DNA from: Eutypa lata
Lineage: Eukaryota > Ascomycota > Sordariomycetes > Xylariales > Diatrypaceae
Reading direction: 5' to 3'
Assembly (NCBI GenBank): GCA_022661535.1
Contig: JAKULF010000002.1
Coordinates: 620,001 to 684,000, forward strand
Length of the DNA stretch: 64,000 nucleotides
Below are positions 1 to 64,000 of the stretch, piece by piece. The notes beneath the pieces are model-generated. The model did no database searches and was not told the DNA's origin. It was given only the letters and a program-made list of their open reading frames with translations. Within the stretch, counting starts at the first letter, position 1; each line of letters starts with the position of its first letter. Position numbers and translations under genes: made by a program.

Positions 1-63
1 CTATAGCTTATTGCTTTTCCTAACACTTATTATCGCAATACAAGCCTTTCCGCTTGACTATGA

Positions 64-321
64 TTGACTGTGTTTCTAAATACCTTAGAGAGAATCTTGT
101 GTGTCACACACATGACATCCAGTTACTACCAACCCCCCGCAAAGTGCACGAACCCGAGACGGCCGTATGTTCTAATGTACGACCTCTATAGTCTCGGATG
201 TGTGCTGCTAGAGATCGGACTTGGGGAATTGATCTTCAATGAGCTATGGCGAGATCAAACAGGAGATACATTCAGCCAGAAGATACAAGAGTTTATATGT
301 CACCACCAGGTTTGTCTTTGA
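64..321 (+). pseudogene. Kinase-like fragment, possible remnant of a fungal prion/NLR-associated pseudokinase
   Basis: An 85-residue open stretch contains a segment resembling the helix F region of protein-kinase folds: residues about 24-53 include YDLYSLGCVLLEIGL, which recalls the D-x-Y-S-L-G-x-x-L-L-E-I-G-L signature of the kinase-like domains in fungal HeLo/HET-s-type and other incompatibility proteins. I see neither the catalytic loop nor the ATP-binding half. These could lie upstream of the window, but the sequence just before the open frame does not read as a clean continuation. A GT follows CACCACCAG at about 309, so a C-terminal exon is possible, but no convincing continuation was found downstream. 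It is best treated as a truncated or decayed gene piece. Family membership is inferred from one motif only. Confidence 0.3.
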
Positions 322-612
322 ACTTTATATTTATTTCCTTTATAATGAGACTTGTATGACGTAGACACCGTAGCGACTATCGTGTTATCAATTACCCCCG
401 TGCTATGTTAATCGCCAAAGGTCGCAGAAAATATCCCCGGGTGGCAGTCATTAGACTAGATAAATCGTCATGCCCAGCCGCAGCCCAAATATTCATTGCA
501 ACCACACTTGAATTCAAACCTAACTAGATAATTGATATCAACCTTACCCAGCAGGTAGACCCTCACCTAGTTCCTGTCTGATCATTACCAAGCCCCTATC
601 TAACTAATCCTC

Positions 613-1353
613 TCAAAACCCCAGACCAGCCATAAACAACTCCCAGATGCCCTCCTCAATCCCGCCCTGCAACAACTCGCCATCCCTCCTCATGCGCTCC
701 CGCTCCACCAGACAAGAGACGACAACCTCCTCCAGCTGGGGCCTGCTCAGGCCCTCCCCGAGGATCTCGAACTGGCCCGCGCCCTTCTTCCGCTTCCCGC
801 CGCCGACGGCCTCGAACCTCGCCAGGACGTCCTTCTTGCCCGCGCTGCTGAGCTTCATGCCCTTCCTGCCGTCCCGCTCCCACCTGGCTTTGCCCAGGCC
901 CGTCGAGCTCTCGAAGTCCTTCTTGACCTTGACCCTCTGCCCGTTGATGTGCAGGTCCGTCTTGGACGTCGTCCACCGGTGGAACTGCGCCGACGCGATC
1001 TCCTCGTCGCCGGCGCCAGCGCCACGCAGCACGATCAGATCCGGCGCCTTGTCGTCCGACGAGCTCGACGCGAATGTGATGGTGAGGAGCGTGTCGGCGT
1101 GGTTGGCTGTCATCACCGCCATGGCGTGGCCTTTGGGCACTAGCTCGAGCGTCTTTGTCGCATCGGGAGACGGGTATTGGTTGTATGCTTCTTGGGATGC
1201 GGCGGAGTACTCTGCCGCTGCGCCCTGTTGCTGCCGTTGCTGTGGGTTTGGTTGTGGTTGAGGCGTTGGCACTTCTTGCTGCTGTTTGGACGACCTGCCG
1301 TTGAGGCCGAATTGCTGCGGGATGTGGTTGCGCAGCGATGCGATTGAAGTCAT
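613..1353 (-). CDS. Conserved-looking hypothetical protein, 246 aa, possibly tubby/scramblase-like fold
   Basis: This is a single exon. I chose the ATG at 1353 (MTSIASLRNHIPQQFG), because the 52 residues upstream in the same frame look like leader sequence of low coding quality. After a Gln/Pro-rich linker (residues about 25-50), residues about 65-215 form a compact domain with alternating hydrophobic strands, AVMTANHADTLLTITFA and then an ...AQFHRW... strand, plus a basic KRKKGAGQFEILG segment. This recalls fungal proteins with the tubby-C/phospholipid-scramblase-like fold, whose strands carry an FH-W-like pattern. I do not recognise a specific orthologue and no catalytic motif is visible. 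GC content is much higher than in the flanks, which supports coding. No introns are needed. Confidence 0.6.
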   Translation of the reverse strand: MTSIASLRNHIPQQFGLNGRSSKQQQEVPTPQPQPNPQQRQQQGAAAEYSAASQEAYNQYPSPDATKTLELVPKGHAMAVMTANHADTLLTITFASSSSDDKAPDLIVLRGAGAGDEEIASAQFHRWTTSKTDLHINGQRVKVKKDFESSTGLGKARWERDGRKGMKLSSAGKKDVLARFEAVGGGKRKKGAGQFEILGEGLSRPQLEEVVVSCLVERERMRRDGELLQGGIEEGIWELFMAGLGF

Positions 1354-1684
1354 ATTGTCTTTTAACAGTTCGAATTGATTGTTGAGTATGGATTCAAACG
1401 GATATGTATGTTGATTTTCAAGAGTATGGATTGAGGTGTATTTGGATATTATTAGTTTAGAAACGTTATATACTATATAACTACATCTGTGATATTTCCT
1501 ACGCAACAAACAGGGGTTAGCCAGCTCCAGACGTCATAAAGATACTGCTTGGATCGAGTTGACGTCTGGATGCAGATCAACGACGACGTTGTGGTGCACG
1601 TCACATCCCAAATCGGGCAACATTTCTGGCGATGCCACATGGCGATTGGCTACGATCAATACGGCCCTGCTTCCACAAATGGCT

Positions 1685-1729
<45 letters not shown>

Positions 1730-2140
1730 GTCTCTCTACAAGGGGTTACTGATACATAGTAGAGGCAAAAAAGTAGAGGCAAAAACACGAAAGGGGAAAT
1801 CTCGACGGTCTTATGTTTCTACATAACGTCAGCAACGGTAAGACCCCTTAAAATGTTCCATGCACTTAATAGTTCTCTTATACAGTACAGACGATAAGAA
1901 TATTTTTGAATTTCCCCTTCCAGAAATGTGTGACAAGCGGTGCACTTCTTATTCAAGAACCGTATGTACATGCTATCACAAAGGATCCAAAGGTGTATGT
2001 ACCAAAGAATAGAAGTAAAGATGCCAGCATGTGTCTTCGAAGGAACTTGCCCAAACGGGTGGTCTAGTTACCCAAGCCGCTAAACCAACCCTTTACCTAT
2101 GGTGCTAATTGCTCGTGAAATACCAAATCAAGGCCCGCCA
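1354..2140. other. Intergenic region with a CT microsatellite
   Basis: This 0.8-kb spacer lies between the 5' end of the hypothetical gene and the 3' end of the GMC oxidoreductase. It contains a perfect (CT) dinucleotide run at about 1688-1727. Small open frames across the run (Leu-Ser repeats) are products of the repeat. I see no further gene. Confidence 0.7.
1688..1727 (+). repeat. (CT)n microsatellite
   Basis: About 20 uninterrupted CT units are visible. The run lies upstream of the hypothetical gene's start on the opposite strand, where it reads as a GA tract. Confidence 0.95.
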
Positions 2141-4229
2141 TCACAGAGCATCTTCCAGGATAACCTTCGCCGCCTTCCTGGATATCATAAAAGTAGGCAA
2201 GACCGGGAACGCCCCGGGAGGTTTCGGGAACACCGACGCATCTACGACGCGCAGCCGATCCACGCCGCGAACGCGAAACCTGGAGTCGAGAACGGCCATC
2301 GGATCGTCGTCGGCGCCTATAGCGCAAGTGCCGCTCGCGTGGTGCGAGGAGGCCTGCAGCCGGAGGAACTCCTTAATGCTCGCATCCGTGCAGTTCGAGG
2401 CACGGCCGCCTGCGCAGGGCCGGATCTCGTCGAAGGGCGCGAGGCCCGAGTCCGCCGAGACGTTGCCCTGCGCTTGGTGGGCGAATCTCACGGCCTCGGT
2501 CAGGGCCTGCAGGTCTTCGTCCCCTCCTCCCGTTTCGAAGTAGCGGAAGTTGATCTCGGGCGGCTCGAGCGGGTCGCCGGACCGCAGCGCGACCGTGCCC
2601 TCGGACCCCCTGCGCGGGTCCGTCTGCGTGAATCCGAACGCCACTTGGTTCGGACCGTAGTTGTTCGGGAAGCCCGGCCAGTGCCCCTCGAACGCGACAT
2701 TGGATACCCTGGCGGCTTGTGAGCGAGAAACCAGCACAACACATAAATAAAATTTCGACTTTGGTACGTAAATGAAAATCGCCTACCACATGAAAATATC
2801 GCGAATCCCTTGCGACGCGGCCGTCTTCAGCCGAACAGCATACTGCCCACCAAAGCTATCGAGGGGTTTCGCCGCCAGCGACACGACGCTCGACTCGTAA
2901 TTATCGCCCAAGTTCGTCCCCACACCAGGCAAGTCCTTAACCAGCGTGATATTGTGTCTCTCCAGCTCCTCGGCGGGTCCCACACCGCTCAATTTCAGAA
3001 TCTGCGGGGAATTGAAAGCGCCGCCCGCAATGATGACCTCGCGCATCGCATACACGAAACCGCGCGTGGTATTCCCCCCTCCTCCAGTAGGATCATGGCG
3101 CGGATCGGCGCCGTACGCGCTGGCGCCCACCACGTACTCGACGGCCATGGCGGCGGGGGGCTGCGACGGGACCAGCGTGTCGAAGACGACGCGGGTCAGG
3201 AGCGCGTCGAGCTCCACCGTCAGCGGGTAGCGATCGTGGCCGGCGTCGAGCGTCTCGCGGATGTAGTGGGCGGGGGCGCGGCGGCGGCCGTCGGGCGTCA
3301 TGTGGGAGAGGAGGCCGAAGACCCCCGTCGCCTGGTCGCGGTCCGGGTCCATGGCGTCGTTGTTGTCGCGGCGCACGAGCTCGCCCAGATCGGCGTCCGT
3401 CGCGTTAGCGGGCGCTCCGCCGACGGCGCGCGTCACGGCCCGCAGGAGCGCCGTCCCGTCGGCCGCGGCGCCGACCCAATCCGCGTCCCCTTCACGGCTG
3501 CTGTCGAGCCACCCGCCGAAGCCGTGGCCCTCCGTGCCGTTCGCCGCGTAATGGCAGTTCTCGATGTCCTGGAAGATGCCGCGCATCTCTTCGGCGCTCC
3601 ACGACGCGTCGCCCGTGATGTCGGCGATGTGGTCCCAGTTGTCGTCGCTCGGCAGGTCGAGGCGCGCCGCATTGTGCACTGCAACATCTAGATTCAGTAA
3701 TTCTTCTTTGTTTTGTTTTTTTGGTTTTCTTTTTTCACTCCCGAATATATGCTCCTTTTAGTAATTCCAGGTCCTGAAACCAACCCCGGAGCAAAGGAAG
3801 TAACCTTAGAAATTACCTACTAGCACAGCCGCCGAGGGTGGCCGCCCGCGGGTACCAGATGCCGAGCGCCTCGGCGCCCTCGGGAGGGTCAAGCCCGACG
3901 TAGAAGGAACCGTTGGTGGTGCGCCAGGTGAAGTGCTCGAACTGGCGGTCGCGCGCGGGGTCATCCGAGTGCTGGACGAAGAAGTCCCACCTGCTTCTCG
4001 GGTCGTTGGTGGCGGCACTGAAGTCCCGCACGTACTCGTAGATCGGATCGTCCGTGAGGTCGGAGCCCGCCTCCAAGAGGAGCACGGAGTGGCCGGCTCG
4101 CGCGAGGTCCACTGCCAGGGGCCCGCCGCCCGGGCCCGACCCGACTACGACGTACTCGTATTGCTGAGTCGCTCCATGGCTTATGAGCACCAGCGAGGTA
4201 AGGAGTACCGATGTGTGGATTCCGAACAT
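2141..4229 (-). CDS. GMC-family FAD-dependent oxidoreductase, secreted, 622 aa
   Basis: Three exons: 4229-3821, 3678-2787 and 2708-2141. The introns (142 and 78 nt) have GTAGGT/CAG and GTAGGC/CAG borders, and all phases close. The N-terminus is a signal peptide (MFGIHTSVLLTSLVLISHG) followed by the ADP-binding Rossmann motif VVGSGPGGGPLAVDLARAG and LLLEAG. Exon 1 ends in TLGGC, and splicing restores GGCAMHNAARL, the GMC signature-1 region. Exon 2 carries GAFNSPQILKLSGVGP (signature 2). The C-terminus has the catalytic His in SSHHASGTCAIG and ends in RLRVVDASVFP...PGAFPVLPTFM. Residue numbers fit the usual 580-620 aa. The family oxidises alcohols or sugars at the carbon of a hydroxyl (glucose oxidase, aryl-alcohol oxidase, choline dehydrogenase types); the substrate here is not predictable. 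NxT/S glycosylation sites fit secretion. It lies 0.5 kb downstream of the alcohol dehydrogenase, on the same strand. Confidence 0.9.
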
Positions 4230-4715
4230 TGCGGTAGGTTCGCATTCGGTATGTGATCTAGGAAACAGATCACATGCACGCAATGGCTTTAAAATCGAAG
4301 AAGTCGCAGAAGACGAAAAGAAAGTATATGCTTGGAGCACATCGTCACTATCGTAGAAGCCGGAGGAGCAATGACATCAAGGTCAGTCGTCACGTGAACT
4401 GTTTATTATCCGGCATCGGTAGATGCAGCTGTATAATGAGAACGAAATGGTAGCAAACGGCAGTTCGGCTTGGGCCGCGGGTGAGCTTGGCCTGCATTAT
4501 TAACCGTCAAGTCGTTACCAAACAACGCGAAGATCTAGGCCATCACAATTGGAAGATCAGCACAGATTCATATACTGGCATGTATACTGTTAATGAGTTT
4601 TTATTGTCGGATATAATCATCTCCGATATTTTACATCACGGTAAGTTCCCCAGCCTCTTTGGTAATCATCAAAGGCGAATATACCTTAACCCGAGCTTTT
4701 GAACCTCCCCTTTCT

Positions 4716-5965
4716 TTAGTCGATCTTGACAACGACCTTTCCAAAATGCTGCTGGGCCCACTACATAGATGGTAAGAAAACAAAGTAGTCAGCAATACAA
4801 TCCATAGGTCTCATCACAGGCAGCAAGAGACGGAAAAAAAAACCATGAAGAACAAAAAAGACACGGTCCCAAAGAAACTCACCTGGTATTCGTACGCCTC
4901 CTTCGTCTTATCGAAATCGAAGACCTTCTTATCGACCACGGGGTGGATGTCATTCGCCTCAATGGCGCGAACCATGTCCTCCATGAGGGCGCGCGAGCCG
5001 ACGTAGACGCCGCGCGTGGTGCAGATGTGGTTCAGGCACTCGATGATGGTCGGCATGCCCTGGGCGCCGCCCAGGAACCCGATGATGCTGATGACGCCCT
5101 CGTACTTGACGGCCTTGAGGCTCTGCTCGAGCGTCGCCGCGCCGCCGACCTCGATCACGTGGTCCGCGCCCACGCCGCCCGTCAGCTTCTTCGCCGTCTC
5201 GCCCCAGTTCGTGTCCTCCTTGTAGTTGATCACGTGGTGGGCCCCGAGCTTCTTCAGCTCCTCCGCCTTCTCGCTCGACGACGTCGTCGCGATGACGGTG
5301 GCGCCGGCTGCCCTCGCGAACTAGCGACCATTTTTTGTCAATTCACCTTCGAGAAAAGGGGGGGAGGGTCTAGCGAATAGCGTTCTACAACCCCCCTATT
5401 TTTAAACACATACCTGCAGCGCGAAGACGCTAACGCCTCCAGTGCCCTGAACGAGGACGGTCTCACCGGGCTTCAGGGGCTTCAAGCCATAGAGGGCATT
5501 CCAGCTGGTGAGGCCGGCGCAGGTGAGGGTGCTGGCCTCGCCGAAGTCGAGGTTCTTCGGGGCGGAGACGAGGCCGCTCTCGTTGAAGACGCCGTACTGG
5601 CGCAGGGTGCCGTCGAGGACGCCGCCGAGGCCGGTGCCGGCGGCGGCGGCGTCGATGGGGCCGAACTGGTGGCCCTGGTTGAAGAGGGTGACGACGCGGT
5701 CACCTTTATTGAAACGCGAGACCTTGGCGCCGACCTCGACGACCTCACCCGCCCCGTCCGACCCCGCCACCACGGGGAACCGCGTCGCGAACGGGTACAT
5801 GCCCTTCGGGATGATGAGGTCGCGGTAGTTGAGCGACGCCGCCCGCAGCTTCACCAGCACCTCGTTCTCGCCGACCTGCGGCACCGGCGCGTCGACGAGC
5901 TGCAGGCTGTCGAACCCTTTGTCCGTGCCGGTGACGGACCACTGCTTCTGGTTGGAGGGTGCCAT
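4716..5965 (-). CDS. MDR-superfamily NAD(P)-dependent alcohol dehydrogenase / quinone reductase-like, 344 aa
   Basis: Three exons: 5965-5414, 5320-4883 and a 45-nt last exon 4760-4716 encoding WAQQHFGKVVVKID, the conserved C-terminal strand of the family (HFGKVV). Both introns are phase 0 (93 and 122 nt). The N-terminal GroES-like domain has NYRDLIIPKGMYPF and the PVVAGSDGAGEV motif. The Rossmann part has VLVQGTGGVSVFALQ, and the intron falls directly after it. The Cys/His pair that binds catalytic zinc in classical ADHs is replaced (NYRDL), so this belongs with zinc-independent quinone-oxidoreductase-like MDRs often annotated as zinc-type alcohol dehydrogenase YogA-like. It is cytosolic (no signal peptide), and the substrate is unknown. 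Length matches the family (330-350 aa). Confidence 0.9.
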
Positions 5966-7833
5966 TGTGTGGAATTGGTCTGACGGGGTGGTAGAAAATA
6001 GATTAAGATGAAGTGTTTTTTGCTTCTTTCTTTCTTTCTAGGAAAGATAAGTTAATTAATAGTTAGTGCAGTAGTTATTACTCTGCTTCGTGAGATGACT
6101 CCTTTTAACTAAGGCAGGGTTACATACAATTCCACGTGAGGGGAGTTGAATTCCTAAATAATCACTGCGTATCAGAAATCGGAGTTCTATCTATTTCTTT
6201 AATATCAGTCTGTAAACAACTAAACCCTAATCAGCTTCTTACATTCTTCTTCTTATTATACTTATTAGTAAAGTCCGACTATGTAGCTCTTGCATTTCAA
6301 AGCAGTCATGTCAACGTCACTAGTGATGTAACAACTATTCCCCGCCGGGGCTATTAGCAAAAGAAAGCTACGATAGAAGAGCGGGTCTTCCAAGATGGCC
6401 GTCCGTCTTTGCCGGAACTATTACGATATCGAGGTTGGGTCGCCCATCGCTTCCATATAGCCGAGAAGGCCACATCTACAAACCGGGGGGGGATAATCGG
6501 GGGCATCTAGTAAGGCTTCCGGATATACATGTATAACTAAAACGCGTTTGCCCGCTCCACATACCAAATCCGTATGAACTGCGACTCTTCATCCTGTGTA
6601 ATGGATTCATAGTAGGGCCAAGGCATTGTGGCTTCAACTTAGGTAGCTTAGCTTAGCTTCGCTATCTGTGTATTGCAGACTATATTGCAGATTTGCTTTA
6701 CAAGAGAAGCGACATACACACGGTAGAAGAAACGCGGAAGTCCACAAGTCTTGACAGCTTAGTTAAGGGCCCACCAGAATGGCCTAGATCTTTTAGGCTC
6801 GGTAGTTAAGCACTTACGTAACGATGATCATCCAACCATCCATAATGCCTAAGGACATACACACCACTATGCTACTGCATTGCCAAAAGGGAGGGTCATT
6901 GTTGGAGAAAGGCTAATATATAATCCTAGTAGTTGACACCAAATATCTGTCTCATGTTTAACTCCGAAAATCATGAAATCATGGTATACATGAGGCTCTA
7001 CTTTACCTCCTCAGAATGGGGAACCTTACTAACCAGACCAGGTCCGTTTGTGATTAGTAAATAATAACTACTCAGTACCTAACCTAAGCACCAGTTATTA
7101 TATCATATCCCACTCTATCAGCCTCTTCCGCAATGCATGATACGCAAACCACAAATCACTAGCACACATCACAAGTTAAGTCAAGCAAGCGGTCAACATG
7201 AGAGAGAAAAGGAAGGAAAAAAGGAAGAGAAACTGTACCGACATCCCACCACCCGACTCCCATAGAACGAGTCCCCCACTTCGCTCCCTTCACAGGAAGG
7301 GAAGTAGATAGCAGGACTCAAGGGGAGAGACGGGAAGGCACACATGGTCAATTCGCTGCTTTAATAAAAAAACAATTTAAGGATGCCGGCTACATGTCTT
7401 GTGATCTAGTATTAAAAAAAGAATAGAATCAACAAAGGACACGTTGGGAGAACCGTGAGGTTCCCCCCTTTTGTTGCTCTACCGCGTGGATTACAGAACT
7501 GCAAGGAAGGGTCTCGCCTTGTGCTCCACCTTGCCGCGCGGAAATCGGGAAGTGATGTGAGTGTATGAGTGATTAGGGAGGTAGTCGGGGACAGTCATAC
7601 GATGCGAAGTGGCGTCAAGAGAAAGGGAGTTTATGAAAGGACACAAATTATTCCCGTATTGCGACACGAAAACTTGAAGCATACTAACCGCTCCGGAGCT
7701 ATTACAGCCCTCTGTAGAGCCTCGTCTCATTCATAATCGTAGTCCTAGATCACCCGAGGGTTAGCACAGGGTATTGTACATTAATTTTTTGATCCTTTCT
7801 TGTAGATTTGAAAGGATACACATCGCTGAAGCC
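5966..7833. other. Intergenic region, no gene seen
   Basis: This 1.9-kb spacer lies between the start of the alcohol dehydrogenase gene and the 3' end of NUP37. It holds pyrimidine-rich stretches near the ADH start and only short frames without coding character. No tRNA or 5S rRNA could be confirmed. Confidence 0.6.
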
Positions 7834-10062
7834 TCAAGAGTCGAATATGACCTTCTTGCGGCCCCTTCCCCGACCGTTGTCCAGCGCATCCAGCTGTCGA
7901 TCGATGTCCATAAGATCGAGCATTTCGCCTTCGATATCCCTTTCATCTTCCTCGTCCTCCTGTTCAGCATCGGCAGCTGCGTTCAGCCTATCGACAAAGG
8001 CAAGTCCCGTCTTCGGCTTCGTCGGCGTTGACGCCTCTTCCTTCGAGTCGTCCTTGTTGAGCTGCTTGAATACTTCATCGGCGCCCATGCCTGACCACTT
8101 CCTTCGAGGACCAATCGAAAGATTGTAGGCCACGCTATTCGGCTGTTGCGGCCGCGGGTGGGCAATGATGGCACTATTATCTCGTGCTCTCTCGTTCGGC
8201 CTCTTCCGGTGACCCATTACTCCGCCAATCCTCGTACCAACTGTTGCCTCACTTTCGCGCACGATGACTAGTCGGCTTTCTCCACAGATTACCACCTCGA
8301 CAGGTAGACCATCGTTTCCAGATGAGCCGCTCCCATCGGCTTCGCCAAAACGAACGATAGCCCCGACACCAATGCATCGTTCACCCATGAGCCCGGCTCC
8401 AAGATCGCTCAAGCGTACCATGCGCGTTGGCTGCGCTCCACTGAAGATATTCACTCCCCCGCCGGCACCTCTGCGAACTTGTGCGTCCCAGAACTTGAGA
8501 ACTCCGGGTATCACAAAAACATGGTCGGCGCCTCCGATCCAAAGGGAAACACTCTCATCCCCGGCTATAGTCGTTTTCGCCGGTAGTGGCGTCACCACGA
8601 TTCCTCCCTTTACCGTAGTTAGGCGTTCGGGACCATATGATGTTGTCAAAGCATCTCTGCGAGAATGAGGAGTCAAAGGCACAAATTCCGAGTTGCCGCC
8701 AGCACGGTGAGAAGCAGCGCTACGCAGTGGGCTAGTACCTTCGACATAGCCGCTAATGTTGAATTCGGTGATCGCATCACCACGAATACCGGATCCAGAT
8801 TTTCCAAAGAGGGCAGAGCCTTGGGGAGAGACGCCGTCGATATCCCAAATCCCCCACTGACCATCCGCTAAGAGGACAAGGATCGCGCGGCCACGAGCAA
8901 TCCATGATGCTGCGAGAATAGGTTTTCGCAATGGGGAAGGTCGGGAAAATGGTGGGTACAGTGATAGCAGCCAGGAGCCTTGAGATGGAAAAGGTCCTTC
9001 GGATAAGTCATCGTGGGGCATCGAGGCCATGGCGTAGTCGTAGATCCTGACCGCATCTGGTGAGGCATTACAGAGAAGCTGTGTGGAATGTGTAGGGTTG
9101 AAAGAGATGGAAGTGAAAGGCTTAGGTAAGTATTCAGTTTGGAAAGGCTCTACTCGTCGGTCCTTGGATAAACCCTCCAGAGGTACATCCCATAGACGCA
9201 AGACACCGGAAGCCTCACGACTGTGTGCTGCAACAACAACACGTGGGGAGGTTGTCGACGTCGACCGTGATCTTTCTCCAGATTTCGTGCGATCTAATGT
9301 AGACTTGGACTTAATGAGTGTCATAGTCAACCCATCACTGTACTTCTGCTGGCCATTCAGCAAGATCATGGTCTCGCCCCATTTGCCATTCCCTGCCTGG
9401 CCAGCAATTAAGTCCTGGCGTAGATCATCGCGCGCCTTGCTAAGGGGCGACGGGGGGACGAGCGGTAGGGTGAGGAGGAAGACCTCGCGACTTGCGCAAG
9501 AAGCAGCAAAAACGATCTTCTCTTTCAGGATGTCGGCGCCACCCCATGCTGCATCTTCGGCGGAACAGGGTGTCATCGGTAGCGCCGCTAGGTGATAGAC
9601 GGCACTACCGAAGGCAAGATCGAGAGTCTGGGTGATTTCGGGAAACGGAGATTCATCATCGAGGTCCTCCTCGAACTGTGGCTTATCAACAAATGACGGG
9701 TCTTTTCCTGCAGCTGGAGTATCTTCGTCGTCGGAGTCTATGATCATGACAGCGTCTTCTGGGGGGTTGCCATTCTGTTTGCCTCGCACGGCGGCTTCAA
9801 CGACCTCTTGCTTGAACTTCCGACCTCCACGCCATACAACTGTAACACCATTTTCGTGGCCGTAGATGAGGATGGTAGCACCCTGGGGAGAAAGAACGGG
9901 ATACGTCTGAACGGTATGAATGCGGCGGGAGAGGTTGTACCTAGGAAAATCAATATTAGTAAAAGGTGTGGATGCTAAGCACAGATGAAATAATGGTCAA
10001 ACTTACGTGAGTTGGGTGTTATGGGCCGTACGGCGTGTCCGTGGTCGCGTAGGTACAGCCAT
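7834..10062 (-). CDS. NUP37: Nucleoporin NUP37, WD40-type, 720 aa
   Basis: Two exons: 10062-10007 (MAVPTRPRTRRTAHNTQL...) and 9940-7834, joined in phase 2 across a 66-nt intron with a GTAAGT donor. Splicing restores THNTQLTYNLSRRIHTVQTY, and the following ATILIYGHENGVTVVWRGG is typical of the first propeller blade of fungal Nup37. Later blades include VLRLWDVPLEGL, SISFNPTHSTQLL, VRIYDYAMAS and QWGIWDIDG. The C-terminus is an acidic/basic tail (EDEEDERDIEGEMLDLMDIDRQ then GRGRGRKK) absent from animal Nup37. Nup37 is a beta-propeller of the Y (Nup84/Nup107) complex of the nuclear pore scaffold that binds Nup120. It is present in filamentous fungi and absent from budding yeast. The assignment rests on sequence memory of fungal orthologues and on the WD-repeat pattern. 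Confidence 0.8.
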
Positions 10063-10420
10063 GGCGACAGTTACAACTTAGATGAATGTTTGTGGTAGAG
10101 ATAAACGAAATACCAGCCAAGATGGGACCAGTATGTAGTTGAGAAGGCTCAATCAATAAACGAACTTCTAAAAAGAAAAGGTAAGTTAAGCTTTTCCAAC
10201 CACACAGACCATCATGACAACAATATGCGCATGGTGTACCTCAAAAGACTTGTTTCTGTGGTGATGGTGGAGGTGGTGGTACAAGGTTCAATTAATTCAT
10301 TCCATCAAGGCGCGACGTCAAAGACGCGAGCTAGAAAGCACAGGGAGCTTGGAAAGACTCGATATCACGTGACTGTTTGTTTCGACTATTAGAATGTTAG
10401 CACTATCTAACTAGACTAGG
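10063..10420. promoter_or_regulatory. Upstream region of NUP37
   Basis: This 0.36-kb stretch lies between the NUP37 start and the left end of the RIP-mutated transposon. A GATGGTGGAGGTGGTGG purine stretch is visible at 10263-10279. No defined promoter element could be assigned, and the transposon boundary limits the promoter. Confidence 0.4.
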
Positions 10421-11725
10421 TACAAATCGAGTCTAAGAAGTCTCCGAACGCACAGCTTATTAAAAATATGAAAAAATATTTAAAACTTATCATTATATAT
10501 TATTTTTTAAAGCAAATAACGATTTTATAATAACGTTTTATAACTTCGATCGGTTATTTTTAAATAATAAAAACTTACGAATTAATTTAAATTAAAAAAA
10601 TAATTATTTAAATTTTTTATAAAATTAATAAAATTTATTTATAAATAAATCGTTTTAAAAACGTTTTAAAATTAATTATTTATAATATTATTCGTTATTA
10701 TAAAAATATTAAAATAATTAACGTATTTATTATTTTTAAATTAAAGTTTAAATTTAAAATATTAATTAAAATAATTATTTAAATTATTTATTAATTAATT
10801 AAAATTATTATTAAAAAACGATATACGTTTTTTAAAGTTTTAAAAATATTAAATAAATTTAAAATTAAACTTTATAAAATAACGATTTATAAAACTTTAA
10901 AGTTAATTAATAAAGTTTAAAAAAAAACTTAATATAAATTTTAAATATTTTTAAAAAATAAATTTAAATAATAAAAGTTTTATAAAAATTATAAAAATAT
11001 TTATTAATTATTTTAATTATAATTTAATAAATTAATTTTTAAAATTAATTATAATAATCGTATAATTTACGTTATACGTAAAATTAATAAAAAATATAAT
11101 AATTTTTATTTATAATTTTTATTTAAAAATAAATAAATAAAAATCGATATATAAAAGTTTTTTATAAACTTTAAACGAAGTTTTTTAATTATTATTTTTT
11201 TAAAGTTTTAAATAAATAATACGATATATTTTAATTAAATTTTATTATTTTTTTTTAAATAATATATAAAAATTAAATATAATTTAAAAATAATATTATA
11301 AAAAAATAATATTAATTATTATTATTTTAAATTAATTATTATAATAAAAAAAACTTAAAATATTATTTATATTAAATAATTTTTATAAAGCTTTAATTTA
11401 TTATTTATAAAAAATATTTAACGTATAATTAAATTATAATTAAATTAACGAAAATATAAATTATATATAATTAAAAAAATAAAATATATTATTAAAGTAA
11501 AATAATAAAATTTAAAATTTAAAATCTTTTATAAATTAATTATAATAATATTAAAATAAATATAATTATTTAAAAAAAAAAATACGACTTTATTAAATAT
11601 TAACTTTTATATATATTATAAAAATTCGTTTTTAAATAACTATTATAATTAATTAATTATAATTTTTTAAATATTATATATAATGATTAAAATAATATTC
11701 GAAGACTTTTTAAACTCGATTTGTA
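10421..11725. mobile_element. RIP-destroyed TIR DNA transposon, TA-flanked, ~1.3 kb (Tc1/mariner-like)
   Basis: The left end at 10421-10448 begins TACAAATCGAG, and the right end at 11698-11725 is its reverse complement over 28 nt with only three differences, all C/T or G/A. Both ends begin or end in TA, as expected of a TA target duplication. The interior (about 10514-11684) is almost only A and T. On reading it I found no CA or TG dinucleotide, while CG and CT persist: this is saturated RIP (CpA to TpA). No open frame survives. Length and TA flanks fit Tc1/mariner-type elements, but the transposase sequence is erased, so the superfamily is inferred. Confidence 0.85.
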
Positions 11726-12633
11726 TATATGTATAGCACCGCCTTACTTCGATCTTTTTCCCCTTGCCTTTTTTTTTTCCTCTTAGCTACTTACTTAAGT
11801 TGCTTTACGCTTCTTATCAGTACATACTTTACTACTACGTTATGTATGTGTGAATGTGAAGTCACACACATATGTGTATATGTAAATATTATGAGATAGT
11901 CATGTAGAGTTTTATACGACCTTGTTTGGTTTTCGTATCTCGGCAGAGAAAACATCGATAGAATACGGCCATCTTACCTATCACAGTATAACTAGATTCT
12001 ATAGTAAACCCAATGCAACCTGCCTACACAGGTGCCCTCCTTTGAGGAAACACAATCCATAGTCTCTCTTAGACTTATTGTTCATGAAACACCATGACAA
12101 GATGCGAAGCCTTCCAACGTCCCCGTCGTGCAGGCAATATCTCTATTCTCATGATATGAGGTTACACTACTCCAACGGTATAGAGATTCTATTTGTCGAG
12201 CATTGGCATGTTGGACGTTGCGTGCATGAAGCCATGCAAGTGTTAAAGATGTTGGATGGCGCAGCAGATCAATGCTACCTCATCCAACTAGGTGGCCCTC
12301 TTGGTGACCTCACGACTAATAACCTTGGCCAGTGGCTTCAGGTAATCAGCGAATGACATATGTGTAGACCAATCTATGACGACCTAAGTAGAATTCATGG
12401 CTGCAACTCTTTACTATGCAGCAGGGAATTCTAAGATGCAATATGACGCCAATGCCCCCTTTCCATGTTAGTTAGGCACAGATGCACATAATAATCCGAT
12501 GAAAAGAGGGTGCAGGCGTCCTATAAATCACCATCGCCCTTCCCATAGCAATTAAATTAAAGTTTATGTGAGTTAACTAGCAGAAGTGCTTCAACGCCGC
12601 AGTGTCCCTTTTCTCAAATAGCACCAGAAAGAA
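11726..12633. other. Intergenic region upstream of the membrane protein gene
   Basis: A 0.9-kb spacer. A 92-codon open frame at 12078-12356 has no recognisable domain and no clear coding bias. The region directly right of the transposon is pyrimidine-rich. Nothing else is supportable. Confidence 0.5.
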
Positions 12634-14129
12634 ATGATGAATACAACTGCAAACACCACCTTCAATTGCGACAGGTATCATACCTTGCAGGACCTACTTT
12701 CAGAACCCCCCGGGGCAAATTTAACAGCTCTCTTTGTGTCATGTCCTGGTATGTGCACTGTGGTTTATGGGACAGGAAATCCTGATCTTGCCGGCATCGG
12801 TGTTAGTTATGCTTCATTTCATAATCATGCTTAATGATATATATATACTTATAAATAAACAGGCCATGATATCATATACGATCCAAGGAGCCTTATCAAT
12901 AACATTCGGACTCCCTCTCTTTCTATTCTCTTTTTTCATTAGGGGGGCACACCTAGACATGTTGACAAGGCTCGTAGACCGTTTCATATTTACCCAGTCG
13001 CTGCTCACAACTGCCATTGTTACGGCCTGTCACATTCGCCTGGGGCAAACATCACATATATTTGAGGTGCAATTTATGTACGTCCTCATGACAAATGGAA
13101 TAATCAGTATTGCGGCACCCATAGTCACCAGAATATTTTATCCTATTTCTGAGAGTAAGGTCAGCAGGAGTTTTCAGTTCTGGTCGATGGTGACAAACGA
13201 AAAAAAGAAGCTCTTCAATACAACACAGTCTGGATCCCAGCATCTGCCCCTTAAGAAAAGCCGCTGTTTTGTCAGACTCCGCCCACTTCTTCCGTCGCAT
13301 CGGGGCTTACTACGAACCCTATCATTCTTATTAATTTTGTCCGCAATACCCCTAATAATTTATTACCTCGTCGAAATGATAAATCTTATGGATAATGCAA
13401 AGATCAGTATAGCTTCTTCATGCCCACAAAACTTAATGAATGACGACGCGTCCCGAGCTATCATAATTGGGGTCTCTTCCTTTTTTATTATTATGTCTCT
13501 CATCATCCTTACGTTAATTTTCTTGCAGGCCGCACCTCGGCAACCCTACATCAGTTCTACAATATTAGTGCCATCATTTCTTACAGCTCTATTTCTTATC
13601 ATGTTTCATATTTATCTCTCCGTGTTCTTATTTCTAGTTTGGTGGTCACGGTCAAAGTTCGGTGTCGCAGTTGGGGACGCTTTTGAAGACAACGAGTGGG
13701 GGTTGGGACAAATACTTGCAATCTTCACCTGGATTCCAACTCTTGTCGACTTGGCATATTTTATTTGGACGGCAATTCGCAGACGGAAAGGTCAGTCCAT
13801 TAACCCCCCTCTCATGTTCACCCCTTTCCTGGTTTGATCTAGCAGATTTGGTCTTCTTAGAACGAGACTCTGTGCATTTCACTGATATAAACCTAGTTTA
13901 CTTGAGGTCGTGGGCAACTGCCAAAATCGTATTCTGGAATTCCAAACTCTCCGCCAAAGATATACAGCAGTTAGACCAAAGTGAGGATGAGCTCGAGAAC
14001 GGTCTAATCAACGCCAAAAACGACCAAACCGACTCACAACATGATCAGACTAATGATGATGATGATGATGCCAATGCCAGTACCGGAACCGCAATAACAC
14101 GGCGTCCTCAGTACTCATATACCTTCTGA
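12634..14129 (+). CDS. Fungal multi-spanning membrane protein of unknown function, 459 aa
   Basis: Three exons: 12634-12801, 12863-13790 and 13846-14129. Intron 1 (61 nt) is phase 0; intron 2 (about 55 nt) is phase 1 and ends in TAGCAG, a tandem acceptor where both AGs keep the frame. The N-terminus is extracellular-looking, with several NxT sites (NTTANTTFNC) and a Cys pair, followed by CPGMCTVVYGTGNPDLAGIG, a pattern I associate with fungal-specific predicted membrane proteins. About seven hydrophobic segments follow (for example ISYTIQGALSITFGLPLFLF, LLTTAIVTACHI, LSFLLILSAIPLIIYYLV, IIIGVSSFFIIMSLIILTLI). The tail is acidic and Asn/Asp-rich, with a GAT-repeat-encoded Asp run, and is presumably cytoplasmic. 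The topology resembles a 7-helix receptor or sensor, but no family could be named. It sits between two RIP-inactivated transposons, an exposed location in such genomes, yet has no premature stops. Confidence 0.7.
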
Positions 14130-15000
14130 TCAAGATAGTACACAAACACCATTGAATTCGAACGAGCTGTCCCGTCTAGGCTCGCTTAACCGCCGACAAG
14201 AAGCCCCATACGGATTCATAGGTTCTCAACTTCGATCCTTCTCGACTAAGCACGAACCATGGAGGATAGCCCAAGATATTGCATCGAACCAACCCTTTCG
14301 ATGACCTCCTATCTACACTCTCTAGCTGATGAAAAGTATATGGGGAGTCGTCAAGCCAACCCCGCAACCGACCATTAGACTAGACCCTAGATAGTGAATA
14401 CGCTTAACCGAGGACGCGGATTTAAGACCGACCGCGAATCAACAGCACCTGGAAAGCGTCGAGGAACAACACATAGGTACCTAGTTAATACGGTTGCAAA
14501 AAAGGGGTAATTGTATATCACGTGACGAGGATAGGCGTGGTTGCATGGGCCGTTAACGAGGTGCCCAGTATGCTGTGCATGCATATATTGGTAAACAACG
14601 TGGTCTTGTTTGTTATACTATGGACTTTATACGATGAATTGATAGTTATAGATTTATTTCACTTGATACCTACCTACCTACCTACTTACCTACCCGTGCC
14701 CTGCCAGCCTGCTCGGAAAGATTTCCACATCCATCCGTACCTAAATATACATCATATCAAACTTGCCCGAGAGCGGCCCCACAGCGATCGATCCACGCCA
14801 ACCACGTACGTACGTACATGCATAATACAGTTAGGTAGGTACAATAAAAGCCAAGTCTAAGCGAGGCACACATGAGACTTCAAGACTACCTATTTACACA
14901 AAGACCTCATACGTATATACGTACATAGATGCGCAACCAGGAAGCCGGTAAATACGTAGTTATATAAGCGGATGAAGAAGGATCGACGACCTTTCCCTTC
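14130..15000. repeat. Intergenic region with TACC/GTAC simple repeats
   Basis: This 0.87-kb spacer follows the membrane protein gene. It contains a run of ACCT units at about 14668-14696, a TACGTACGTAC stretch near 14806-14817 and a TAGGTAGGTAC motif near 14831. No gene is supported. Confidence 0.6.
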
Positions 15001-17093
15001 TATCAAATAAAACGCCATAAAGGCATACCGTAAAAGGTTTAACGATTTAAGTAATCTAAGCTTTAATTTTATAAATTTATAATAACGAATTAAATTATTT
15101 ATAAATTATTTATATTTATTTATATTTATTTTTAATTATAATATTTATATTAATATTTATTAATTTTATAAATTATTATATTATATATATTATATTATTA
15201 ATATATTTTAAAAATTTATAATTTATTAATAATATCGTTTTTTATTATTTTTAAATTTATTTATTATAATTTATATTATAAATAATTTTAATAAATTTAA
15301 TATATTAAAATATTTTTTAAATAAATATAATAATATTTTTTAAAAAAAATTTATATAACGTTAATTTTAATTATATTTATAAAAATTTATTATTTATTTT
15401 TAATTTTATATTTAAAATATTAAATAATTTTTTTAATAAAAATATTTTAAAATATTTTAATATTATTAAAAAAATTTTAAAATAAATTATTTTTTATTTA
15501 AATAATAAAATAATTTATAATAATAACGTAAAAAAAATTATAAATTAAAATTTAATTTATATTATAATATATTTAATAATTTTAATCGTTAATATTAATA
15601 TTATTTATATATTAATTATATTTATAAATAATATAAAATATTAATATTTTTTTATAATATATTTTTAATAATTTATAAATAAATTTTTTTTTTAAAATAT
15701 ATTTAAATAAAATTAATATAATTAATTTCGTAATATATTAAAATTAAAAATAAAATTAAATCGTTATTTATTTAAATAATTTAATTTATTTAATTATTAA
15801 ATATAAAATATTTTTTTAAATTATTATATAAAAATTATTTTATAAATAAATTTTTAAAATTAATAAAAACTTTAATTATTTTATAATTTAAATATATTAT
15901 ATAAATAAATATTATTATTTTTTTATAAAATATTAAAATAAAATATAAATTAAAAAAAAATTATTAAAATATATATAATAAAAATTAAAATAAATCGTTT
16001 AAAATTAATTTATAAAAATTATTATTATATAATATATATTATTTAAAACTTTATTATTTTTATATTAATTTTTTAAATAATTAAAATATAAAACGTTTAT
16101 AAAACTTTAATTAAAACTTAAATAATATTAAATTTATAATAAAAAATAATTATATTTAATAATTATTTATATTTTAAAATTAATAAAATTAAATTTATTT
16201 AAAATAATTATTTTATAAAAGATTTTTTTATTAAATTAAATAATATTTTCGTTTATTAAAATATAAAAAATAAATATATATAATTTAAATAAATTTTTTT
16301 AAATTTAATTAAATTATTTATTATAATATTAAAATAATAATAATAAATATAAATAAAACTTTTATATTTAAAAACGTTAATATAAAATTTATTATTAATT
16401 TTAAAAAATAAATTAAATAAATAAATAATATAAAATTTTAAATAAAATAATTTAATATAAATTTATTATTTTTTTAAAATAATTATATATATAAAAAATA
16501 ATAAAAATAAATAAATATATTTTTTTATATATTATATTATATTATATATAATTTTTTAATTATAAATAATTTTTTAAATTATATTAAAAATTAAAAAAAT
16601 TTATATAATTAATTTATATTTTTATTAATTATTAAAATATAAATAATAAAATAAAATTTAATAATATATTAAATAATAATTAAATTAAAAACTTTTTTTT
16701 AATAATAATTAAAAATTTAAAATAAATATTAATTAATAAATTAAATAAAATAATAAATTAAAAAATATTTAAATTAATAAAGTTAAAAATAATATTAAAT
16801 AAATTAATTTAAATATTAAAAATTAATTATTTTATAACTTTATTATTAACTTTTTATTTTTTTTTATTTTAAAATAAAAATATAATTTAAAATTAAAAAA
16901 AAATATAATTTTATATAACTTTAAAAAATATAAAAATAATAAAAATAATAATAATAATTTATTATTTTTTAAACGTATATATTTATATATAAAAAGCTTT
17001 AAATAAAGCCTTTTTTTATAATAAGTTTAATGGGCTAATACGCTTATGCCGCTAGGCCGCTTACGGTATGCCCCTATGGCGTTTTATCTGATA
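15001..17093. mobile_element. RIP-destroyed TIR DNA transposon, TA-flanked, ~2.1 kb (pogo/Fot1-like)
   Basis: The left arm from 15001 (TATCAAATAAAACGCC) is matched by the reverse complement of the right arm ending at 17093. In the first 33 nt there are three differences, all A/G, and the similarity runs on to about 50 nt with mostly transitions. The outermost bases are TA on both sides. The interior from about 15025 to 17030 is A/T with CA and TG absent to my eye, and residual C is mostly in CG or CT. The inner right arm is less mutated than the left. Size and TA flanks fit the pogo/Fot1 branch of Tc1/mariner. The coding region is unreadable, so the superfamily is inferred. Confidence 0.87.
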
Positions 17094-18204
17094 CATATGT
17101 AGGTAGTTAGTATACATACTCAACGTAGGTAATATAGCGAGCGAGTCGGGGGGCCGTCGGTCCGAGAGATACGAGCCGTGATCGCCAAACCAAGTTTTCC
17201 TTGTTTTATGCACCTTATATACTTGCTCGCAACGGGGCAGGAAACCTTGGAAAAAATACTGGATCGCTTTGGTATGTATCAATTCACTCCTTTTTTTTTT
17301 TGTGCTTCTGAGCGCGAGTAAGCTGTGGACTTCAAGACATTACCTGGAGATGGGAGACATGGAGGTTGTCACACTAATATCCATAGGCAAAATCAAACCA
17401 CCGCGGTAAGAGATGCCAGAAACTTCACAAGTGGGAGCGGGGACAGTCCAGTCAATGTTTTGGAGACGGGTATTTTCGTTAAAACCAAGATAGAAATTTA
17501 ATAAGAGCAGATAGCCTATTGCTATTCGGGGTATTCATGAGGAAATAATGCCAATTATACGCTATTACAGGTGAACGAGGCACAGACAAAAGGGACATAC
17601 AAAGCTGGTGAACTTATCGTCCTTTCAGTGGACTATCTGAATAATATACAGCAGCGTCCCGTTGGTGTCCATATAATGCCTTAAAACCCCTCTATCAGAA
17701 TTTTGCATATGTGCAAAGCCAAGCCAGGAAAGAAAACGCGCCAATGGTCACTATGAGATCATGGCAAATCTTTCCCCGGTTCTTAATATTATTCTCCTGT
17801 GCGAGCCTGTAGTATCGAACGACGGACAACGCGACTAACCACACGTTGTCCCCCATGAGGCATGAGCCTTAATAGATCTCGTCAGAAATGTTGGAAGTGT
17901 TGTATTTTAGTGTAGGGCTGGATGACCGTGATCATTCATCAAGCTTTCTAGAAGGAGAGGACGGAATCGGGGAAAGCTCAAGAGTCGGATCGTGATCCGA
18001 CGGTCACGCACTTTAACGTGATGATCAAAATCGAGTTGCTGTTCCCTAAACCATAATACAGATAACGCCAGAGGATCATCGGGTCGAATGGATCATCCTA
18101 TGTCGAGAGTAACCACCATAAACGCCGTCGATGCCGATGTGAGAAATTGTAACAGACCGGAAATCGTTCGTCGTGATATTTGCAATTTTGGGAGAGGTGC
18201 GCGC
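17094..18204. other. Intergenic region downstream of the WSC gene, no gene seen
   Basis: This 1.1-kb stretch has normal base composition immediately right of the transposon end. It contains a T-run near 17287 and short meaningless frames only. Confidence 0.6.
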
Positions 18205-19142
18205 TCATGCATTGGTAACCTTTTGGGACATTAGCGTTAGATATTAGTCACTAGGCGAAACATCAGAATAACATACCCTAAGAATTCTCCGCGAGTAATC
18301 TTGGTTGTCGGCGATGCTACCATCACTCATTCTTCGGTTGACCATTACGGGGTCGAGTCGGGAGTCCGACATTGACAGACCTCCGCTGCTCGACGGTGGC
18401 TTTCCACCACTGATGAATGCATTCACGGCGGCGTTACGTCGGTGCTCTTCCTCAATCTCGCTGTTCCTTCGTCGTCGCATGTAGAAGAAGACTGCACCAC
18501 CGACAGCAGCAATAGCCACAACACCGCATACAACTCCCACAGCTATACCGACCGTGCTAGAACCACCCGATGGAGCATCGGTTGCCGAGGCTGAAGGAGT
18601 CTCGGCACCCTCTGTGGGGACTGTCGCTAAAGTTGTAAGCATGGGCCTGATCAGAAGTAGAAATAGTAAGAGGAATTACCTGTCGTAGAAGTAGAAGTAC
18701 CAGCAGTGGAGGTAGAGCTTGCAGTGGAGGAAGATGAGGCATCCTCCGAGTCCGCAACACTAACTCTCACACCAGAGTTGTAAACAGAGTAGGTATCGAG
18801 ACCACCACAAGCTTCCAGATCAGTACCAGGGCATGGCTCGCTGCACTGATCATCATCGACTAATTTGCTCTTGGGCGGATACTTGTCACCACAGTAGCAG
18901 GAATCAAGGTTGGTAGCGGCTACGTTCTTGTTCTTGCTCCGACATAATTCGTTGCATTTGCCCCTCGAGTTGAAATCACCCTCCTTAATTTCGCTTTGCA
19001 GAACAAGCTCGCCCTTCGATCCGTAGCATCCCTTTACTGTATCGGAACCATGGGCGGGGGTTTGGGGGGATGGTTGCAATCCAGCGGATGCAACAGAAGC
19101 AAATGCCAGAACGGCGGCGATGGTGATCCGTCGAAGCGACAT
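18205..19142 (-). CDS. WSC-domain cell-wall stress sensor-like membrane protein, 275 aa
   Basis: Three exons: 19142-18680, 18626-18277 and a 15-nt last exon 18219-18205 (VTNA and stop) that completes RRILRVTNA, a C-terminus I recognise from fungal WSC proteins. The order is a signal peptide (MSLRRITIAAVLAFASVASA), a WSC Cys-rich domain (residues about 37-125 with GCYGS, KCNELCRSKN, DSCYCGDKYPP and CSEPCPGTDLEACGG), a Ser/Thr-rich mucin-like stalk, a single membrane helix (VGIAVGVVCGVVAIAAVGGAVFFYM), a basic stop-transfer RRRR, and a short cytoplasmic tail. Wsc/Slg1-type sensors detect wall stress and signal through Rom2/Rho1 to the cell-wall-integrity MAP kinase cascade; the domain is also thought to bind glycans. 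The assignment as a sensor rests on architecture. The tail is shorter than in yeast Wsc1. Confidence 0.88.
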
Positions 19143-22100
19143 TGTTTCTTTTGGGTATGAGTTGAATTGAAACAAATGATAGCGAAGGTGATGAAACGGA
19201 TAATAGAAAACTAACTCTCAAACCGATCAACGCCTTGAGAGATTGATTAATCGCGACCTATATTCTGCAACTAAGGTCCCGTCTAAGAAGCGATTGTAAG
19301 TACCTATTCGTCTTTTCTCTGGGTACTGAGTTGACCAACTAACGAAATGGCGTTTCGCGAAATTGAAGCAACAATCACCAAGCAGAAGTCATGTAGATGG
19401 GCGACGGCCTTTTTCTTCGTCGTTGGTAGATCGACACAAACTATTCCTTGCCGATAGACTAAGGGCTGAGATGTTGCGTTTCTTTCAGTTGGTCAAAAGA
19501 ATGGAAAGGCGGACTAGTCAAAGAACCCCGAAGACAATGTACTGTGACCAACTGTTGTTAATTATCCCTTATCCACGTCTGCCGCGTCGTTTCAGATCCT
19601 GGTCTCTTGGTTGAATAAATCAATGTATGATTTGGCGTGGTTTCGACTGTTGATTATTGGACGATGTCTCAGGCCACATTCAATGGAATCAGTGAAGATG
19701 CCTTGTTGTAGATGGACCGAGGTCGAGTCGAGCAGATCAGGTCGAGCCCGTCACGCAGTAGACGCGAGGGTTACTCGGTCGACAAGCTGGTTGATTGATT
19801 GAATCGATCGTACGTATTGTTCGGCGGTCGAGTTGACAAATGTCATTCCAATACAGGCCACCAGTCTAGACGTCGATAGGAGGCTTAGTTGGAGTTGATG
19901 TTGTGTGTGCTTACAATGGTAAGTTTGGGGAGAAGAGTCAAAACAATGAAAGAGAGACAGGCAGTGAACGGGGGTATACGAGGTAGGGAAAGGAGTGGAC
20001 TACGCCCAACAGGAGCGAAAGGAAGAATCGGGGAGGGAGTACGAAAAAGTTAAGGCGTGGTTCGAGAATGGATGGGGATGGGTGACAGGATAGGTGAGAT
20101 TGGGTGCTGGGTGATGGGTTGGTTTTGCCTGGAAAGAGAGAGAAAGGCGAGGGAGTGTGGGCAAGGTGGGACTTACAAGGAGAAAGGCAAGGCCGGCAAG
20201 TTGAAGAACAAGAAGTTAGGTTAGAGTGGATTAGTGAGAAGAGGGAGAACCAGGAAGAGCCACTGTGTGAACCACCCCACCATTGTTTCTCTAATCCAAT
20301 CAACCCTTGTGACTTATCCGGCCTGTGGACTGTTTTTACTACAAAAAGAAGTCTAAGCGAAACGAAGGGAAATTACGCTAAACTAGGGGCAGGGGGAACA
20401 CGGGGGATTACAATTGTACATACACACATAGTTACACACACATCTCCAATCGAAGCCTACATATTCGTACATACCTACATACAGACATACAGACAAACAT
20501 ATTTCCTACATAACTGAACATATTTTATGATTTATTTTCATATTGTTGGGATTTAACTATGTCCGTGGTCCGACACGTATGTGAATTAATATATTGCACG
20601 AACTTCTATCTTGCGCATTAACTTCCTTTACCTACGTGTAGGTTAGCTGCGATGATATTGAATACCTAGGTACCTACCTACAGTTAGGTATGTACTTCTG
20701 ACCCCTGCATTAGTGTCAACTATTAAAGTTCAGTCCAGTTCGTGTTGGCTTGTTTGACAGCTTGCGTGCTTGCTTAAATCACCTGTAGCACTCATTCCCT
20801 ATCAGCTAATCAGCCAATCAAGACCGGCACTTTCATTCTTGCACACACAGGACATACATATCACCACCGCCAGCAGACAGGCAGATCAATATTGAAGGCG
20901 GGGAGAAAGGAAGGGGCAGGAGGAGTTCTTAAATGCATGTAGGCAGGTAGGCCGGTAGGTACCTAGTAGTCGGTAGTAGTACAGAATTGAAGTTCTTGAC
21001 CCTTATGACTAGAGTGAATGACCCAGCTGGTGCACAAAACCGAGGATAACTTTCAATCACCAAGGATAATCCCGCATAATGTGCTTCAACGTTTATGATC
21101 AGCAGGAACCTTCCTAATCTGGGTAGGTGTCACACATATCACATGCCTTTCATAAAATAATTGTCTGCAATGGTGTATAAAAAAAAAAGTCCACTTGCGA
21201 ACAGACGGACAGACAACTCAGACAGGCATTTGACGATCTTTTCAATCGTGGGTAAGGCTCAAGTTTTGGATCGCTCAATAGGTGCTAACAAGCCTGCTAT
21301 CGCCATAGCAAAGTACATACATAATGTCCGTTATTATTCTGTCAGTCTGTTCAGCTGAGACCCTATGCTGCTTGTATTTACATAACAAATTCTTATCTAT
21401 TGTTACTTGACTTATGCAACTCAGGTAAGACTGGCATAACCGGTCTGACGGTCCTCCTGTTAGACGTTGTTCTTGCATTCCACATATGTAAGATACTTAC
21501 AAAAAGGTAACATACCTCTCAAAATCATTTTCGGTAGACACCGAAGTTATATATCTTTTATTCTTCTCTGCTCCCTACCACAGACCGATATATTCTGCGT
21601 TAGGTAACTAGGTATGTAGCTGATGGGTGGGTTTTATGGAGTACTATTATATACATTTTGCAACTTGTCATTAGCAATTAGTTATGCGACAACTGGAACT
21701 TGGATACCACAAGCGCATGCCAAGTTGAAACTCGAAACAGCAGTCACGTCACTCAAGAGCTTGGTGATGCCTTTCTTGCCTTTTTCTATACACCTAATTC
21801 GGTCACGAGCCTTCCTTCATACTGATCGACTGACTGCGATAGGCAAATAGGCATATTGTGAACTGTTGATCTACTTAGCTTTCTGTCCACCCTATGCCTC
21901 TTCATTAAGGATACCTATGTATATCATTATTTAATTCAATATATGCATGGCTTGCGTTGAAACAAAGCCCGCGCTCAATAGGCGACGCCTCAATAGTTAA
22001 CAGAACAATCCATAGTTATATGGAATACATAACTGCCTAGATACACCATGCAACTTTAGACGACTTGCAGGACTTGGCTGCTCGCGCTTTTTATTTATTT

Positions 22101-25100
22101 GCAAAAGCGGCTTGACACAGCCTCAATCCACCTCGTGTTCCATACTTCCGAAAAAATCGGACACCTGCATAAGACAAGTAAAATACAGAACCCCTAGTCG
22201 GCCCGTCGGCCTAATCTAGCTAGCTGAGATGATGTTAGAATCTGGTGTCCGAAAATGATCAGATCTCACTTAATATTATTATTTATGTAGGTGCATCGGC
22301 GCCATCCATGTAACACCATCTGTCGACCGAACTTTTTTTGCTCTCTTCTCGTTGGGCTTGCTGACAGCTAGTTAACGCAAACAAGCCCCTTGTCCTTGTA
22401 CCTACATATGTAGTAGCATCAAGGGAGTTGCCAATGCTCGATGGGGTACTCGATGGGATCCTTCCCAAGAAATGTTAATTACTGCTCCGATCTGAAAACA
22501 AAGAAATGTTTGAGAAACAAAAACAAACAATTATATTCATTCTGGAAGGTGAGATCGGGATTCGACAGCTATGAATAGCCTCAAACGGTGCTATGGCGCT
22601 CCCCCATCTCGTGCAAAACCGAGATTGATGAGAGATGCCACAAGGGTACTGGTGAAACTTATCAGTTCCAATCGCCAATGCCGGACAGTGCCATGGCACG
22701 CGTCTCCAGATTTATTCGCAATTGGAAGTTGACAAGACACTCTGACTGGCCAAGACCCGACAAGGATTACCTATGCAGAAGAACACGAAAAGCCCATAGA
22801 TTATGTAGTTATGTAACTATCGTACGTGTCACCCCCATTTGACATTTTTAGTTATGTGTTGTGCTCCAGTGCAACATAAGAAAGAAAAGTTAAACACATG
22901 TGTGATTCGCCTTGGCCTATCCAATACTAAACACTGTTCGCGTATTCTGTCTATCGGTTCGTTCGAAGACGACGACATGTTTTTTATTCGTCAAATGAAG
23001 TAGGTCAAATCCATGTTCAACGCCTCAGTGGGGGGGCTTTCGTTTCACTAAGCCTAGACCTGGCTGGTCCCCCGTGGGCTGCTCGGCAGGGCGAACTTGT
23101 GGTGCGGATCGAGATCACGATACTTGCATATTATCCACGTAGGTAGTCAGACTTGGCATGCATACTGCGGCTCTGCTGCAAAATGTTTCTATTAAAGTTT
23201 TTCTTCAACCATGTAATTACTTCGTAGTGCTAAATCGTCTGTTCTAGAACGCCGGTACATGGCTAGGCATATTAAGGAGACATGGTACAACGGTGAAATT
23301 GCTTTATAAGTAGGTTATCATATCCATTCTGCTGGACTAGGTATTCATGAAGCCAAGCAACCTATTGCCAAATATCTTCATATTTTATGAAAGGCGAAGT
23401 GAATTAGAGAATCCTTCACCCAGCCAACTAAGTCGCCTAACCGTGGCACGGACTACTGAAATTATCATGGTTTACTCCGATGGGTCGGGAGGGATCTCAA
23501 TCGACCTATCGATGTTGAACCGAAAGGGGCAGGTCCCAAGACCTACTACACACAGAGTTTACTACATATCCAGGCCATTATGAGCATTTTCACCAACCAG
23601 CAACAGCAAATCGAAACAAACACGACAGGGCCATCGTGACTTCAGAGTTGAAACATTACCGGGAAGCCCATAAAGACGTAGTATACTAAGCCTTTCTTGT
23701 CGCAATGCTATTTAAAGATGTTAGAACGGACTCTCCTACTCGTTGTCGCCCCTGCCATAGGCGGTTGCGAAGTTATTCGCTAGGCACTCGCTTAGTATGG
23801 TGAACTGCTTCGATGACACGCGGCCTAACAACATCGATCCTGTCACAGTTTTACTAACCTGCTTTCACTTCTGGTCATTGTCAACATTATCCCAGCTGTC
23901 GTGCCATCTAACACCACAGCAGTGCCATGAACACTAAGCTAGGTGGTACATTAGCCAAGCAATCACCGTAATATTCCCCAAAGATTATTGCCACACCTGA
24001 CTGACACCAAGGCTTGAATGCCAAGTAAGTTTTATATACGTGAAAGGTCTAGCTGTAGACTGTAGGTCGATATAGCGTTGAGGGTTTGTCTTGTTGCAGA
24101 TTATCTTGGAACCACCTTGAGAGGCGGGTTTCCTTACTGCTAAACTATTCGCTCCTTGACAACATGAACACCCCTAGTTGATAGGAGACAAGCCAAATCC
24201 AGGACGAGGATTTATCACTACATCCATATCCACAAATCTAAAGTTGGAATATGGTTACCTGAGAAGTTGAAAATAGTGACTTGGAATCTATATTCGAGCA
24301 GCTACTAGCCCCTGAACTGTCGTATTGATTTCATATTTTCATGTCACCTCCAATCATGCCGGTTCAAATTACTATGGTACAGCCCGTAGAATATGAGACA
24401 CATGAGTATACTTTCTATTCATTTGGCAAACAAGTATACGTAGGGAAGTTCGCGGTATTGTCACTATCGTCCAACCGGGATATTTACTTCCCTAAAGCCA
24501 ACAGCTACAATACAGACCATATAAGACTATGACCGAAATTCTCGCTAAATTTGATTCGGCTGCCATTAAAATAAACGTCAGAAAGGAGAGAACTGGAATT
24601 TATGATGGTACTATGAAAATAAATCGATGGGAGCTGTAGGAGCTACTATGTTCCCCTTCATGCAGGTATACTGACTTTAGAGGCAATCCTCAAACTAACA
24701 ATTCACGCCCACTAAAACTACTCACCAGTCCCTCAAATCCAAGCCGGATTACAAATCCAAATTAATAACAATATACCATTTCAAGCAGCCAGCAGCATTG
24801 TCTCGACCAGCCTCGTTAGCGCCTCGCTGGGGCAGAAAGGGGCAGTCACTGGTGGTAGCTCTGGATTGCCCTTTCAGTGGATGGAGTCACGCCAACAACG
24901 ACAAGATTGACGCTAGTTTCTCATGTATCAGGTAGCCAGGAGTTCTAAACCTCAAGTTTTGCAGCTCAACATAGCCCCCAAATATCTGTTCTTGGAGTCA
25001 ACAGTAGTCCGATCACTATAAAAAAGGCATATTGTGTCAAATCCCATATATAGCGGGCATTGGGGGGTAGGAGGGATGATCTGCTACCTTGAATGACTCC

Positions 25101-27795
25101 GAAAAAACAGACGGCACGGCAGTAAAATAAATGTTTCCATGTCATAGTCGGTGACTCCTGAAGGAAGGATTTAAGAGAATAACTAGTAGTCTCGTGACTG
25201 AGATATCCTAGCCAGAGTTGAATAAACCATCATGATCATAGTAATACCGGTGGTAGCGGGTGGCGCTACTACCTGGTGTGAGCTCTAAGAGCACTATTCT
25301 GCTTATTCATGAGAATTTCAATTAGGACCCCCGTGATAACGCGAAGCCCTTTCGTTAAAATTACCGGCGTGCCCGGTGACGACAAGATCATTGAGGTGAG
25401 AATTTAGAGCCACAAGTATTTACCTCGACCCCCTCAAGTTGAGCGTAGCAATGCCTGATACGAACGTGTGCAAATTTTATGTGCTGCGGTTTTATATCAG
25501 CTCGAGAGATAATATGTGATTCTCTCACCTAGAAGTCAAGGCCAATTAATTATATTTATATGTAGTAGATTGAAGATACTTTCAACCTTTGTAGGCTATC
25601 TCACTATAATACTATTCAGTAACCATTGTAGGTTTACAAACTTATACAATAGCCATATTTGGCCGCATCGATATTCACAGCTATAGGCAGCACGGTAGGG
25701 ATTACACGCCCCAAGAGCCTCATTAAAGAACAATAGTACTGGCATGACCGACAGTCTAGATTATCCCCAAACCAGCAACAGCTAACGTCAATGCTTTACA
25801 CCCAAAATAGAGTGTATCGAACATATAAGGTGCGAACAAAGGGAAGAGCGCCACTACAAGGCCTACAGGACAAGGTTCTTCGAGATGGCGGATGCGGTAT
25901 ACATCGTATAATTGTCTATGGTGTAGATGGAGACACATACCGAAGACACATAAGTAATTGCCTGTGGCGAAGAGAAAACTTTGAGTGTTTGATATGATAT
26001 AGTGCAGCTTCCCCTTTCCAGACCACGGTTACTAAAGCAACCCCGTGGGAGCAAGCATCTAGGATTCCACTAAGCATGGTGGGAAGCCAAAACTTAAACA
26101 CCTTTGCTGTAGGAATGAAATGGCTAATGGAAGAGTTGCTTATGTCTTCGGGAGAGGCTAATACCTGGGGCTCCAACGGTCATCAGGATTTGACCATGGA
26201 ATCCGTCTTGGTTAGGTAGCAGGTGCATAGTTGGATTCACATTTGATAGTTAGAACGGACTGGGTGGAGTTGAAATAGGCAGACAGAGATGGACGTTTTC
26301 TACATGCTGAGCTGAACAACCCTCTGAATTCGGAATGTTCTGCTCAAGTATGCATTAACTACTTGATGACTGGAATTTCGGGGTTTTCCTGTGTTCATCC
26401 CATGGCGTGTGGGTTGATAAACATGAGCATTGAAAAAGAAGGGGGGGGGGGGGGGGGATACGGCACTTCTTGAACCACGGAGTACGATCTAATATATCCT
26501 TACATATATAAGGGGTGATTGGAAGCTGTAAAACCTAGACATCTATCTACCTCTTGAAAATAGAGTTACATAGAAGCGGTCTTGAGAGTCTGCTACTCCT
26601 GTCTACTGCAGGAAGGAATGCACCAGAGAGAATGGGACGAACTATTCGATCAAACAACTAACCATGACTGCAAACATTTATCCTCCGAAGTCAACTAACC
26701 CAATTAAACTGTCAACGACTGCCACTCCTAATAATGCAAGGCAGTGTCACGAAAATGTGCGTTTAATCTGGTGTATAAGAAGTGAGTGCTTTTTTCCCCC
26801 AGTCTTTTCATTCTTTCATTGTATCATCTACTCCCCCCCGTCGCGTATATAGTGAAGATTGTTTTAAACCTAGACGCTATGCTTACTAACGAAGTCTATG
26901 TAAGGCGGCTCGATAAACACCCTATAGAGAGATATATATCTTTTCGCAAGTGTGCGTAGTCCGTATATACCTAAGTATTTACCTACTGCCCGATGCTGAT
27001 GATACCATACCTGAGAAATAAAAAGGGATATAAGAGGGGGGAAGGGGGTTAAGAGGGACTGGCTACATTGACGCGGCTAAGCTGGTTTTATCTATGTACG
27101 TATAGGGGTAAAGGGGTAAATACATACATATTCGCATATTTCGAAAACAACTTTAATTAAATTGTCACGAATAAAACGGCTAAACAAATACTAACTTAGG
27201 GAGCCTCCTTAACGGAGGAGAACCCTAGGAAGAAGACTGGCATCGTTTTAAAGGGTAAATGTACATAGATTTAAACGTTGCCGAATAATACCAAAGCAAT
27301 TTTGTTCACTCAATTGCATTGTGGACGGATGAAGCGATATGAGAATGAAGAAGTTAAATAGCCATCGATTGATTCATTTTGGCCTCTCTTTAGCGAAGCC
27401 ATACATAAGTAGGTACCAAGTTAAGGCACTATGGTGGAGATGGGATCTCCCCCCTTAATAGAATGGAATTCCTAGAACATTTTTGTTTTACGACCCCCCT
27501 GAACGCCTCAGCGATGCACTGTAGCAAATGCGAACCGATTCCATCGAACTCCTTACACAATGCCATATGAACAGTATTAATCTAGTCAGGAATCAACCGT
27601 AGGGTTGATTGGTTGGGTTCCCTTCCCTTCTTCCTACCCTCAAGTCGTAAGCGGGCTCGACTGCTAGCGGTCCCAAAAAAGAAGAGGCCATTATCATCGC
27701 AGTGAATGTATAACTAGTTTCGCTTAACGAGTAGTGGCAAGACCGCAACACGATAATATCGAGTCCAGTTTGTAATGCAAATGCATGCGAAGCTC
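19143..27795. other. Gene-poor region of 8.6 kb
   Basis: I could not support any protein gene here: open frames stay under about 140 codons, overlap on both strands, and show neither family motifs nor phase-compatible exons. The first kilobase upstream of the WSC start is purine-rich on the + strand (about 19,950-20,240). ACCTACCTA/TAGGTAGGTA motifs cluster near 20,665-20,695 and 20,940-20,965. A homopolymer (G)17 lies at 26,441-26,457. A nested inverted repeat (AGGG...CCTCC/GGAGG...CCCT) lies at about 27,198-27,230. The base composition is ordinary rather than RIP-like. The region could hold long untranslated leaders, non-coding RNAs or very decayed elements. Confidence 0.5.
26441..26457 (+). 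repeat. Homopolymer (G)17
   Basis: Seventeen consecutive G follow GAAAAAGAA. This is a slippage-prone tract and a possible length error in the assembly. Confidence 0.9.
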
Positions 27796-30606
27796 TCATC
27801 TCTTGAAAGTGGCACTCTTACCCGTCTTCTCACCGTGCATCCGGCGAGCAGGCTTAGGTCCGTCGGCCATCATGGCATTGGTGTATGGGTTGAACTTAGC
27901 AGCCTTCGCATCCGCACCTGCCTTGCCGTTGGCACCACCCCGCTTGGTGTTGAAGACCGACTGGGCCTGGGTGTAATCGAACGGCTGATAGTCCTCCTCC
28001 TCCTCAGCCTCACCATCAGGGAGGCCTTCAAAATTCTTAGCCTCCCTAGCCGCCCTCTTCGCAGCCTTCTTGGCCGCGACTTTCTCCTTCTTTCGCGCCA
28101 GCTTCTCTGCCTTCTTGGCTTTCTTCCTGGCGGCCTTTTCTTCCTCGGAGTCGACCTCCATCTCTTCGGCGGCATTGCGTTTGCTAGACTCCTCAATCTC
28201 AATCTCATCATCTTCGTCTTCGGATTCGGACTGTGGAGCTTTACGCTTGCGACCGGTCTTAAGCGTGAATTCAGACTCCACCTTCTCTTCCACATTAGGT
28301 TCTGCCTGGGGCGCAGCATTGAGTCTATCTGTAGCCTCAGTGCTCGCTGTCTTGGCTATGTCGGGTAGTTGATCAGTACCGATAGTTACATCTTCTAGCA
28401 TATGAGCCCACGGTAGTGAGAAGTGTAAGGATTGTGCAGGTTTGTTAACGCTAGCTGAACCCTCATCCCATCGACTGCTGAGAGTTACTTTGCCCCATAG
28501 CTGTGAGTTTTGTGAGACTAGCTCCTCGGTTTCTAGGACATTGTCTTTCTCGCTGTTTCTTAGCTGAGGGAACACCGACTGAGCAACTGCGCCGATAGCC
28601 ACCGAGGACGTCGTTGAAGTACGACGAAAGACGTCAACCACACTAGGCCCATTTATACCCTCAGCCTTGGCTTTTGCGATGACTTTGAAAAGATCAGCAA
28701 CCTCACGTTTAGCCACATGGGATGTGTTATGACCAAATGTGCTATGCAAAGCTTTCGGGTCTGGTGGCAAGCGCCTAGCTATATCGAATAGGGTTCCATT
28801 GGGCAAGATAAAAAGAGGATCTTCATCCTCGCGACGTGCAACATCGTCTCGCCATTTGTGTACTGCACGGAATACGGCGAACTGTTCTTTAGAAAACGTG
28901 CCAGATGAGTTTTTGATGAGCAGATTGAGCCAGCCGAAAGCTCCATGACCCCCCTCAGCGTCATACGCAATCTTTTCGTGTCGTCGCAATGATGTCTCTT
29001 TGGATCGATCTAGAACTTGGCTGATTAAGTCCAACTCTGGATTGCTTCTGTCGGAGTTTTCCAAGAGCTCGTTCCGAATCATGTCGTAGATATAGAGGAG
29101 GTAGTGGGTATCTGAGCGTGCATAGTAGAACATTTCTTCGGGAATTGGCCTGCCCTTGAAGTTAGTTTCATTAACGAAGATAAATGTGAAAAAATATACA
29201 TACCGTATTCTCCAGTCAGCTAATTGATACTTCTTGTCGGCATCAAAATCGACAAACCGCTTGAGGAGATAGGCCAACCCTCGTCCGGGATACCCCAGGG
29301 ACACTGCGGCTTCATAAGTATCGAATAGCCCAACGATATACAGACCGCAGTCTCTTTGGAGCCATAGTATATCCATATAAGCACCTTGCAGGACCTATTA
29401 TCATGGTTAGCAGACATTATTCATGCAGAGCCGGGCATACATCACTTCACCTTAACAATCTTAGGGTCGGCGAACACCTCATTTAGGACCTCGAGCTTAT
29501 GGCGCCATGGCTGGAGTGTATCGATAATCCAATCCTTTTCACGCGTACTGATCTGCATGAGAGAGAGCAAGCCATAGTAAGTTCTGAAATCATGATGTTC
29601 TGTATCGATAGCTATTTCGGTAGCTTGCTTGAGCTCCTCGAGCATCTCAAGCACACCTTCGTAGGTATCGACATAGATGGCGGTCGTACTCTCGATCGGT
29701 TGGTATTTGATGGGCTCCCTCGTCTGAAAAACGTGTTCCGGGTATTTGAGATTTAAGATTTCTGTCTCGTAGGGGTGCTTGTATCTGAAACTGCCGTCAG
29801 CTCCTCGGACTGAACCTTTGCATTTCAGTTCATTCAACTTCTGATTTCGCTTCTTGAGGAATAACCTCTTATTCTTTGCTTCTTCTTCAGGGGTAACCGA
29901 CACTTGTCGTTCTAGCGGCCCCTGTAACAGAAAGTAAGGCAGAAAAATGGAATAGTCGTACTGTGTGGACTGATTTTCATCGGTGAATGTCTTTAGACTC
30001 TCATCGAGCGGGACGAGGGCGTGTGGCTTCGTTGTGAGCAGGGGCTTCCAGGGAGATGTATCGAAGTTGTTAGCTTTGACCTCGAAGATGTTTTGTGGTT
30101 TGAGGATGTTGGCCCGTCGGATCGAATGATCGAGATTATGGGATTTGGATTTCTTTGGCAGTGGACCCTAGAAAGTAAAGTTAATTATGAACTGGACATA
30201 AGTCTCCTCTTGCATTATCTGTGAGGTGTAGTGTAGATCTTACAGTTTCCTCAGTCGGGGCGGCCTTCCTTTTTATCAGGCCGGTATATTCGTCGAGGCA
30301 AGTGTCAGCCTTTTCAAGGAGAGTATCTACCACATCTACGATGCGCGACCAGTGAACGTCAATATCGTCGGCATCCTCTAGCTCGGAAGCTTTCAAATCT
30401 GTTCCCTTGGCAGCAGATTTAATCAGCGACGAAGCCAGTTCTAGTAAGTGGGCGTTCGTCTCGTCCAAGTGGTCCTCAACGGCGGGGTTGCTTGTCTTCT
30501 GAAAGCTGAGATCTTCGGCGGCGAGCTGGTTGGTGGTTCGCGTGGCAGTGATTAGGGCGGCCTGAATATTCTCCTGAAGGGACTTGAAGTCCTGAGAGGG
30601 ATCCAT
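27796..30606 (-). CDS. RRP6: Exosome 3'-5' exoribonuclease RRP6, ~815 aa
   Basis: Proposed exons: 30606-30244, 30167-29962, 29784-29451, 29394-29204 and 29149-27796. Residues about 10-120 form the N-terminal PMC2NT-type domain that binds the cofactor Rrp47. The DEDDy catalytic domain shows EIAIDTEHHDFRTYYG (Asp and Glu), QGAYMDILWLQRD (Asp) and YARSDTHYLLYIYD (Tyr and Asp). The HRDC domain follows (VHKWRDDVARREDEDPLFILPNG), and the C-terminus is a Lys-rich tail (KKAKKAEKLARKKEK), probably nuclear-localising. Rrp6 is the nuclear exosome exonuclease that trims rRNA and snoRNA precursors and degrades aberrant RNA. The 177-nt stretch 29961-29785 has no stop and keeps frame, so it could be retained (874 aa). 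I removed it because splicing yields STQ-YKHPYE, the contiguous sequence expected of the family. The gene is divergent from MDM35, 541 bp away. Confidence 0.9.
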
Positions 30607-31147
30607 TATCGCGGTCGCTATCGTGACCTCTACCTGTCCACGTCGTCGTCGTTAAAGTCGAGCAACTACAGAAAAAGAAGCCTACACGGGTTGTTTGTTG
30701 CAAATGGGTTGCGCCGGCCTTCGTTTTGATTGAATTCTCGAAAATTTCTGGGACAAGCTACGGCGGCGTCAGGGTCTGGTCGGTAACAATTACCACCGTG
30801 ATTGAGATGTAAGTTCCTGCTACTTGTATTTCGATGGAAATGACAAGTAGCTCCTTAGTAGTAAATACTTGAATCTGGTAGCTTTAGCACCGCGCTAAGA
30901 TAACGATAAGGTACGAACTAAGCTGGCAACTGCATGGACTGACTGGACGTCCGAACTAGATCGATCTAGGTACGAAGTACATTCTTACGTAGTATGTCTT
31001 GAAGCTCGAATCTTCTCTTTATGAAGAAGGCAATAAGTCATCGCTTTCTTATATCACAAATATTTACGCTTTACATTCTACACAACACTAAGTTGAATCA
31101 TCTGGTTCTGACAGAACTATCCAGCGTGCGTTTACAGCAGTTTCAAC
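30607..31147. promoter_or_regulatory. Bidirectional promoter region between RRP6 and MDM35
   Basis: This 541-bp gap separates the divergent start codons of RRP6 (-) and MDM35 (+). No TATA box stands out. Both genes are housekeeping, which fits a shared nucleosome-depleted promoter (inference). Confidence 0.5.
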
Positions 31148-31630
31148 ATGTCTGCTTCGCTCGTCCCAGAATGCAACGAGGTGAAGGAGTAGGTCCAGGC
31201 TAGGCAGCTCCGTTTATATATCATGAAAACTAATTACATTCATGTCATAGGCGGTACGACACTTGCTTTCTTAAGTGGTATAGCGAGAGTAAGTATATGG
31301 TAGAAAGAAGAGAGGGCGAAGCTTGATAAGAACTTGGCTTCACTTTGTATTTATCCATAAGATGTACCCTTTACTGACCCTATGGCAGAGTACCTTCGAG
31401 GCAACGGAAAGACAGACGACAACGAATGCGCCAAGTTGTTCAAAGATTACCAGAAATGTCTAAACGTAGGTGCAACTCATTCATGGTTATAGATACCAGT
31501 ATAAGACTCGATACTTACTTACACACCGGATATCTAGGTCGGACTGAAAGAACGGGGTATAGATAAACTTATCAAGGATGCCCGGGAAGACCAAAAAGAA
31601 AATGATGCCCTTCATATGAATCGAAAATAA
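31148..31630 (+). CDS. MDM35: Mitochondrial intermembrane-space protein MDM35, 82 aa
   Basis: Four short exons, 31148-31188, 31251-31288, 31389-31465 and 31538-31630, have consensus borders (GTAGGT, GTAAGT, GTAGGT donors) and matching phases. The spliced product starts MSASLVPECNEVKERYDTC and contains a twin CX9C: C-x9-C in the first helix (CNEVKERYDTC) and C-x9-C in the second (CAKLFKDYQKC), followed by LKERGIDKLIKDAREDQ. This is the fungal Mdm35/TRIAP1 family: a small disulfide-bonded protein of the mitochondrial intermembrane space that partners Ups1/Ups2 (PRELI-like) to move phosphatidic acid and phosphatidylserine between the membranes. The split into small exons is why no long open frame is seen here. 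Length agrees with the family (80-90 aa). Confidence 0.93.
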
Positions 31631-33317
31631 AGTTCTTATTAGCATGCATGAACTTGTTCGACTATTGAATATGGGCCGGCACGTTGGCCTCATCGCCTAG
31701 AGCCATCTATAAAGCATAAGAAAGAGTACTATTCCTCTTTCTAAGCTTGTAACTATATGTTGTGTATATTTATTCTCTTATACTTCATATAATATACTGT
31801 ATCATGTGCAAGCTGCGCCTCTTATTACTACTTTTACTTACTACCAACTGACTTTGCCCATATTATAGGAGCGGTTATCGGTTATCGTATACCAATACGG
31901 AAGATCGGCTAGAGGGCGTTGGTGAACGAGTGACGAGAAATAAGACATGGCAAGGGTCTAGTGGGCTTGGTATTCGGGCGATCACAACTCGTATTTAATG
32001 GAGCAAGGTATTACTAAATGTTTTCCTGGCTGCCTGGTCTGACGAACATAAATATCAGCTCAAGCGCCTCGTTTGATTTATTTGTTTATTTCCCCCAACC
32101 GACAAGCTAGAGGCCCGAAAATGACGTCAGATGCTTTAAGCTCGTTGCAGCCCGGATCTCCATTCCTCTCATCATTCACTGAGTATTCGTTATTAGGCAC
32201 AATGCGACTTGTCTGTGACCACTATGCCGAAGCTAGCAGTAGTGATGTTAGCAGGTAGGTTAGATGCGAGACACAATAGCTACCTACCTAGTACCTATTA
32301 ACAACACTCAGTAATCGTCAAAATACGTGACGTGTCTGGACCTGGATACAGTAACATGAAGAATACCTACTTCAGGGCAGCTACATACTTCGGACCTTAC
32401 CTTGCCTTGTCTTGCCTTGGCTTCCATACCTTCTTGAATGTTGGTAAAAGTTGGCTAAGTTATAGTTCGGAGACAGGGGCAACGCCCAAATGCAAGAGAA
32501 GAATAAAAAAGAAAAAAAAAGAAAAAACATCCGTTTATGGGATTTGTCCAATAATTTCATTATCGATAAAAACCTTAATGCAGCTGCAAGGGGCACCACC
32601 ATCACAACCACCACTAAACTTGCAGACTTGGAACCTTACACCAGAGCATCGGAAGAATTAACGTTAAGCTTTTATACTTTCTGAAAAACCTGTCCACGTA
32701 TTCAAACAAGCATCATTACTTGTTAATTACGTGTCCCTCGATACCACGGTAAATATTCTTCATAGTCAAATTAATTGGTTTTACTTGTTGATTTTTATTT
32801 AAAAACCTTTCCCTTGTCAGTACTCGTTGGTAGGTAGGGTAAGGTACCGTTACCTTGTTATCTACACAGGTATCTACACAGGCTTGGCGATCGATCACCT
32901 CATCTCAACATCCACACCATACACCCACAAGTACACGCACGTTTGCGGCCGCGCCTTAACCCACCTCCAGCTTGGCTTTTAGTTTACCTACCCAACTACC
33001 GAAGTAGCTTCTGTCGTCTCAACTTAAACATCGTGATAGGGAGTATCCATTCAATCAACGAGAGCTATTCCGTAGACACATTCATACTTGACATTGTATC
33101 CACTGAGCATCGTGTCCTCTCCGTATTCTTTCGGGCATACTACCTACCTACCTACCTAAGCTAGTTTAACAAAAGCACTCGACCGACAACATACCACGAG
33201 AGCCAACGGCGATATTCTGGACAACCACGAAAACGTTTCCGGTGATACAATAGGATCGAAGCTCGTTAGCGTTAGGAATGCGACGACAACCTTTGCGGCA
33301 GTATCGATAACCGTCCT
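31631..33317. other. Intergenic region, no gene seen
   Basis: This 1.7-kb spacer has an A-rich run (about 32,505-32,527) and ACCTACCTA motifs at 32,281-32,290 and 33,141-33,158, the latter 160 bp upstream of the small membrane-protein gene. Short frames lack coding features. Confidence 0.6.
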
Positions 33318-33808
33318 ATGCACCCTTTTTCCATCCTCACCCTAGCGATCTTTGTAGCTGGCTACATCACTGCTCGATGGGATCTTGTTACTCGCCTCTA
33401 CGAGCTTGCAATTTTCGCCTGGGATAAAGGGGTAATTGTACGTTTGTTCATCTGAACATACTATTTCCTGCTCAAATCTATACCCTACACGTTCGATCCA
33501 TGAACTGCATAGCTATAACCTATATGACAATATGACTCGAAACAAAGAATTATACGAAATATACCGACTATGCAATACTTAATTCGTTGAATTGGACTGG
33601 CTGACGAGGAACATGGTGAAACTCTTTAGCTTCGAATTGCTCAGGGATTCACAGTCCTAAGTCTCGCCTTTCTTGCCATATTCATACCTGTGCAACACAT
33701 AGCTCAGACCGAGGCTCAGCTGGTACGACAATGCGCCCTCTTTTCCTGATTTGTTTCCCTCTTCTTCCCTACCTGTGAGACATGTAGCGAGCAACCTCCA
33801 ACGGCTAA
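33318..33808 (+). CDS. Small two-helix membrane protein, 72 aa, hypothetical
   Basis: Three exons, all phase 0: 33318-33437, 33645-33722 and 33788-33808 (RATSNG and stop), with GTACGT and GTACGA donors and CAG/TAG acceptors. The product starts MHPFSILTLAIFVAGYITAR and continues WDLVTRLYELAIFAWDKG, then GFTVLSLAFLAIFIPVQ: two hydrophobic segments joined by an amphipathic helix. I have the impression of similar short proteins in other Pezizomycotina but cannot name a family. Intron 1 (207 nt) is long and could hide a micro-exon. The gene ends only 110 bp before the GPI1 start codon on the same strand, so its transcript may run into the GPI1 promoter. Confidence 0.55.
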
Positions 33809-33918
33809 CAACGAACCACCTTAAAGCATCCGCGATCGCCGGTTCTGGGGATTTCTGCTCGAGAACAACTAAGGCGCAGAGGCTCCTTCTAGGCGGAGTG
33901 CTCACGCCTCGTATTGTC

Positions 33919-36253
33919 ATGCCAGAGAATGATGGCTTGTTGAGGGTATTCTGGCCGATCGAAATCGGTACATCTGAATTTCCCGGCGTTATTGTTGGTT
34001 GGAGGAATTCTGCACTCGATGTTGTGGTCGTTGCCGTCTTGGACCATGTTGATGTGAGTAGAATTCTGACGTGGTGTCACTACCCTCATGGAGACGTAAT
34101 ATGTCTAATGCTCTTACAGCCAAGGAGTGCCGAGAACGCCTTGAAGACCGGGGTCCTTTTACGTAGCGCGCCGCATCCAATCCCACGAATCTTCGAACTA
34201 TGCGGACAGCCAGCTCTGCATGTCTTAGGTGTCACTAATGCTAATTCTAGTATTGACTTGAACCCTTCGTGGGTTCGGGCGGCAACGAACCCTCCCTTTC
34301 GAACGCCCAACATCACCTGCATGAAGGCCTCGAGCATTCAGATCATCCTATTCGAACGACCCAATCCATACCGAATGCAGTACATCTCCTTGAATCCTAT
34401 CGCATTGGCGCTTACCGACAAGGACGACACCTCCCTTTATAATCTATCCGACACGTCCGAAGCTGAGGAGGAGAAGCATGAACGACGAAATCAGGGGAAA
34501 AAACACCAATTGGTTGAGAAGTTGAAGCAACATTCAGTCGTCCAGCATGCGCCTACGCAAAAGGATAAGGCACTTGCCAAAATCGTGAATCAGATCAACT
34601 GGAGTTGGGAGCTTGAACAATTGCTGCAGAAGAATGTGCCGTTGATCGGAACCCGACCCAAGCGTACCCTTAGCGTCTCAGAACGTGTAGTCGAACATGC
34701 CACCACGATGCGGGATTTTGTCATATTATGGATTTGGGATAAGATCATCCTCTATGCATTTCCTGTCATCCGGAAACTCTTCACGGCTCTTTTACTCTGT
34801 CATCGGTTGGTAGCCGAAGTGCTACTCTCTGTTTTGGAATGGAGGCTTCGGCCTAGCTCCCCCGCCCTAAAGGATATATCCGCCACAGCACAGCAGGTTG
34901 AGATCCGACTTCAGCAGTTTTGCTATTGGCCTATGCAGTATGTCAAACTTCGACTTCGTAAGAACGACTGGGAAAGCGTGACAACGAGCCACCCTGATTA
35001 TATTCGCTTCTACAACAGCCTCTGGCTTGTGGCCAATGACGTCATTATTGGGATCGCTCTTGGCTCCTATATCATTGAGAACGCTGGGTGGGTTGCGGAT
35101 CAAATCAGTATCTTGCTGTGCAAATATACTGTCAATTTACTACAAACCAGTATAGAATGGCTTATGGGTTGGCCAGCCGGTCTAAAGCTGAACAGCGAAC
35201 TGGCGCTCTTTTTAGGTGATTTATTCCTCTGGGTTATTGACTACTGGTCGAATTGCATCGAAGCGTTGAAGCCACTGTTACCTCACATTGTGTGGTTCAT
35301 TGGGTTCTCTAGCTTTGCTGGTGCCAGCATGCCTATTGCTATGTTCTCGGACCTGCTTTCGGCCCTCACCCTGCACATTTATTCCTTTTATCTTGCCTCA
35401 GCTCGTATTTTCCACTGGCAACTCACTATTCTTCTCTCCCTCTTCCAGTTATTCCGAGGCAAGAAATACAATGTCCTTCGAAATCGAGTGGACTCGTGCG
35501 ACTACGACCTTGACCAGCTTCTCGTCGGTACCATCCTCTTCGCGCTTCTATCCTTCCTTCTCCCCACGGTAGTGGTTTTCTACCTCAACTTTGCCTTGGC
35601 GCGCATGTCCATCATCTCGATCAAGGCTATTTTTGATACCATGCTTTCTTGTTTGAACCATTTCCCCCTATTCGCCTTGATGCTTAGGGTCAAAGACCCA
35701 CGGCGTCTTCCTGGTAGGTTCTGTCTTCACCTGATTATCATCGAATACGTTACTAACAATCATTAGGCGGCATCCGTTTTGAACTTCGTGATACCCATGA
35801 TAGACTTAGTGTTAATTCCAAATTATCTAACCCAGCTTCCTCCAGACCACCAACTTCGGTCATTTCGCTTAAGGTTCGCTGTCCTTCCCTCCCACCCTTT
35901 CGGACTCGACTAACACGGTGCAGCCAATTCCTCTCACCTTCACCGCAATGTTTCACCAATATTTCCAAATGGGCAACCGCATCCGGAAGCACTATCTCTC
36001 GCCCCGGGTTCTGTTCTGCCTTGTCACGGGCCGTTTCGTCCCGCCGATCCACCGTAAGAACCTCTACGCCCTGCAGTACAGCATGCTTCCGGCCCGGCGA
36101 GCCGGCATCATGGAGATGTGGGAAACCCTCAACTCCCTGCCGACGAAGCAGAGACCCATCAACATCAACCCCTATAAGTTTCCGCCAAACCCGGCGGCTC
36201 TTAACGGTAGGCGGCATCTGAACGGGCGTGTCAGAGGAGGTGGGGTGATATGA
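33919..36253 (+). CDS. GPI1: GPI-GlcNAc transferase subunit GPI1 (PIG-Q), ~721 aa
   Basis: Proposed exons: 33919-34053, 34120-35713, 35767-35873 and 35924-36253. The protein starts MPENDGLLRVFWP...GVIVGWRNSALDVVVV, the usual Gpi1 opening. A long hydrophilic insert with a Lys/Glu stretch follows, then the conserved membrane part with several helices, and LFRGKKYNVLRNRVDSCDYD followed by LLVGTILFALLSFLLPTVVV, which is diagnostic for PIG-Q. The end has LTFTAMFHQYFQMGNRIRKHY. Gpi1 is a subunit of the ER complex that transfers GlcNAc from UDP-GlcNAc to phosphatidylinositol, the first step of GPI-anchor synthesis. The 66-nt intron 34054-34119 (GTGAGT...TTACAG) is stop-free and in frame, so a gene caller might retain it. 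I removed it because the borders are canonical. Confidence 0.9.
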
Positions 36254-37669
36254 CATAATTAGAGGGAGTGCATGACAGTTAAAAGTGCCACGATCAATTG
36301 GTTGGAATACGGGAAAAGCGCGGCGTTTTAAGGCAGAGAGGCATGGGAAGGGTGAACACTTAGATGGATGGGAATCGGGCATAGATAGACTTGTGTCACA
36401 AGGCTCTTTGGGTTCAGCGAATCTGGGGCGGTTGTGTGCGTGCGTGCGTATGTGTGTGATACGCTCAACATATATAGGGGGCCTGCGTGACGTTGAAAAA
36501 GCAAGCCATCATCGAAGGAAGACGAGGTAATTGACTGCATTGAGTAATGATAGTTCGTGCGTCCCTCACTCGGAGGAAAATAGAATAATAAATAATAATA
36601 CGCTCGCAAATGGGAATATCGCTTCCTACATACGATCTCCATAAGTCGGTCCAAACTGATAGGTACTTGCTTGTGAATCGTGACTGAGCGTAGTGGTTCG
36701 TTGGCGTATCGGTTTTGTCTCAACCCGTGTCTCTTTTTGTAGTGCACTGCCACTTACAGACATTTCCCTGTGATCGTAGGTAATAGAGAGGTTGGGTGTT
36801 CCACTCAAAGTTTAGGTGCTAAAGTTGTAAAAACGATGTTAGCCATTCATTAAGGGGGTGCAATGTGATTTCCAGCTTTCTCAAAATATCATATGGGGAA
36901 AGAAGAAGTGTAAGGTTCAAACTTTGATGATGTAGTCGTTGCTTCGGAGACCTGGAATGGTGGGCGATGATGGGTGGTGGACACATGGTGGTGGACACAT
37001 GGGATTGGGGTTAAAGTTGGAAGTCCAAAGGACTGGTGAAGATATACGACGGCCCCTATAGCAGAGGAAACTTCACCTCCTGTCGCGATCTGCTCAGGGA
37101 ACTACTTCGATTGAATATGGATAGATCAGTTCTCCTCTTTTATCTCCGAAAATCAATGTTTTGATTGTTTCCTAGGTGATTCGATGTATGTGTCATCTCC
37201 TGAAAGTACCATAACACCATCTTCCCTGCTTCCTTAAAGCAATGGACTCCTATTCTCGACGTGGATGATACTCTACTACTTTTATGCCTGACTGAACGAG
37301 ACACTAACTTGGTCTTAAGACTACTGTTGATCCGATGCGAACTATCAGCCCTCTCGATGGTGTAAGAATAAAACATGGAAGTCAATAATTCCCTGATCTT
37401 AGCACAACGGGATACATTCGGCAATTATCGAAATATACCCCGATAGACCCATTTCCATATATCCTACGTAGGTAGGCAATCGAATAGTAGAGGTTCGAAG
37501 TCAATGGATCCTCAGATCCTCCTCACGGTGGCATTAGGATTGATGATATGATATGAATATCATCCAATAATTACAATGCAGCCAGTTCGCACAGACGTAT
37601 CATCCCAGCCGTCCCCAGTCTTGTTGAGCTATTGTTTAAAGTGAATAAATCAGCCACAGCATCAATCAC
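36254..37669. other. Intergenic region, no gene seen
   Basis: This 1.4-kb spacer separates the convergent 3' ends of GPI1 (+) and the secreted-protein gene (-). A GTGTGCGTGCGTGCGT tract lies near 36,434. Overlapping frames on the opposite strand have no recognisable content. Confidence 0.6.
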
Positions 37670-38289
37670 TTAGTGCAAAAATACGTGAAGATTTCGTGGC
37701 TATTTAGGAAGACGAAAAAAAAGGGGGGGAAGGGGGTAACATACAACCTCAACACAACAAGAGCGATAAATTGACCCCGGCAGCGCCACCCCAGACGGCC
37801 GACCGTCCAGGCACTCGCTGTAGCTGGAGCCGCTCGCCACGACGGCTCCCACGCAGGTCGTCCCGGTGTAGTACTGCAGCATCTAGAGTCAGTATTAATC
37901 GCTGTTTGTAGATATATTTTGGCGATTTATACGTGGGAGTACCCGGAAGTATTTTCTTTTTTGCCTCTAAACATTACCCTCATTCGGAAATCTAAAGTAC
38001 TTGAAGGTAGCCAGCTAGCTAGCTATGAAGGGAAGAAAGAAAATGATTACAAAAGTTTACTTACTGGACCCCAGTCCTTGGGGATGTCGGGAGGTGACGG
38101 GTATGGCAGGTCGGCCGCTAATGTGTAGTTAAGGCAGCAGCTGGGCAGCCACTCGTCGACGCCCTCGGGGCGGTGTGCTTGGCAGGAGAACACGTGTTGT
38201 GCACTTGCTGTCGTTATTATCGATGTACTTGATGCTAGGAGCAGGAGTGGAAGCAGAACGAGAGAGGTCGGGCGCTGCTGTAGCTGCAT
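37670..38289 (-). CDS. Small secreted Cys-rich protein, ~130 aa, effector-like
   Basis: Proposed exons: 38289-38065, 37882-37745 and 37699-37670. The first exon encodes a signal peptide with a strong hydrophobic core (LVLLPLLLLAS, cleavage near SAQ-HV), then FSCQAH and PSCCLNYTL. The second has GTTCVGAVV, YSECLDG and RSCCVEV. Seven Cys in a C-CC-C-C-CC order suggest three disulfides in a secreted mini-protein. The third exon is less sure: a GTATGT donor and a polypyrimidine tract ending CCTAAATAG frame a 45-nt intron, and without splicing the frame stops at that same TAG. A hydrophobin is unlikely, because the eighth Cys and the hydrophobic inter-Cys loops are missing. It is divergent from the Zn2Cys6 regulator, 1.6 kb away. 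Function unknown. Confidence 0.6.
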
Positions 38290-39910
38290 TGTGGTTAAAC
38301 TACCTGTTGCTTTGTGTGGTATCGTGGCTGTGAGTTAGACTTGAAGATAGATCCGTAGAGGAATTGTGGAATGGGGTGTAGCTGAAGACGTTGATGAAAG
38401 TGTGTTGTATGCGTGTGGGTTGGTACGTAGAGAGAACCGGGTGTTGTTGAGAAAAGGGGTTCTGGGGAGGGTTGTGAACAAAACAGTAGGTAACACCGTT
38501 ACGGGGTTATGCCATGCGGCCGCTTCAACCGGCTAAACTAACGTGCAGTTCAATACTACCCCCACGGCGGCGGATGAAATTTCACTCCGCGTCTTTCTCA
38601 CCTACCGACTTAACCAGCGGCCGCCGGGATGGAAACCTAGGAATGTACGCCATGAAACATTGAAAAAAAAACCCGTCTACCAATTGCTTTGGATGGATAT
38701 GAATGGCAAGTAGCATCACAATTACGTGAACGCCGTGAGGTATCATATATCGTCCAGACATGACCAGGTCCTATGTGTCTATCTAGATACGTAGATAAAT
38801 GTTCTTTGAGACTTAGCCTCAGGATCATGAAGCTCATGGACTGTAGCCAAGCGCATTAGACCATCCTGTGGTATCATACTCTGATTTTACCCTTATACAT
38901 CTCTCCTAGTTCTACTATTGGAGTAAGTATAATAGATGGTATTCCATTGATAGCTTGCTTTACGACCTGGACTTTGCAATCGTTCTGGGTCGATTTCTAC
39001 GTTGAAACGATTATACTCGAACCTCCTACCCGTGCTGAGGATTAACTATATTGCTTGGGGAATTTATGTTAGTGATTATACTTCAGTTCATGTTGTGGCG
39101 AGCAATTTTGACTTCAAAGTCGGGGCATAACCCTGACGATCATCTGAGGTAGAAACTGACCAAATTCAAAGCAGCTTCGAGGGGGCCTACCGCTCTAGGC
39201 TAGTACACGGGTTGTCTTACCTCATATCACTAAACAGTACTTGAACCATGGAACAGATATCATATACGGCTGCTAGTAACTGATCTACGTAGTTCTGTCT
39301 AACATCATCATGTATTGATCAAAACGAAGGATCTGTCGTTTCGATTTCGAGCTGGACTAATCATTCATCAAGTAGATGAGGCATTTCACCCCTTAGTTAG
39401 GTGCTTATGAACGATAGTCTTGTAAAACCCCCTTTACCATATACTGTTAAGATTATAACCCCTTTATGTCGAGAGACATCACATCTTAGATTTGGCCTAG
39501 TCGAAATATGGATTAGTGTATATCCTATGGGGACTTTACTCGTAGGCTCTTTACATAGCTATATTTCCCCCTTTTCCCTAATTATCTAGCATTAAAATAG
39601 AGCTATAAAACCACCAATTGAAGATTCGACGAGGACTTTGAAGTTTGTTAACTGTACGTAGTACAAGCTGACGCTTGTACGGATGGAAGGATTTATCTGC
39701 TTATATAATGCACATTGACACTAGTACTATTTAGGATTAGCGTCCAAGGTGGAGTGAGTGTCTACCCACTTAGGTTGCTTACGACATAGCTCAGTAAGCA
39801 CCCATGATTCATGAAGGTACTGTAGAGTTCACAACCGTGGCTCCCTTCATATCGCATATATCAAGGCCACATTATCTCTACCCACCCTCCTCCTGATCGC
39901 CAAGTCACAC
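38290..39910. promoter_or_regulatory. Divergent intergenic region between secreted protein and Zn2Cys6 regulator
   Basis: This 1.6-kb stretch lies between the start codons of the secreted Cys-rich protein (-) and the regulator (+). It contains two GCGGCCGC octamers (38,517 and about 38,617) in a GC-rich patch, while the rest is AT-leaning. No gene is supported. The space could hold operators for the neighbouring regulator (inference). Confidence 0.4.
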
Positions 39911-42013
39911 ATGGTTGGTGTTGCTGGGAAGTCGCAGGCTTGCAACACTTGCAGGCAGAGGAGGGTAAAGGTGCGCGCGGTTCCAGTTGGCGCTTTTTAA
40001 AAGTTCCAAGCTACCTCTTAAGCATGTAGCATCAGACCAGACCTTTGCTAATCGGAAGCCCTGGATAGTGCGACTTGAGGCGACCGTCTTGCCTGAAGTG
40101 CATCAAATCCAAGCGAGAATGTACTGGCTATAGCCGGGAGGTCATTTTCGTCAACAGGACCGCCTCAAGTCCGTCGACCACCGCGACGTCGGTGCTGTCG
40201 GAGCTCAGGACCCAGCAGCAGCCGAAAGACACCTTGGCTCATCCAACCACGGAGGCTAACCTGCGTTATCTGTTTTCCGAGTCCTCGAATAGCTGCCATG
40301 TGTTTCGAAAGTACGCTGTCGAGCTATTAGAAGCTACGTACCTTCCGAAACAATCGGTCTCCAGCAGTCTCAGTGGAGAGACTAGCGAGGGTAGCTTCTC
40401 GTGGGCGTACCGCCTGACAGACCTCATCGAGCCTAGCAAATCGCTAGATACTTCCCTCTTTGCGTTTTGCCTTGCCCAGCTGTACATCACTGGCACGGGC
40501 AATGCTTCGCTTTACCAATGTCTGGGCCAATACAACACTGCCTTGCAGCACCTCTACTCTGATCTAGACGACTCGGAAACGAGGTTTCGAGAGGAAACAC
40601 TGGCTGCTATATTAGTGCTCTCGACATGTGAGGTATGTACAGAAGGTCTGCTAGGGAATGGGGTGCTCCAGATTGACGGACCAGCCGTAGGGCATAACAG
40701 GGGAGGGTGAAATGACCATTAATTCCTGATGTCTTTAAGCTCTATGGGATGCAACGACTATTTATATAGCCGTCATAACCCCTAAACTAGTAAATAACAA
40801 AGTCCAAGTGGATTTATATAGCCGCCACTACGTTAATCCCTGACAAGAGCCAGAGAAGTTCCTTAATCGGACTGAGTTTTGAGTTTGGATGCTATTGTTC
40901 CAACACATCTCTCATTCCTACACAATCTCTTAAGTACAACGTCACTGACGAAGACCACCAGCTCTTTGTATGTCCCGCAGAAAATGGTTGGAGTGTTCAC
41001 GCAGATGGCATCGCGCGAATCTTACGATTGCGCGATCCGGGAATGGCGAGCACTCCTGCCTGGCGGCACTTGTTTTCGCGCATGAGGATAGTTTGCGTAA
41101 GTCTGGTCAAGGTGCCCTTTTGCCCTTTTTTTGTCTAACCATCTAGCAGACTCTTGAAGCTCTGACGAAGCGACAAGCTCGGCTGCTCGAAAATGACATA
41201 TGGCGACAAATTGTAACCGAGTCCGGCTTCAGCGGTGCTCTGGACGAAGTTTATCGTATGGTTGCAGACATTCCTGCTATCCTCGAGCGAGCAGCTACCC
41301 TCCATTCAATTGGTGACACGGGTATTCTCCTGAGAGAGTCAGCAGTAGTTACGCAGTCAATGTTGGCCATGGTGAGGTCTGTCGAGTTCTGGTACGACGA
41401 GTTCTGGAAGGTTTCGCCAAACCGTCCGCGCTTTTGGACGGTGCAAAGCTCTGCAGCGAATCCAGCTGATGTCGACCCTTCGAATAAAATCTTCCCGTTA
41501 TGCTTCAAGTTTGAATCCCTTAGTGTCGCTGTTCCCGTCGTCATGTGCTGGTCGGTACTTGCTCAGTTGTATAGCAATGTTATCCAAATACATGACCTTG
41601 TCCAAGAAAGGCTAGGTCGTCACATTGAACTCGAATGTCTCCTGGCTCAGGCCAATGCCACTGTGGTAAATGCGGCGAGCTCGTTGGAAGCTTCGGGCCA
41701 GAACACACTGTGGTCCAATACAGGGAATGGCCGTTCAATACAAGATATTCGAACCGAGGGAACAAGGATGGCACACTATATATGCCAGTCGATGGAGTAT
41801 TTTCACCGGATAGAGATGGGAACATATGGTGGCCACTCCACGACCTATCCATCTTGGAGCGCTCGACAATATTTTCGTCTGCATCCGGGTCATGAGCGAG
41901 AGCGGTGCTGGTTACAAAACATGCACAAGATGGAAGGCCCCGGTACACGTTGGGGACTGGCGATGATGTCATTCGCAGATATCAATGAGCCGTTAGGTGG
42001 TTTGTCAAGATAA
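39911..42013 (+). CDS. Zn(II)2Cys6 transcription factor with fungal-specific domain, 540 aa
   Basis: Four exons, all phase 0: 39911-39970, 40069-40632, 40962-41096 and 41150-42013. Splicing exon 1 to exon 2 rebuilds the binuclear zinc cluster ACNTCRQRRVKCDLRRPSC followed by LKCIKSKRECTGY (C-x2-C-x6-C-x6-C-x2-C-x6-C). Exon 3 restores STCE-LFVCPAENGWSVHADG and LFSRMRIVC, part of the DUF3468/Fungal_trans_2 middle-homology region. These regulators bind CGG triplets and often control adjacent metabolic or transport genes. Intron 2 is 329 nt, several times longer than the others, and holds a direct repeat. The MFS transporter lies 1.5 kb downstream on the same strand and is a candidate target (inference). 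Confidence 0.88.
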
Positions 42014-42794
42014 ACGATGAGGAAGACCCTCACACGGTGAAGTTCCCTACATCTACTGCTATTCGTCGAGGTTAGTGCTGGTCTGCTCTCAATAGTGATA
42101 AGGACAAGTGAGGTGCTCAGCGAAGGGGGGAAACACGAGGAAGTTAATGTGACTTAATAACCATTATGATTTTCTAACTAAAAGAACTATTTATGAACTT
42201 TGCTTTCAATGTATACGATGATATAAGTATACATTAATAACAGATATATGTATGGTATTATGTTAATAGTTAATAAGATACATGTATGTCAAATGTTTTC
42301 ACTATATACTTATGTAGGAATAATTTACCAATAGGTAGTGACTGACCTACAAGTATTGCTGTCGGATTTTCTGTTACGAAACAATGCATATGACGGGAAC
42401 AACCATGAATGCGTTAACAGCGCCGGAGGAATGATCAGGCGGAGGTGGCGAGTGATCTTTATCCCCAAAACTTACCCATAATAGCCTGCCAAGTCCCGGC
42501 AGATCTCGTCGCCAAAATAATTGACATGACTTCCTACTTGGGAAGTATCTTGGTTCAAATTGAGTCAGTGGATAAGCTTTGAATAACCATCATAACATAT
42601 ATTATAAATCAGAACAATGCTAAATTGGTATTAAATAAGTAGGTATTACTCGGATCCAGCTATGTATCCCAGTGTATCATTTAATTCGGTAGCAACTTGC
42701 CTGGTTGTAGCCCGGGCGCTACCGCACTGCCGCAGTCGTGAACCTTGTAACATCCCATGTTCCCCCCGGTCTTTTGATGTGGGACCTATTTATG
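42014..42794. other. Intergenic region downstream of the regulator
   Basis: This 0.8-kb stretch has ordinary, AT-leaning sequence. No gene is seen. It ends at the left arm of the MITE-like element. Confidence 0.6.
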
Positions 42795-43344
42795 CCGGCC
42801 TAATTAGCTGGACTTGGTCGAATCGTTAATTCGTCCGTGTTTAACCCTTTATAGCAAACCCGTTAATAATCCTTAATATTAAGCATATTTGCGTACATGC
42901 CAAAGTATAAGGGTAATACTTTTACCATACTAATTTTTCTTACCACCGTCATTAACTTATATACATGTTATAACATTATTATTATTACATTTAATTAACG
43001 CTATCTTTAAGCTAAATTTCGAAAACTTAAGCAACAAGCCCTTTTTAAAGTATATAATAGTTATGGCGATATTATATATATTTTATATTATGTAATTAAC
43101 GATGATAACGTTACGATATACGGAAATAAGTAATAAAAGTAATAATTAAGTAATGGAAGTGATAAATATATAAATAATACAATAAATAATCCGTATATTA
43201 AAAGTATAAGTATTACCTTAGCGCACCTTTAGTTACTTAGCATAAAAGATTCCTGGGGGAGATAAGGCATCGACGAGAGAATTGCCGAAAGCGGTTAGAC
43301 GCGGACGAATTAACGATTCGACCAGGTCCAGCTAACTGGGCCGA
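42795..43344. mobile_element. MITE-like inverted-repeat element, ~550 bp, AT-rich core
   Basis: The arms at about 42797-42850 and 43288-43342 are reverse complements. A 23-nt block is identical (42815-42837 against 43302-43324), and most other differences are C/T or G/A, consistent with light RIP. The core is AT-rich (TTAATAATCC..., ATTATATATATTT) but retains CA/TG. No open frame is present. Such short non-coding TIR elements are non-autonomous DNA transposons. The target-site duplication is not clear, so the superfamily is open. The right end is about 195 bp upstream of the transporter start codon. Confidence 0.8.
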
Positions 43345-43539
43345 CCCATGCCTCGAATCATGATACCTTATACGGACTGGTGTGTTCTTTTGCCTTGACT
43401 AATCCACCGAGGATGATAAATACCTATGTACATATCCAAATACCCGTCCCTTGCCCGTCTATAAATGCAGACATGGAACGAAAAAACCCTCTTGGAATTT
43501 CATCTTTGGTCTTCAGCGCTTCACTTGCTATCTTTCAAG

Positions 43540-45366
43540 ATGAAGTCGAACGAGGATATTATCTCTCTAACCCCTAATACTTCATATCAAGACGTGAGCG
43601 ATGCTCGCAAGTCCGAAAAGTTCGAAACCGATACCCCCGAGATCGAGAACGGAGAGCTTTCTCTTTCTGAACGTCCCCTAGAGGAAGCGCTGGGTGCGGA
43701 ACCGCCTCCTCCTGCTGGGCCTGATCCCAACGCGTACCCGGATGGCGGCTTTGAGGCGTGGTTTTGTATCGCGGGCGGATTTGGCGCGGTTTTTTCCAGC
43801 TTCGGCTGGGTGAATTGTATGTATGATGATTATGTACCTACTTAAGTGCTCTATGGGGAGACTTACATAGCGGAGCGAGCAAGCATCTTGTTGACTGAAA
43901 GAGATAATAACAGGCATCGGCGTTTTCCAGGACTACTACCAATCCCACCAACTCACGGCATACTCGCCTGGCACTGTGGCGTGGATACCGGCAACCGAGT
44001 CATTCCTGTTGTTCTTCTTCGTGGGTGCATGGAATACATACGTCTTCGATTCTTGTATTGTGCTGACTTTTTTCTTTGTTTTCTTTCTTTCCGTAGGGTT
44101 TACTTTCCGGCAAGATGGCTGACAATTATGGTCCGCGGTGGCCATTGCTTTTCGGATCCGTCCTGCATGTTGTTGGATTGATGCTTCTCTCGGTATCCAA
44201 TGAGTATTATCAAATATTCCTTACCCAGTGTATCGTCAGCGGAATTGGAACGAGTTTTTTGTTTTATCCTAGTAAGAAACTCGTACCCCCGTCACTGTGG
44301 AGCTATTTTCTGACAATGCCTAGCTATTGCCGCGGCAGGCACTTGGTTCAAGCGACACCGAGCGCTTGCGTTCGGCATCATGGTATCTGGATCCAGTCTG
44401 GGCGGTGTCGTACTTCCCATTATGGTCCAGCGTCTGATCGTGCAACTCGGCTTTGGGTGGTCCATACGCATCACGGGATTCCTTATCCTCGGGCTTCTGG
44501 TCTTCGCCAACATAGCCGTCAAGTCCCGCCTCCCTCCCGCCCCAAAGCCGTTCACCCTGAAAGAATATTTCGTGCCGTTTCTCGAGACACCATTCCTGCT
44601 CCTCGCCGTCGGTTCGTTCTTCGTCTACGTCGGCGCATTCCTGCCCTTCAACTTCATCATCGTCGAGGCGAAGGAAGCTGGCACCCCGACCAACATCACC
44701 GACTATCTCGTCCCCATCATCAATGCGGCGAGCATCTTCGGGAGGATCTTCCCTGCCCACCTGGGGGATGTGTATGGAGTTTTCAACGTTTGCATTATTT
44801 TCACCCTTTTCTCGGGAGTTATAAGCCTTGCTCTGTGGCTGCCGGCTGCTTCGAGCGCTCCTATCATCGTCTTTGCCGTGCTATATGGATTTGCTTCGGG
44901 CTTGACACTTGCGATCATCCCTGCCTTGGTGGCTTCGATATCGGATATCCAAAAGCTGGGCCATCGCGTCGGCACGCTGTATGCTTTCTCCGCTTTCGGT
45001 ACTTTATTCGGCAGGTAAGCTCTCGAGTCCCTTAATAACCTTCTTAGCCTGTCTCGAGAACTCTTGGTCTCTGGCAATAATTGCCATTTCATTGGGCCCA
45101 AACTCTCTAGATGGTGCCACGAACCCCCGAAACATACTGAGAATGGTATTTAACTGACTCTGAGAAAAGCCCTATAGCCGGGGCGATCGTAGGTGCACAG
45201 GATGGCGCCTACACCGGTCTCAAGATATTTTGCGGTATCATGCTGGTTACGGTAGGCACATTAATCGTGATAATCTCCTATTGGAAACTAACGATAGCAG
45301 GGCGGTGCATTTATGGCTCTCTCGCGCATCAAATTGGTGGGTCACAGATTACTGGTAAAGAAATGA
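43540..45366 (+). CDS. MFS monocarboxylate-type transporter, 465 aa
   Basis: Six exons: 43540-43816, 43914-44020, 44097-44271, 44324-45014, 45170-45251 and 45301-45366. After an acidic N-terminus, NAYPDGGFEAWFCIAGGFGAVFSSFGWVN and CIGVFQDYYQSHQL identify the fungal MCT (SLC16-like) branch. GLLSGKMADNYGPRW is the loop-2 MFS signature (G-x3-D-x2-G-x-R), and HRALAFGIMVSGSSLGG is typical of helix 4/5. About twelve helices are present. The C-terminus GGAFMALSRIKLVGHRLLVKK is the expected end and is obtained only by removing the 49-nt intron 45252-45300. Such carriers move monocarboxylates or related metabolites across the plasma membrane; the substrate here is unknown. Intron 45015-45169 is homologous to an intron of the convergent chitin synthase gene. 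A MITE-like element sits in the promoter. Confidence 0.88.
45015..45169 (+). repeat. Introner-like element copy A (intron 4 of the MFS gene, 155 nt)
   Basis: The intron runs from GTAAGC to AAAAG, phase 2, inserted after GGC-AG. Its core 45041-45076 matches the chitin-synthase intron at 35 of 36 positions (TTCTTAGCCTGTCTCGAG... then CTCTTGGTCTCTGGCA). A second block at 45126-45145 (CCCGAAACATACTGAGAATG) matches at 18 of 20. Shorter matches link the two up to both splice sites, so the whole intron is one repeat unit. Confidence 0.85.
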
Positions 45367-46489
45367 GAGATCTATTCAGGCCCTACGAACATTAGGAACC
45401 ATTGCTAGGTCGATGCGATCTTGTTGATCTGTTTGCTAGCGTCGAATGGCAATTGCTAAAGCATAGCGAGGCTTGGAAGAATAATACATAGAATTGTAAA
45501 AAAGCTGACATTTCTTGTTACGGGGTTTGTGTTGGCGGATTGGTGGCTAGCCTATGTGGTCATGTTCTCAGGAGGTTTTGTATTATTGAATGTTTCGAAT
45601 AATAACTAGCGCGATCGTGCTGTTTTCTCCCTGGAAAATTATTGTCACATTCGAAGAGGGTCTCTAAAGAACTTCTTCATAGAATTGTTCAAGTTAGAGA
45701 TATCACTGGCTCTCAATGGGTATGTAAAAGGAACCTGCCCTGAGGCCCTGGCCGGCCTCGGTTCCCATCCCGTTAGGGTTATCATAGGCACATATGGGAC
45801 GGTCTTCAAGCTGGTGGGCTTCTATCTAAGCTGCTCAAGTTAGTGCTTTATGTTATTTACCATATCATCTCTAGGCTAGTATCTTAAAGTCCATAATTTG
45901 ATACATTATGTATAAGTTTTGTGCACTTCTATTAATCCCGACTATTGCAGGAGTCTTGGTAATAGCGAGGGTAAGGAATCTTTTCAGAATTTTACTTAAA
46001 GTTACTATCTGTATTTACATTTCACCTCAAGGGACTTGCACTGATCCTTCAATGTATTTTTCTTGTTTATAGCCCCTAACTAACCCTTTCTATATATCTA
46101 GTTTATTTTTGTGTTATGAAGCAATCAAGGTATATGTAACATAAAGAGTACAATGGTCAATATTCGCTCATCATGTAAATATCGATGAGTGATACCTACC
46201 ATTGACCCGGATTGGATGAACAAAGGTATATCTGCGTTTCAAGCTTTAATGCGCCCTACTGGTTAAAAAGAGATCTACAAGACTAAATAATTTAGGACCT
46301 GAGAGGTTTTAAATGGGAAACTTTCAATAATTAACATTAATATATAGTTAAAGGATGCGCTTTCAAATTATTTTAATACAGAAAAAGGGGTATATCAGCC
46401 GCCCCTCTCCCCCTCCTCTCCTTTTCATTAGGACTTTTGGGATATGACATTTTACAATTGTACTTTCTACAAATGTATTCATCCAAACT
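45367..46489. other. Convergent 3' intergenic region, transporter / chitin synthase
   Basis: This 1.1-kb stretch lies between two convergent 3' ends. It is AT-leaning and no gene is seen. An open frame that starts at 46,363 and runs into the last chitin-synthase exons is an alternative frame of that gene. Confidence 0.6.
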
Positions 46490-49400
46490 CTATCTTTTAG
46501 CGAAACAACACATGAGTCCCGTTTTACCAATAAACCAGAGGAAGCCCAAGAACCGTACCAGTGAGAGAACAGCCTGGACCATGTTAGCTGAGTCCGAGAG
46601 GGACGGAAGGGGGTGCACGACGAACTGTAGCATAAAGAAGAAACCGGAAATATTGAGGAGTCCGGCTGGTAGAAGCTTCCTGTATGCAAGCAGTCATGTT
46701 AGCACAGAACTAGCATATAATAGGTTAGGGGGGTACGCACCGGAACGCCCAATGTCGCAAAATCATCGCTAGTGACGAAGATGACCAGCACCATGTTGGA
46801 TATTATCCAAGAGATCACGAGACGGGTCCTGAAAGACTTGTACGAGTCCTCCAAGTCCTTCGTCTCCGTCGTCACCTCTTCTTCCACGGGAGCGAGCGCT
46901 CGATACACGGTCTTCTTGAACCGGTTGTCGATGTCATCTTGGTCCCTCTCGATTTCCTCGATGACGTCGGCGTCTTTCTCCTTGGTGACGTGAGCAGACG
47001 GCAGAGTCTCGGTTTGGTCCGACCCCTTGGTGCCCCAGGAGACGTCGTGCCAATTGTTAAAGGCATACACCATCAAGATGTTGATGTAGGTCGATGCTAG
47101 TATCAGATATTGCGGGAACGAGTGGAACATGTGCCAGGGGTCTAGGTAGAGGAACGAGGCTACGTAATTGAGCCCGTATATGGTGATGAGGGCAAGCAAG
47201 ATGACGCCTGCCACACCCCCGCTTCCGAACATACTCTGGAAGAATGCTGCGGCCGAGTCGGTGGATATCTGCTCACCGAGGGGTTTCTGTAGCGCGCGGT
47301 AGACCAGGTAGAAGGATAAGACGATAATATACGCCTGTATTAAGCCGAAGGCTACGAAAGACGCGATATATGTGTGTCTCGAGCCTTTGGGCCGATTTCC
47401 AAGAGCTATTCAACCCTCGGAGTTAGTAAAATGTCATTCTTAGTACGTTTCGGGAGCTTGTAGCACTGTCTAGAGTCTAGACACACTAAAATGGTACTGC
47501 CAGAGACCAAGAGCTCTCGAGACAGGCTAAGAAAGGAAATAAAGGACTCCGCAAGAGCTCACCTAGAATAAATTGGACCACGAGAAATGCTAGATAGATG
47601 TACTGGAGTATGATGTTGACAATGGGCGTCGCGGTGTCGCCAAAGGGCCAGCCGTGGTAGTCCGTAGCCTCCACGGGCGTTCCGACGAGGTCCATGATGA
47701 TCTTGGTGGTTAGCCAGTAGGACGCGAGGGAGAACCAACTGAACAGGATGTTGGCGAAGTTGTACAGGAGCTGGATGTGCAGGAAGATCATCCGCACAAA
47801 ACTGTGGCCCGACCGATAGATTCGATTGAAATGGATGAGAGCGTACAGAGACGCCGCGAACGAGCCATTCAACCAACGACGGCGCTGGCTGAGGAATTCG
47901 TCGGGGCCTTCTGGCACGTCGGTTTCCCCCTTCGCTGCTTTGATCTACTTGCATGTTAACGTGTCGTCCATGAACGAGCGAACTCCATTGCTTGAAAGCG
48001 CTGATATGAAATACATAGTAAGAGTTATTATGCATTTTCGGTATAGTATAACGTACTGCGAACAAGTTAGCGAGTGCAACGGAAACGAAAGCCGGAGTAG
48101 GTTCAATAGGACATACCATAAGTCAAGTGCCACTTCTGGCCAGCCTTTGCCACGAGTTCGAAGCAGAGAATGCGGTCTTCGGCGAGGAACATGTTCTTCT
48201 TGAAGATATTCATGTTGTCGATCCCCTTCTTCCCCAGGATCTTCGACAGCGTGTGGTCGCCATGGAAGTACTGCTCCAAAGGCCTCCCCATGATGGCCCT
48301 GAACCTGTAGGCGGAGAAGGCACCCGGCAGGACGGTCACGTACCCAAAGGAGCTCTCCAAGGGCTTGTCGAGGATGTTCGAGATCTTGTACTCGAAGTTC
48401 TGCACGGCGACGATGGGGTTCAGCAGCTTCAGGCCGCGCTTCCCGAGCATGGCGTGGATCTCGCCGCAGGCGCCGCCGAGGTGCTTGTCGTTGTAGAAGC
48501 CCTCCCAGAGGGCCAGCAGCGACCGCGGGCCGGGCTTCGTCCCGGCGTCGATGAGGATGACGACCTCGGGGTTCAGGATGCGGCCGAAGGCGTTAAAGAG
48601 CCAGCGGTGCGAGTTAATCTTCTTGCTGTTCTTCTGCTTTAGGCAGAACATGAGCTGCACGGGCGGCAGGTTCGTGGGGTCGTTGGGGTCGGCGCTGGGC
48701 CGGATAAGCTGCTGGCTCGGCGTTACGGAGAGCTGCGTCGTGAACTCGAAGACGTGCGCGACCGTGTCTCGGCCGTCGATGTCCTTCTTGATGACGCCGT
48801 CCTGGTACACCCCGACGGTCGCGAGCACGTCGAGCACGCTCTTGTCCGCCTTCTCGATGCCGTCGAAGATCAGGCACACCACGATCTTCTCCCACGCGGG
48901 GCCGCTCTTCGTCCAGAAGGTGGACTTCTTGAGCTTCACGATGTCGCGGATGTTCTGCATCACCCCGTGCAGGGTCCTCGCGAAGAGGATCTTGTCCTCG
49001 TTGTAGTAGGTGATGGCGATCATGAGCTCGGTGTGCCGGTTGTACGTCCGCGGGCGCAGGTCGTACCCGTTCATGATGGTGAATTCGTTGGGGTCGCACG
49101 TTGCGGCCGTGTAGCGCATTTTCGAGAACTCCTCGCTGCCCTGGTATTGCGGCTCTACAGCATTCAGAATAGCGGTGGGGACAGGGTAGTCGACGCTGAG
49201 AACGGAACCCTGAATGCCCTTGGCGAGCTTGATCTTCCGGGTGCCACGGCGCTTGAGACCGCCTCCTTCCCCCCCTCCCCCTCCGTTGACATCCTCAATG
49301 GGAGGTTGTTGTCGGTGCGCCCAACTCTCTTCTGGGTCGCTGGGAGTTGAAGGAGGTCGGCCATAGCTCATGCCGTAGCCAAACCCATCGTCAAGGTTGT

Positions 49401-49763
49401 TGTGATCGAACAGATTGTTATCGACGTCATGGGAAATAGATCCCGCAGTGGGGAGCCGATATACCCCTTGAGCGGGGACATCGGTACTGTACGCAGAGGT
49501 GGGAGATACAGGAGAAGTATGGGCACCTAACCTATAAGGGTCGTAACCATGAGAGTCTGGATGGTTTAGTGCGTGTCTCTCCTCGTGGGCCTCATGCTCC
49601 TCGGGTGTGAGGCGGCCCTAAGTAGATAGGTAAGTTAGATGTTTTATTTCTTTTTCTTTGTCAGCATGATAAAACTCCGTGTTCGGCGTACCTCTGTATT
49701 CATAGGGATGTCATGTAGCTCGTATCCTCTAGAATACGGTCGACGACCGTTGGAAGGTTCCAT
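46490..49763 (-). CDS. Chitin synthase, class III-type, 915 aa
   Basis: Six exons: 49763-49692, 49617-48117, 47934-47563, 47405-46741, 46679-46626 and 46573-46490. The N-terminus is cytoplasmic and disordered. The catalytic GT2 domain has [31 protein letters not shown], the EDRIL motif and [19 protein letters not shown]-terminal helices follow, with [17 protein letters not shown] and [17 protein letters not shown]. The end, FLLYAT joined to [19 protein letters not shown], matches class III enzymes (ChsB type) best; class II is the alternative. The enzyme polymerises UDP-GlcNAc into chitin at the plasma membrane, and class III enzymes serve polarised hyphal growth. Intron 47562-47406 is the second introner-like copy. 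At the exon 2/3 junction the expected [10 protein letters not shown] becomes YAKGETD, because only a displaced acceptor keeps the frame. Confidence 0.92.
47406..47562 (-). repeat. Introner-like element copy B (intron 3 of the chitin synthase gene, 157 nt)
   Basis: On the minus strand the intron runs from GTGAGCTCTTGCGG to GTTGAATAG, phase 1, inserted after CTA-G. The 36-nt core lies at 47533-47498 and the second conserved block at 47454-47435. It is the reverse-strand homologue of the transporter intron at 45015-45169, and like it lies sense to its host gene. Confidence 0.85.
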
Positions 49764-52244
49764 CTCGGGGGTTTCCACACTGGAAATTTCTTAGATTATA
49801 CAGAATCGAGGTTTTAGTCGCATGTCGATTTGGGAGCCAAGGAAGGATGGGTTAACGCGGAAGGGTGGAAAGGCGTTTGGTTCCCCGAATGTCCGAAAAG
49901 ATGACGAGAGAGAGAGAGAGAATACAAAAATATGTGAGAGAAGCAAGAATCAAACGGAATTCGGATCGTAACTGAACATAGTACTAACTACAGTCACAGA
50001 ACGAGAAAATCAGATTCAGATCTCTCTTCGTCTGGCCTTCTTCAACACTAGAAAATTTAACCTGACGTTCTCGGAACCTAACTATCTATCTAGATACGTA
50101 GTAGGTAGATCTATTTAAAGAAACACTTGCAAGGGTACTTTTACGTAGATCACCGATCCGAAAAGCAACATCGAGTACTTCGTAGTGGTTTATACTCTTT
50201 TGTTTCGTAATCTCGAGACTAATAAGTACCGACACGTCAACGCTTGGCGATCAGCTGGTTGGGCTATGCTTCCGAAGCTACACATATTAATACGAGAAGA
50301 GAAAAGTGGGCATAGCATGACCAGGTCAGTATATTCCTGATTCGCTCCTAAATTCCCAGTTTGCGGGAATGCTATTGCGGTCGGAAGTGCTATCATTGGC
50401 TGTAGCAGTTGGCTCCCCATCTTGAAACAGTTCGTCATGGAGGGAAGGGATTTAGTGATTCTTATGCACAGCCAGCCGGGAGAGCCGGGTAGCTCGAGTG
50501 TTTTATTTTATTTTACATATGACACCAAGTCTTAGTCAGAACTAATCGGCTCTAAGTTGCTACTGTGCCCCTCGCATGCAAAAAAAAGAGACATTGAAGA
50601 GCATGCATGAGGGTCAGAAAATATGTTAGTCAGGAAGTGCCACAATTCACTGCATGGAATGTCTAATTTAAAACATACGAAATCCCCAACTATGGGGCTA
50701 TGCATCCAATTGCGCGGCGACGGTATCCGTAAATGCCGCCGCTCCGCAATTTCTGTCGTTGAGCGTCGGAGCGGCGGGGCCCATTAAGAGCCGGAAGCCC
50801 GTTACCGTTCTTATCCTTGAACTAACATTTGTCCCGGAGAACTAATACATAAAGCTGAAACTTCCAAGTATACTACTGGTGTCCTGAAATGGATCTTATA
50901 TCCAACTAATATCCTTCAGCTTTGTTTTACTACCTAGGTCAAAATATCATCAATAATGAATGTGTCGTTTCCAGCGTGCTAGAGTATCTTGCATGCTGTT
51001 TAATGGAATATCTCCGCCCCCGTGAAAGGTAGGAATTGTGAACCTCATAATTTATTGCACAGTTGATGGAATTATCATGACAACCGGATTTGTAGATACG
51101 ATACTAATACTGGACAGTGAATATATTGTACTCGCTCTCATCTCCTGGGAATTAATGCTTGAAGTCTAGGACCGATATGCTAAAACACAACGTGCGAATA
51201 CCTCTAGCCCAGGGAGGTATTTGTAGACAGAAAGTTTATATATCTCCTATCATGGGATATTCTTCCTAGGTCTAGTATATAGAGATAAGCTAACTTGAAA
51301 GAGATTGGTTTCGATATAGGTACTTAGATAACTGAACGGGGAATAGGGTCGATTGGAATCTAGTCATAGCTAGATTATAATAGGAAGTACCCAAGTTTTT
51401 GAGGAGATGGCCATGCCCTTTAGAAACGGTTTGGAGCCCAAGGCTGATATAGTTCGACATCAGATAGGTGTTTGGACGACAAATGAGGAAGCTGCCCCAT
51501 CCAATACGAAGATTCACGCCCACCTATCTGACTTTGAGCAAATTGGTGAAGATGTGCTTGAGAAATTTACAAATCCATGCAAGAATACTATGCATCTCGA
51601 ATCAAGTCCCGTCGGTGACATCAGAAGACTGCTCGGTTCATCTTTTCAAGAGGGAGGACTTGTCAACACCCTCGACACTCCAGAGAAGTTAGACAAAAGC
51701 TCAGCTATTCAGATGGTTGATTGAAAGCATCTTGTGATTCGATAACAACCTTAGGTTTTTATTAATGTAGGCCGGTCTACATTATATACCCCTTGTTACC
51801 CCTTTCCCCACTAAAGCTGATCCGTTTCCAAGCATTCACGCAACTTAAATAGATGAGACGCACGCATCATGAGACTTTATAATAGCTGCTGGTCACCTTA
51901 GTTAGTATTCCTCATAATGGATCTGTAAGTGCATTGATCCATATAGCATTCAATTCTACAAGACTCTGCTGGTTAGCTGTGGGATATTGCTGCTAAAATA
52001 ATTGACCCCTTCCGTCATACACATCTACTTACACTGACCTACCTACTTATATACCTTATAGTAATCGTGCATGCTCCAGTAGGATATTTAAAATTTGAAT
52101 GAGCTTCAGACCATAACGCTAAATATAGAATAATCACAGATTATCACCGTCTAAACAAATATGACTAAAATTCGAATTTTTAACGTGTCATTTGATTTAT
52201 TTGGCTACAACGTTGCGCGGCACCTACAACATGCCAATGCACTA
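49764..52244. other. Intergenic region of 2.5 kb, no firm gene
   Basis: This is the upstream region of the chitin synthase gene and the 3' flank of the histidine kinase gene. A GA microsatellite (49,908-49,920) lies about 150 bp upstream of the chitin synthase start. A perfect 11-bp inverted repeat (CCGCCGCTCCG at 50,736-50,746 with its complement at 50,767-50,777) sits in a small GC-rich patch. A 105-codon frame at 51,407-51,724 has no recognisable domain, and I do not call it. Confidence 0.5.
50736..50777. promoter_or_regulatory. GC-rich perfect inverted repeat, 11-bp arms, 20-nt loop
   Basis: CCGCCGCTCCG and CGGAGCGGCGG are perfect complements and contain several CGG/CCG triplets, the half-sites of Zn2Cys6 regulators. 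They lie inside otherwise AT-leaning intergenic DNA. The structure could be an operator or an RNA hairpin; there is no direct evidence for either. Confidence 0.35.
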
Positions 52245-55200
52245 CTACCCCGTAAGTGGAGGACAGAGGCGGTCTATCTGGTCTATGAGCTCCTGAATCC
52301 TATACGGCTTCGTTGTCACCCCGTCCTGCAGTGGTCAGAAGATTTCCGGAATCGTGGAGAAGAAAGGGCACACTTACCATCCCGGACTCGATCGCCACGC
52401 TCACATGCGTGCTACGCACGTTGGCCGTGACGGCGATAATGGGCAAATGGCCGGGGAGCTTTCCCTTCTCCTCTAGGTCTCGGACCTGCTTCGCGAACTC
52501 GAGGCCGTTCATGATGGGCATCTCTATGTCACATAAGACGACGTCAAAGCTAGTCGACGGGCCCTCACATCCAGGCGTAAGACTCGTAACTATTGTGTCC
52601 AAGGCCTCCTTGCCGTGGTTGGTGGCCTTCACGTCGAAGTTGCGGTTCCGGAGCTGTTTGCAGAGGACCTTTTGATTCACGAGATTGTCCTCCACGACGA
52701 GTATACTTCGGTTCGACGTTGGAGATCTCGGCTCGGAAGATCGTCGCAGGTAGATATCGTCCTTATCTTCTGGCAAAGCTACTGGTTCCAAGTTCGCAGT
52801 CAAACTTAGCGTCTCATCAACTTGAATGAGACTTTCCGTGCTGTCAAGCGCATCGGGAGGAGGCTTGGTTTGTCGGCTTCGGACATAGAAAGCAAAAATA
52901 GAGCCAGAGCTAGGGTCACTTGCCATCCCAATCTCACCCCCTAATAATTCTGTAATTTGGCGGGCGATGAATAAACCGAGACCTGATCCGCCGTATTCGA
53001 TATGTGTCTTTGGGGAAACCTGGGCGAAGCGCTTGAAAAGAAGGGCCTTTTCGCTACTTGTTAAGCCTTTTCCCGTGTCCCTGACACTAAGCGATAGGAA
53101 AACGTCATTTTCCTCATCAAAGGGGTTGAGAAAAGCGATAGACGTCGAGGTTGTGCTGGAGTTCTGTGTTGCAGTTGAGGGGCGGCGCTGTGGTACGAAT
53201 TCCACTCCATGTGAACTTGCTGGGGGTCGGTTAGTCGATGCGGATACTGTGATGGTGATTCGTCTGATTTGAGATGGCTTGGTGAACTTGATCGCATTGG
53301 TGACTAAGTTGATAAGGATTTGCATATATCTATTAGGATCGAGGAGAACCCATTCCAGCCCAAGGTGAACAATTGAATCATCTCTAACAAAATCAAGAGT
53401 AATATCCGCCATCCTAAGTTCTGCCTCGAAAATCTTCAAAGATGAGCGGACTAGAGCCATTAGTTGTACGGGAATGGGGGACACGACCAATAGATCCGAG
53501 TCTAGCTTGGACATGGTTAAAACGTCGTTGACGATTGTTGTTTGGTGTTGTACGCAGTATATCACGGTTCGGGCTGCTTCAAGTGCCGCAAGCGTTTGCC
53601 TTTCCAATGCTGCCTTCACCGAGTGGCACATGGATGAAGTTGTGTCTTCGCGCATGGCATCTAGTGAGAGACATGATTTTCTCATTGCTTCAACAACTTC
53701 TTCCCCACAATGAAGAACGGCTGATAAGGGATTTCGAATTTCGTGACTGACCATGTCAATAAATCGTTCCTGTTGGGTTTTGAGCCGAATAGCTTCTTCC
53801 ATCTTGTTTGTAAGGACTTTCGCACTGCAGCATTGGGAATTAGCAATTGCCTCTGTATGTATACCGTAGCGAGGTCTGGGAGTTATTCGGGAGCCCTTGC
53901 TCCCGAACATGACCCTCCCGGTAACTTCAAGCACTGGGGCTAGTTACAAGAGAAGAAAATAATTCCCAAATTCACTTACGCCATTTTATGGGCACTGATG
54001 TCTGTCACCCAGAAGTCCATGTAATCCAGAGTGCCATCTTGCCTGTACTCCGAATAACCCGTCACCAGGATGTAGGAATCGACGGTGATAGCCCCTTCCC
54101 CTTCGGGCATAATGGTATACTTCTTACTTTTCAGTCGAATCTCGCAAGATTCCGGCTTATCGCTATGACACATTTGGGCAAAAAAGTCTTTGGCGTGTTG
54201 GACCTCCTCTTCATGTACAAATTGGAGCCACGGTTGTAGCTCAGTAATATCCTCGTGTGGATCGAGATCGTAGAATTTATACCAGGTTTCGTTGCCATAT
54301 TGCACGTATCCGTCACCGTCGGTCCTAACAATCCCCAACGGGCAATGGTCTGCGAAATTGCGGTATTTGGCTTCTGAAGCCTCGAGTTCCCGCGTGCGTG
54401 TAAGGAGTTGCTGTTCCGTCCACTTGAGCTCGCTAATATCCATGACCAGCACCATCAGACTGTCAACGTCGCCGTATTCGTTTAGGTCTGCATAACAGGC
54501 GCATATACCAGTTCGATTCTCGGAATACATCTCACCCCGCCTGAACGAAGTTTTCGAGCGGATTTGGAACGTCCCCCCTGACTTTTCCCTCAGAACACTA
54601 CTGTGCCATTGCCGGAGTATTTCGACATCTTCAGGGATAATGCCGTCTTCTAACCCAAAGTGCGTCTCTTCCGTGGGATTTAAGCCAGAAAACTGGTACC
54701 AGGCGTCATTGGCGTAACGAATCTGCTGAGTGTGAGTATTAAATGAAAACACTGATAACTCAATATTCTCCATACCTTTCCGTTACTGTCTGTCATAGCA
54801 AGACCGACAAGGGAGCGTTCAGCTAATAGAGTGAACTTCATCTCACTCTTCTGAAATTCCAATGTAGCCCTTCTAGCCGTCTCGGCTCGCCGGCTCATCT
54901 CTTGTGACAACTGCAAATTAGAAACCTGTGGTGCGAGGACATCTGCTACCAGCTTGAGAAATTCCTTATACATTGGGTTGTATCGCCTGTACGGATTGAG
55001 CCCAACTATCAGGAAGGCCGCTACTTGTCCGTCGGTGTTGATCGGTAGAACGACGAACTGCTTGCAAGGTAGGCCATAGCCTTTCCAACTGATTCCCTCA
55101 AGCATGCCACACAGATGGTCTTCGTCTGCATTCACGGCCACCATGGAATTCTGATGAAATGCCTCTAGCATTGACGGCGCAAACCCGTCATGACGTTCCT

Positions 55201-56032
55201 GTATATCCAGATATTCGGGAGCGAGCGCATGTCCCGGGTCTACACCCATGGCTCCTTCCAGGTGGCAATCGTAAGTATTAGGTGATTCGTTGATACCGAT
55301 CTTTTTCTTGACTGAATATAGCAGGGTAAAAGGCAGATCCCTGTCGTCGCGCGCAAGTCCCTCTACTGTAGTCTGCCAAAGCTGAGCGATTGTTGTCGAT
55401 TGTGTGACGTTATGTGCCAATTTCGTCACACAATCGTTTCGTCTCGTCCAAATGACCTCCTTGGTCAAATCTGTCGTGACTGCATAGGACCCTACGACAT
55501 TCCCATTATCATCAATGACTGGTATTAGCTTCCAATCGCAGTAGGTTTCCTCGAGGAAACCATGGCGTTCGATGAGGAGCATCGAGGCAGCACCGGAACG
55601 TGTTTGGCCTACCCTGCGCTGCTCTGACAGTATGTCCTCAAAGACGCCCGCAAAGTTCGGGAAGACATCAGTTGCGTCCAAGCCCAGTATACTAGGGTGC
55701 TTCTGGCCAATCAAAGGCATATACGCCTCATTATACATGATAGAATGGGTTCTCCCCCAGTATAGCACGACTGGGCTGGTATCAACCATCATAAGACGAA
55801 CAATGGTCCGTAGCTCTGTTGGCCAACTGGCCATAGGGCCGAAGCCCGTCTTATCCCAGTCAACATTGCGAATGAGGTGCTGAAAAGGCGATAACGATGG
55901 TGGAGGTGGGTCTCTCGTCCAGTCGAAATTGACCTTTACATCAACTGCAGCTTCGTTGGAAGGCATGAGATGCAGCGGTGCATGATTATTTAAGGGTAAG
56001 GGTGAATAGACGTTGGCGCAATCAGATACCAT
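52245..56032 (-). CDS. Multi-PAS hybrid histidine kinase, 1175 aa
   Basis: Four exons: 56032-54776, 54722-53980, 53824-52378 and 52325-52245. The N-terminus (residues about 35-190) is PAS-like with WPTELRTIVRLMMVDTSPVVLYWG. A GAF-like segment follows (LPFTLLYSVKK...FVVLPINTDGQVAAFLIVGLNP), then two PAS/PAC repeats (IRYANDAWYQFSGLNP and VQYGNETWYKFYDLDP). HisKA has FIDMVSHEIRNPLSAV with the phospho-acceptor His at about 692. HATPase_c has INLVTNAIKF, VRDTGKGL and YGGSGLGLFIARQ. The receiver has VVEDNLVNQKV, the phospho-acceptor Asp at about 1099 (VVLCDIEMP), IAVTANVR, and TTKPYRIQEL in the last exon. It is predicted to be soluble (no membrane helices) and to phosphorylate an Ypd1-type phosphotransfer protein; the input signal is unknown. 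The acceptor of intron 2 was chosen among several in-frame AGs. Confidence 0.88.
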
Positions 56033-57521
56033 GGGAGGTTGTCGGCATCAAGTTATGAATCTTGACACTCTATTCGGAGGGTTTGCTCCGTCGCCTAGGA
56101 TTCAAGTTCTACCGCCGCTAAAGATAACCTTACTGATGACGCCGTAATGGTCGATGCATTCACCATACGCAAACTGTCGGCTAGAACGGGTACATTATTT
56201 GAGTGGATGGATGTTATCAAGGCATGATCATGGAATGTCAGTGAGGCTGGTGAGGGGATGAAAAGCAAAACAGAACAATGTACGTGCACACGCAGCTGTA
56301 TCACGGACCTCTACGCTAAGTTAAGCCTTCACCATCGGGGCCGACCAATCGAGAGCGTTAGCTGCGACGCCATCTACTATGTATGCCTGTCATCTTGCGG
56401 AAGTCTAGTGCCGCACGACAACGCGGCTGGTGGCGGATTGGGTCCATACTAGCTACGATCTGATTGGGTACGTCGACTAGTTAGGTTTGACGCTGTCGCC
56501 TTTGCGAGTAATATGAAATTGTGTGTGGATTTTAGGAACATCAAGATTATGAGCGTTGATTGAGGTTGCATTTTCTAAGCCATGCTGGTCATGCTGGTTC
56601 CGGACCAGTTCGGATTGTATTGTACATAGGTATGCACTACATCCGCTGCACCTGCCGCCAGTGTTGGTGATAGGCACAAACACCACTAGAGCTAAGAAAT
56701 GGGTAGTAGATAGCCGAGATCTATCCACTCCACAGGTGAATTCAACCGGGGGGAGACCCGGTGACAATTAATAACTTTAATATCTTCATCACCACTCACT
56801 ACATACATAAGTATCTACCCTTTCAGCATGCAATAAGACGTGGCAGCGTGGGAATCTTTTAAAGGCCACTTAGTTACCGATCAACCCTCATTGGAATGCT
56901 TGACTTCTTGACATACAGAAAACTAGTCAGTTATAAGAAGGGTAACAAGAGGGAATACATGGCTATGACAAGCTCATTGGCTGCATCCTGACATCCCCTC
57001 TGAACAAACTTTGCATTGGATCACGGGAACGGTAGTTAGTCAGTAATAAGTCAAAACCTCGGAAATAAGACAATGGGCGCTCTTAGCGACGCTGTTCAGC
57101 CCGATGTAGCAAGTAAAATCACAATCCTCATATCGTAACATAGCTTTGACGGATTTTTGAGAATAGGGACAATTCCACATTAGCCATTGTTCTAAAGCAA
57201 CATTGTCAACCCTTTATGAAGTCCGGCTAGATAACCAATTGTAATCTTCTTATAGTAAGTTATTACTGCGGGGGTTCCGACTTCCAGCACCTGGATCTGT
57301 CATAGATAAGAGGTCGCTTAGGCATCAACCGGCAAGTCCCGAGGGCATTTTTCTTTTTCTTGTAGAGATTAAAATTTGCCATCGTTACCCAAATAAATAT
57401 TTACACGATAGATTCACCGATCCTTTCTTTTCCACTCAGTCTATCTATTACCTACTCGTTAACATAGGTACCTACTTAAGCGGCCAAACCCCTCCTGAGC
57501 GGAGCGCCGATACTCAAAATA
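56033..57521. promoter_or_regulatory. Divergent intergenic region between histidine kinase and MOSC-reductase fusion
   Basis: This 1.5-kb stretch separates two divergent start codons. A TACCTACTCG...CATAGGTACCTACTT cluster lies at 57,450-57,477, about 45 bp upstream of the MOSC gene start. No gene is supported. Confidence 0.5.
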
Positions 57522-59316
57522 ATGGGGTCCTACATCCCCGACCCGAGTCTCACGCACCTAGCGCCACTACCTCCAAAAGACGTGCTACTCAACCTCCGGA
57601 CGGGTAAAGTCCGCCCTCTCGGGGGTGTTAAGATACTTTCAGGCATAAACAAACAGTCCCGGGAAGGAAAGGTCAAACTGGTGAAATCGGGTCTTATTGG
57701 CGATGAAAGACAATATCCGCCGCATAAGAGTCCTGACAATGCGCTGTTCCAATACGATTCTCAGCACTATGAATTTTGGAAACAGGCTCTTCCGCCAGGT
57801 CGGGAGCACATCTGTAAGGTGGGGTACGTACTGAAAACAAGTTGATGTCCTACCTTTCTCGTTCTGTTATAGAACCTTACACAATATGATGGGAAATGGC
57901 ACGCTAACTTGTTGAAGGGCCTTCGGAGAGAACTTGGTTATGACACACCTGTCCGAAGAAAATGTGTGCGTAGGAGACAAGTTTCGGCTGGGTCCCGAGG
58001 TCATTATCCAAGTCACCATGCCCAGGCAACCGTGTTACAAGCTGAACCATCGCTTTGAGTATAAGAAGATGTCCAGCTTGACGCAATCGACGGGTCGGAC
58101 TGGATGGTACTATCGCGTTATCCAGGAAGGATACATACAAGAAGGTGACGAGATGGTCTTGGTTGAGCGTATTAACCCGACCTGGTCTCTCGCGCGCATA
58201 CAACACTTTACCTACAACGAGGTCAGCAACATGCAGATCTGCGCCGAGATCGTCGCACTCCCGGGTCTCAGCCAACTCTTCTTCGACATATTCCAAAAGC
58301 GACTTACCGACGGGGTAGAGGACATGAGCGGTCGCTTGAACGGCGACACTGCAGTGCTTTGGCGACCCTACAAGCTCGTCCAGAAAAAGCCCCTGACGCC
58401 GAGGGTCAAGAAGTTCGTCTTCGCCGCAGAGGATCCTAATATCGATGCGGATGAATTGCAGTTTGGCCGGTTTCCACACGTACGGCTGAAGTTCGGATCC
58501 GACGCCCAGTACACGAGAGCCTATTCTGTGGTTTCTGGTGATATGAGATCGTTTGAATTAGGTATCGCCAAGGACGATAACTCCCGCGGTGGATCACTGT
58601 TCTTGCACGATGAGTTCGAAGTAGGCGATGTTCTGAAAGTGGCAAGGGGCAACAATGCACTGAGATCCAAAGACCCAATACAGGAACTGCAAGCAATGAA
58701 GCACGTCTTCATACTGGGCGGCATTGGTGTAACCGCTTTCATGGGTGAGATCCGGGCCTTGGCGCAGGTAGCTGCTGATTTCGAGGTGCATTATGCCGTC
58801 CGCAGTAGACGGGAAGCCGCATACCTGAGTCTTTTACCCCAAGAAAGGACGACGGTATATGCCAAGAGTGAGCGTCAGCGCTTGAACGTGGAGAAGGCGA
58901 TCCCTCCGATCAAAAATGCTCCGAACCCGGAGGCTGTGGTGTATTGTTGCGGCCCAACAGCGCTCCTCGATGCATGTCGCGAGCAATGTGAAAAGCTAGG
59001 GTACCCTCGGTCTCACATATATTTCGAAGAGTTTGGTGGGGCTGCCACTGGCACAGGTGACCCGTTTGAAGCTGAAATCAAATCTACCGGAAAGGTTCTC
59101 CAGGTGCCTAAGGAGAAGTCGCTCCTCCAGGTGCTAAATGAGGCTGGCTTCGAGATCGATGCGTCGTGTATGGTCGGCAACTGCGGCACTTGTATGGTGG
59201 ATTTATGCCAAGGCGACGTAGCCCACCGGGGCGTAGCACTGGATGATGAGCAGAAGAAGGACACTATGTTGAGTTGCGTTAGCCGAGGGAAAGGGAGAAT
59301 TATGATTGATTGCTAG
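57522..59316 (+). CDS. MOSC domain - ferredoxin-reductase - [2Fe-2S] fusion protein, 566 aa
   Basis: Two exons: 57522-57823 and 57918-59316, phase 2, with a GTACGT donor and an AAG acceptor. Splicing restores the MOSC motif GAFGENL. Residues about 20-200 resemble the YiiM-type MOSC domain (KSPDNALFQYDSQHYEFW, LVMTHLSEENVCVGDKFRLG). A flavin-reductase module follows, with ARPYS-like TRAYSVVSGD for FAD/FMN binding and HVFILGGIGVTAF and VVYCCGPTALLDACRE for NAD(P)H. The C-terminal plant-type ferredoxin domain has CMVGNCGTCMVDLC plus a distal Cys (LSCVSRG) for [2Fe-2S]. MOSC proteins handle molybdenum-cofactor-linked or reductive detoxification chemistry; the reductase and ferredoxin modules would feed electrons from NAD(P)H within one chain. 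The substrate is unknown. The architecture resembles bacterial YiiM plus phthalate-dioxygenase-reductase fusions. Confidence 0.88.
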
Positions 59317-62092
59317 GGATGGAATCAATAATCCCAGACGCCAGACAACCCATATTTGTCTTTAAAGGGGCCGAATTATATGATGATCCCCAGCAGATGT
59401 TGCAGATGAAGTGGCAAACGTTTAATTACGTCTAGTATATGCTCAGAAATCATAACTACAAACATCGGGACTACGATATTTTTGTAGTGTACTAGAAAAT
59501 AGTTTCCGAGATCCTAAGCGCACATTATATGCAGTGCTTCTTATAACTGTATGGGCATAGTGCTATCGACTGAATGTGGTAGCACGGCAGCCCCGATATG
59601 CTGCAGGAATAGCCAAATGTAGCAGAAAGTTCGTTGCATGTTACCTATTGGTGAGACCATATCACCCGTCCATCACAAGTGCCTAATTCATGATATATGT
59701 AGGAAAAATACCAATACTGCTCGCGTAGGCAATGGCTTAGACGCATAGTGTCCAACGTACATTGTCTAATGTCTGATTAGGAGTTCGCATTTTGAAACTA
59801 CCAAGGAAGCGTTTGTCCATAATTCAGACTCTAATTATACACTGGCGGTAGTTTTCAGGTAATATCAGCTTTCAACGTGAACGAAAGAGGGAGGTAATAA
59901 CCGACTGGAGTCGTACAATATGTACAAAACCGAACTCGGCTTGTATTATTGCCAATCAACAACCATGCTGACTCGTTTTATTGTGCGTGATATACTAGTG
60001 AACAGTTGTCTATAATGCAACCTTACACTCGGCACGGACGTAGATCGCATCGTATTCAGGATATCCATTGTTATAACGCCCATCAACTGATGACTCTGAT
60101 TTCTGGCCACACCGGTATAGAATATATATAATGAGCCGAACGGCACGCATCTGATTGCCCACCGTGCTTTACTAGCTTGCTTCTCTGAAGTGCTTTCTGG
60201 TTGCAGGCAAGGACTTGATCAGTGCTGAGACCTTGTTGCCGGCCTTGTTTGTTTTTTCTTCTTACGACCAGGCCATGGAAAGTCAAGCCCATCTCTAGGA
60301 GCCTTCCTCTACTCTTTGGTATCTCATACTTATAAGTTTTCTCGGCCTACTATCTGCCCTCTCGTCTTCGAAATGCTTTTATTCATGGGAACATTGCTAA
60401 TTCCAACATCATCTATCTATCCCATTGCGTAGGGGAAGAAGTATGAGCAATACCGCTCCCTGGAACAAGACTACCAGTTATGAAGGGTCCTTGCAGTGTT
60501 ACCTCATGGTCTTCGCCACCACCCCGCTCCCTTTTCCCAACAAAATTCTTCGCTTAGGATTCAGCAAAGCGAAGCCTGTGGTTAAAGCTAGGACCATAAG
60601 GTAGACGACGGAAATGGCATACATCATAACCAAGTTAGCTGGCTGAACGTAGCAAACGACGATAACTCGTACGAGAAACCTGCTTCGCCAACACCAGGCA
60701 ACTATTACGTCCCGTCACACTCCAGTTTCAGAGGCAAGAAGGAATGTCGACCGGTCTGTCTGTCAGTATCACTCACATTACGTGGCGTTGCACTTGGACC
60801 TTTCGATTCGCTGCTGAAGTGTTTGCGGTCGCTTCAAGTGTCTAGAGTTTATGAAGCCGAAGTTTGTCAACAGAGATGAACCGCACTGTCCTATCTATGA
60901 CAACACCCCCCTAAGAAGGTACCTCCACCCTCATGATGGTTGTATTCATCGACATACCGCCATGTACCCCCTTTCGACCCAGCTCTCGATCTTGGTCGTG
61001 TTTTAGTTTGGCATATCCCTTCGAGGGATGTTTATGGTTCAAATCATTGCCCTGGCATTTTAGCGAAGATGGTTCCGATAGCAAACCCCATCGGTCCCGA
61101 CTCGGTTCCGACTCGATACCAACGCCTTTCGAGTCCAAGGTCGTCCCTACGGGTCCACCATGCCCACAGTTAACCGATGCCACCAATACTGTATCGTCGA
61201 TGCCGAGTCATACTGTCCCGGATAGTTCCTGAACACTACACAAGCATCCGTTCATACATACCATGGAAATTCTTAAAAAGACGAAGGAACTTCAAGAGGT
61301 CAGGTCCTCAAGGTACTGTGTACCCCCGGAGTCTTCATAAGATGTCACTCTCGGGTTTTTTCCCAGGCCATCTTTGCGCTTCGCTACCAGCTCTACCGCT
61401 GTCAACCGCCACTGGTTGTCAACTGTACATAGCCTACTTCTGATATCATATTCAAACAAACTCCCATGCGCTAATATTTATTGTCCCGTTTAACTAGATA
61501 TGATCTAGCACGAAGATGACCTGTCCTACACCTGGCTTTGGGAGGAATGCTGTCGGACACGGATACTGGGATTCTGGTTCGAATTATTTACCACTTACAT
61601 GAAAATGATCTACATTTCGGGTAGTAACTACGACCGGTGTTAATATTGATTGCCTGTTAGATGTGCACCCTTCTGGCAAGGTCTCGATGACTCTTAGTCG
61701 AGGACGGTTTAGCATCTACACTTGACTGGCTAAGCTTTACTCTCTGGATTGGAATTCTGGAATGTGGTCCTACGTCAGTCCTTGGTAAGGTAATTATGAG
61801 GAGTATCATAGCACGAAGACGTCGAGACAAACAGTTTCAATGAGAAAATTTTTCATTCTTCCTAGCAACGGTCTGCTAAAATTCTACATATAAATACTCG
61901 AGTTCTTCGTCCCTTTGAGGGTGGAAATTCGGTTCTTGCTCAAACTGATATCGGTTTTCATTCTGAGCAGACTGTATTGTCAATATTGCTAGATACCAAA
62001 TTCAATACCAAATTATTGTCGGTTCAGAAAACTGAGCTACATCCGAACAAACCAACACTTCAGTTGATCTCTCTCGATCCTTTCTACTCAAC
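59317..62092. other. Intergenic region of 2.8 kb, no firm gene
   Basis: Short frames on both strands around 60,900-61,440 overlap one another and show no domain, and no phase-compatible exon chain was found. Composition is ordinary. Confidence 0.5.
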
Positions 62093-62734
62093 ATGGGGAA
62101 CACGAATTCTAAGCCCAGTCGCAAGAGGTAGATACCACCTCTCACTTGTACTATATAATCACTAGGTAACCTCCCCTTTTGCTTTAGCTCCACGTCCCAC
62201 AACTATGGACATCACGACAACCTTAGACATCACGACAACCCTAGACATCACGACAACCCTAGACACCACGACAACCCTAGACACCACGACAACCAGGAAC
62301 ATCGCGAGAATCATGGACATCGCAACAACCAGAGACATCGTGAGAATCATGGACATCGCAACAACCAGAGACATCGCGAGAATCATGAACACCGCGAGAA
62401 CCAGAGACATCGTGAGAATCATGGACATCGCGAGAACCAGAGACATCGTGAGGATCATGGACATCGCGAGAATCATGGACATCGCGAGAACCAGAGACAT
62501 CGTGAGAATCATGGACACCGCGACAACCAGAGACATCGCGAGAATCATGAACACCGCGAGAATCGTGAACATCGCGGCAACCATGGACATCAAGGCAACG
62601 ATCAGCATACATATCACACTGTCTCCGAGGAAACTACCCGATACCACCGCATCGTGAAATTTGGCTATGCTCCGGATAAGGCCACCGCTGTAGTTCACGA
62701 ACTCGACGCCAACCAACGCCGACCTAATCAGTAG
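62093..62734 (+). CDS. His-rich hexapeptide-repeat protein with N-myristoylation-like start, 182 aa
   Basis: Two exons: 62093-62127 (MGNTNSKPSRK) and 62188-62734, phase 2, with a GTAGAT donor, a TCACTAG-like branch region and a TTTTGCTTTAG acceptor. The second exon is open in a frame that lacks its own start codon, so it is easily missed. The N-terminus MGNTNSKPS fits the N-myristoylation consensus (MG-x3-S/T), suggesting membrane tethering. Residues about 19-136 are degenerate 6-residue repeats of HRENHG, HRENQR and HHDNPR type, encoded by 18-bp DNA repeats. The unique C-terminus TVSEETTRYHRIVKFGYAP...HELDANQRRPNQ looks like a conserved non-repeat domain. His spacing suggests metal binding (inference). 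Overlapping frames on both strands are open only because the repeat lacks stops. Confidence 0.68.
62206..62590 (+). repeat. 18-bp tandem coding repeat (His-rich)
   Basis: Imperfect tandem units of the type CATCGCGAGAATCATGGA and CATCGCGAGAACCAGAGA alternate across about 385 bp, after a block of CATCACGACAACCCTAGA-like units. Unit length is a multiple of three, so copy-number change would preserve the frame. Confidence 0.9.
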
Positions 62735-63642
62735 TCCACTTTCCTCCCTCTTTCGACAGTCTACGATACCCATAGATATACCAATATACATGAGGTTTCC
62801 GGCATATCGATACATGGACAAAGGGGTTGATACTCTGTTGGGTGACGTTCGTTGTCGGGCGTCCGTGTGCTGATTGGGTAGAACCTGTGGATGGAGTCAC
62901 GAGACGCGGGGACTCAGCCTAGGAGCTTTATGGTGGGTTAAAAAGGGGCAGGGGAGGAACACGGCTTAAATTTCAACACTCTCATTCATCAACGTTATCA
63001 TTCATCTGTTTTAGGATTTAGGCCTCTTACCTATATAGTAACTTTATGTTACGTCGCTCTCCTTACTTCAGTATCTTCATGAAGGTGTACCACCATGGAG
63101 CAAGTCTTCCAATATAAATCTGTTCGTTGTACAGCAAGTGCTGGTGTTGTATTCCTACGTCGCTATCAACAGCGGTGATGCGCAATACAGGCGATTAGAA
63201 CCATTTGCATGATTATGTGGCAAGCTGCCCCTCCATATGGAATAACACCATCCTCATCGTGGAGCATTATGAGAAAAGGATAGACGAAGATAGAATTATC
63301 GTCTAAAGTCATGTACAATCATCTGGCCGAAATAATTTACAGGTCATCTATTTCAGGGCTGACCATAACAAGTCATTGCCAAGTTAAATCATTGGAATTG
63401 GAATAACGCATATCTATGAAGTATTAACAATCATTGATTAACCCATTGATTATAACCAGAGCATATGTATACAGTACATAGAAGGTAGCAGGGAAGGCGA
63501 AGTCGCCGTAGCTGTTCGCAGAAGTGGAATCCTTTGATCGCGCATGCGATGTGAGTTAGCATTAGCAAATTTTATGCAGCAGGCCCCAACATTCCAAGGA
63601 TTCTATTCCTCCTTGTATGGATAAAAACCACCACGTCTACGA
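62735..63642. other. Intergenic region, no gene seen
   Basis: This 0.9-kb stretch separates the convergent 3' ends of the His-rich gene (+) and the aldo/keto reductase gene (-). No features were recognised. Confidence 0.6.
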
Positions 63643-64000
63643 TTAGTTCATGTTAGTGAGATGACAGATGGCGTCGTGCATTTTCTTGTTGTCGTATATT
63701 TGCCGGGCATGCAAGCCCATGATGTTGCCTTCGGCGAAGCGGGTTCCGTTCACGTCCCCTGGTGCGAGTCTACCTGCGAGGAATCCACCAGCTAATGTGC
63801 TAAGAGGGTAAAGTTAGAGTGGGCTATCATATACACAAAATAGAACCCCAAAAGAAATACCAGCCTTACCTATGTGCCTCAACTGCCACACCATGCTCAT
63901 GCAAGATTGGGATTATCTTCTCGCTGTCCCGAGATACCACGTTATAGAGAGTCACAAAGACAGTAGGCTTGACATAGCCTGCCTTCTCACATATCCCAAG
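63643..64000 (-). CDS. Aldo/keto reductase, C-terminal part (5' end outside window), AKR7-like
   Basis: Two exons are visible: 64000-63870 (continuing beyond the window) and 63799-63643, joined in phase 2 over a 70-nt GTAAGG...TTAG intron. The 95 visible residues read CEKAGYVKPTVFVTLYNVV..., then HGVAVEAH joined to STLAGGFLAGRLAPG, GTRFAEGNIMGLHARQIYD and KKMHDAI. This matches the strand-7/8 NADPH-binding end of aflatoxin-aldehyde-reductase-like aldo/keto reductases (CEKKGYVKP..., SPLAGGFLTG-like). Such enzymes reduce aldehydes or ketones with NADPH in the cytosol. The catalytic Tyr/Lys/His lie in the missing part. The typical SPLAGG is STLAGG here. Confidence 0.85.

Follow-up and report, generated by a model that had tools for sequence, protein, structure and literature searches.

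Three families of probable introner-like elements with a near-terminal inverted repeat in the Eutypa lata genome

How new spliceosomal introns originate is a long-standing open question, on which the intron families described here bear. DNA-transposon introners of algae were reportedly described by Huff in 2016. In Dothideomycetes (Capnodiales), introner-like elements form more than one family per species and degenerate over time, as described in the available text of PMC4457414. The elements of this class are seamless, possess stable structures or inverted repeats, and prefer AG/GY insertion sites according to the portion of PMC8469720 at hand, which also states that the Xylariales elements reported there have no similarity to them. 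The ascomycete introner families of the 2022 survey by Gozashti are presented as lacking inverted repeats or duplications in the accessible part of that paper (PMC9860276). An earlier note on the DNA studied here had regarded such elements as not well documented in Sordariomycete-like genomes. This premise is outdated, because repeated symmetrical introns and stwintrons of Xylariales have been published (PMC8469720 and PMC12403724, in the text available). We analyzed a 64,000-nucleotide stretch of Eutypa lata DNA, referred to as the window, together with the rest of the genome.

Matching introns in the window and their relatives in the genome

The earlier note had claimed that an intron of an MFS transporter gene and an intron of a chitin synthase gene (Table 1) have the same sequence. 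Direct reading bore this out: a 36-nt core (45041-45076 versus 47533-47498) contains one mismatch, a 20-nt block (45126-45145 versus 47454-47435) contains two, and both introns are preceded by an exonic AG and followed by C. The full-length alignment of the two introns showed 78.5% identity, and a whole-genome BLAST search with either as the query found the other at E ~2e-22, so that the match is far beyond chance. The phases differ as had been stated, since removal of the transporter intron joins ...GTLFG-SPIAGAIVG in phase 2 and the chitin synthase intron is in phase 1. After removal of 47562-47406, the chitin synthase junction aligned without gaps to both solved chitin synthases for which an alignment was listed. 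The spacing of ~1.1 kb between the genes was likewise correct; the introns themselves are 2.2 kb apart.

Table 1. Introner copies, their parts, and host genes in the window
Feature	Position	Strand	Remarks
Family 1 copy: intron, MFS (monocarboxylate-type) transporter gene	45015..45169	+	155 nt, phase 2
Family 1 copy: intron, chitin synthase gene	47406..47562	-	157 nt, phase 1
Host gene, MFS transporter	43540..45395	+	start/stop from translation; exons by translation only
Host gene, chitin synthase	46520..49780	-	limits approximate
Transporter copy, 5' near-terminal arm	45020..45028	+	alignments, direct reading; decayed versus consensus CTCTCGGAG
Transporter copy, branch-site motif CTGAC overlapping 3' near-terminal arm (ACTCTGAG)	45154..45164	+	alignments, direct reading
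Chitin synthase copy, 5' near-terminal arm	47546..47557	-	alignments; carries 2-nt insert
Chitin synthase copy, 3' near-terminal arm	47414..47423	-	alignments; overlaps end of branch motif CTAAC
Family 2 copy: intron, MOSC-domain oxidoreductase gene	57824..57917	+	94 nt; MOSC match spans spliced junction
Family 3 copy: intron, hybrid histidine kinase gene, between PAS and HisKA parts	53825..53979	-	155 nt

The proposal of an introner-like family was supported by the whole-genome search, in which BLAST with actual copies and the family consensus was combined with pattern searches. The element, designated family 1, is ~157 nt long, and its copies number at least 45, spread over 14 contigs of the 54.5-Mb genome; four of the 45 are located on one contig, C24. 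The likeness between copies ends at the splice sites, and in the alignments the conserved element includes both splice sites. The coincidence with sense introns seen in the window extends to the family: 40 of the 45 copies read as sense-strand introns of coding genes, as judged by an open frame across the spliced junction, with antisense frames scored for only part of the copies. The other five lie in non-coding or decayed sequence. At least 30 open codons were present on both sides of the junction in 37 of the 40 sense copies, one of the 40 (C10_2024501p) had a negative codon score, and 10 of 13 hosts tested had the junction covered by a Pfam match, by an alignment to a solved structure, or, in the transporter, by matches to paralogues. 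We infer from the reading frames that family 1 copies are spliced. Six duplicate loci were removed from an early locus list. Alignment A2 comprised 30 copies (L031 was left out) and the larger alignment 44 of the 45; arm co-variation, folding, and identity ranking used 43, and the tree included all 45 copies, non-coding ones among them.

Two more introner families, each with a copy in the window, were found: family 2 (~104 nt, at least 55 copies) and family 3 (~156 nt, at least 40 copies). For family 2, 31 of 32 copies were aligned, the dropped copy having flanks identical to those of another, and exon bases were counted in 30 copies. For family 3, 9 of 11 copies were used and two truncated ones left out; copy L095, which yielded only an implausible frame, was excluded from the Pfam test. 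The frame of the family 3 copy in the window is open across the junction, which lies outside the Pfam stretches. Families 1 and 3 gave a z score of 4.35 in global alignment and a local p of 0.11; from their sequences they may be distantly related and are for this reason not counted as independent. The similarity between families 1 and 2 did not go beyond a marginal match in local alignment (p 0.044; p 0.27 in global alignment), and family 2 has no detectable whole-length sequence similarity to families 1 and 3.

Insertion sites, near-terminal stem, and age

Family 1 shows a clear insertion-site bias, with C-C-A/T-G upstream of the intron (G in 38 of 40 copies); the first base after the intron is G in 21 of 40, making the target near-palindromic. 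No target-site duplication was detected over 40 family 1 copies, the mean longest word shared by the flanks being 3.18 compared to 3.05 ± 0.13 after shuffling. An 8-nt repeat flanking copy C5_3116349m was rejected as a target-site duplication, as there was no excess across the 40 copies. For three host genes, the positions tested are free of the intron in paralogues: the chitin synthase site is spanned without an intron by all three other chitin synthase loci and the transporter site by 22 of 36 matches at other loci, and four permease loci, two of them weak and with identical scores, run without an intron across two sites, one of family 1 and one of family 2. Exon ends (AG or TG) were associated with intron ends (TAG or AAG, then G), with Fisher p values of 0.002 and 0.004. 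Because this association partly follows subclades of the family 1 tree, we derive no mechanism from it. The donor of family 1, GTRAGC, is comparatively weak, a shortcoming for which a final G in the exon might make up.

All three consensus introns contain a near-terminal inverted repeat of 9 to 12 bp. In each, the 3' arm overlaps the branch-site motif and leaves 8 nt up to the end of the intron, a distance also found in the alignments for the chitin synthase copy. The 5' arms begin at intron nucleotides 6, 9, and 11 of the three consensuses. When the first 25 nt of each majority consensus were searched against the last 35 nt, the longest Watson-Crick stems measured 9, 12, and 10 bp, lengths that none of 1000 shuffles attained; with G-U pairs allowed they measured 11, 13, and 10 bp, and 9, 1, and 25 of 1000 shuffles, respectively, did as well. 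At position 15 of the family 1 consensus, T is the majority base in the 30-copy set and C is commoner in the 44-copy alignment (21 versus 17 of 43), so that the family 1 stem is given as 9 bp and not 10. The family 1 consensus folded with z scores of -3.7 to -4.6, but the individual copies that were put through folding, 25 of the 43, had a mean z of -0.8. RNAalifold predicted no consensus structure and no pairs for 30 family 1 copies, and co-variation between the two arms within family 1 was not beyond shuffles (z 0.96); for these reasons the stem rests on the consensus. The stem arms of family 1 are not better conserved than the rest of the element (0.80 versus 0.85, p 0.12).

The earlier note had spoken of recent multiplication. 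This was not supported, as family 1 copies match the consensus with a median identity of 85%, the two most similar copies share 89%, and the tree is star-like. With copies ~15% diverged from the consensus, the burst was not very recent.

Origin of the copies

Dispersal, GT and AG ends, sense reading, the absence of target-site duplications, the absence from paralogues of three hosts, and the near-terminal repeats can all be read directly from the DNA. We consider it probable that the copies are fungal introner-like elements that were copied in full, with the splice sites as their limits, into many unrelated genes, in sense orientation, via an RNA intermediate. The copied form would be the excised intron RNA, held closed by the stem. 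Reverse splicing, or capture at a break, might place this RNA in transcribed DNA, and conversion to DNA would follow. The stem would decay after insertion, as would be expected if splice signals alone are needed from then on. The insertion-site bias of family 1 is not predicted by a random-break model and counts against this reading, as do the 5 of 45 copies outside readable genes, the one sense copy with a negative codon score, and the negative outcomes for arm co-variation and RNAalifold.

The inverted repeat of 9 to 12 bp near both ends of every family and the biased, near-palindromic target of family 1 would also fit non-autonomous DNA transposons (MITE-type introners), in which a transposase recognizes the repeats and pastes the element into genes, where splicing removes it; moreover, most introner families outside the ascomycetes bear a sign of DNA transposition in the available text of PMC9860276. 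We nevertheless regard this origin as unlikely. Target-site duplications are absent over 40 copies, the repeat arms lie a few nucleotides in from the ends, both splice sites are within the conserved element, and 40 of 45 copies are sense introns with 5 outside readable genes, antisense frames having been scored for only part of the copies. In addition, no larger element sharing these ends appeared in the consensus search, which gave 46 first-look candidates, 40 of them scored. Descent from [D1,2] stwintrons of the Xylariales type, which would have lost their inner splice sites and now be spreading as simple introns, appears quite doubtful. In the available parts of PMC8469720 and PMC12403724, stwintrons and the cropped introns that arose from them share the near-terminal inverted repeat, the lack of duplications, and the seamless, sense-only insertion, and the central TTTTAG-TGTGCC of family 1 fits an inner acceptor followed by the remainder of a donor. 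However, the central AG is not conserved across the aligned copies, of which several have GG, AT, or GA instead; no inner branch site was seen in the family 1 consensus, and the published repeat core (GUAUAAAAAC) is the arm sequence of none of the three consensuses. If a G were retained, the downstream codons would be thrown out of frame, but comparison with homologues shows the junctions to be in frame. A [D1,2] stwintron identity of family 1 was rejected, the inner acceptor not being conserved and the element being removed whole and in frame.

Shared function can in principle give similar introns in unrelated genes, but it is very improbable that the copies are old shared introns constrained in sequence as an RNA gene or regulatory element, and not mobile copies: no Rfam family reached the gathering score in window positions 44500-58500, the hosts are unrelated and in three of them paralogues have no intron at the same positions, divergence is star-like, and the stem is not more constrained than the rest. 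The earlier note had named local gene conversion as an alternative, and conversion or duplication between the neighboring genes might have made one window intron from the other, given their distance of just 2.2 kb, the presence of 4 of the 45 copies on contig C24, and the nearest relative of the transporter copy (80%), which the same contig carries at a distance of 50 kb. This we consider hardly credible, since neither window copy is the nearest relative of the other. The closest relative of the chitin synthase copy is a copy on contig C8 (89.4%), with the transporter copy ranking 25th of 42 (78.5%); seen from the transporter copy, its chitin synthase counterpart ranks third of 42, behind the copy 50 kb away and one on contig C14. 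The tree does not place the two as a pair, 43 more copies exist elsewhere in the genome, and local gene conversion was rejected as contradicted by the identity ranking.

Returning to copying via an RNA intermediate, we tentatively raise the possibility that the copying activity is that of the host and that any intron could serve as substrate if a ~10-bp stem closes it and the 3' arm of that stem sits on the branch site and stops 8 nt short of the acceptor, so that unrelated introns would repeatedly become introners; at least two lineages here, family 2 and the pair of families 1 and 3, follow this rule. With at least three introner families of one anatomy, whether a near-terminal RNA stem makes an intron self-copying can be tested directly.

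Comparison with known introners

The families resemble the introner-like elements of Dothideomycetes (van der Burgt 2012, Collemare 2015) in being repeated simple introns in unrelated genes. They differ from these, as described, in their short near-terminal stem, the 3' arm of which reaches into the branch-site motif in all three families. With the algal DNA-transposon introners, as covered in the accessible part of the Gozashti 2022 survey, they share short inverted repeats near both ends and intron families in unrelated genes, but here neither target-site duplications nor signs of splice-site co-option were seen, and sense introns make up 40 of the 45 copies. The stems found here, together with the stwintron evidence in the available text of PMC12403724, qualify the statement in that of PMC9860276 that ascomycete introners are without inverted repeats.

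Like the Xylariales stwintrons, the elements have a near-terminal inverted repeat of ~10 nt (NTIRE-10 stems there; the 9-10 nt class), are inserted seamlessly in the coding strand without target-site duplication, are absent from paralogues (here those of three hosts), and lose their symmetry with age. In stwintrons an inner intron splits the outer donor between G1 and U2, whereas the present elements are simple, not nested, introns with other repeat sequences. The 3' arm, which lies clear of the branch site in Xylariales stwintrons, overlaps the branch-site motif here, and insertion sites are markedly biased in family 1 but show no preference in the published stwintrons. The kind of element is thus already known, and the interesting part is an architecture common to several families of one genome.

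Two window introns and a dispersed intron family

Direct reading bore out the position of two introns in the window, one in a transporter gene and one in a chitin synthase gene, and the earlier note's claim that they are the same sequence; in an end-to-end alignment they were 78.5% identical. Splicing out either intron left an open frame. The transporter junction reads FG-SPIAG, and the chitin synthase junction aligned gap-free to two solved chitin synthases, those with printed alignments. The coordinates of these introns and of other features, including repeats near the transporter gene, are listed in the table.

Introns and repeats discussed in the text (window coordinates unless a contig or locus is named)
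Feature	Position	Strand	Context
Family 1 intron	45015-45169	+	transporter gene
Family 1 intron	47562-47406	-	chitin synthase gene
Family 2 copy	57824-57917	+	intron in MOSC-domain oxidoreductase gene
Family 3 copy	53825-53979	-	hybrid histidine kinase gene, between PAS and HisKA
55-nt inverted pair	42796-42850 / 43288-43343		upstream of transporter gene; 89% identical
Internal direct repeats	62199-62591		72-80% identical, spread over ~400 bases
Locus L010	contig C5:172014-175168		three family 3 copies plus one each of families 1 and 2
~114-nt repeated stretch	locus L017 1917-2030 / locus L076 (end of contig C17)		72% identity; branch-site-like motif

BLAST searches of the 54.5-Mb genome yielded 23 matches with the transporter intron and 38 with the chitin synthase intron as query, and with the consensus of this family (family 1) the best 40 of 46 candidates were scored. 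One further place came from searching with a divergent copy and from one of two pattern searches; reversed-pattern controls gave no match. At least 45 places on 14 contigs were found, which makes the two introns members of a family, as the earlier note had suspected, rather than a pair. A sense-intron reading was obtained for 40 of the 45 copies, with antisense frames scored for only part of them. These 40 genic copies were sorted by frame and codon score, some 5′ or 3′ ends being chosen by hand, and 37 had at least 30 open codons on either side of the junction. The remaining five copies sit in decayed or non-coding stretches; of these, three are at most 45 kb from a contig end. In 10 of 13 tested hosts (chitin synthase, transporter, GMP synthase, GH47 mannosidase, CinA, short-chain dehydrogenase, sugar transporter, P450, NmrA and amino acid permease) the junction fell within a domain match, within an alignment to a solved structure or, in the case of the transporter, within matches to paralogues. 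The amine oxidase and HET protein hosts had a domain match with the junction outside the matched stretch, and one host gave no Pfam match.

All 40 genic copies start with GT (36 with GTRAG), most end in TTGGGTAG, TTGGGAAG or close variants, and the consensus carries the branch-site motif CTAAC or CTGAC ~17 nt from the intron end. Similarity among copies was limited to the span between the splice sites, and no flanking target-site duplication was found at family 1 copies. One copy, C7_1510585, has lost its middle and is still readable as an 83-nt intron. The exon base at -1 was G in 38 of the 40 copies and that at -2 was A (21) or T (16), with C enriched at -4 (23) and -3 (24); phases 0, 1 and 2 were taken by 22, 6 and 12 introns (chi-square against equal thirds, p = 0.007). 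Copies were 71-92% identical to the consensus (median, 85%), the best pair reached 89%, and the tree was star-like (median tip, 0.13), with good support for 3 of its 42 inner branches. Among family 1 copies across the genome, exon-end AG pairs with intron-end TAG, and exon-end TG with intron-end AAG followed by G (Fisher tests, p = 0.002 and 0.004), an association that partly tracks subclades.

Further families and intron-free paralogues

An all-against-all comparison of flanks and window (194.5 kb, known copies masked) revealed families 2 (~104 nt) and 3 (~156 nt), each with one copy in the window. For family 2, the best 40 of 52 candidates from the genome search were scored and a pattern search gave 33 places, 13 of them new; including two copies on neither list, the total is at least 55. 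For family 3, the best 40 of 41 candidates were scored, giving at least 40. Both counts are of places, intron status having been checked in a minority of copies. Spliced family 2 junctions fell within OPT (two introns, one gene), MOSC and ABC2_membrane matches, within the permease, and within GH3_C and GH43 matches that were both below the Pfam cut-off; one family 3 junction fell within a sugar transporter match. One tested host of each family had no Pfam match. The site bias of family 1 was sought in family 2 and was absent (-1: C 11, T 10, G 5, A 4; n = 30), and the exon base after the family 3 intron was T in all nine copies examined. At locus L010 copies of all three families apparently lie within a single gene, and the repeat shared by L017 and L076 is possibly a further family.

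Intron gain was assessed with same-genome paralogues, which are second best to orthologues. All three other chitin synthase loci reaching the intron site run across it without an intron (67%, 41% and 41% identity; a stop codon in one match). Of the 36 matches of the transporter elsewhere in the genome, 22 span the intron site; stop codons occur in three of these and in none of five nearly full-length matches that cross it at 33-38% identity. The permease host carries one family 1 and one family 2 intron, and both sites were spanned by C6:857437 (31%), C9:1799504 (29%) and, weakly, C6:1250526 and C11:3369507 (21%). The last two loci have identical scores with one protein, and C11:3245564 and C6:1374860 have a family 2 intron in common, down to its 90-nt flanks, which are identical; a recent segmental duplication or an assembly duplicate between contigs C6 and C11 is likely for both pairs.

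A predicted near-terminal stem shared by the consensus introns

The first 25 nt of each majority consensus were searched for Watson-Crick pairing with the last 35 nt, against 1000 shuffles. The longest stems were CTCTCGGAG/CTCCGAGAG (9 bp), TAAAAACAAGTT/AACTTGTTTTTA (12 bp) and TTGGGAGTTA/TAACTCCCAA (10 bp) in families 1, 2 and 3, lengths matched by none of the shuffles in any family. In all three consensus introns the 3′ arm overlaps the motif for the branch site, and 8 nt separate the arm from the intron end. With G-U pairs allowed, the stems measured 11, 13 and 10 bp and were reached by 9, 1 and 25 shuffles. When the family 1 consensus differed slightly, the stems of the three families came out at 10, 12 and 10 bp.

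A distant relationship between families 1 and 3 is possible, judging from their global alignment (z = 4.35); no whole-length similarity of family 2 to either was found. Direct reading of the family 1 and 3 arms showed substitutions in both bases of two pairs (C-G to G-C and C-G to T-A) that keep the pairing, a suggestive result from one comparison if the families are homologous. Against it, within family 1, arm co-variation did not exceed shuffles (z = 0.96), the arms were no better conserved than the rest of the intron, and RNAalifold predicted no structure for 30 copies. The consensus introns of families 1, 2 and 3 folded at z = -3.7, -2.6 and -6.9 against 60 mononucleotide shuffles, and a first version of the family 1 consensus gave -4.6. 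By contrast, 25 of 43 family 1 copies averaged -0.8, and the family 2 window copy alone gave -1.0. Because the consensus introns fold below shuffles and individual copies hardly do, we read the stem as probably required for copying and dispensable for staying, although support from the consensus only is a real weakness.

Proposed copying mechanism and known introners

Seamless insertion, splice-site ends, sense placement, missing duplications and stem-closed ends together fit copying of these introners via an RNA intermediate; a DNA transposon is the less likely reading. An RNA route has been proposed to work either by reverse splicing into DNA under transcription or by breaks that capture intron RNA (PMC12403724, PMC8469720). 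For family 1 only, we infer from the site bias that reverse splicing at protosplice-like sites would be favoured over random breaks.

In the parts of the introner literature covered, Sordariomycetes included, we found no report of these family sequences, and an earlier description is possible. Introner-like elements are reported in Dothideomycetes (PMC4457414), and ascomycete introner families are described as an outlier, being without inverted repeats and without duplications (PMC9860276). In addition, 288 stwintrons are described across 14 Xylariales, some with common 10-nt near-terminal repeats whose 5′ arm is GUAUAAAAAC (PMC12403724).
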